This document shows, piece after piece, positions 1 to 35,358 of a stretch of DNA of 35,358 nt. The first letter of the stretch is position 1, and each line of letters begins with the position of its first letter. The position numbers and the translations under genes were made by a program. Location: assembly GCF_001719615.1 (NCBI RefSeq), contig NZ_MDVX01000037.1, positions 1-35,358 on the forward strand, in the 5' to 3' direction. This DNA is from Neptunicoccus sediminis (GTDB lineage: Bacteria; Pseudomonadota; Alphaproteobacteria; Rhodobacterales; Rhodobacteraceae). Below the pieces are notes generated by a model. It was given only the letters and a program-made list of their open reading frames with translations. It ran no database searches and was not told the DNA's origin.

Positions 1-81
1 CCGCGCAAATGCTTGGATTACCGGACACCGGCGGAAGTCTTTGAGACCAAGCTGATGGAAATCCAGAACCGTCTGGAATAA
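1..81 (+). CDS. IS30-family transposase, C-terminal fragment (cut by window edge)
   Basis: The first 26 codons are open from base 1 and end at a TAA at 79-81. The peptide begins PRKCLDYRTPAEVFE, which matches the conserved end of the DDE domain of IS30-family transposases (R-P-R-K-x-L-x-Y-x-T-P-A-E-x-F). The rest of the gene lies left of the window, so I cannot say whether the element is intact. The following gene starts within about 100 bases, so the element sits directly upstream of the two-component pair. Family assignment rests on this short motif only. Confidence 0.75.
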   Translation, partial: PRKCLDYRTPAEVFETKLMEIQNRLE

Positions 82-122
82 AACGAGATATTAGGAACTG
101 CACTTCACCGTGAGCTCACAAA
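1..122 (+). mobile_element. Right end of an IS30-like insertion sequence (boundary approximate)
   Basis: After the transposase stop, the sequence at 95-121 (containing CTGCACTTCACCGTGAGC) resembles the terminal inverted repeats of IS30-family elements, in which a TGCACTT core and a run ending in CACA are common. The left end is outside the window, so neither the inverted-repeat match nor the target duplication can be tested. The right boundary near 122 is an inference. Confidence 0.5.
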
Positions 123-181
123 AGTTTGAAAGCTTACTTAGTGGAAAATTAACTGTTCCCTGTTTCAATCACGCCAACCAA

Positions 182-943
182 ATGGATGATGCTACAGTGA
201 TACACACGCGCGCCTCGGCGGCTGACCAGCTGCTCTATAAGATCACCCATGATCTGTCTGAAACAGTTCGCGCACTTGTCGAGCTGCCGAAATGGATTTC
301 CGAAGACCTTGTGGACGCCAATACTGTCGTGTCCGCTGATGTTCAGGAAAATCTGGATGCGTTGATCGTTAATGGCACGCGTCTGGAGTCCTTGATTAAC
401 GGATTGCGCATGTATTCCCGTGTGGGTCTGCAGCAGCGGCTTTCAGTTCTGAACCTACGGGCCAAGATGCTGGAATTCCGGCAGGAAATTGCCCTGCCCG
501 CCGGTATCGAACTTCAAACGTATCACAACACTGATCTGATTCAGGTATTCGAGCCTGATTTCTCAAATCTCTGCCTCGCGCTATTGGGGAATGCGGTCAA
601 GCATCGTGATGGACAGACAAGCCATCTCGAACTCTCTGTTGTCTCTACAGAGCGTTGGCTGGATATAGAGATGACCGATGATGGACCGGGCATTCGTGAG
701 GAACTGCGCGGCAAGGCTACGCAGGTTCTCACGACTTTACGATCCAAGGATGAAGTGGAAGGCAGCGGTATCGGTCTGGCACTGGCCCAGAAAGTCGCGG
801 AATCCTATCGCGGTAGCCTTCGCCTTGAAACGGCCTGTCCCGACACTGGCCGTGGCCTGCGCGTGCGCGTGCGTCTCAACGACCCTGAAATCGGGTCAGG
901 CCAAAACGTGAAAGAAAGCGTGTCTCGATTAATAAATTCTTAG
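182..943 (+). CDS. Soluble sensor histidine kinase lacking a sensor domain
   Basis: A cytoplasmic two-component histidine kinase core of about 253 residues. Visible from the N terminus are a dimerisation/phosphoacceptor helix with KITHDLSETVRAL (His23 from the start used), an N box (LLGNAVKHRD), a G1 box (DDGPGI) and a G2 box (GSGIGLALAQKV). There is no membrane segment or recognisable sensor domain, so it probably receives its signal from a partner or acts in a relay. The likely partner is the receiver protein 46 bases downstream. Start choice is uncertain: a GTG at 110 extends the frame by 24 residues, but that extension looks unconserved and lies in what is probably the IS30 terminus, so the ATG at 182 is preferred. 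Neither start has a good ribosome-binding site. Specific stimulus unknown. Confidence 0.8.
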   Translation: MDDATVIHTRASAADQLLYKITHDLSETVRALVELPKWISEDLVDANTVVSADVQENLDALIVNGTRLESLINGLRMYSRVGLQQRLSVLNLRAKMLEFRQEIALPAGIELQTYHNTDLIQVFEPDFSNLCLALLGNAVKHRDGQTSHLELSVVSTERWLDIEMTDDGPGIREELRGKATQVLTTLRSKDEVEGSGIGLALAQKVAESYRGSLRLETACPDTGRGLRVRVRLNDPEIGSGQNVKESVSRLINS

Positions 944-989
944 AGATCTGGGGCCAGTATGTAGAAAGTTACCCACACGGAGATCATAA

Positions 990-1466
990 ATGTCAGCAGA
1001 CGATTACGCCTTTTCGACCGAAGACACTTCGACCACTTCTCAACCGTCTGAAACCATCGTTCAGGCATTGATTTTGGACGACAGCAACTTTGATCGAAAA
1101 CGATTGCGCAGGATCGCAAAACACACAGGCGTACCCATCGAATTTACCAGTTGTGCATCGTTGATCGCCTTTGAAAAACTCATTCAGAATGCGGAATTCC
1201 ACATTGTATTTATCGACTATCGTTTGCCGGAAGGAAACGGCCTCGAAGCGTTAAAAATACTAGAGAAATATGAAAAAAACGCCAATGCGTCACCCATTCT
1301 TATCGCCGGTGATCTTGACGGGGATGTTGTGGCATCAGCCTTCAAAGCGGGATGCGTTGATTACATTGCCAAGCGTAAAGTCGACAAACGCCAGCTTCGT
1401 CACTCAATCCTGAGCGCGCTGACACAAGCCGGATTTCCGCAGGACCAGACCGCCCCGAAAAAATAG
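990..1466 (+). CDS. Single-domain response regulator (CheY-like receiver)
   Basis: 158 residues. An N-terminal tail of about 25 residues is followed by one receiver domain and no output domain. Acidic pair D30-D31 (LILDD), phosphoacceptor D76 (VFIDYRLPEGNG) and the conserved Lys (K128, in YIAKRK) are present. The usual switch Thr/Ser that follows beta-4 appears to be replaced by Ala (A106, in PILIAGD). It lies just downstream of the histidine kinase on the same strand with GGAG before the ATG, so the two probably form a two-component pair. The output must go through protein-protein contact or a further phosphotransfer step. Partner and process cannot be read from the sequence. Confidence 0.85.
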   Translation: MSADDYAFSTEDTSTTSQPSETIVQALILDDSNFDRKRLRRIAKHTGVPIEFTSCASLIAFEKLIQNAEFHIVFIDYRLPEGNGLEALKILEKYEKNANASPILIAGDLDGDVVASAFKAGCVDYIAKRKVDKRQLRHSILSALTQAGFPQDQTAPKK

Positions 1467-1521
1467 CATGGTCAGCTGAAAAAATTGCCAAGTTTACCAA
1501 TGGGAAACCCCTTTCTACCAA

Positions 1522-1550
1522 TTGACTTATCGTCCGTGTTAGCACAATTT
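1522..1550 (+). promoter_or_regulatory. Possible promoter of the amino-acid ABC transporter operon
   Basis: TTGACT at 1522-1527, then 17 bases to CAATTT at 1545-1550. The -35 is good and the -10 is weak. It lies 35 bases before the preferred ATPase start. No other convincing promoter is seen in the gap after the receiver gene. Confidence 0.35.
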
Positions 1551-1584
1551 GAGGCGCTAAAACTGGTTGGAATGGACCCTCGTC

Positions 1585-2358
1585 TTGACAGATACTGCCG
1601 CGCCCGTGATCGAGCTTCGGAATATTCACAAAAGTTACGCTGATCTGGAGGTGATCAAAGGGGTCGATGTAACCGCCCGTAAAGGGGATGTAATCGTGCT
1701 GATAGGCTCCTCCGGTTCCGGCAAAAGCACGCTGCTGCGCTGCGTGAACCTGTTGGAAACCGCCCAACAAGGCGACATCGTCATCTCAGGAGAGCCGGTA
1801 AAGTGGAAAAACCCCGGCCCCGACCGTGTCCCCGGTGACAAGGATCAGGTGCGCAGGTTCCGCACCAACCTTTCTATGGTATTCCAGCAGTTCAACCTTT
1901 GGTCCCATCTGACAATTCTTGAAAACGTCATCGAAGCGCCGGTGACCGTGTTGGGCACAGAGCGAAGCATCGCAAGAGAGCAAGGCCAGCGTCTGCTGGA
2001 CAAAGTTGGCATTGGTGACAAATCCGACCGCTATCCCGCCCTGCTTTCCGGTGGGCAACAACAGCGCGCCGCCATTGCCCGTGCACTGGCGATGGAACCG
2101 GCGGCTATGCTGTTTGACGAACCCACCTCCGCGCTTGATCCGGAGACTGAAGCCGAAGTCGTCAATGTTATTAAAGACCTCGCCGCAGAAGGCCGGACCA
2201 TGATTCTGGTGACCCATGATATGAAAATGGCACGCGATGTGGCGAGCCACGTTATTTTCCTCCATCAAGGTGTCATAGAAGAACAAGGCAGCCCGGACGA
2301 GGTGTTCGGCAATACCAAATCAACGAGGTTGCAGCAGTTTCTAAGCTCAACCCACTAA
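1585..2358 (+). CDS. Polar amino-acid ABC transporter, ATP-binding protein (HisP/GlnQ type)
   Basis: Cytoplasmic ATPase energising uptake of a polar, probably basic, amino acid. Motifs in order: Walker A GSSGSGKST, Q-loop VFQQFNLWSH, signature LSGGQQQRAAIARAL, Walker B AMLFDEPTSALDPE, and H-loop LVTHDM. About 257 residues, normal for the HisP/GlnQ family. The start chosen is TTG at 1585, giving MTDTAAPVIELRNIHKSY, the usual N-terminal length. It has a GGAATGGA purine run 8-16 bases upstream. A TTG at 1567 would add six residues. It is the first gene of a four-gene unit with the binding protein and two permeases. Substrate inferred from the family only. Confidence 0.93.
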   Translation: MTDTAAPVIELRNIHKSYADLEVIKGVDVTARKGDVIVLIGSSGSGKSTLLRCVNLLETAQQGDIVISGEPVKWKNPGPDRVPGDKDQVRRFRTNLSMVFQQFNLWSHLTILENVIEAPVTVLGTERSIAREQGQRLLDKVGIGDKSDRYPALLSGGQQQRAAIARALAMEPAAMLFDEPTSALDPETEAEVVNVIKDLAAEGRTMILVTHDMKMARDVASHVIFLHQGVIEEQGSPDEVFGNTKSTRLQQFLSSTH

Positions 2359-2387
2359 GTGTTTCAATTCCAACTAGGAGAAAAACA

Positions 2388-3113
2388 ATGAAAAAACTGA
2401 TACTTGCAGCAGCCCTTTCCGCAATGGCAACTGCTCCGGCTCTGGCGGATCCTATCCGCTTGGGAACCGAAGGCGCCTACCCTCCGTATAACTTCATCAA
2501 CGACGCCGGGGAAGTAGACGGTTTTGAGCGGGAATTGGGTGACGAAATCTGCAAACGTGCGGAACTGGAATGCACCTGGGTCACAAACGACTGGGACAGC
2601 ATCATTCCAAACCTCGTTTCGGGCAACTATGACACCATCATTGCTGGCATGTCTGTCACGCCAGAACGGGATGAAGTTATTGATTTCTCAAGCGAATATT
2701 ACCCACCTTCCCCGTCGGCCTTCATTGGCCCGGCCGGTATGGACATTGACCTGTCCAGCGCCATCATCGCCGCACAGACCAACACGATTCAGGCCGGTCA
2801 TGTTTCTGAAATGGGCGCGACACTGGTAGAATTCGCGACGCCGGATGAAACCGTAGCAGCGGTGCGCAATGGCGAAGCCGATGCTGTTCTGGCAGATAAG
2901 GATTATCTTGCGCCGGTTGTAGCGGAAAGCAATGGCATGCTGGAATTCATCGGTGAGGATGTTTCTATCGGTGGCGGCATCGCCATCGGTCTGCGTGAGA
3001 GCGACACCGAACTGAAGGCAACGCTCGACAAAGCCATCGATTCGATGAAAGCGGACGGCACGCTGAATGCTATGCTGGCAAAATGGTTTGAAGACGATAC
3101 GCCTCAGTGGTAA
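2388..3113 (+). CDS. Periplasmic amino-acid-binding protein of the ABC importer
   Basis: 241 residues with a cleavable signal peptide: a basic KK, a hydrophobic stretch, and a likely cut after ALA at about residue 20. The mature part is a family 3 extracellular solute-binding protein. GTEGAYPPYNFIN, the lobe-1 loop GMSVTPERDEVIDFS (Arg normally contacts the ligand carboxylate) and EADAVLADKDYL (Asp normally contacts the amino group) are visible, so an L-amino acid ligand is likely. Similarity is to lysine/arginine/ornithine- or histidine-type binders, but the side-chain specificity cannot be fixed by eye. AGGAG lies 8 bases before the ATG. It follows the ATPase by 29 bases and is separated from the permeases by a strong hairpin. 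Confidence 0.92.
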   Translation: MKKLILAAALSAMATAPALADPIRLGTEGAYPPYNFINDAGEVDGFERELGDEICKRAELECTWVTNDWDSIIPNLVSGNYDTIIAGMSVTPERDEVIDFSSEYYPPSPSAFIGPAGMDIDLSSAIIAAQTNTIQAGHVSEMGATLVEFATPDETVAAVRNGEADAVLADKDYLAPVVAESNGMLEFIGEDVSIGGGIAIGLRESDTELKATLDKAIDSMKADGTLNAMLAKWFEDDTPQW

Positions 3114-3121
3114 TGCATCCG

Positions 3122-3145
3122 GGGTGGGCAGATATTTGCCCACCC
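3122..3145 (+). other. Intra-operon hairpin between binding-protein and permease genes
   Basis: GGGTGGGCA at 3122-3130 and TGCCCACCC at 3137-3145 form a perfect 9-bp stem with a GATATT loop, just after the stop of the binding-protein gene. The following bases are pyrimidine-rich, but there is no clean U-run directly after the stem. In ABC operons such stems commonly act as partial terminators or 3'-end stabilisers, so that binding protein is made in excess of permease. That role is inferred here. Confidence 0.7.
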
Positions 3146-3185
3146 TACCCTCATTCTTTTCTTCAGGTGTTCGGGGCCGCGACAG

Positions 3186-4040
3186 ATGTTTGATTTTTGC
3201 GCTGATCCCAAGGCGATTGAGGGCCTACAATGGCTGTCGTGCTATCTGACCACGCCTAAACACGCGGCGATGTATTACAGCATCCTGACTGTGCTCGGGC
3301 TGCTAATCGCTGCGGTTCCGCCAATCCTGATACTCGGTTTTGCGGGCGCATTGGCCAGACGCTCCGGCTTTGCACCGATACGTTGGATCGGTCTCGGCTA
3401 CACCTCGATCGTGCGGGGCGTTCCCGACATCGTATTCTTCCTGTTTTTTCCAATCGCGCTTGATCAGGCTGTTGAGGTGATCCGTCACAAGATAAAATGT
3501 CCCGATGTGGTCGGTTCGGTCTATCAGGGCAATGATTTCGTGGTTTGTCAGGCGGCAAAAATGCCGCTCGGACCCTCGCCGCAATGGGTGCATGAGGCAT
3601 GGGGCTTCGCGCTTGCGGTAATAACTTTCGCGATTGTTTTCGGCGCATTTACCGCAAATACGCTGCATGGGGCGCTGGCCGCAGTTCCAAGAGGCCAGTT
3701 GGAAACGGCCCGCGCCTTTGGTATGACGGACAGACAGACGTTCTGGCGCGTCCACCTGCCACAGATGTGGGTTTATGCGCTGCCAGGTCTGTCTAATCTC
3801 TGGATGATTTTAATCAAAGCGACGCCGTTGTTGTTCCTGCTCGGGATCAAAGACATCGTGTATTGGGCGAAGGAACTGGGCGGTATGAAGACGCAAGCCT
3901 ATTCCTACCCCCATCCCGACTGGCGCGTCTGGTATTTTGCCGCGCTTCTGGTGTTCTATCTTCTGCTGACGTGGATCAGCCAGCGTGTGTTTGACAAAGT
4001 GTTCGCGCGTGCGTCCCGTGGCATGGCGGTGGCGAAATGA
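3186..4040 (+). CDS. Polar amino-acid ABC transporter permease (HisQ type)
   Basis: 284-residue inner-membrane protein with several hydrophobic segments. The family EAA loop is visible as ETARAFGMTDRQTFWRVHLPQMW, which contacts the ATPase. It is longer than typical HisQ proteins (about 230). A polar insert around residues 95-140, with two cysteines (KCPDVVG and VVCQAAK), lies between predicted membrane segments and is probably periplasmic. The ribosome-binding site is weak. The stop overlaps the next permease start by four bases (ATGA), so translation is probably coupled. Together with the next gene it forms the heteromeric membrane channel. Confidence 0.9.
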   Translation: MFDFCADPKAIEGLQWLSCYLTTPKHAAMYYSILTVLGLLIAAVPPILILGFAGALARRSGFAPIRWIGLGYTSIVRGVPDIVFFLFFPIALDQAVEVIRHKIKCPDVVGSVYQGNDFVVCQAAKMPLGPSPQWVHEAWGFALAVITFAIVFGAFTANTLHGALAAVPRGQLETARAFGMTDRQTFWRVHLPQMWVYALPGLSNLWMILIKATPLLFLLGIKDIVYWAKELGGMKTQAYSYPHPDWRVWYFAALLVFYLLLTWISQRVFDKVFARASRGMAVAK

Positions 4041-4876
4041 GCTGCGCTGAATCCTTTGCCGCCTACGCTTTCCGTGCCATCGGCTATGGTGAGCGGCTCT
4101 TGCCAAAATCCGATATTTCCCTTTGCGATCAGATATTTCTGATCGGCAGTGGCATGATGTGGAACGTTTACTTCGCGGTCGTTGCGATCCTCTTTGGGTT
4201 TGTGTTCGCCACCGCACTTGCCTTCGCACGGGTCAGCGGACCGGTCTATCTCCGCTGGCCGGCTGAGGTTTTCGTCTTCGTATTCCGCGGCTCTCCACTC
4301 TTTATCCAGTTCTTTTTTGCCTACGAATTGTTTGTCCAATTGCCCCGTGTCGGGGTGGAAATTCCTTTGGGATTTGCCACGTTGACGGCAAGCACCAGTT
4401 GGTTAACCAAAGCATGGCTTGGCGCGACACTGGTCCTTTTCCTGAACACATCCGCCTATAGCGCCGAGATTTTCACAGGGGCGCTAAAATCCATCCCCCG
4501 CGGCGACATCGAGGCAGCAGATGCTTTCGGCCTGTCCGGTTTTAAGAAATTCCGCCGTATCGTGTTTCCAACGATGCTGCGATTGGCTTGGCCGTCCTAT
4601 TCCAACGAAGCGATCTTCCTGTTCCATTCCACCGCGCTGGTGTTCTTTTCCGGCTTTCCCGCATGGCGCAGAGAAGCGGACGGTCTGTATTACGCCAGCT
4701 ATTTTGCCGAAGCGACTTTCAATCCATTCGTACCCTACCCGATTATCGCGGCCTATTTCGTGTTCTTTACCCTGCTGATTGTCGGATTTTTTGGCTTGGT
4801 CAGCAAACGTTTGAACCGGCATGTAGCAGAACCACAAAAAGTAAAATTCCGGCTGGGTTCGATGCTCACCCGCTGA
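4037..4876 (+). CDS. Polar amino-acid ABC transporter permease (HisM type)
   Basis: 279-residue membrane protein, partner of the preceding permease, which it overlaps by four bases. The EAA loop reads EAADAFGLSGFKKFRRIVFPTM. An N-terminal extension of about 35 residues precedes the first membrane segment. The 3' end overlaps the 3' end of the convergent HODM-like gene by 11 bases (4866-4876), and no terminator is visible between them. Last gene of the importer. Confidence 0.9.
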   Translation: MSCAESFAAYAFRAIGYGERLLPKSDISLCDQIFLIGSGMMWNVYFAVVAILFGFVFATALAFARVSGPVYLRWPAEVFVFVFRGSPLFIQFFFAYELFVQLPRVGVEIPLGFATLTASTSWLTKAWLGATLVLFLNTSAYSAEIFTGALKSIPRGDIEAADAFGLSGFKKFRRIVFPTMLRLAWPSYSNEAIFLFHSTALVFFSGFPAWRREADGLYYASYFAEATFNPFVPYPIIAAYFVFFTLLIVGFFGLVSKRLNRHVAEPQKVKFRLGSMLTR

Positions 4877-5678
4877 CGGCGTAGTGTTTGTGGTTGCCCC
4901 AAGCCTCTAGAAACGCGGATTTTTCTACCGAAGTAAAAGAGCTTATTGGCACAATATGTGTGTGGATCCCGAAGACCAGATATTCGGTTTTCGGGAGGTA
5001 GACCAGTGATTGCCGTTCCACCCTCACCCACTTGCCGGTCGTTTGATCAATGGCTTCCTCGCGGTTCGGCTGAAAAAGATTGGCCGTGGCGTAAAGCAGA
5101 TAATTCGCGCGCCAAACGGGATTACTGTCCCCGATGTTGTCAAATATCCGTTGTACCCGCACCGCGAGTTCTGGGCTATAACTTTGAACCGGCGCGTGAA
5201 TAGCTGACATGGGGTGGTCCATCTTATCAGCCAAGCGCCAGCTTGACGGAAAGCACAGCACCGCGCCCCGCAGGACATGTTCGCTCTCTGCGCGTTCCAA
5301 CAGGCAGAAATCCTGCTGAACCAGTCGGCCTGCCACAGCCAGCGGATGATCGTTGTCCAACGCAATCGTCACACCATCCGGACGGGTGACGTGGTCTTGC
5401 GCAACGGTGTACCCCTGTTTGGTGGCAAGGTTTTCGCAGATTTTACCGAGCAATTCTTGGCTCGCCTCATCTGCTTTGGGGGTCACGTCGAACACCTCCC
5501 CGCGATTTTCTGACAGCAGGTAATCCCGATATTCCATCTGGCGCGAATGGGCGTCATCCACCAAAAGCCAGTCGTCCCAATCCAGCAGGTTAACACCGGG
5601 CAGCCGATTTGTGGCTGGCTTCAACCAAGGCTCTACATAGAGTTTCGACTGGGTGATGGTTTCCAGATGAAGGGGCAT
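4866..5678 (-). CDS. HODM/DUF3445-family protein (heme-dependent oxidative N-demethylase-like)
   Basis: 270 residues. The central block FPSSWRLADKM followed by HPMSAIHAPV (residues about 143-164) and the later VWRANYLLYATANLF are hallmarks of the HODM (formerly DUF3445) family. Characterised relatives are heme-binding subunits of oxidative N-demethylases acting on small methylated amines. The C-terminal part (YLPKTEYLVFGIHTHIVPI) is also typical. No signal peptide, so cytoplasmic. It stands alone here: no flavin- or Fe-S-reductase partner is adjacent, and it runs convergent to an amino-acid importer with an 11-base overlap. Substrate unknown. Family call is strong; enzymatic role is by homology only. 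Confidence 0.85.
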   Translation of the reverse strand: MPLHLETITQSKLYVEPWLKPATNRLPGVNLLDWDDWLLVDDAHSRQMEYRDYLLSENRGEVFDVTPKADEASQELLGKICENLATKQGYTVAQDHVTRPDGVTIALDNDHPLAVAGRLVQQDFCLLERAESEHVLRGAVLCFPSSWRLADKMDHPMSAIHAPVQSYSPELAVRVQRIFDNIGDSNPVWRANYLLYATANLFQPNREEAIDQTTGKWVRVERQSLVYLPKTEYLVFGIHTHIVPISSFTSVEKSAFLEAWGNHKHYAVSG

Positions 5679-5787
5679 TTTTCTTTTTCTTTCAAACGTA
5701 TCAGTCTGTGTTGAAACTGCGTTGAAAAGGACTAATTTGCAAACCGGATTGTAATAAATCTTTTCAAATTCGAGGCTCTGAATACGA

Positions 5788-5813
5788 AAACGGCGGGGAA
5801 AGCCCCGCCGTTT
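5788..5813 (-). terminator. Intrinsic terminator after clpX
   Basis: AAACGGCGGGG at 5788-5798 pairs with CCCCGCCGTTT at 5803-5813 (11 bp, 4-base loop). Read on the minus strand, it follows the clpX stop by 20 bases and continues into TTTTCGTATT. It could also work for plus-strand transcripts. Confidence 0.9.
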
Positions 5814-5832
5814 ATTGTTAGTCTATTTTTCG

Positions 5833-7098
5833 TTAGCTTGCGGTCGCTGCTTCTTCTTCTGCGTCCGCATAAACGATCAGCGGTTCCGCCTCACGGCGCA
5901 CGGCCTCTTCGTTCACCACAACTTCGCGAACGTTCTCCAGCCCCGGCAATTCAAACATGGTGTTCAGGAGAATATCTTCCATGATAGACCGCAGCCCCCG
6001 CGCACCTGTTTTGCGCTCAATTGCACGTTTGGCAATGGCAGACAGGGCGTCTGGAGTGAACTTCAGCTCGGCATCTTCCAGTTCAAACAGACGCTGGTAT
6101 TGTTTCACCAGCGCGTTTTTCGGTTCCGACAAGATTGTCACCAGCGCGTCTTCATCAAGATCAGTCAAGGTCGCAATCACGGGCAGACGACCAACAAATT
6201 CGGGGATGAGACCGAATTTCAGCAGGTCTTCCGGTTCCAGTTCGGTAAACACCTCACCCACGCCGCGGGATTCTTCCTCTTTAACGTCAGCGCCAAAACC
6301 AATGGCAGAGCCTTTGCCCCGCTGACCGATAATCTTCTCAAGACCCGCAAAAGCGCCGCCGCAGACGAACAGGATATTCGTTGTGTCCACCTGCAGGAAT
6401 TCCTGCTGTGGGTGCTTGCGACCACCCTGAGGCGGCACCGAAGCAACAGTGCCTTCCATGATCTTCAACAGCGCTTGTTGAACGCCTTCGCCGCTGACAT
6501 CGCGGGTGATCGAAGGGTTGTCGGATTTGCGTGTAATCTTATCCACCTCGTCAATATAGACGATGCCCCGCTGCGCGCGTTCCACATTGTATTCAGAGGC
6601 TTGCAGCAGCTTGAGGATGATATTCTCAACATCCTCACCCACATAACCCGCTTCGGTTAATGTGGTTGCATCCGCCATCGTGAACGGCACATCGAGAATC
6701 CGCGCGAGCGTTTGGGCCAGCAGGGTCTTACCACAACCGGTTGGACCAATCAGAAGAATGTTGGACTTGGCCAGTTCAATCTCAGAGTTTTTCTCAGCGT
6801 GGTTCAACCGCTTGTAATGGTTGTGGACCGCCACGGACAAAACCCGTTTCGCCGTTGCCTGACCGATCACATAATCGTCCAGAACCTTACAGATTTCCTG
6901 CGGTGTCGGCACGCCTTCACCGGATTTCACCAAACCGGATTTCGCTTCTTCGCGGATGATATCCATGCAAAGTTCCACGCATTCATCACAGATGAATACT
7001 GTCGGTCCTGCGATCAGTTTGCGCACTTCATGCTGGCTCTTGCCGCAAAAAGAGCAATACAGCGTGTTTTTCGCGTCTCCGCCGCCTGAATTTGCCAT
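5833..7098 (-). CDS. clpX: ATP-dependent Clp protease ATP-binding subunit ClpX
   Basis: 421 residues, full length. AAA+ unfoldase that recognises substrates (ssrA-tagged and others) and feeds them to ClpP in the cytoplasm; in alphaproteobacteria it also drives cell-cycle proteolysis. The N-terminal zinc domain has C15, C18, C37 and C40. Walker A is GPTGCGKT (118-125), pore loop GYVG (151-154) and Walker [10 protein letters not shown] (179-187). The ClpP-contacting IGF loop reads GSAIGFGAD, and a sensor-2 region ends in [15 protein letters not shown]. Lies 207 bases downstream of clpP on the same strand, ending at a strong terminator. Highly conserved; no oddities. Confidence 0.99.
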
Positions 7099-7236
7099 CT
7101 TAATACTCCGCTATTTTTGCCCGAACGTCGCGCCAGTTGGCACTTTCTACCAGCGTTCACCCTGGCTTTTTCCCACCGTATGGCAGAATTTACCTGTGTA
7201 CAATGCCAATATTCCCCCATGGAATTTGGACCAACA

Positions 7237-7269
7237 CCCTGCGGAATGACGCATTCTCATGCCGCAGGG
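7237..7269 (-). other. Long stem-loop in the clpP-clpX intergenic region
   Basis: CCCTGCGGAATGA at 7237-7249 pairs with TCATGCCGCAGGG at 7257-7269 (12 of 13 positions) around a 7-base loop. It lies 37 bases after the clpP stop. There is no U-run on the minus strand, so it is not a textbook terminator. It may attenuate or process a clpP-clpX transcript. Confidence 0.65.
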
Positions 7270-7305
7270 ATAACAGGAAAGTGTGAAGAAATACCTTAGA
7301 CCGGA

Positions 7306-7935
7306 TTATGGTGCGTCCGGTTCATTCTCACGGTTTTGTACGATCTCGTCGATAAGACCCCAGTCTTTTGCCTCTTCCGCCGTCATGAAATTGTCGCGGT
7401 CGAGCGCCTTTTCCACCGTTTCAATGTCTTGATTACAGTGTTTGACATAAATCTTATTCAACCGATCCTTCAGTTCCAGAATCTCTTTGGCGTGCAGGGC
7501 AATATCAGACGCCTGCCCTTGGAAACCGCCGGACGGCTGGTGCACCATAATACGGGAGTTCGGCAGCGAGAAACGCATGCCGGGTTCACCCGCAGCCATC
7601 AGAAGCGAGCCCATTGACGCCGCCTGCCCGACACAAAGTGTGGACACTTTAGGACGAATGTATTGCATCGTATCATAGATCGACAGACCGGAGGTCACGA
7701 CACCGCCCGGACTATTGATATACATTGCGATGTCTTTTTTCGGGTTTTCTGCTTCGAGAAACAGCAATTGGGCCACGATCAGCGTGGACATACCATCATG
7801 CACCGGACCGGAAACAAAGATGATCCGTTCTTTCAGCAGGCGCGAGAAGATATCATAGGCCCGTTCACCACGGGATGTTTGCTCCACCACCATAGGGACG
7901 AGCGTATTTGCGTAAACTTCGAGGGGATCTCTCAT
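7306..7935 (-). CDS. clpP: ATP-dependent Clp protease proteolytic subunit ClpP
   Basis: 209 residues. Serine peptidase that forms the tetradecameric chamber used with ClpX (and ClpA). Catalytic triad S107 (GQAASMGS), H132 (MVHQPSGG) and D181 (DRDNFM) are at the spacing known for ClpP, and the oxyanion GG is in INSPGGVV. The frame is open 46 codons further upstream, but that extension is not ClpP-like. The ATG at 7933-7935 giving [20 protein letters not shown] is the standard N terminus. The ribosome-binding site is poor. It sits between tig and clpX, the usual order. Confidence 0.98.
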
Positions 7936-8137
7936 TTTCAGAAGGCCTGTATCTTGTGTGTCTTGGGTTCGGGTGACTGTAGTTCGGGTCTTGGAGGGCT
8001 TCAAGGTGTGAATTGCGTATTCCCCGTGGTCAAGCCGATTGGCGATCACACAAAGGACACGGGCCTGTGACACCCACCGTAACCTGTCAAAGTTGACACT
8101 TCGTTAACGTGGAGAAGCACAGAATTTTCGAAACAAA

Positions 8138-8160
8138 AAGGGCGCCACTGGCGCCCTTTC
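8138..8160 (-). terminator. Intrinsic terminator after tig
   Basis: AAAGGGCGCC at 8138-8147 pairs with GGCGCCCTTT at 8151-8160 around an ACT loop. On the minus strand it follows the tig stop by 23 bases and runs into TTTTTG. It separates tig from clpP, so clpP needs its own promoter in 7936-8137. Confidence 0.9.
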
Positions 8161-8183
8161 CATCAATCCCATAGGGGATGTGA

Positions 8184-9515
8184 TTATTCGGCTTCCAGCT
8201 CTTCAACAGCTTTTTGCAAACCCTCTTTTGTTGTCTCTTTTTCAGACACATCAGACTGTTCGATGATGTAATCAACGACTTTGTCTTCAAAGATGGGGGC
8301 GCGCATTTGCTGTTGCATTTGCTCGTTTTGCTGAAGGAATTCAAAGAACTGACGCTCTTGACCGGGGTATTGCTGGGCTTGCTGCATGGCAGCTTGCTGC
8401 AGTTCCTGATCGGTCACTGTGATTTCCTGTTGCTGACCGATTTCGGCAAGCAACAGTCCTAGACGCACGCGGCGCTCGGCCAGTTCTTTGTGCTCGTCCG
8501 TTGTCTCGATTTCGGGATGGTCGTGGCCCTGAACATCGGGGTTTTCTTCGTGCCACAGCTGATGCGCGATCTGCTTGGCTTCGTTTTCAACCAGAGTCGG
8601 CGGCAGCTCGAAAGAAACAGCTTTGGCCAGCTCGTCCATCAGCTTGCGCTTCATTACCATACGGGCAGCGTTGCCGTATTCGGCTTCCAGACGCTCTGTG
8701 ATTTGTTTGCGCAAATCGGCAAGATCTTCGGCACCGAATTTCTGCGCCAGTTCGTCGTTGATTTCAGCAGCAGCAGGTGCTTTTACAGCGTTGATTTTGC
8801 ATTCAAAAACAGCGTCTTTACCGGCCAGATGCTCTGCACCGTATTCGTCAGGGAATTTAACATTCACTTCAACGTCGTCACCAGCTTTGGCGCCAACCAG
8901 TTGCTCTTCAAAACCCGGAATGAAAGAGTTTGAGCCCAGAACCAGCGGATAATCGTCAGCCGCGCCGCCTTCAAAGGCTTCACCGTCGACTTTACCAAGG
9001 AAGTTGATCACAACCTGATCGCCATCTTCGGCTTTTTCACCGTCTTTGCGATCTTCAAAATTCTGTGCGCTCTCAGCCAGATTGCCAAGCGCTTCATCTA
9101 CGTCGGCATCGTCGATTTTCGCGACCAGTTTCTCCAGTTTGATCTTGGAGAAATCAGTTTCAGGAACTTCCGGAAGACACTCATAATTCAGGGAAACTTC
9201 AACGTCGTTACCCTCAACCCAGTCTTCGTTTGTCATTTTTACGTCAGGCTGCATCGCAGGCTTGTCGCCGGAGGATTCGAAGTGCTCGTTCATCGCGCCG
9301 TCGATGCTTTCTTGCATCGCTTCGCCCAGTACAGACTTGCCGAACTGCTTTTTCAGCAGAGCCATCGGAACCTTACCTTTACGAAAGCCCTTCATCTCGA
9401 TGGTTGGCTGCGCTTCGGCCAGTTTCGCGTTCACTTTCTCTTCCAGCTCTGCCGCTGTGACGGTGATCGAATAGCCGCGCTTCAGGCCTTCGTTAAGTGT
9501 CTCTGTTACCTGCAT
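8184..9515 (-). CDS. tig: Trigger factor (ribosome-associated chaperone and peptidyl-prolyl isomerase)
   Basis: 443 residues. Folds nascent chains at the ribosomal exit tunnel. The N-terminal ribosome-binding signature is visible as [20 protein letters not shown] (residues about 39-58). A central FKBP-type domain ([20 protein letters not shown], then [17 protein letters not shown]) is followed by a helical C-terminal chaperone region rich in Gln/Met ([19 protein letters not shown]) and an acidic tail. The ATG is preceded by GAAGGATG. Length and domain order are normal. Confidence 0.98.
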
Positions 9516-9586
9516 TTTTCATCCTTCAACGTGCTGGTCATGGGCCAGTCAGCCATAGTCTGACACCCGCGGTTCGGGGTATCATT

Positions 9587-9671
9587 TGGTGCGGGTGAAG
9601 GGACTTGAACCCCCACGCCTTGCGGCGCCAGAACCTAAATCTGGTGCGTCTACCAATTCCGCCACACCCGC
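9587..9671 (-). tRNA. tRNA-Leu (anticodon UAG)
   Basis: On the minus strand the gene begins GCGGGTGTGGCGGAATTGG and ends with the matching CACCCGC acceptor strand, discriminator A and an encoded CCA. The anticodon stem CCAGA/TCTGG encloses loop TTTAGGT, giving anticodon UAG, which reads CUN leucine codons. A long variable arm (GCGCCGCAAGGCGT) is typical of a class II tRNA, and GGTTCAAGTCC is the T loop. Length 85 with CCA. Confidence 0.97.
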
Positions 9672-9680
9672 AAAACTCAA

Positions 9681-9700
9681 GGGCAGCCCAAGGACTGCCC
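9681..9700 (-). terminator. Hairpin between nnrDE-type gene and tRNA-Leu
   Basis: GGGCAG at 9681-9686 and CTGCCC at 9695-9700 form a 6-bp GC-rich stem with an 8-base loop. On the minus strand it is followed by TTGAGTTTT. It lies 181 bases after the end of the NAD(P)HX repair gene and 10 bases before the tRNA 5' end. A weak terminator is possible. Confidence 0.35.
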
Positions 9701-9880
9701 GCAATTCCGGCGCCCTTCTAACAAGTGTTTCTGCGCTTGGCGAGTGGAAAATGCGCAAAAACCGGCAGCGGACCGCCATTTAACAGTCGCAAATTAACGG
9801 GCAGGACGAATTTGCAAAATTTTAACGTCTTGGATGCAAAGATGGGGAAACTTGAAAGGAATCACCTCAGGACACAGCCA

Positions 9881-11506
9881 TCACTTTCCCAAGCGGCGCA
9901 GGACTTCGGGCACGATCTCCGGCAGATCCTCTGCGATCAGTCCCGGACCAAAATATCTTGCGCATTCCGTGTGCAACCACGCTGCCTGTTGCGCAGCATC
10001 AAATACATTCCGCCCCCGCGCGAGCAGTCCACAAATAAATCCGGCGAGTACATCGCCTGATCCGGCTGTGGCGAGCCATGGTGCAGAACGTTCGTAGCGG
10101 GCCGCATGAACTGCTGTGCGGCCATCAGGATCGGCTATGACCGTATCCGCCCCTTTGAACAAGATGACACAGCCTGCACGCGCTGCGGCCCGTCGCGTGG
10201 CATCAATCTTGCTGTAAGCTGGCCCCTTGGACGGAGGTTGGGTCAGAATCTCATGAATATCAGGAAATAGACGCTTAAATTCCCCCTCATGAGGGGTAAG
10301 AACGCAAGAATTATGCAGGTGCGTGAACAGTTCCTGTGGATCATCGCTAAAGGCTGACAGGGCGTCGGCATCCAGAACGGTTTTCCGCTGCGCCTTTAAC
10401 ACTGCCTTAACGAACTGTCCCGTATGCTCTGGATTAGGGGTGCCGTCTTTCAGCACCCTAGAAAACCCAGGACCAAGACAAACAGAGGAGATCCGATCAT
10501 CCGCAAGCAACTTCCTGATATCATCCGCCGTGTCGCATGGTTTCAACATAACCGCTGTCAGATGCGCTCCGTTTTCTTGCAAGGCGTCGCGCGGGCTTGC
10601 GATCGTTACCAACCCCGCCCCAATGCGAAGTGCCCCGCGTGCCGTTAAACGGGCTGCTCCGGTTTTGCTGGCCGGACCCGAACACACCAGCGCGTGGCCA
10701 TGATCAAATTTATGTTGGGAACCGATTACGCCCGCCCCGTTTGATTGAGCAGATGCAGATGGCTTGTCAAACACTCCCGTAGTCGCTGGATAAGTAACCA
10801 GTTTCGCCGCCTTGTCCTGCAATGCGACTGACCGTCTATCCAACCCGATAGGCCGCACATCAAGGCACCCACAGAGCGCCGGACCATCGCAAAGGTAATG
10901 TCCCATTTTTGCGCGGTGAAAGGTAACAGTCAGTTCCGCTGGCAGGGCTGCGCCCAACACCCTGCCGCTGTCCGAACACAGACCGGACGGCAGATCCACT
11001 GCCACAATGCGCATTCCTTGCGATAGCTCTCCAGTGGACAAATGGGAAAACACCTGAGCCCATTGCGCCGATATCGGACGCGAAAGGCCGGTCCCAAACC
11101 CCGCGTCCACAAGCAATGTCGGACTGTCTGCACGCGGTGGTTCCAACAAGCGGCTGTGAGAGACATCAGCCAGCGCGAAGGCGGGACCCATTTCACACCA
11201 TCGCGCCCGATTTCTCTGTGCATCCGGAGACTTGGACGATGGTTTGCCATCACAATAAACCTCAACCTCCCAACCTAAATGCGATAACAGACGCGCGATC
11301 ACATACCCGTCGCCGCCGTTATTGCCAGGCCCGCAGATTACAACGACCCGACGGCTGCCGGCGGTATACTCTGGCCAGCGTTCCAGAATGGCATCGACAA
11401 CCCCCTGCCCCGCTTGCTCCATAAGTTGCAGGCCGGTCACTTGGCCACTGGCAATTCCCTCGCTTTCAGCGTGACGCATCTGCGCTGCGCTTAACAATTC
11501 CTCCAT
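9881..11506 (-). CDS. nnr: Bifunctional NAD(P)HX epimerase / ADP-dependent NAD(P)HX dehydratase
   Basis: 541 residues, a fusion of two repair enzymes that restore hydrated NADH and NADPH. The N-terminal YjeF_N epimerase domain (about 1-205) has CGPGNNGGDGYVIARLL and VDLPSGLCSDSG. The C-terminal ribokinase-like dehydratase domain (about 235-541) has CLGPGFSR, LTPHEGEFKRLFPD, LFKGADTVI and the phosphate-binding TAGSGDVLAGFICG. Starts with ATG and MEELLSAAQMRHAE. Transcribed divergently from glnB. Length and domain order are as in other bacterial fusions (nnrE-nnrD). Confidence 0.96.
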   Translation of the reverse strand: MEELLSAAQMRHAESEGIASGQVTGLQLMEQAGQGVVDAILERWPEYTAGSRRVVVICGPGNNGGDGYVIARLLSHLGWEVEVYCDGKPSSKSPDAQRNRARWCEMGPAFALADVSHSRLLEPPRADSPTLLVDAGFGTGLSRPISAQWAQVFSHLSTGELSQGMRIVAVDLPSGLCSDSGRVLGAALPAELTVTFHRAKMGHYLCDGPALCGCLDVRPIGLDRRSVALQDKAAKLVTYPATTGVFDKPSASAQSNGAGVIGSQHKFDHGHALVCSGPASKTGAARLTARGALRIGAGLVTIASPRDALQENGAHLTAVMLKPCDTADDIRKLLADDRISSVCLGPGFSRVLKDGTPNPEHTGQFVKAVLKAQRKTVLDADALSAFSDDPQELFTHLHNSCVLTPHEGEFKRLFPDIHEILTQPPSKGPAYSKIDATRRAAARAGCVILFKGADTVIADPDGRTAVHAARYERSAPWLATAGSGDVLAGFICGLLARGRNVFDAAQQAAWLHTECARYFGPGLIAEDLPEIVPEVLRRLGK

Positions 11507-11605
11507 ACGACTTCCAACTCTGCACAGTAATCAGTCATTGCGCCTATTTTATAGGCACTGACGGTGGTTTCAATTCACCGCCCACTACACGTCATTCCCG
11601 TTCGA

Positions 11606-11622
11606 TTGCCAAGACTGGGCAA
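11606..11622. promoter_or_regulatory. Inverted repeat upstream of glnB (possible NtrC-type site)
   Basis: TTGCC-AAGACTG-GGCAA, a perfect 5-bp inverted repeat with a 7-base spacer, centred 57 bases before the glnB start. glnB-glnA in Rhodobacteraceae is commonly under NtrC control, so an activator site is plausible. The match to a defined NtrC consensus is not established, and I could not find a convincing sigma-54 -24/-12 element. Confidence 0.35.
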
Positions 11623-11658
11623 ACCTTGTTTCTACCCTAGTTAAGTCAAACGCACTGA

Positions 11659-12009
<351 letters not shown>

Positions 12010-12054
12010 TCGGGGCGAGGTCCAACAAGAACAACACTAACGAGGAATGCTAAA

Positions 12055-13461
12055 ATGAGTATTAACGACGTCATGAAATTGATCGCAGACGAAGACGTGG
12101 CCTACGTCGATGTCCGCTTCACCGACCCGCGCGGTCGATTGCAGCATGTTACTGTGATCATTGACGAAATCGACGAAGAATGGTTTGAGGAAGGCTTCAT
12201 GTTCGACGGTTCCTCCATCGCCGGCTGGAAATCCATCGAAGATTCAGACATGAAACTGATGCCGGACACAAAAACCGTCTACATCGACCCGTTCTACGCT
12301 GAAAAAACACTCTGCATTCACTGCTCTGTGGTTGAGCCGGATACTGGCGCATCCTACGGCCGCGACCCTCGCTCTACTGCTGAACGCGCCGAGGCTTACC
12401 TGCTTGCTTCGGGCATCGGGGATCAGTCCTTCTGGGGACCGGAAGCGGAATTCTTCTTGTTTGATGATGTTCGTTTTTCCAACACAATCAACAAAGTATC
12501 CTACGAAGTTGATGCTGCGGACGGCTCTTGGAACAGTGATACAGCCTATGAGATGGGCAATATGGGCCACCGCCCGGGACTCAAAGGCGGGTATTTCCCA
12601 GTGAACCCGACCGACAGTTCCCATGACCTGCGCTCAGAGATGCTGTCCACGATGAAATCCATCGGTATGAAGGTGGACAAACACCATCACGAAGTCGCGT
12701 CCTGCCAGCACGAACTTGGCCTAGTGTTCGGTTCCCTGACCCATCAGGCGGATGAGCTGCAAAAATACAAATACATCGTCCACAACGTGGCCCACGCCTA
12801 CGGCAAATCGGCAACCTTCATGCCCAAGCCGATTTCCGGCGATAACGGTTCTGGCATGCACGTAAACATGTCCATCTGGAAAGACGGTAAGCCCCTGTTT
12901 GCCGGTGATAAATATGCGGATCTGTCGAACGAGGCGCTGTGGTTCATCGGTGGTATTCTCAAGCATGCCAAGGCGTTGAATGCGTTCACCAACCCGTCCA
13001 CAAACAGCTACAAACGCCTGATTCCGGGGTTTGAAGCCCCTGTTCTGCGCGCCTATTCCGCCAGCAACCGCTCCGGTTGTGTGCGTATCCCTTGGACTGA
13101 ATCCCCCAAGGCGAAACGTGTAGAGGCCCGCTTCCCCGATCCGGTAGCAAACCCATACCTCTGCTTTGCGGCGCTTCTGATGGCGGGCCTTGACGGGATC
13201 AAAAACAAGATCAATCCGGGCGAAGCGCAGGACAAAGACCTCTATGACCTGCCACCCGAAGAACTGGCCGACATTCCAACCGTATGCGCATCACTGCGTG
13301 AAGCTTTGGAAGAACTGGAAAAAGATATGGACTTCCTTCTGGAAGGCGGCGTCTTTACCCGCGACCAGATCGAAGGCTATATCGCCCTGAAATGGGAAGA
13401 AGTCCACAACTACGAACAAACACCCCACCCGGTGGAGTTCGGCATGTACTACAGCTGCTAA
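12055..13461 (+). CDS. glnA: Glutamine synthetase, type I
   Basis: 468 residues. Makes glutamine from glutamate, ammonia and ATP as a cytoplasmic dodecamer. Conserved signatures: FDGSSIAGW (N-terminal latch region), [10 protein letters not shown] (metal ligands), [12 protein letters not shown], the ATP-site [10 protein letters not shown], and [10 protein letters not shown]. The adenylylation tyrosine is at residue 397 ([10 protein letters not shown]), the same number as in the enterobacterial enzyme, so this is the regulated GSI-beta type. GAGGAATG lies before the ATG. Ends at a strong terminator. Confidence 0.99.
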
Positions 13462-13478
13462 GAGATTGTAACCAAAAG

Positions 13479-13504
13479 AAAAGGCGCTCAGTGGGGCGCC
13501 TTTT
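13479..13504 (+). terminator. Intrinsic terminator after glnA
   Basis: AAAAGGCGC at 13479-13487 pairs with GCGCCTTTT at 13496-13504 and continues into a run of seven T. It abuts the stop of the convergent LacI-family gene at 13506 and may act in both directions. Confidence 0.9.
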
Positions 13505-13505
13505 T

Positions 13506-14510
13506 TTATAGCGTATCGCCAAGCTCCACATCCGGCTTGAACTCGATCACTTGGCGCACCGCACGGTAATCGGATTGCTCGTGTTCCAGGATCAGCTGTG
13601 CCGCCCGTTTCCCGATTTCAAACCTGTAAGCATTCATTGTGGCGGTCAGCATCGGCATCCCGTGGCGCAGGTCGAGCCCGTTAAATCCCGCCAGCCCAAG
13701 CTGATCCGGCACCGAGATATTGTTCATAATGCAATGCATCAGCCCGCCACAGGACATGGTGTCCGATGAATAGTAGATCATGTCCAGATCCGGCGTCCGC
13801 TCAAGCAGCTTCTCGGTAAGCTGCCTACCCAGCAACAGGGTTGATCCCCCTGTGTACAGTTCCTGATCCGCAAGGGTCACACCAGCCTCGCCCAAGGCTT
13901 TCTGAAACCCCTCAAACCGTTTCGCGGCTCGATGATCCAGTGGGTATTTCGTACCGATAAAGCCGAGCTTTTTGTATCCGCGCTCCAGTATCGCCTTGCC
14001 GGTTTCATAGCCTGCCCGGCGATGGGAGACGCCAACATTCAGATCCACCGGATCGCCGTCCACGTCCATAATCTCGACAATGGGGATACCGGCGTTCTGC
14101 ATCATTTTGCGCGCGGCATCGGTATGCTCCAATCCGGCAACCACCAACCCTTTGGGCTGCCAGCTCAGCATTTCTCGAATAACGGTTTCCTCGGTCTCCA
14201 GATCATAATCCGACACACCAAAAACGGGCTGCATGGTGGTGGTCTTCAGAACGTTAGAAAGCCCGGTTAAAACCTCTGCAAAAACAAAACTGCTGATGGA
14301 CGGCACCACCACCCCCACCAGATCCACCGATTTGGAACTCAGCGACCCTGCGATCCGGTTGGGAACGTAACCAACTGATTTTGCGGCCGCCAGAACCCTC
14401 TCGCGGGTCACGGCAGAGGCTTCTCCCTTGCCCCGCAACACGCGACTGGCAGTCATTTCGCTTACATTTGCGAGCTCTGAAATATCTTTGAGGGTTGGCC
14501 TGCGCGCCAT
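13506..14510 (-). CDS. LacI-family transcriptional regulator (GntR-like sugar-acid type)
   Basis: 334 residues. An N-terminal helix-turn-helix and hinge (PTLKDISELANVSEMTASRVLRG, then GYVPNRIAGSLSS) is followed by a periplasmic-binding-protein-like effector domain (VGVVVPSISSFVFAEVL, GLAGFNGLDLRHGMP). Closest in style to gluconate-operon repressors, but the effector cannot be fixed. It lies between glnA (convergent) and sufS (upstream, same strand), with no sugar genes in the window, so its targets are elsewhere or it is autoregulated through the repeats upstream. ATG preceded by AGGACAA. Confidence 0.9.
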   Translation of the reverse strand: MARRPTLKDISELANVSEMTASRVLRGKGEASAVTRERVLAAAKSVGYVPNRIAGSLSSKSVDLVGVVVPSISSFVFAEVLTGLSNVLKTTTMQPVFGVSDYDLETEETVIREMLSWQPKGLVVAGLEHTDAARKMMQNAGIPIVEIMDVDGDPVDLNVGVSHRRAGYETGKAILERGYKKLGFIGTKYPLDHRAAKRFEGFQKALGEAGVTLADQELYTGGSTLLLGRQLTEKLLERTPDLDMIYYSSDTMSCGGLMHCIMNNISVPDQLGLAGFNGLDLRHGMPMLTATMNAYRFEIGKRAAQLILEHEQSDYRAVRQVIEFKPDVELGDTL

Positions 14511-14549
14511 GATTTGTCCTAACGTGAAACAGCTTTGACAGCATTACAC

Positions 14550-14588
14550 CGTTAAAAATACGTCACGCAAGCCGCTTAACGTTAAAAA
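14550..14588. promoter_or_regulatory. Candidate operator pair upstream of the LacI-family gene
   Basis: CGTTAAAAA occurs at 14550-14558 and again at 14580-14588, exactly 30 bases apart (about three helical turns). The second copy lies inside a perfect palindrome TTAACGTTAA at 14576-14585, whose central CG is typical of LacI-family operators. The position 40-78 bases before the regulator start fits autoregulation. Confidence 0.5.
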
Positions 14589-14651
14589 CGCCGCAAACTC
14601 TCTTTTTGGGACAAATATCCAAATCCTGCACCCACAGACCGAACCGTCAGA

Positions 14652-15872
14652 TCAGTTGAAAAGCTCGTTGCAAAGCTCCAGCGCACTGACCAGTTTGTCC
14701 ACTTCCTCGGTGGTATTATACATTCCGAAAGAGGCGCGACAGGTGGCCGAAACCCCCAGATGTTCCATCAAAGGCTGGGCGCAGTGATGCCCTGCCCGCA
14801 CCGCGATCCCCCGTTGGTCAACCACGGTGGAAATATCATGCGGGTGGGCGGCCCCTTCCAGCGTGAAAGAGAAAATCGCGCCTTTGGTTTTGGAGTTGCC
14901 CTGAATGTTCAGCCAGTTCAATCCGGCTAGTTTTTCCTGTGCGTAATCGCGCAGCATGGTTTCATGGGCCGAGATGTTCTCCATCCCCACACCCATCATA
15001 TAGTCCAGCGCGGCGCCCAGCCCGATCATTTGCACAATACCAGGGGTGCCCGCCTCAAACTTGTGGGGTGGATCGTTATAGCTGACCGCGTCTTTGGCAA
15101 CTGTCCGGATCATATCGCCACCGCCAAAGAACGGGCGCATTTCAGCCTGACGTTCACGGCGGATGTAGATCGCACCCGACGATGACGGACCATAGAGTTT
15201 ATGACCCGTAATCGCGAAGAAATCCGCACCCAGATCCTGTACATCAACCGGCATATGCACAGCGGATTGGGAACCGTCCACCAGCACAGGAACACCCTTT
15301 TCACGAGCCGCTTTGGTGATGGTTTTTACATCAACCACGGTGCCCATCACATTGGACATTTGGGTGATCGCAATCAGCTTGGTCTTCGGCGTAATCCCAT
15401 CAATCACCGCCTGCGGGTCCAGATCGCCGTTCACATCGGTATCAACCCACTTCAGAACCACGCCCTGCCGTTCCCGCAAGAAATGCCAAGGCACGATATT
15501 GGCGTGATGCTCCATCACCGACAGGATGATCTCGTCTCCGGCCTGCAGGCGCGGAGCGGCCCAACCGTAGCTGACCAGATTGATGCCTTCCGTGGTGCCG
15601 GAGTTAAACAGGATTTCATCTTCGTGAGCCGCGTTTAAAAAGGTTTTAACCGTGGCGCGCACGGCTTCGTATTTCTCGGTCGAAAGATTCGACAGGTAAT
15701 GCAGCCCGCGGTGCACATTGGCGTAATCCTCGGCATAGCCCCGCGTCACCGCATCAATCACCGCTTGGGGTTTTTGGGCCGATGCACCGTTGTCGAGATA
15801 GACCAGCGGCTTGCCATTCACCTCACGCGAGAGGATGGGAAAGTCGGCGCGGATTTTCTGGATGTCGTACAT
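14652..15872 (-). CDS. sufS: Cysteine desulfurase SufS (group II)
   Basis: 406 residues, PLP enzyme that takes sulfur from L-cysteine for Fe-S assembly. The PLP Schiff-base lysine is K225 (AITGHKLYGPSSSG). The catalytic cysteine is C378 in ATCRASFGMYNT, the short-loop arrangement of SufS rather than IscS. The N-terminal IRADFPIL and HRGLHYLS are typical. It is the last gene of the suf unit and starts 2 bases after the stop of the upstream Yip1-like gene, so translation is probably coupled. No SufE or SufU partner is seen in the window. Confidence 0.97.
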   Translation of the reverse strand: MYDIQKIRADFPILSREVNGKPLVYLDNGASAQKPQAVIDAVTRGYAEDYANVHRGLHYLSNLSTEKYEAVRATVKTFLNAAHEDEILFNSGTTEGINLVSYGWAAPRLQAGDEIILSVMEHHANIVPWHFLRERQGVVLKWVDTDVNGDLDPQAVIDGITPKTKLIAITQMSNVMGTVVDVKTITKAAREKGVPVLVDGSQSAVHMPVDVQDLGADFFAITGHKLYGPSSSGAIYIRRERQAEMRPFFGGGDMIRTVAKDAVSYNDPPHKFEAGTPGIVQMIGLGAALDYMMGVGMENISAHETMLRDYAQEKLAGLNWLNIQGNSKTKGAIFSFTLEGAAHPHDISTVVDQRGIAVRAGHHCAQPLMEHLGVSATCRASFGMYNTTEEVDKLVSALELCNELFN

Positions 15873-15874
15873 GG

Positions 15875-16471
15875 TTATTTCACCGTCTGCATAGGAAGTG
15901 TGGCGCCCATTATGCTGAACAGCAACAACATCACGAACCCGAGGGCAAGTTGCACCCCTATGATACCAAGTAATACGGGCATGATTTTCGTAAAGCCGTG
16001 AAGCTCCATAACCTGTGCGGTAATCTGGATCATCGCAACAATCAGCACCAGAAGCATAACAAGCCCCGAGGTTTCAGCACTGTGCAATGTCGCAAAAGGC
16101 ACCGGTATCTGGACGAGAAATAGAACGAAGTTCAGCCAGATCACGGTTTTCAGACTGTTGTCGAAATCCCCTGTTCCGCCGAATGCGCGACCGACCCGAT
16201 ACATCAGAAACGCCCCGCCAAACAGTGTCAGGGCCAGCATGACTACACTGCTGCCAAGGGGGAGCGATTCCGCCTGCCCGACCGCTTCGGGATAGATCAG
16301 CAGGCCCGCCAGAAGGGAAAACATCAGGTTCAGAACGATCACGAACCAACCGGCGAGGATGATCTCGTTCCGGTTGGCCGGTATGGCCAGAATCTGGCGC
16401 AACGTGGCCCGGGGTTGGGTCAGCGACTGGATTGCCAATGGCACAAAATCAATCAGTCGCTGTGGGGTCAT
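15875..16471 (-). CDS. Yip1-family membrane protein (third of three, next to sufS)
   Basis: 198 residues with about five hydrophobic segments (for example AGWFVIVLNLMFSLLAGLL, VMLALTLFGGAFLMY, VIWLNFVLFLVQIPV). The short N-terminal cytosolic stretch QSLTQPRATLRQILAIP followed by the membrane bundle is the pattern of Yip1-domain proteins. Overlaps the upstream Yip1-like gene by four bases and is followed 2 bases later by sufS. No catalytic residues are evident. The role is unknown; the tight packing suggests a membrane function linked to Fe-S assembly, but this is inference. Confidence 0.8.
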   Translation of the reverse strand: MTPQRLIDFVPLAIQSLTQPRATLRQILAIPANRNEIILAGWFVIVLNLMFSLLAGLLIYPEAVGQAESLPLGSSVVMLALTLFGGAFLMYRVGRAFGGTGDFDNSLKTVIWLNFVLFLVQIPVPFATLHSAETSGLVMLLVLIVAMIQITAQVMELHGFTKIMPVLLGIIGVQLALGFVMLLLFSIMGATLPMQTVK

Positions 16472-17133
16472 CCGATCATATCTCCTGCACCGACCAGCAA
16501 TGTTGCTACGGTTAAAACGAGTGCGAACAACGACATAGCCATGAACGTCGGGCTTGTCATCCGGAATTTATGGGCTTCTGCGGTCCCTGCTGCAATATAC
16601 CACACGAAAGGGATCAAGCCGAGCCAGTAGACCGGCAAAGCCAGCCATTTATTGCCCAGAAACGGCAGTGCCGGTTCATACATGCCCATCACAGCCGCAA
16701 TGACTGCGGCGGCCAGACCGAAGGGCGCAGAAACAAATGCCCCCCAGAACACCGCCGTGCGGGTTTCCTTCCAGCTTGCAGCGCCGTTGAATATTCTGGC
16801 AACCACCTGAACCACAAGGGAAAACAGATACATCAACGCGGTGCGCAACATCAGCGCCGCCATCATCAACAGACCGATTTTATCCGCCGAAATGATCCCG
16901 CCCGCGATAGAGGCCGGTGCCACCAGCGTTTTCAGCGACCAACTGGCGAAAAACACCATATCAGAGACGAGAACATAGAAAATCAACCGCCCTTCGCTGG
17001 GCCTTTCACGCAACAGCCTACGGGTAGAACTGCGCATATCGCGCCAGGCATCACTGACCCGATCGACGAGTCCATTGCGTTCAAGTTGAAAAACGCCGTT
17101 ACCGGCTTCGAATTCGTCTTCGGAATGTGTCAT
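16468..17133 (-). CDS. Yip1-family membrane protein (second of three)
   Basis: 221 residues. A hydrophilic N-terminal region of about 45 residues (VSDAWRDMRSSTRRLLRERPSE) precedes about five hydrophobic segments including LMMAALMLRTALMYLFSLVV and WGAFVSAPFGLAAAVIAAVM. The motif FNGAASWKETRTAVFWGAFVSAP parallels FGGQATWQEARLALMWAALVTAP in the preceding protein, so the two are probably paralogues. It starts 39 bases after the upstream Yip1-like gene and overlaps the next by ATGA. Confidence 0.8.
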   Translation of the reverse strand: MTHSEDEFEAGNGVFQLERNGLVDRVSDAWRDMRSSTRRLLRERPSEGRLIFYVLVSDMVFFASWSLKTLVAPASIAGGIISADKIGLLMMAALMLRTALMYLFSLVVQVVARIFNGAASWKETRTAVFWGAFVSAPFGLAAAVIAAVMGMYEPALPFLGNKWLALPVYWLGLIPFVWYIAAGTAEAHKFRMTSPTFMAMSLFALVLTVATLLVGAGDMIG

Positions 17134-17172
17134 ATGCCCGCTCTGTTTTTTATGTTGTTTATCAACACTTAA

Positions 17173-17670
17173 TCAGGCCGTGACCCTGCGGGGAAATTCA
17201 ACTGTTGCAAGACATAAGGCCCATTGCCAGCAGAAGACCACAGCGGTGAGCAGTGTGGCAACCCAAAAAACCGGAGGCGGTGCAAAGACTTTGGAAGCGC
17301 CGCTGATCAGCACCAGTGGCGCTGTCACCAATGCCGCCCACATCAAGGCCAACCGTGCTTCCTGCCATGTGGCCTGCCCGCCGAACGGCCGCAGGACCAG
17401 ATGGGACAGCGCCGCAATGATATAGAGAAACAGCGGTCCCATAATCACCGAAGATACAAACAGCGTGGCAAAACGCGCACGCATCATGGCCGGATCATCT
17501 TCGGCCAGAAAAGAGATGGCCGCCAGATCCGGCATCCGCGACACATAGTTCAGAAAACAAGCGGTGAACCCCAGCATCAGAATGCGGGGCTCTGTCATAA
17601 TAGACACCTGATGGGCCATTTCACGGCGCGGCCCGCGATAGGCCGCGCCAATATCTGCCAGCAACGACAT
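17173..17670 (-). CDS. Yip1-family membrane protein (first of three, after sufD)
   Basis: 165 residues. A short N-terminal cytosolic segment is followed by four or five hydrophobic stretches (MLGFTACFLNYVS, LFVSSVIMGPLFLYIIAAL, LMWAALVTAPLVLI, FWVATLLTAVVFCWQW). FGGQATWQEARLALMWAALVTAP matches the conserved loop of Yip1-like bacterial proteins. The start used is the ATG that overlaps the sufD stop in TGATG. An upstream in-frame start at 17694 would only lengthen the overlap. Function unknown. Confidence 0.78.
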   Translation of the reverse strand: MSLLADIGAAYRGPRREMAHQVSIMTEPRILMLGFTACFLNYVSRMPDLAAISFLAEDDPAMMRARFATLFVSSVIMGPLFLYIIAALSHLVLRPFGGQATWQEARLALMWAALVTAPLVLISGASKVFAPPPVFWVATLLTAVVFCWQWALCLATVEFPRRVTA

Positions 17671-18944
17671 CAGCCGTGCCGCCGCGCCATCCAACCTTCG
17701 AGCAATGCCCGCAGATCGTCAGCCAGCGTTTCGTCTTCCACTTCGTCGATGGCTTCGCCAAGGAAGGCCAGCGTCAGCATGTCCTGCGCCTCTTTGTGGG
17801 GAATCCCCCGCGAGGTCAGATAGAACAGCGCTGTTTCGTCAATCGCGCCAACGGTAGAACCGTGGGAACAAGCCACATCATCGGCGTAGATTTCCAGCTC
17901 CGGTTTGGCCTGAAAGGTGGAATCCTCATCCAGCAGCAGACCCTGACTGATCTGGTAGCCGTCGGTTTTCTGCGCATCCGGTTTCACCAGAATCTTGCCC
18001 TGAAACACCCCAACAGCCCCGTTGCGCAGGACTTTCTTGAACACCTGACGGCTTTCACAGTTGACCGCATCATGGGTGACAAAAACCGTGTCATCATGAT
18101 GGAAGGCCCCGTCACCGGCACAGGCGCCAGCAACTGTGGCATGGGCATCATCGCCGGTAAACTCGATGATCGCGTCATTGCGTGTCAGCACACCGTTCAC
18201 CGTCAGGGTGAAGGATTTAAAGCTGCTTTCGGTGCCAAGCCGTGTGAAAATATGGGTCGCAGTGCGGCGTTCGTGGTCCCGCCCTTGGGCGCGCACGTGA
18301 TGGAACGCCGCTTTATCCGCAACTTCCACTTCCATAACCGCATTAATCCGCGCCGCTGCCGGCCCGTTTTCCAGAACTGTCAGATCCGCCCCTTCGTCGA
18401 GCTTGATCGTGTGGTGGATCACCGCGTCGGAGGTTTCGCTTTCGTGCAGATAGATAAAGCTGACCGGCTTGGCTGCTTTACCTGTTGCACGGATCACGAA
18501 ACCCTGTTCTGCCATGGCCGTGTTATAGGACGCCAGCGGACGGGACACAGGGTTCTGGCCCCTGCCCTCTAGCACGCCGTAAACCGAACCGGCCCAGTGA
18601 ATATCCTTCTGCGCCGCATCCGCCAGCGTTTCGATTTCAACACCGGCCAGTTCCAGTGCATCGGATTGTGCGGCGTCATAGACACCGTCCACAAACACGA
18701 TCTTCACCGCATCGACATCGGCAAACGGCAGGGCTTCGTCGCTCTCAAAGATCGCAGCCGGTGTTGCTTCCGGTGCGGTCAGCGTGGACGGATCGGTGTA
18801 TTTCCAATACTCGTCCCGACGGTGGGGCAGACCTGTTTCCGACAGCAGATCTGCAGCGGTTTGACGGGCCGTTGTGACCCATTTTCCGCCTTCCGGCACG
18901 GTAATAGAGGGCACGACGCCCTTGTTTTTCAGCTTGGCAGACAT
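17670..18944 (-). CDS. sufD: Fe-S cluster assembly scaffold component SufD
   Basis: 424 residues. Partner of SufB in the SufBC2D complex, where clusters are assembled in the cytoplasm. The C-terminal beta-helix core is recognised by YADDVACSHGSTVGAIDETALFYLTSRGIP, in which the His of CSHG is the residue implicated in SufD function. HRRDEYWKYTDPSTL marks the N-terminal region. The start is the ATG one base after the sufC stop (TAAAATG). A frame extension of 15 residues into sufC is not used. Its stop overlaps the Yip1-like gene. Confidence 0.96.
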   Translation of the reverse strand: MSAKLKNKGVVPSITVPEGGKWVTTARQTAADLLSETGLPHRRDEYWKYTDPSTLTAPEATPAAIFESDEALPFADVDAVKIVFVDGVYDAAQSDALELAGVEIETLADAAQKDIHWAGSVYGVLEGRGQNPVSRPLASYNTAMAEQGFVIRATGKAAKPVSFIYLHESETSDAVIHHTIKLDEGADLTVLENGPAAARINAVMEVEVADKAAFHHVRAQGRDHERRTATHIFTRLGTESSFKSFTLTVNGVLTRNDAIIEFTGDDAHATVAGACAGDGAFHHDDTVFVTHDAVNCESRQVFKKVLRNGAVGVFQGKILVKPDAQKTDGYQISQGLLLDEDSTFQAKPELEIYADDVACSHGSTVGAIDETALFYLTSRGIPHKEAQDMLTLAFLGEAIDEVEDETLADDLRALLEGWMARRHG

Positions 18945-18945
18945 T

Positions 18946-19701
18946 TTACGCCACCTCTGCCAGAATATCGGTGTAGCCGTTGTTTTCAACTTCCAGAGCC
19001 AGCTCCGGCCCGCCGGTTTTCACGATTTTGCCGTCAGCCATAATGTGCACCACATCCGGTTTGATGTGGTCCAGCAGACGTTGGTAGTGGGTGATCACAA
19101 GGAAGGAGCGGCCTGCGTCCCGCAGGGCATTCACGCCATCGGCCACCAGCTTCATCGCATCCACATCAAGACCGGAGTCAGTCTCGTCGAGGATACACAT
19201 TTTCGGTTCCAGCATCGCCATTTGCAGTATCTCGTTGCGCTTTTTCTCGCCACCGGAGAAACCGACGTTCACAGGGCGTTTCAGCATATCGGCGTCGATT
19301 TTCAGGGACTTCGCCTTTTCGCGCACTACTTTCAGGAACTCGGCCGCGCTCAGCTCTTCCTCGCCACGGGCCTTGCGCTGTGCGTTCACGGCGGTGCGCA
19401 GGAAGGTCATGTTCCCTACACCGGGAATTTCAACCGGATATTGGAACGCCAGAAACAGACCGGCTGCCGCGCGTTCTTCGGGTTCCATATCCAGAATATC
19501 TGTGCCTTCCAGTTCTGCAGAACCGTCTGTTACCTCGTACCCGTCCTTACCGGAAAGAACATAAGACAGCGTGGATTTACCTGAACCGTTCGGCCCCATG
19601 ATCGCATGGACCTTACCGGATTCCACAGTCAGGTTCACCCCTTTGAGGATTTGCTTGTCCTCATCTTCAAGTTCGACGTGCAGGTTTTTGATTTCCAACA
19701 T
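18946..19701 (-). CDS. sufC: Fe-S assembly ATPase SufC
   Basis: 251 residues, an ABC-type ATPase that drives conformational change in SufB-SufD. Walker A MGPNGSGKSTLS, the unusual SufC signature VGFSGGEKKRNEI, Walker B CILDETDSGLDVDA and the H-motif VITHYQRLL are all present. GGATAAT lies before the ATG. It sits between sufB (69 bases upstream) and sufD (1 base downstream). No anomalies. Confidence 0.98.
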   Translation of the reverse strand: MLEIKNLHVELEDEDKQILKGVNLTVESGKVHAIMGPNGSGKSTLSYVLSGKDGYEVTDGSAELEGTDILDMEPEERAAAGLFLAFQYPVEIPGVGNMTFLRTAVNAQRKARGEEELSAAEFLKVVREKAKSLKIDADMLKRPVNVGFSGGEKKRNEILQMAMLEPKMCILDETDSGLDVDAMKLVADGVNALRDAGRSFLVITHYQRLLDHIKPDVVHIMADGKIVKTGGPELALEVENNGYTDILAEVA

Positions 19702-19770
19702 TTTATTATCCTTGATTATAGCAGTGCCGCCCCGCAGGTGCGGCGAATTTCGAGTGTCCGGCGGGCTGGA

Positions 19771-21282
19771 TCAGCCCACCGATCCTTCCAGAGAAATGGC
19801 AACCAGCGCCTGTGCTTCCATTGCAAATTCCATCGGCAGCGCCTGCAACACGTCCTTACAGAACCCGTTCACCACCAGCGCCACAGCTTCTTCTTCATCC
19901 ATGCCCCGCTGACGGCAGTAGAACAGTTGATCGTCGTCCACTTTGGACGTGGTCGCTTCGTGTTCAACCCGTGCGGAGTTGTTCTTGACTTCGATGTAAG
20001 GCACTGTATGCGCACCACATTTATCCCCGATCAGCAAGCTGTCACATTGGGTGTAGTTCCGCGCATTCTGGGCTTTAGGGTGCATAGAGACCAGACCACG
20101 ATAGGTGTTCTGCGCCTTGCCCGCGCTGATGCCTTTGGACACGATCCGGCTCTTGGTGTTTTTACCCAGATGGATCATCTTTGTTCCGGTATCGGCCTGC
20201 TGCATGTTGTTTGCGATGGCGATGGAGTAGAACTCTCCCTGACTGTCGTCGCCGCGCAGGATGCAAGACGGGTATTTCCACGTCACCGCAGAGCCGGTTT
20301 CAACCTGTGTCCACATCACTTTGGAACGGTCGCCACGGCAATCGGCCCGTTTGGTCACAAAGTTATAGATGCCGCCCTTGCCTTCTTCATCACCGGGGAA
20401 CCAGTTCTGAACGGTGGAGTATTTGATTTCTGCATCGTCCAGAGCCACCAGTTCCACCACAGCCGCGTGCAACTGGGCGATGTCCCGTTGGGGCGCCGTA
20501 CAGCCTTCGAGGTAGGATACATAGGACCCTTTTTCCGCGACGATCAGCGTGCGTTCAAACTGGCCGGTGTTTTCTGCGTTGATGCGGAAATAGGTGGACA
20601 GTTCCATCGGACATTTGGTGCCTTCAGGGATGTAGACGAACGATCCGTCGGAAAACACGGCAGAGTTCAGCGTCGCATAGTAGTTGTCCGACTGCGGCAC
20701 CACAGTCCCGAGGTATTTCCTAACCAGTTCGGGGTGATCCTGAATAGCCTCGGAAATCGAACAGAAGATCACACCGGCTTTGGCCAGTTCATCCTTAAAG
20801 GTTGTGCCCACAGACACACTGTCAAACACCGCATCCACCGCAACGCGGCGATCGCCTTCGGGGGCTTCCACACCCGCCAGCAACGCCTGTTCCTTCAGCG
20901 GGATACCCAGTTTCTTGTAGGTTTCCAACAGCTTGGGGTCTACCTCATCGAGGGATTTCGGTTTCTCGATCATGGATTTCGGACGGGCATAGTAATACTG
21001 GTCCTGAAAATCAATTTTCGGGTAATCCACCATCGCCCATTCCGGTTCTTCCATCTGCAACCAGCGACGATAGGCAGTCAGACGCCATTCCAGCATCCAT
21101 TCCGGTTCGTTGTTCTTTTCCGAGATCAGGCGCACGATGTCTTCGTTCAACCCTTTCGGGGCGTATTCCATCTCGATGTCGGTTTCAAAACCGTATTTGT
21201 ACTTTCCACCCACGGATTGAACCGCCTCGACGGTTTCCTGATCGACACCTTCTTTGACTTGTACGTCGTCTAAAGCAGCCAT
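19771..21282 (-). CDS. sufB: Fe-S cluster assembly scaffold SufB
   Basis: 503 residues. Main scaffold of the SufBC2D complex, receiving sulfur and iron. The C-terminal region carries [24 protein letters not shown], containing the conserved cysteine in FYCRQRGM that accepts persulfide, and the Glu of [40 protein letters not shown] is also diagnostic. The start used is the ATG at 21282 ([12 protein letters not shown]), with GAGGA 8 bases upstream. The frame stays open 24 more codons without family support. Confidence 0.98.
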
Positions 21283-21311
21283 GTTGCTGTCCTCATTGTT
21301 TTTGCCCGCCG

Positions 21312-22355
21312 CTAGGCTGCGCGGGCTATGAATTTCCTGTATCGGGCCAGCCAAGCATCGGCAAACCCCATCACTTCGTCGCGGGTGGTGGCGGGGCCAA
21401 AGCTGACCCTGATCGCAGAACCTGCGGTCGTATCGTCAAAGCCCATGGCCTTCAACACCCGACTTTGCTTTACCTTGCCACTGGAACAGGCCGACCCTGC
21501 CGAAATGGCATATCCGGCCAGATCCATCTGCATGACCTGCGTTTCGCCCTTCCAACCCGGAACGGCGATGCAACTGGTATTGGGCAGACGACTGGTCTCC
21601 TGCCCGATGATTACGGCCTCCGGCGCGTCTTCGGCAATCCGGGCCTCCAGCGCATCGCGCAGGGTCTGGACCTCTTGCCACAGGCCCCGATCAAGGTCCC
21701 GTTGCGCGGCTTCGGCCGCCGCTCCAAATCCGGCGATACCGATCACATTCTCGGTTCCCGACCGCCGCCCCTGTTCCTGCCCGCCACCTTTCACCAGTGT
21801 CGGGACATCGTGGCCCTGTTGCAAAACAACCGCGCCAATCCCTTTGGGACCGCCGATCTTATGGGCCGACAACAGGGCAGCCTTGGCACCGGACCATTCA
21901 AAGGCTAAAGGAACCTTGCCAAAGGCCTGCACCGCATCACACAGAGCTATGGATTCAAATCCGCTTTGCAAGATGCCGGTCTCACTGTTGGCAGCTTGCA
22001 GCGCCGAAGTTTCGGGCGATGTGACCTGCACAGCGCCGTCTGCATCCACTGGTAGGTCAGGGTCGCACCACGCGTGAACGGCATCGTGTTCGGTTGCCCC
22101 GCAGGCCACACCGCCACGGTTCAGCACCAGACCAGCGCCTTCGGTGGCGCCGGATGTGAACACCACATCGCCCGAGCCGACCCCGAAAGCCGCTTTGATC
22201 TGCACCCGAGCACGTTCGACAATAGCCAGCGCCTTGCGGCCTTCGGCGTGAACGCTCGACGGGTTGCCGATGGCATCCATCGCCGCAATTATCGCATCCC
22301 GCGCCTCATCACGAAGGGGGGCGGTTGCGTTCCAATCCAGATAGGTCCGGTTCAT
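21312..22355 (-). CDS. Cysteine desulfurase, IscS/NifS-like (group I), short form
   Basis: 347 residues, PLP-dependent. Schiff-base lysine K166 ([12 protein letters not shown]) and catalytic cysteine C290 in the longer [21 protein letters not shown] loop place it in group I, unlike the downstream SufS. It is shorter than housekeeping IscS (about 400) and lacks the IscU-binding C-terminal tail, more like NifS-type proteins next to iscR in alphaproteobacteria. Its ATG overlaps the iscR stop (ATGA), so the two are co-translated. It probably supplies sulfur to the same machinery; the division of labour with SufS is unknown. Confidence 0.93.
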
Positions 22356-22843
22356 TTTTCACCCACCGGAGTTTCTTCCACCAGCTTTTCATCGACAAGT
22401 TGGAACAAGGAGGGCACCGCGGGACAGGGCGCCATCTGGTTGGTGATGATGTCGCTCAGGCGGGCCTGATGCAGAAAGACATAGACATGGGCCGACAGGC
22501 TTTCCCAAAAGCGGTTGGACAGACTCTGGGCCCGCGACCCCGAAGACGCACCGGATGCCCCTGCGCCCTTGCTGAGCGCGTCCATCGATTCATCGACCGC
22601 TTCAAGGATCAATGTCACGCGGATCGCATCAGCAGATTCGGCCAAGCGATAGCCGCCCCCCGGCCCGCGTACGCTCTCAACGATTCCCGCGCGGCGCAGT
22701 TTAACGAAGAGCTGCTCCAGATAGGCCAGAGAAATATCCTGACGGGCTGCGATCTCGCCAAGCGAAACAAGCCCGCCCTTTGATTCCAGCGCCAGATCAA
22801 CCAGGGCAATCAGGGCATATCTGCCTTTTGTACTGAGTTTCAC
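22352..22843 (-). CDS. iscR: Rrf2-family Fe-S regulator (IscR-like) lacking the usual cysteine triad
   Basis: 163 residues from a GTG start (VKLSTKGRYALIALVDLA), the normal Rrf2 N terminus. The frame is open 28 codons further but has no family-like sequence. The winged helix reads ISLAYLEQLFVKLRRAGIVESVRGPGGGYRLA. IscR normally holds a 2Fe-2S cluster through three cysteines around residues 92-104; here that stretch is KGAGASGASSGSR with none, and the only cysteine in the protein is C140 (MAPCPAV). First gene of the suf operon, so it most likely controls it. IscR of Rhodobacter is reported to use an atypical ligation, which fits. Confidence 0.92.
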   Translation of the reverse strand: MKLSTKGRYALIALVDLALESKGGLVSLGEIAARQDISLAYLEQLFVKLRRAGIVESVRGPGGGYRLAESADAIRVTLILEAVDESMDALSKGAGASGASSGSRAQSLSNRFWESLSAHVYVFLHQARLSDIITNQMAPCPAVPSLFQLVDEKLVEETPVGEK

Positions 22844-22927
22844 AGCCGTTCCACCATAGCAAGTGTTGACGCGCGGGGTATGAGGCCTTAACTCCTGTTC
22901 AGCTTGGAGTGCGGCCACCGCGCCCAA

Positions 22928-22965
22928 TTTAGAATTGTTCTAGGTTTTCCGAGAGGAATAGTCAA
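22928..22965 (-). promoter_or_regulatory. Promoter of the iscR-suf operon with an overlapping Irr/ICE-like palindrome
   Basis: On the minus strand, TTGACT (22960-22965), 17 bases, then TAGAAC (22937-22942) make a good sigma-70 promoter, about 90 bases before the iscR GTG. Overlapping the -10 is TTTAGAATTGTTCTA (plus strand, 22928-22942), with perfect TAGAA-TTG-TTCTA arms. This resembles the TTTAGAA-N3-TTCTAAA iron-control element bound by Irr in alphaproteobacteria. A bound repressor here would block the polymerase. Confidence 0.75.
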
Positions 22966-22969
22966 CCAT
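22945..22969 (-). promoter_or_regulatory. Possible IscR-type binding site over the -35
   Basis: The 25 bases read on the minus strand (starting ATGGTTGACTATTCC) match about two thirds of the enterobacterial IscR type 1 consensus, best in the left half around YYGACTR. The right half is poor. It spans the -35 of the operon promoter, so it could mediate feedback by IscR. Weak by itself; context adds support. Confidence 0.4.
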
Positions 22970-23037
22970 GTCTCTGACTGGTAGAAGACTGTACCAAAAG
23001 ACGGAAAATCCTGCCCTAACGGAGCCTGTTTGCACCT

Positions 23038-23691
23038 ATGCCTGAAGTAATTTTTCCCGGACCTGACGGTCGCTTGGAAGGCCGCTACCATCCGCAAAAG
23101 CAAAAAGATGCGCCGATTGCGATCATCCTGCACCCGCACCCCCAGTTCGGCGGAACGATGAACAACAAGGTTGTTTATAACCTGCATTATGCGTTCCACA
23201 AAATGGGCTTTACTGTTCTGCGCTTTAACTTTCGCGGTGTTGGCAAAAGCCAGGGCGAATATGATCAGGGCGTCGGTGAACTGTCCGATGCGGCCTCGGC
23301 ACTTGATTACCTGCAAGCGATGAACCCCAACGCGAAACATTGCTGGGTCGCAGGTTTCTCCTTTGGCGCATGGATCGGCATGCAACTGCTGATGCGGCGT
23401 CCGGAAATTTCGGGGTTTATCAGCGTGTCGCCCCCTGCGAATATGTATGATTTCTCGTTCCTCGCCCCTTGTCCGGCCTCCGGTCTGATCATCAACGGAT
23501 CAGGCGATCGTGTGGCACCGCCTGCAGACACGGTGGATCTGGTGGAGAAACTGCACGAACAGAAAGGCATCACCATCACCCACGAGGTTCTGGAAGGTGC
23601 CGGTCACTTCTTTGAGAATGACCACATGGATACGATGATTGACACGGTTGACGGCTATGTGCGCCGCCGCTTGACGGAAACCAGCCGTTAA
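23038..23691 (+). CDS. Alpha/beta hydrolase
   Basis: 217 residues. Nucleophile elbow GFSFG with S108, acid D157 (NGSGDRVAP) and H190 (GAGHFF) form the expected triad. HPHPQFGGTMNNKVV carries the oxyanion-side HPHP motif, and RFNFRGVGKSQG is typical of this small cytoplasmic family, often annotated as dienelactone-hydrolase-like or alpha/beta superfamily hydrolase. No signal peptide. It is divergent from iscR, with the promoter region of the suf operon between them. Substrate unknown. Weak ribosome-binding site (CGGAG, 12 bases before ATG). Confidence 0.9.
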   Translation: MPEVIFPGPDGRLEGRYHPQKQKDAPIAIILHPHPQFGGTMNNKVVYNLHYAFHKMGFTVLRFNFRGVGKSQGEYDQGVGELSDAASALDYLQAMNPNAKHCWVAGFSFGAWIGMQLLMRRPEISGFISVSPPANMYDFSFLAPCPASGLIINGSGDRVAPPADTVDLVEKLHEQKGITITHEVLEGAGHFFENDHMDTMIDTVDGYVRRRLTETSR

Positions 23692-23714
23692 ACCGCGTGT
23701 CATCTAGTGATTTC

Positions 23715-23742
23715 CCTAAAGCCGCTGCCTTGCGGCTTTAGG
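23715..23742. terminator. Bidirectional hairpin between hydrolase and anmK
   Basis: CCTAAAGCCGC at 23715-23725 pairs perfectly with GCGGCTTTAGG at 23732-23742 around TGCCTT. It lies between convergent genes, but no T-run follows on either strand, so termination efficiency is uncertain. Confidence 0.6.
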
Positions 23743-23745
23743 ATG

Positions 23746-23775
23746 CCCCGCTCCGCTCGGGGGATATTTTTCCCA
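23746..23775. repeat. Short Rhodobacterales-type GGGGATATTTTT repeat, copy 1
   Basis: CCCCGCTCCGCTCGGGGG followed by ATATTTTTCCC. A related sequence on the opposite strand is at 35089-35113 (CCTCCGGCGGGAGTATTTT when read on the minus strand). Both lie just after gene ends. I recognise this as a common intergenic motif of Rhodobacteraceae genomes; function unknown. Confidence 0.5.
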
Positions 23776-23790
23776 AAAAGAGATGCAGCT

Positions 23791-24891
23791 TCAGGGTTGG
23801 CTGTACCGCCCGCCGATGGCTGGTGCCTTGCAGCCGGTTGTGGCGGGTGCGGACAGCGGCAGGCCCCTATAGCTGCGCACAGCAAGATAGGCGAAGGCCT
23901 GTGCTTCGAGCATATCCCCGTCAAGCCCGAGCTCTTCTATAGAGGACACCCGCCCTTTCAGGCGGTTTGACAGTTCCTGCATCATGACCGGATTGCATGC
24001 GCCGCCACCGCAGACGTACCAGTTTTGCGGTGGCAGGGTCAGATGGCTCTGATTGGCAGCAACACAGGCGGCGGGCAAAGCCGTGAGCGTCGCCGCTGCA
24101 TCCGCATCACCCAACCTGTCCACAAGGTCTAGCACATCGTGAAAATCATGCCGGTCCAGAGACTTCGGCGGTTTTTGGGCAAAGAACGCCCGTTGGAAAA
24201 CGCGGGTGAGCACTGTTTCATCCACCACGCCAGCGGCGGCCAACGCCCCGTCTTCGTCGAAATCCCGCCCCAGACGCGCCGTCATCAGATCGTTCAACGG
24301 TGCGTTTGCAGGGCCGGTGTCAAAGGCAAGCAGGGCGCCTGTCGTTTCAGGCGATGGTTTGGAGGGATCAACCACCGTGACGTTGCCCACCCCGCCAAGA
24401 TTGAGAAACGCCGCGGGCGCGGTAAGTCCGGCCCATTTCGCACAGGCAAAATGAAAAAACGGCGCGAGCGGTGCGCCCTGCCCGCCCATGACCATATCGT
24501 TGCTGCGAAAATCCCAAACTGTCGGGATGCCGCTACGCTGTGCCAGATCAGCCCCGTCACCAAGCTGGAATGTGCGCCCATTGTCGGGATCATGGTTTAA
24601 CGTCTGCCCGTGAAACCCTACGAGCTCGATGGTGTCAAACTCCAGCACCAGATCCGTATGGGCGGCCTGAACCACCTTTAGCGCCGCCTGCAATACATCG
24701 GGCTTCTCACCCGGCCATAACCCCTGCGCTGCCCGCAGGGTTTCAGCCTCTGACGGGGTGAAGGGGCGAAAGGCGCTCTCCCCGAAGTCGTGGATCTCTA
24801 CCCCGTCCGTAGTCAGAACCGCCCCGTCCACACCATCCATGGAAGTGCCCGACATCAGGCCAAGCGCACGGATCGGTTTAAAATCTGTCAA
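23791..24891 (-). CDS. anmK: Anhydro-N-acetylmuramic acid kinase
   Basis: 366 residues. Phosphorylates and opens 1,6-anhydro-MurNAc during cell-wall recycling, in the cytoplasm. N-terminal ATP-binding [18 protein letters not shown]; then [45 protein letters not shown], and [14 protein letters not shown] near the C terminus are all diagnostic. The start is TTG at 24891, with AAGGAAAG six bases upstream; the first in-frame ATG (24855) would remove residues before the conserved MSGTS strand. Divergent from tyrS by 71 bases. Confidence 0.95.
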
Positions 24892-24962
24892 TGGTCTTTC
24901 CTTTCCATGGCTACGCGTTATACGTGACCCCTCAATTTCCTAGCAAAGAAAGACAAAGACCG

Positions 24963-26216
24963 ATGACTTACAAGCCCAAATCAGAGTTTCTGCACGTGAT
25001 GCAGAGCCGGGGCTTCTTACAGGACTGCACAGACCTGGAGGGGCTCGACGACCGCCTGCTCAAAGGTATCGTGCCAGCCTATATCGGCTTTGACGCCACT
25101 GCAAAATCCTTGCATGTGGGCAGTCTGATCCAGATCATGATGTTCCGCTGGCTGCAAAAGACCGGCAACAAACCGATTGTTCTGATGGGCGGCGGCACCA
25201 CCAAAGTGGGTGATCCGTCGTTCCGCGCAGATGAACGCCCCCTGCTGACGGATGATCAGATCGACGCCAATATCGCGGGAATCAAGCAGGTGTTTTCCTC
25301 CTACGTGACCTTCGGGGACGGCGACACCGATGCGATGATGCTAAACAACGCAGAATGGCTGGACGGGTTGAACTACCTTGAATTCCTGCGCGACATCGGG
25401 CGGCATTTCTCGGTGAACCGGATGCTGTCTTTTGAAAGCGTGAAAAGCCGGATTGACCGGGAGCAGAGCCTGTCGTTCCTTGAGTTCAACTACATGATCC
25501 TGCAAGCCTACGACTATATGGAGCTGAACCGGCGCTACGGTTGCGTGCTGCAAATGGGTGGCTCGGACCAGTGGGGCAACATTGTGAACGGGATCGACCT
25601 GACCCGTCGTGTGATCTCGAACGAGGTTTACGGACTGACAACGCCGCTGCTGACCACGTCGGATGGCAAGAAGATGGGCAAAACTGCGGATGGGGCGATC
25701 TGGCTCAACCCGCAGATGCGCTCTCCTTATGAATTCTGGCAGTTCTGGCGCAACACCACGGATGCGGATGTGGGGCGGTTCCTGAAGCTCTATACCGAAA
25801 TGCCGCTGGACGAGTGTGAACGTCTTGGTGCGCTTCAAGGCAGTGAAATCAACGAGGCGAAGGCGATTCTGGCCAATGCCGTGACCACGCTGGCCCACGG
25901 GCCAGAAGCGGCTGCCACGGCCGAGGCCACTGCCCGCGAGGTCTTTGAAAAAGGCGGCGTCGGGGATGATTTGCCAACGGTCACATTCAGCGCGGGCGAT
26001 GTGGGGGATGGAATCTCGGTAGTGCAACTGCTGGTGAAATCCGGTCTGAGCGGTTCTGGCAAGGAAGCCAAGCGCCTGATCGCGGATGGCGGTGCCAAGC
26101 TGAACGATGAGGCCCTGACAGATGCGGGGTTGATCATCTCGGCGGATCAACTGCGCACTGCGGTGAAGCTTTCGGCTGGTAAGAAACGTCACGCGCTGGC
26201 ACGGATCGAAGACTAA
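24963..26216 (+). CDS. tyrS: Tyrosyl-tRNA synthetase
   Basis: 417 residues. Class I synthetase charging tRNA-Tyr. The HIGH-like motif is LHVGSLIQ after [10 protein letters not shown], tyrosine/ATP pocket residues lie in [14 protein letters not shown], and the KMSKS-like loop is [11 protein letters not shown]-terminal S4 RNA-binding domain is seen in [19 protein letters not shown]. The start used is ATG 24963 ([13 protein letters not shown]), preceded by AAAGAAAGACAAAGA. The frame is open 24 codons upstream without family support. Confidence 0.98.
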
Positions 26217-26233
26217 TCTGACAGGATTAGTGT

Positions 26234-26256
26234 CGCCCTGTTGTTAACACAGGGCG
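26234..26256 (+). terminator. Hairpin after tyrS
   Basis: CGCCCTGT at 26234-26241 pairs with ACAGGGCG at 26249-26256 around TGTTAAC. A smaller CTAATC/GATTAG stem at the tyrS stop precedes it. There is no T-run, so it is either a weak terminator or an RNA 3'-end structure. Confidence 0.45.
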
Positions 26257-26380
26257 GCATGTCCGGCCTGTGGGCCATTCTAACAACCCGTTAAAAATCT
26301 GTGGAAGTTCTGGATCGACGGGCGACAATCCGCGCGTCCGGACCAATGCGGCGGGGTCGCCCCGCCCGCAAAAGATGTCC

Positions 26381-26401
26381 GCGCCCCGGTTACAGGGGCG
26401 C
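26381..26401 (-). terminator. Terminator-like hairpin after the exported cyclophilin gene
   Basis: GCGCCCC at 26381-26387 and GGGGCGC at 26395-26401 make a 7-bp stem just beyond the stop at 26408. On the minus strand it continues into GGACATCTTTT. It ends the coaD-cyclophilin run. Confidence 0.6.
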
Positions 26402-26407
26402 GACGTT

Positions 26408-26986
26408 TTATTCGATGTCGGCTTTGATCTGAACAGACTTCATATAGTCCGGTTCTGCCACAGCACCATTGGCGGACTGGTCGCCTTTTTTGATGCTGTC
26501 TACCACGTCCTGCCCCGAAAGCACCTTGCCAACAACAGTATACTGACCGTTCAGGAAAGGTGCAGGTGCGAACATGATGAAAAACTGCGAGTTTGCAGAA
26601 TTCGGGTCCTGCGAACGGGCCATGCCCACAACGCCAGTTTCATATTCAATGTCCGAAAACTCTGCCGGAAGATCGGGAAACGCCGAACCGCCGATGCCTG
26701 CATAACGCAGATTAAAGCCTTCGCGCTGGCCGTGTTCCACATCGCCGGTTTGGGCCATGAAGTCGGGAATCACGCGGTGGAACACCACGTCATCATAAAG
26801 TCCGTCACGGGTCAGCCGTTTGATCCGCTCTACATGGCGCGGGGCCACATCGGGCAGCAGCTCGATTTCAACTGTACCGCTGGTTTCACCCGCGACTTCG
26901 ATGACGAGCACATTTTCGTCCTCAGCCGCGAACAGCGGTGCAGCGGCAATTGTGGCCGCTGCAAGAAGGGTTTTGAACAACCGCAT
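26408..26986 (-). CDS. Exported cyclophilin-type peptidyl-prolyl isomerase
   Basis: 192 residues with an N-terminal signal peptide (MRLFKTLLAAATIAAAPLFA, likely cut after about residue 20), so probably periplasmic. The cyclophilin core includes VVFHRVIPDFMAQTGD (catalytic Arg), MARSQDPNSANSQFFIMF and FLNGQYTVVGKV. The position of the cyclosporin-contact Trp is Phe, as usual in bacterial forms. Its ATG overlaps the stop of the cytoplasmic paralogue upstream (TAATG), implying coupled translation. Assists folding in the envelope; substrates unknown. Confidence 0.93.
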   Translation of the reverse strand: MRLFKTLLAAATIAAAPLFAAEDENVLVIEVAGETSGTVEIELLPDVAPRHVERIKRLTRDGLYDDVVFHRVIPDFMAQTGDVEHGQREGFNLRYAGIGGSAFPDLPAEFSDIEYETGVVGMARSQDPNSANSQFFIMFAPAPFLNGQYTVVGKVLSGQDVVDSIKKGDQSANGAVAEPDYMKSVQIKADIE

Positions 26987-27492
26987 TATACGTCAGCCGC
27001 CACTTTGACCGAAATCATCTGATCAGGCTGCGCCGGTGGCTCGCCCCGTGTGATCGCGTCAACATGTTCCATGCCTTCAATGACCTGACCGTAAACAGTG
27101 TATTGACCGTTCAGAAAGTCATTGTCGCTGAAGTTGATGAAGAACTGGGAGTTCGCGCTGTCAGGGTTCTGGCTGCGGGCAGCACCGATAGAACCGCGTG
27201 CGTGTGGTACCTTGGAGAATTCAGCCGGAACATTTGGCAGATCAGAACCGCCGGTCCCCGCCATGCGCAGGTTGAAGTCGTTGTTTGCATTGCCGTTTTT
27301 CACGTCGCCTGTTTGCGCCATGAAGCCATCGATCACGCGGTGGAACACAACGCCGTCATACTGGCCGCTGCGAGCGAGTTCTTTCATTCGGGCAACGTGT
27401 TGGGGTGCAACATCAGGGAGCAGGTCGATTTTTACATCGCCGTCTTTCAGTTTGATGATGATACCGTTTTCGGGATCTTTGAAATCAGCCAT
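26986..27492 (-). CDS. ppiB: Cytoplasmic cyclophilin-type peptidyl-prolyl isomerase
   Basis: 168 residues, no signal peptide. VVFHRVIDGFMAQTGDVKNG, ARSQNPDSANSQFFINF and FLNGQYTVYGQV are the conserved cyclophilin blocks. The start used is the ATG at 27492 (MADFKDPENGIIIKL), with GGAGG upstream; 17 further open codons are not supported. It overlaps the exported paralogue by one base and follows coaD by 93 bases. Tandem cytoplasmic and exported copies look like a duplication followed by gain of a signal peptide. Confidence 0.94.
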   Translation of the reverse strand: MADFKDPENGIIIKLKDGDVKIDLLPDVAPQHVARMKELARSGQYDGVVFHRVIDGFMAQTGDVKNGNANNDFNLRMAGTGGSDLPNVPAEFSKVPHARGSIGAARSQNPDSANSQFFINFSDNDFLNGQYTVYGQVIEGMEHVDAITRGEPPAQPDQMISVKVAADV

Positions 27493-27585
27493 TCGGGCCT
27501 CCGCAGTTTGATTTTGCGGCACCCTAATAGATGCAAATCCCAAGGGAAAGGGCGCTTTCGTCCCCGCTCCCCTAAATTGGCAGGA

Positions 27586-28077
27586 TCACGCGTATTTTTT
27601 GCGCACGGCGGCGGCAACGTCCGGCGTGACAAACCCGTCAATATCCCCGCCAAGACGGGCGATTTCCTTTACCAACTTGGAGGCAATCGACTGGTGTTGC
27701 GCCTCTGCCATCAGGAAAACGGTTTCAATATCGTCATTCATGGCGCGGTTCATGCCCACCATCTGAAATTCATATTCGAAATCCGAAACCGCCCGCAAAC
27801 CGCGGATAATCACCGAGGCGTTTACCTCTTGGGCGCAGTGGATCAGCAGGTTTTCAAAAGGATGCACCACGATTTCAATGCCCTTTTCCCGCGCAATATC
27901 CCCGCAGGTGGCTTCTACCATCGCAACCCGTTCTTCAAGCGTGAACAAAGGCCCCTTATCGCGGTTAATGGCGACACCGATGACAAGCCGATCTACCAGA
28001 GAGCAGGCTCGCCTGAAAATATCCAGATGGCCGTGGGTGACGGGATCGAAGGTGCCGGGGTAGAGTCCTGTGCGCAT
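27586..28077 (-). CDS. coaD: Phosphopantetheine adenylyltransferase
   Basis: 163 residues. Fourth step of coenzyme A synthesis: 4'-phosphopantetheine plus ATP gives dephospho-CoA. The nucleotidyltransferase motif PGTFDPVTHGHLD (THGH at 14-17) opens the protein; IIRGLRAVSDFEYEFQMVGMNRAM and VFLMAEAQHQSIASKLVKEIA are conserved. Start at MRTGLYPG; ten extra open codons before it are unsupported. Same strand as the cyclophilin pair downstream. Confidence 0.97.
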   Translation of the reverse strand: MRTGLYPGTFDPVTHGHLDIFRRACSLVDRLVIGVAINRDKGPLFTLEERVAMVEATCGDIAREKGIEIVVHPFENLLIHCAQEVNASVIIRGLRAVSDFEYEFQMVGMNRAMNDDIETVFLMAEAQHQSIASKLVKEIARLGGDIDGFVTPDVAAAVRKKYA

Positions 28078-28220
28078 GGGTCGGGCCTTTTTTCGCGTTA
28101 ATCCCACATTGGATGATCTGTGGTTCTGAAAAATGCAAGGTAAAACGTGGCGTTACAAAATTTTGCCAATGGCGTGCGGCCAGTTCGCAAGACCGGCATT
28201 GGACGGGTTTGTCTGTGGGG

Positions 28221-28655
28221 CTAGCGCCCCATGATCATGTCCTGCATGGCATTCTTTTCGGAACTGACTTCGGCAAGACGGGCACTGACAATATCCCCGA
28301 TGGACACGATCCCCACCATCCCATTGTCTTCCATCACCGGCATGTGGCGAAAGCGTTTGTCGGTCATGGTTTGCAACACGCTCTCGGCGGTTTCGGCGGG
28401 TGTTGTTGTGATAATATCGGCGGTCATCAGATCACCGACCACATCTGACATACAACTGCCGCCCCGTTTGCCCAGCTCCCGCACGATGTCGCGTTCTGAC
28501 AGGATTCCCAGCACATCCGATCCGGTTTCAGAGACCACCAGCGCCCCGATTCCGTGGGTGGACAGCAGTTTTGCCGCCTCGCTTACCTTGTCTTTGGGTT
28601 TCACAGTCGCAATCTTTCCCGCAGACTTTCCGGCAAGGATCTGTTTGATCAACAT
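28221..28655 (-). CDS. Tandem CBS-domain protein
   Basis: 144 residues made of two CBS domains (about 10-65 and 75-130). LVVSETGSDVLGILSERDIVREL and HMPVMEDNGMVGIVSIGDIVSARL are the two G-x-(L/V)-(S/T)-x-x-D-I blocks that form a Bateman module, which usually binds adenosine nucleotides. No other domain is attached. The ATG at 28655 has AGGAGG eight bases upstream and is preferred over a GTG two codons earlier. Role unknown; likely a stand-alone energy or nucleotide sensor. Confidence 0.9.
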   Translation of the reverse strand: MLIKQILAGKSAGKIATVKPKDKVSEAAKLLSTHGIGALVVSETGSDVLGILSERDIVRELGKRGGSCMSDVVGDLMTADIITTTPAETAESVLQTMTDKRFRHMPVMEDNGMVGIVSIGDIVSARLAEVSSEKNAMQDMIMGR

Positions 28656-28712
28656 GGGCACAACCTCCTGTAAACTGTAGGATTCTATCGTGCGTTGCGC
28701 AGGCTTGTTCTG

Positions 28713-29618
28713 TCAAGCAGCAGCTTGCAGACGCCTGATTTCCTGCCGGATTTTTCCCGTCAAAAGCTGGGCCACACGGTTCAGCCGCTCCACCCGGCGG
28801 TCGTCACTGTGGCGCACAAGGTAAAACGAGCGGGTCAGCGAGATTTGATCCGTCAGGATACGCTCCACATCGGGAAAGGTCGGGATGGCGAAATCATGGA
28901 CAATGCAAACCCCTGCCCCGCGCCGCGCCCAGTTCATCTGCACCGAAAAACTGTTTGATGTCAGCGGAGCACGAATGGCTTCACCCATTTCATCCATATA
29001 ATCGAGTTCATCGTCAAAAATCAGGTCGTTGATATAGCCGATCAGCCGGTGATTCCCGAGGTCTGATTTATCCCTGATCGGCGGATGGCTGGCCAGATAG
29101 TCCTTGGTCGCAGCCAGATGCAGCGTATAGTCGGAAATCTTTTGCACGCTCAACCGTCCCGCCTTTGGGGGGGAAACTGTAATCGCCATATCCGCCTCGC
29201 GCTTTGACAGGTTCAGCACACGGGGCACGGCAAGGATCTGCATGTCCAGCCCCGGATTTTCATCACAAATCTCGGCGCAAACCTGTGGCAGCAGAAAATT
29301 CGCCGCCCCGTCCGGCGCACCGATGCGGATGGAACCGGACAGGGTGTCGTCCTGATCCTCGACCTCCCCCTGGGCAGATCGAACGGCCAGTTCCATCTGC
29401 TCAACATGGGTTAACAGCCGCTGCCCCCGTTCGGTCAGGTGGTAGCCTTGCGGACTTTTGGCAAACAGCCGCGCGCCCATGCCTTCTTCAAGTCGAGCAA
29501 TTCTTCGGGACAGGGTTGCAGGGTCCATGCGAAGAACCTTGGCACCGGCGGTCAGGCTCTCGGCCTGTGCCACATGAAAGAACACCTTCAGATCATCCCA
29601 GTTCGTCTCTTTCGCCAC
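28713..29618 (-). CDS. LysR-family regulator, divergent from the valine catabolic genes
   Basis: 301 residues from a GTG start. The N-terminal winged helix-turn-helix reads DDLKVFFHVAQAESLTAGAKVLRMDPATLSRRIARLEEGMGARLF. The rest is a LysR substrate-binding fold (GSIRIGAPDGAANFLLPQV, GAGVCIVHDFAIPTFPDVERIL). It is transcribed away from mmsA with a 158-base shared region containing two GCAAAA-type palindromes. The arrangement suggests it controls mmsA in response to an intermediate of the pathway. Pseudomonas uses an AraC-type MmsR instead, so this is a different regulator class. Confidence 0.92.
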   Translation of the reverse strand: MAKETNWDDLKVFFHVAQAESLTAGAKVLRMDPATLSRRIARLEEGMGARLFAKSPQGYHLTERGQRLLTHVEQMELAVRSAQGEVEDQDDTLSGSIRIGAPDGAANFLLPQVCAEICDENPGLDMQILAVPRVLNLSKREADMAITVSPPKAGRLSVQKISDYTLHLAATKDYLASHPPIRDKSDLGNHRLIGYINDLIFDDELDYMDEMGEAIRAPLTSNSFSVQMNWARRGAGVCIVHDFAIPTFPDVERILTDQISLTRSFYLVRHSDDRRVERLNRVAQLLTGKIRQEIRRLQAAA

Positions 29619-29671
29619 GGCTTCCCCACCTATGTTTCATCACAGGGACAGAGATAGCACGGGCTGAACCA

Positions 29672-29727
29672 TTTTGCAAAAATGCAAAACGATCTTGGAG
29701 ATTACCCTATAGACCGTGCAATTTTGC
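29672..29727. promoter_or_regulatory. Paired palindromes in the LysR-mmsA divergent region
   Basis: TTTTGCA-AAAA-TGCAAAA at 29672-29689 is a perfect 7-bp inverted repeat. GCAATTTTGC at 29718-29727 is a second site sharing the GCAA/TTGC half-sites. Centres are 42 bases apart (four helical turns), on the same face of DNA. A TATAGA at 29708-29713 lies between them and could be the mmsA -10. This fits LysR recognition and activation sites. Confidence 0.65.
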
Positions 29728-29776
29728 GGGGTTAATCTCTGCGCAACTGTTTACACACACTCACGGGAGATCGAAT

Positions 29777-31276
29777 ATGGAACAGATCGGACATTACATC
29801 AACGGCGAGCATGTTGCAGGCACCAGCGGTCGCACCGCGGATGTTTACAACCCCGCCACAGGTGAAGTGCAGGCGCAGGTCGCACTGGCCAGCAACGAAG
29901 AGATGGCGAAAGCTGTCGAAATCGCAAAAGCCGCGCAACCGGCTTGGGCCGCCAAGAACCCGCAGGTTCGCGCCCGTGTGATGATGAAAATGGTCTCCCT
30001 GCTGCACCGTGACATGGACAAACTGGCCGAAACCCTGTCCCGCGAGCACGGCAAAACCTTCCCTGATGCCAAGGGCGATGTGATCCGTGGTCTGGAAGTT
30101 GTGGAATACTGTATCGGTGCGCCGCAACTGCTGAAAGGTGAATTCACCGATGGGGCCGGTCCGGGCATTGACATGTACTCCATGAAACAGCCTTTGGGCG
30201 TTACGGCGGGGATCACCCCGTTCAACTTCCCTGCCATGATTCCGATGTGGATGTTTGCCCCTGCAATCGCCTGTGGCAACGCCTTTATCCTGAAACCATC
30301 CGAGCGTGACCCTTCCGTTCCGATGATGCTGGCCGCCCTGATGGAAGAAGCCGGTCTGCCCAAAGGCATCATTCAGGTGGTGAACGGCGACAAGGAAGCG
30401 GTTGATGCGATCCTTGACAATGACGTGATCCAGTCCGTCGGCTTTGTCGGCTCTACCCCGATTGCCGAATACATCTACGGTCGCGGCTGTTCCAACGGCA
30501 AGCGGGTCCAGTGCTTTGGCGGCGCGAAAAACCACATGGTCATCATGCCGGATGCCGACATGGATCAGGCGGTTGATGCGTTGATCGGTGCCGGTTACGG
30601 CGCGGCCGGCGAACGCTGCATGGCGATTTCCGTAGCTGTGCCTGTTGGCGATGAAACAGCCGACCGTCTGATTGAGAAACTGGCCCCACGGGTCGAAGCC
30701 CTGAAAATCGGGCCTTATACAGCGGGCGACGATGTGGATTTTGGTCCGGTTGTCACGGCTGCTGCGAAAGAGAACATACTCGGGCTGGTGGAAACCGGCG
30801 TGAAAGACGGGGCCGATCTGGTGGTTGATGGCCGCAACTTCAGCCTGCAGGGCTACGAGGACGGTTTCTTTGTCGGCGCCTGCCTGTTTGACAATGTCAC
30901 AACAGATATGGACATCTACAAAAAGGAAATCTTCGGTCCGGTTCTGTCCACCGTACGGGCGCAATCCTATGAAGAGGCGCTTGGCATTGCGATGGATCAC
31001 GAATACGGCAACGGCACCGCGATTTTCACCCGTGACGGTGACACAGCACGTGATTTTGCCAACCGGATCAACATCGGCATGGTCGGCGTGAACGTGCCAA
31101 TCCCTGTGCCTTTGGCCTATCACACCTTCGGCGGCTGGAAGAAATCCGCTTTTGGCGACCTGAACCAGCACGGACCCGATGCGTTCAAATTCTATACACG
31201 CACCAAAACTGTGACCTCCCGCTGGCCTTCGGGCACCAAGGAAGGGGCGGATTTCTCCATCCCGACTATGGAGTAA
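29777..31276 (+). CDS. mmsA: Methylmalonate-semialdehyde dehydrogenase (CoA-acylating)
   Basis: 499 residues. Oxidises (S)-methylmalonate semialdehyde with CoA and NAD+ to propionyl-CoA, the last step of valine breakdown here. Aldehyde dehydrogenase fold with N150 (TPFNFPAMIPMWM), a CoA-acylating type NAD site (VGFVGSTPIAEYIY), FGGAKNHMVIMPDADM and catalytic C281 (GERCMAIS). FGGWKKSAFGDLNQHGPDAFKFYTRTKTVTSRW near the end is diagnostic of MmsA. The start is ATG 29777 with GGGAGA upstream; the frame is open far upstream but only through the LysR gene. Followed by a terminator. Confidence 0.97.
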   Translation: MEQIGHYINGEHVAGTSGRTADVYNPATGEVQAQVALASNEEMAKAVEIAKAAQPAWAAKNPQVRARVMMKMVSLLHRDMDKLAETLSREHGKTFPDAKGDVIRGLEVVEYCIGAPQLLKGEFTDGAGPGIDMYSMKQPLGVTAGITPFNFPAMIPMWMFAPAIACGNAFILKPSERDPSVPMMLAALMEEAGLPKGIIQVVNGDKEAVDAILDNDVIQSVGFVGSTPIAEYIYGRGCSNGKRVQCFGGAKNHMVIMPDADMDQAVDALIGAGYGAAGERCMAISVAVPVGDETADRLIEKLAPRVEALKIGPYTAGDDVDFGPVVTAAAKENILGLVETGVKDGADLVVDGRNFSLQGYEDGFFVGACLFDNVTTDMDIYKKEIFGPVLSTVRAQSYEEALGIAMDHEYGNGTAIFTRDGDTARDFANRINIGMVGVNVPIPVPLAYHTFGGWKKSAFGDLNQHGPDAFKFYTRTKTVTSRWPSGTKEGADFSIPTME

Positions 31277-31289
31277 ACTGACAGAAATC

Positions 31290-31316
31290 GGGCGGGGTCT
31301 TTCCCCGCCCTTTTTT
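31290..31316 (+). terminator. Intrinsic terminator after mmsA
   Basis: GGGCGGGG at 31290-31297, TCTTT loop, CCCCGCCC at 31303-31310, then six T. It separates mmsA from the downstream acyl-CoA dehydrogenase, which therefore needs its own promoter. Confidence 0.92.
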
Positions 31317-31414
31317 GTGCAACGCACGGGGGGAGCCGGCGTCTGGCGGCGAAATAACGTCAGGAAATTCAAGAAATATCCGGTTTCTTTCCCCTTGCAA
31401 AACTTTCGTAACAA

Positions 31415-31436
31415 TTGAAAGTTAACGCACGTTCAA
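31415..31436. promoter_or_regulatory. Imperfect palindrome upstream of the acyl-CoA dehydrogenase
   Basis: TTGAAnGT-N6-ACnTTCAA, 22 bases with seven matching positions per arm, ending 23 bases before the ATG. The TTGAA...TTCAA arms resemble operators of TetR-type regulators of fatty- and branched-chain acid catabolism. A candidate operator for the three-gene unit; no regulator of that type is in the window. Confidence 0.4.
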
Positions 31437-31459
31437 TTCCCCAAAAACCGGAGCCCTTC

Positions 31460-32605
31460 ATGGATTTTGCACTGAGCGAAGAACAAACAGCAATTTTTGA
31501 TATGGCCTATGCCTTCGGGCAAGAAAAAATCGCCCCATTTGCCCAACAATGGGAAAAAGACGGCACGATCCCCAAAGACCTCTGGCGCGAGGTCGGTGAG
31601 CTCGGCTTTGGCGGGCTTTATGTGTCCGAAGACTCCGGCGGCGCGGGTTTGACACGTCTCGATGCAACGCTGGTGTTTGAAGCACTCGCTATGGCCTGCC
31701 CCTCTGTGGGGTCGTTCCTGTCGATCCACAATATGGTCGGCGGCATGATCGACAAATTCGGCACAGCCGAGCAGAAAGCCAAATGGCTGCCCGACCTGAC
31801 ATCGCTCAACAAAGTGTTTTCCTATTGCCTGACCGAACCGGGTTCCGGTTCTGACGCCAGCGCCCTTCGTACCAAAGCCCTGCGCACCAATGAAGGCTAC
31901 ACGCTGAACGGCACCAAGGCGTTTATCTCCGGCGGTGGCTACTCTGACGCCTACATTGTGATGTGTCGCACTGGCGAGGATGGCCCCAAGGGTATTTCCG
32001 CCGTGGTTGTAGAAAACGGCGCGGAAGGTCTGTCCTTTGGCGCGCTTGAGGATAAAATGGGCTGGCGCTCCCAACCCACCAGCGAAGTCCAGTTTGACGA
32101 TTGCAAAATCGCCGCGGACAATCTGATCGGTGAGGAAGGTCGCGGCTTTGCCTATGCGATGAACGGTCTGGACGGCGGACGTTTGAATATCTCCGCAGGG
32201 GCGCTCGGGGGCGCACAGGCCGCGCTGACGGCTGCATTGAACTACACCGGAGAGCGTAAGGCCTTCGGCAAGACCATCGACCAGTTTCAGGCTCTGCAGT
32301 TCAAACTTGCGGATATGGAAATCGAACTTCAGGCCGCCCGTGTGTTCCTGCGTCAGGCTGCATGGAAACTCGACAATAATGCACCGGATGCCTCCAAACA
32401 CTGCGCTATGGCCAAGCGGTTTGTCACCGACACCGCCTTCCAAGTCGCCAATGACGCACTGCAACTGCACGGCGGCTACGGCTATCTGGCGGATTACGGG
32501 ATGGAGAAACTGGTCCGCGATCTGCGGGTGCATCAGATCCTTGAAGGCACCAATGAAATCATGCGCCTGATCACCGCCCGTCACCTTCTGGCGGAGCGCG
32601 ACTGA
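31460..32605 (+). CDS. Acyl-CoA dehydrogenase, probably isobutyryl-CoA dehydrogenase
   Basis: 381 residues, FAD-dependent. It oxidises a short branched acyl-CoA and passes electrons to ETF. FAD/substrate signature YCLTEPGSGSDASALRTKA (122-140), RKAFGKTIDQFQALQFKLADM, and a C-terminal QILEGTNEIMRL with E362 in the catalytic-base position of short-chain enzymes. The start is ATG 31460 (MDFALSEEQ). Position directly before the HIBYL-CoA hydrolase and mmsB points to isobutyryl-CoA in valine degradation; specificity is inferred. Its stop overlaps the next ATG (TGATG). Confidence 0.93.
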   Translation: MDFALSEEQTAIFDMAYAFGQEKIAPFAQQWEKDGTIPKDLWREVGELGFGGLYVSEDSGGAGLTRLDATLVFEALAMACPSVGSFLSIHNMVGGMIDKFGTAEQKAKWLPDLTSLNKVFSYCLTEPGSGSDASALRTKALRTNEGYTLNGTKAFISGGGYSDAYIVMCRTGEDGPKGISAVVVENGAEGLSFGALEDKMGWRSQPTSEVQFDDCKIAADNLIGEEGRGFAYAMNGLDGGRLNISAGALGGAQAALTAALNYTGERKAFGKTIDQFQALQFKLADMEIELQAARVFLRQAAWKLDNNAPDASKHCAMAKRFVTDTAFQVANDALQLHGGYGYLADYGMEKLVRDLRVHQILEGTNEIMRLITARHLLAERD

Positions 32606-33627
32606 TGGATATACATATTCGCAAAGACGGTTGCGCGGGTCGCATCACATTGCAGCGTCCCAAGGCCCTGAACGCGCTGACCTACCAGATGTGTCTGGAC
32701 ATCGAAGCCGCGCTGGACGACTGGCGGGACGACAGCGACGTATCACTGGTGATCATCGACGCAGAGGGTGACAAAGCCTTTTGTGCCGGTGGTGACATCC
32801 AGAAACTCTACGACACGGCCAGTGCCGGCGATTACGATTATGGCCGCCAGTTCTGGCGCGACGAATACCGCCTGAATGAAAAAATCTTCAACTACCCCAA
32901 ACCCTATATCGCCTTCATGCAAGGCTTTACCATGGGCGGCGGTGTTGGCGTATCCTGTCACGGCTCCCACCGGATCGTCTGTGAAAACAGCCAGATCGCC
33001 ATGCCCGAATGCGGCATCGGCCTTGTGCCTGATGTGGGCGGCTCCCTGATCCTTGCCCGCGCCCCGGGACGGCTTGGCGAATATCTCGGAACAACCGGGG
33101 AGCGCATGGACGCAGGCAACGCCATATACGCAGGCTTTGCCGACAGTTTCATCCCGCGCGACGACTGGCCCGCGCTTATTGAAAAACTTGCCAGTTCCGG
33201 TGATGTGGGCGCAATCGAGCGGGCCGCACGCCCCGCGCCCTCCCCGTCTCTGCAAGGGAAACAGGCCGAAATCGACCATCATTTCGCATGGGAGGCTGTG
33301 ACCGATATTCTTGACTCTCTCGCTCAGGACGGTTCGGATTTTGCCCGGAACACCATCAAAACCCTGCGCAAGAAAAGCCCGATTTCCGTATCCTGCACCC
33401 CCATCATTGTCCAGCGGGTGCGCACCGGAAACACAATAGAACGGGCGCTAAAAGAGGAATTCCAGTTCACATTCCGCGCCGCCGAACACGGGGATTTTGT
33501 CGAAGGTATCAAAAGCACAATCATCGACCGGTCACACACACCGGTCTGGACCCGCCCCGATCTGGAATCGGTGACGGAAGCGGATGTGGAGCGTATGCTC
33601 AAGCCGCTGAACAAAGAAATGCTGTAG
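32605..33627 (+). CDS. 3-hydroxyisobutyryl-CoA hydrolase (crotonase fold)
   Basis: 340 residues, longer than enoyl-CoA hydratases (about 260) and in line with HIBYL-CoA hydrolases. Oxyanion-hole motifs FCAGGD (59-64) and GGGVG (111-115); E135 and D143 in PECGIGLVPDVGGS are the paired acids typical of the hydrolase. The C-terminal EEFQFTFRAAEHGDFVEGIKSTIIDR is also family-specific. Releases free 3-hydroxyisobutyrate, the substrate of the next gene, and drains toxic methacrylyl-CoA. One-base overlap with the upstream dehydrogenase; 9 bases before mmsB. Confidence 0.93.
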   Translation: MDIHIRKDGCAGRITLQRPKALNALTYQMCLDIEAALDDWRDDSDVSLVIIDAEGDKAFCAGGDIQKLYDTASAGDYDYGRQFWRDEYRLNEKIFNYPKPYIAFMQGFTMGGGVGVSCHGSHRIVCENSQIAMPECGIGLVPDVGGSLILARAPGRLGEYLGTTGERMDAGNAIYAGFADSFIPRDDWPALIEKLASSGDVGAIERAARPAPSPSLQGKQAEIDHHFAWEAVTDILDSLAQDGSDFARNTIKTLRKKSPISVSCTPIIVQRVRTGNTIERALKEEFQFTFRAAEHGDFVEGIKSTIIDRSHTPVWTRPDLESVTEADVERMLKPLNKEML

Positions 33628-33636
33628 GAGGAAGCA

Positions 33637-34509
33637 ATGAAAATCGGATTTATCGGACTGGGCAATATGGGTGGCCCGATGGCAGCCAATCTTGCAGCGG
33701 CGGGCCATCAGGTCCACGGCTTTGACCTAAGCGCAGACATGCCCGCAGGCGTAAGCAAAGCGGACAGCGCCACTGCGGCAGCACAGGATAAGGACGCGGT
33801 GATCACCATGCTGCCCAACGGCAAGATCCTTAGCGATGTTGCCAGTGAAATCATCGAGGTGATGGGCAAAGGCACCGCCTTTATCGACTGTTCCACAGTG
33901 GATGTAGACTCCGCCCGTCAGGTAGCCGAGGCCGCCACAGCCTTTGGCCTGCTTGCCGTAGACGCGCCAGTTTCGGGCGGCGTCGGCGGGGCAACGGACG
34001 GCACGCTGACTTTCATGGCCGGCGGCTCGGCCGAGGCTTTTGAGAAAGCCGAACCCCTGTTTGACATTATGGGCCAGAAAGCCGTGCATTGCGGCGACAG
34101 CGGCGCCGGACAAGCCGCGAAAATCTGCAACAACATGATCCTTGGCATCACCATGATCGGCACCTGCGAGGCCTTTGCCCTTGCCGACAAACTTGGCCTC
34201 GACCGTCAGAAAATGTTCGATGTTGTTTCCACATCTTCCGGCTACAGCTGGAGCATGAACGCCTATTGCCCTGCCCCAGGTGTCGGACCGGACTCCCCTG
34301 CGGATCGGGGCTATCGTCCGGGCTTTGCCTCTGAACTGATGCTCAAGGACTTGCGGCTTTCCCAACAGGCGGCAGAATCCTCCAATGCGGACACCCCCCT
34401 CGGCAAGCACGCGATGGAGCTGTACCAGAAGTTCGTCGAAGAAGAGGACGGCAACGGCAAGGATTTCTCTGCCATGCTGCCCCGCTTTGAAAAACGCGGC
34501 CGCGCCTAA
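33637..34509 (+). CDS. mmsB: 3-hydroxyisobutyrate dehydrogenase
   Basis: 290 residues. NAD+-dependent oxidation of 3-hydroxyisobutyrate to methylmalonate semialdehyde. N-terminal Rossmann motif GFIGLGNMGGPMAANL, substrate loop DAPVSGGVGGATDGTLTFMAGG (109-130), catalytic K162 in GQAAKICNNMILG, and SSGYSWSMNAY further on. AGGAGG precedes the ATG. The product is used by MmsA encoded upstream, so the two transcription units together complete the lower valine pathway. Confidence 0.96.
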   Translation: MKIGFIGLGNMGGPMAANLAAAGHQVHGFDLSADMPAGVSKADSATAAAQDKDAVITMLPNGKILSDVASEIIEVMGKGTAFIDCSTVDVDSARQVAEAATAFGLLAVDAPVSGGVGGATDGTLTFMAGGSAEAFEKAEPLFDIMGQKAVHCGDSGAGQAAKICNNMILGITMIGTCEAFALADKLGLDRQKMFDVVSTSSGYSWSMNAYCPAPGVGPDSPADRGYRPGFASELMLKDLRLSQQAAESSNADTPLGKHAMELYQKFVEEEDGNGKDFSAMLPRFEKRGRA

Positions 34510-34530
34510 TTTAGAACCAACACATCTCGG

Positions 34531-34567
34531 GTCTGCCGTCCTGCGCAACGGGCGCGGTTCGGCAGAC
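34531..34567 (+). other. Hairpin after mmsB
   Basis: GTCTGCCG at 34531-34538 and CGGCAGAC at 34560-34567 form a perfect 8-bp stem with a 21-base GC-rich loop. It lies 21 bases after the mmsB stop. There is no T-run, so it may stop or stabilise the mmsB transcript rather than act as a standard terminator. Confidence 0.5.
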
Positions 34568-34653
34568 TTCCGCCCTTTAGGAATTGATTGCGAACTTTCT
34601 GTAGCTTCCGCGCGTATTACACCTGATAGAACGCAAAACCGGAAGGAAGACCC

Positions 34654-35031
34654 ATGCGCAGAACCACAACCACCCTGCTCGCCGCCGCAGTAGCTTTGAT
34701 GCCCGTAATCGCAGAAGCGAAAAAAGACGATTACCACAAACAGCAAAAAAAGCTCGAAAAAGCCTACAAAGAGCACGAAAAGGCCCATAAAAGGATCAAC
34801 AAGGCTTATGAGAAAGCCGATAAGGAATGGCGCAAACACCACGGACATTCCCACGTCTATCACCGTGGCGACGTGATCGAGCGTAACTACCGGCGGATCA
34901 GCAACCCCGTGGCCTACGGCCTTGACCCGAACCAGGCCTATTACCTCGTTGCGGACCAAATCTACCGCATGGACCCTGAAACCCGTAAAGTTCTGGCAAT
35001 CGTCGGTCTGGCCGCCGAACTCCTGAACTGA
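34654..35031 (+). CDS. Small exported RcnB-like protein
   Basis: 125 residues. A signal peptide (basic start, hydrophobic core, likely cut after AEA near residue 22) is followed by a Lys/Glu-rich, probably coiled-coil stretch (about 24-65, YKEHEKAHKRINKAYEKADK) and a His cluster (KHHGHSHVYH). The C-terminal block (RGDVIERNYRRISNPVAYGLDPNQAYYLVADQIYRMDPETRKVL) resembles the RcnB family of periplasmic proteins linked to Ni/Co homeostasis. The His cluster could bind metal. Stand-alone, with GGAAGGAAGA before the ATG and a terminator after. Family call tentative, function unknown. Confidence 0.75.
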   Translation: MRRTTTTLLAAAVALMPVIAEAKKDDYHKQQKKLEKAYKEHEKAHKRINKAYEKADKEWRKHHGHSHVYHRGDVIERNYRRISNPVAYGLDPNQAYYLVADQIYRMDPETRKVLAIVGLAAELLN

Positions 35032-35049
35032 ACCAAACACCAGACCAAA

Positions 35050-35080
35050 AAACGGGGACTGGCAAAACCACTCCCCGTTT
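35050..35080 (+). terminator. Intrinsic terminator after the RcnB-like gene
   Basis: AAACGGGGA at 35050-35058 pairs with TCCCCGTTT at 35072-35080, with a small inner TGG/CCA stem. Only three T follow, so strength is moderate. No gene is visible between here and the IS21-like end. Confidence 0.75.
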
Positions 35081-35088
35081 CAATGTTC

Positions 35089-35113
35089 CCTAAAATACTC
35101 CCGCCGGAGGGGT
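35089..35113. repeat. Short Rhodobacterales-type GGGGATATTTTT repeat, copy 2
   Basis: On the minus strand this reads CCCCTCCGGCGGGAGTATTT, matching the arrangement of the copy near 23746 (a GC-rich CCGC/GGCGGG core, then a TATTTT tail). It follows the terminator of the RcnB-like gene. Confidence 0.45.
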
Positions 35114-35235
35114 ATATCCTTCGTATCAAGCGCTTTCACAAACGCTCTGAAATTTAAATCGTGCTTTAATAAGAGTGCGGTAGCGTCTCAGCGCGGTCCG
35201 GCAATTCCCGGGCAGTGCCATCTGCGTTTGTAGAT

Positions 35236-35358
35236 TGTTGATTTCCGTTGAGAAGTGACCCGGTATTTTCACCGAGATTTGACCCACCCTTGTTTATGTC
35301 TCAGCGGTCATGTTGTGGTCAATGCTGGCATCTCCTTTCTTGTTTTCTTTGCCGCCTC
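35236..35358. mobile_element. Terminus of an IS21-like insertion sequence (continues beyond the window)
   Basis: From 35236 the sequence reads TGTTGATTTCC, then repeated GTGACCC and TTGACCCACC units, the layout of IS21-family ends (a TG...CA terminus followed by several imperfect repeats outside istA/istB). The rest of the element is outside the window. Which end this is cannot be settled; a short open frame running out of the window on the minus strand would fit the istB side. Confidence 0.55.
35294..35358 (-). CDS. Possible C-terminal end of an IS21-type protein (partial)
   Basis: On the minus strand, 20 open codons enter from the right edge (GGKENKKGDASIDHNMTAET) and stop with TAA at 35294-35296, about 58 bases inside the element end. 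This would be the place for the istB stop. The peptide carries no recognisable motif, so this could equally be chance. Confidence 0.25.
   Translation of the reverse strand, partial: GGKENKKGDASIDHNMTAET

Follow-up and report, generated by a model that had tools for sequence, protein, structure and literature searches.

The Rhodobacterales genomes that we sampled carry genes for Yip1-family membrane proteins at a fixed place in the isc-suf operon, between sufD and sufS. The usual state of this junction is an old pair of genes, here called YipA and YipC, and the three genes found in Neptunicoccus sediminis are a copy-number variant of that pair. The association of Yip1 genes with suf is already in print, as Nie et al. 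(2019; PMC6956336) described two Yip1-family proteins in the isc-suf operon of R. sphaeroides and an arrangement that is highly conserved in Rhodobacteraceae. To this we add the three-gene variant and its scarcity, the finding that the association stops at the limits of the order among the genomes sampled, the separation of two old groups of paralogues, and a junction that stays fixed while another in the same operon varies. By analogy with other Yip1-family proteins, we tentatively favour the reading that these proteins act as a membrane adaptor that docks SufBCD and/or SufS, to which we assign a probability of roughly 0.35.

The isc-suf operon and its three Yip1 genes

The window, by which we mean the whole analysed stretch of 35,358 nucleotides from contig NZ_MDVX01000037.1, carries the operon on its minus strand. 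The operon begins with an iscR-like regulator gene (22352..22843), which was identified as an open reading frame in the position known from the published operon and for which a GTG start is assumed. This gene is followed by an IscS/NifS-like cysteine desulfurase gene (21312..22355; Aminotran_5, E 4.9e-32), whose top NCBIfam model is NifS at a score below the cut-off, and by sufB (19771..21282; TIGR01980, 631.2 bits, above the cut-off), for which an inner ATG was taken as the start. Next are sufC (18946..19701; TIGR01978, 362.7 bits, above the cut-off), which encodes an ABC-type ATPase, and sufD (17670..18944), which scores 219.3 bits against TIGR01981, slightly below the cut-off of 222, and matches SUFBD_core with an E-value of 2.6e-66. 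The three membrane genes come after sufD, and the cysteine desulfurase gene sufS (14652..15872; TIGR01979, 537.3 bits, above the cut-off) closes the series. The published Rhodobacteraceae isc-suf gene set is thus present on one strand of the window, with iscR recognized by position and reading frame. A LacI-type-regulator-like ORF (13506-14510) lies after sufS on the same strand and before glnA. On the other side of the operon, a hydrolase-like ORF (23038-23691) is divergent from the iscR-like gene and occupies the place of RSP_0444 in R. sphaeroides, where an antisense promoter has been described (PMC6956336).

All three membrane genes lie on the minus strand. They are YipA (17173..17670; 165 aa from its ATG), YipB (16468..17133; 221 aa), which is an extra family copy closest to the YipA group, and YipC (15875..16471; 198 aa). 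The preliminary description of this DNA had noted three Yip1-like membrane genes between sufD and sufS, and this is confirmed because all of them exceed the curated cut-off of 28.6 bits of the Pfam family Yip1 (PF04893), at 32.6 bits for YipA, 34.8 bits for YipB and 43.7 bits for YipC. Furthermore, a search of the whole genome at E <= 0.001 returned exactly these three proteins as Yip1 matches. The NCBIfam models gave one weak match for YipC (16.9 bits, where the cut-off is 188) and zero matches for YipA and YipB.

The tight coupling of these genes to their neighbours, which had also been described, is read directly from the sequence. The stop codon of sufD and the start codon of YipA have one base in common in a TGATG (17668..17672, minus strand), the stop of YipB overlaps the start of YipC in an ATGA (16468..16471, minus strand), and 2 bases separate YipC from sufS. 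The spacing of 39 bp between YipA and YipB was absent from that earlier account. The paralogous loop attributed to at least two of the proteins is likewise real, and it reads FGGQATWQEARLA in YipA and FNGAASWKETRTA in YipB, with a weaker counterpart, FGGTGDFDNSLKT, in YipC. This GG loop recurs in both the YipA and the YipC alignments of the order; therefore, the loop alone is no mark of a recent duplication, and a reading of it as such a sign is ruled out.

Yip1/YIPF proteins are described as having five transmembrane segments (PMC6682643). We read five segments in the AlphaFold2 model of YipC (pLDDT 93.1), and four segments together with basic N-terminal helices in the model of YipA (pLDDT 95.9); both models are confident. 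Crude hydropathy counts for the window proteins are 3 for YipA, 6 for YipB and 5 for YipC. The counts of Lys and Arg suggest that the N-terminus and the GG loop are cytosolic.

According to Remes et al. (2015; PMC4618611), the R. sphaeroides genes RSP_0433 and RSP_0432 were named a putative sulfate transporter, and RT-PCR was performed across selected junctions; to judge by the locus numbers, both are located between sufD and sufS. The R. sphaeroides operon resembles that of the window in that two co-transcribed Yip1 genes accompany iscR, iscS, sufB, sufC, sufD and sufS (PMC6956336, PMC4618611). However, RSP_0439 stands between sufB and sufC in R. sphaeroides, whereas the window has 69 bp there (19702-19770) and carries YipB as a third gene. 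In Caulobacter, the operon continues after sufS with a SUF system protein and SufA (PMC11475020). Elsewhere in the genome of the window, we found one SufE, two A-type carrier and two SufT-type (FeS_assembly_P) matches, and the trio is therefore no obvious stand-in for a missing soluble part. One SufT-type gene, two A-type carrier genes and one SufE gene lie on another contig of this genome (G000 contig C55, 408927-480273), outside the window.

The sufD-sufS junction within and outside the order

A Pfam Yip1 match was present in 117 of 121 genomes sampled from the order of the window. We read the junction in 87 order genomes, which comprise the window, 80 genomes whose selection was biased because it required a Yip1 match, four genomes without a match and two with a weak match; 34 of the 117 genomes with a match fall outside this reading. 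At least one membrane gene stands between sufD and sufS in all 87 genomes, with two genes in 77, one in seven and three in three, and one of the seven single-gene genomes has YipC only. The four genomes that lack a Pfam match (G058, G064, G079 and G109) might have been taken as gene-less, but each of them has membrane ORFs at the junction. In three of these four, tblastn with the YipA of the window produced matches, and the junction gene of G064 (locus L165) was called from its position and hydropathy.

A second set was assembled from the 80 highest-ranking among 590 confirmed matches to a SufD profile that was itself built from order members, and this set contains only Rhodobacterales and two organisms labelled Alphaproteobacteria. 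Every one of its 80 loci has at least one gene at the junction (a pair of genes in 78 and a single gene in 2), including the single-gene locus L200, in which YipA was found by reading the frames. The two sets overlap in organisms, and their counts are not additive. The preliminary description had proposed a survey of Yip1 neighbourhoods beside sufD and sufS across Rhodobacterales and had named restriction of the adjacency to one strain as the outcome that would speak against it. The adjacency is instead widespread in the sampled order (87/87 genomes and 80/80 SufD-profile loci), and this order-wide survey rules out the trio as an oddity of one strain.

The spacing at this junction is nearly constant. 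The gap between sufD and sufS measures 800-1300 bp in 76 of 81 order loci and in 78 of 80 SufD-profile loci. The first membrane gene overlaps sufD in 53 of 81 and 46 of 80 loci of the two sets, respectively, and the reading frames of YipA and YipC overlap at 66 of the 76 loci that have two genes. Elsewhere in these operons, the sufB-sufC gap, which could be measured in 81/81 and 79/80 loci, ranges from <150 to >2500 bp. Other sequence comes and goes at this sufB-sufC junction across the order (loci L034-L113 and L169-L248). Because sequence turns over at one junction of the operon while the other remains nearly fixed, simple hitchhiking of random genes into the sufD-sufS gap is unlikely. The gap between iscR and iscS was measurable in 72 of 80 loci of the SufD-profile set.

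Outside the order, the picture is different. We directly read 40 loci of the class, drawn from 89 genomes outside the family that have a SufD match, and none of the 40 has a Yip1-type gene in the gap between sufD and sufS, which spans approximately 20-150 bp in 38 of them. Two of these loci, L126 and L131, have ORFs between sufD and sufS that we read as glyoxalase-type and GNAT-type; therefore, the junction accepts inserts outside the order too. At the class level, 12 of 143 genomes have a Yip1 match, three of which are the genome of the window and two members of its family, so that 9 of 140 remain once the family is set aside. Five of these nine genomes also have a SufD match, and none of the five has Yip1 within 100 kb of SufD on the same contig. 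The search of the phylum returned a Yip1 match in 82 of 199 genomes, order members included, and no suf gene lies within 1.5 kb at the 30 Yip1 loci that were kept from it, all outside the order, except for one marginal sufS match (E 0.083). Yip1 proteins are thus common elsewhere, but they are away from suf in the sampled genomes. A core component of the SUF system would be expected to accompany sufD and sufS in all organisms that have Suf, and the Yip1 genes do not show this pattern. Most simply, the Yip1 pair arrived on the branch leading to the sampled Rhodobacterales.

Paralogue groups, divergence and selection

We built a midpoint-rooted tree from 63 proteins that represent 32 of the 81 loci. 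In this tree, the proteins encoded at the first position (YipA) and those encoded at the last position (YipC) are split with a support of 100/100. The YipB of the window pairs with the YipB of locus L051, and the two adjoin the YipA group. Of the three single genes in the tree, those of loci L034 and L077 fall with YipA and that of L087 falls with YipC. Only nine genomes from 4 genera, out of 341 order genomes, matched a YipB profile at E 1e-12, and the trio is thereby ruled out as the usual state. All nine genomes have the order sufD, YipA-like gene, YipB, YipC-like gene, sufS, which in one case is spread over two contigs. Among the same-genus genomes listed, four of seven have YipB, and G008, one of those that do not, has a single gene of the YipA type. 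According to tblastn, the first gene is closer to YipB than to YipA in G109, G537 and G508.

The two Yip1 proteins diverge rapidly. Across the 76 two-gene loci, the mean pairwise identity is 88% for both SufB and SufC, 78% for SufS and 70% for SufD, and it is 46% for YipA and 28% for YipC. YipA and YipC are shown to be under purifying selection. The dN/dS values of 12 hand-picked pairs, which are rough because many dS values exceed 1, are 0.06-0.21 for YipA (9 pairs gave a value), 0.08-0.46 for YipC (12 pairs) and 0.04-0.09 for SufD (10 pairs). The partial distance correlation between YipA and YipC is 0.28 over 70 loci, which is the top value for either protein, and the corresponding values are 0.18 for both YipA-SufB and YipA-SufD, 0.20 for YipC-SufS and 0.16 for YipC with the IscS-like protein; these correlations are given as raw values whose significance was not assessed.

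Candidate roles of the Yip1 proteins

Anchoring of SufBCD at the membrane was among the possibilities raised in the preliminary description. We tentatively favour such an adaptor because of the fixed and often overlapping position of the genes and because of two analogies. The first analogy is YknW of Bacillus subtilis, a Yip1-family membrane protein that modulates the assembly of the ABC-type complex YknWXYZ (PMC4338810, PMC4887032). By description, YknW is similar to the proteins studied here in being a bacterial Yip1-family protein encoded with a complex that contains an ABC-type ATPase, although YknWXYZ exports a toxin peptide and includes both a permease and a fusion protein, whereas SufBCD is a cluster scaffold. 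The second analogy is the eukaryotic YIPF family, in which two kinds of Yip1-domain proteins pair (PMC6682643, PMC13398756) and form alpha/beta complexes (PMC6682643). However, the YIPF proteins reside in the Golgi, whereas YipA and YipC are encoded in a bacterial Fe-S operon, and the YipA model has four transmembrane segments rather than five. Visual inspection of the alignments of YipA and YipC did not reveal the three Pro-containing motifs of YIPF proteins (D-L/F-x-G/I-P and others; PMC6682643).

In the proposed adaptor, YipA and YipC, with YipB as an additional subunit where it is present, would form a hetero-oligomer in the inner membrane, and this oligomer would be made in step with SufD by means of the overlapping start. 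The basic N-terminal helices and the GG loop, both presumed to be cytosolic, might then dock soluble SufBCD and/or SufS at the membrane, which could either aid the assembly of SufBCD and SufS or bring the site of cluster synthesis close to Fe-S clients in the membrane. In the usual description, SUF assembly is a soluble process. In addition to the fixed junction, the evidence in favour of the adaptor includes the retention of the genes in the sampled order against 0 of 40 class loci outside it, the paralogue split, the purifying selection, the correlation between YipA and YipC, and the Lys and Arg counts. Several observations count against it. YipA and YipC diverge far faster than SufB, SufC, SufS and SufD, which would be surprising if they were tightly bound to a conserved core; a single gene is enough in 7 of the 87 genomes, so that the pair is not obligatory; and the class relatives that were read beyond the order possess SufD and SufS but no Yip1 gene at the junction. 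Moreover, the correlations are raw values, and YipC also correlates with SufS and the IscS-like protein. Finally, the open-licence PMC literature yielded no interaction, localisation or phenotype data and no functional test of these Yip1 proteins, which is no proof of their absence. A bolder version of the adaptor, which we regard as unlikely, is that Rhodobacterales evolved a dedicated Fe-S membrane platform, in which a hetero-oligomer of YipA and YipC, synthesized together with SufD, would hold the normally soluble SufBCD-SufS at the inner membrane and the ABC-type SufC would again have membrane subunits. If this were true, a whole lineage would tie cluster assembly to the membrane.

A possible but doubtful alternative is a general function in the membrane or envelope, in which the genes would be expressed together with suf during iron or oxidative stress and their products would have no contact with Fe-S proteins. 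The rapid divergence and the fluid copy number are consistent with such a role, as is the unequal anaerobic rise along the operon, which was 7.4-fold for sufBCD and 2.3-fold for sufS (PMC7728643). However, a general role does not readily account for the fixed junction and the frequent stop/start overlap with sufD, which differ from the changing gap between sufB and sufC. Another proposal, which we consider rather improbable, is that the pair forms a small transporter or channel for iron, sulfide, cysteine or other sulfur species that is expressed with the operon. The earlier name of the R. sphaeroides genes (PMC4618611) points in this direction, and the profile of DUF1282 is similar to that of the sulfate permease family, with transport suggested for bacterial members (PMC6682643). 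The invariant residues of the alignments include Pro, Gly and Arg, and YipA has an invariant Arg. In addition, a Cys lies inside TM1 of YipA (Cys38, window 17557-17559) in 47 of 53 SufD-profile rows and in 27 of 38 rows of the order alignment. In the SufD-profile set, 38 of 53 YipA rows have a His in TM2, and a His is also found in 45 of 53 YipC rows. Few conserved charged or metal-binding residues lie within the membrane, however, and no Cys or His is invariant in the YipA or YipC alignments of either the order or the SufD-profile set, which argues against transport. Searches of solved structures returned zero matches both by sequence (PDB, E up to 10) and by fold (E up to 0.001), and this result neither supports nor excludes a transporter.

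The same residues bear on the proposal that the pair hands finished clusters to membrane apoproteins or itself binds a cluster. The operon position, the frequent YipA Cys and the near-invariant His158 of YipC (35 of 37 rows) would fit such a role. Despite these two residues, the lack of any invariant Cys or His weakens the case for cluster or metal binding, Cys occurs in at most 7 of 53 rows in any YipC column, and the conserved Cys/His ligand set expected of a Fe-S carrier or scaffold is not found in YipA or YipC. We therefore regard cluster handling as very improbable. Equally slight is the chance that the genes act mainly in cis, with the overlapping frames setting the ratio of SufD to SufS and the proteins mattering little. 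The frequency of the overlaps, both at the start of the first gene and between YipA and YipC, agrees with this idea; the dN/dS values well below 1 and the invariant residues, however, show that the proteins themselves are under selection.

The main text of the R. sphaeroides Tn-seq study (PMC5513736) contains no Suf result. A 2019 review of the YIPF family (PMC6682643) states that prokaryotic members lacked any reported function, although YknW had been described by then. Clarifying the role of the suf-associated proteins would also tell what one bacterial branch of the Yip1 family does. Yip1 proteins have also been described in bacteriocin clusters (PMC11580447).
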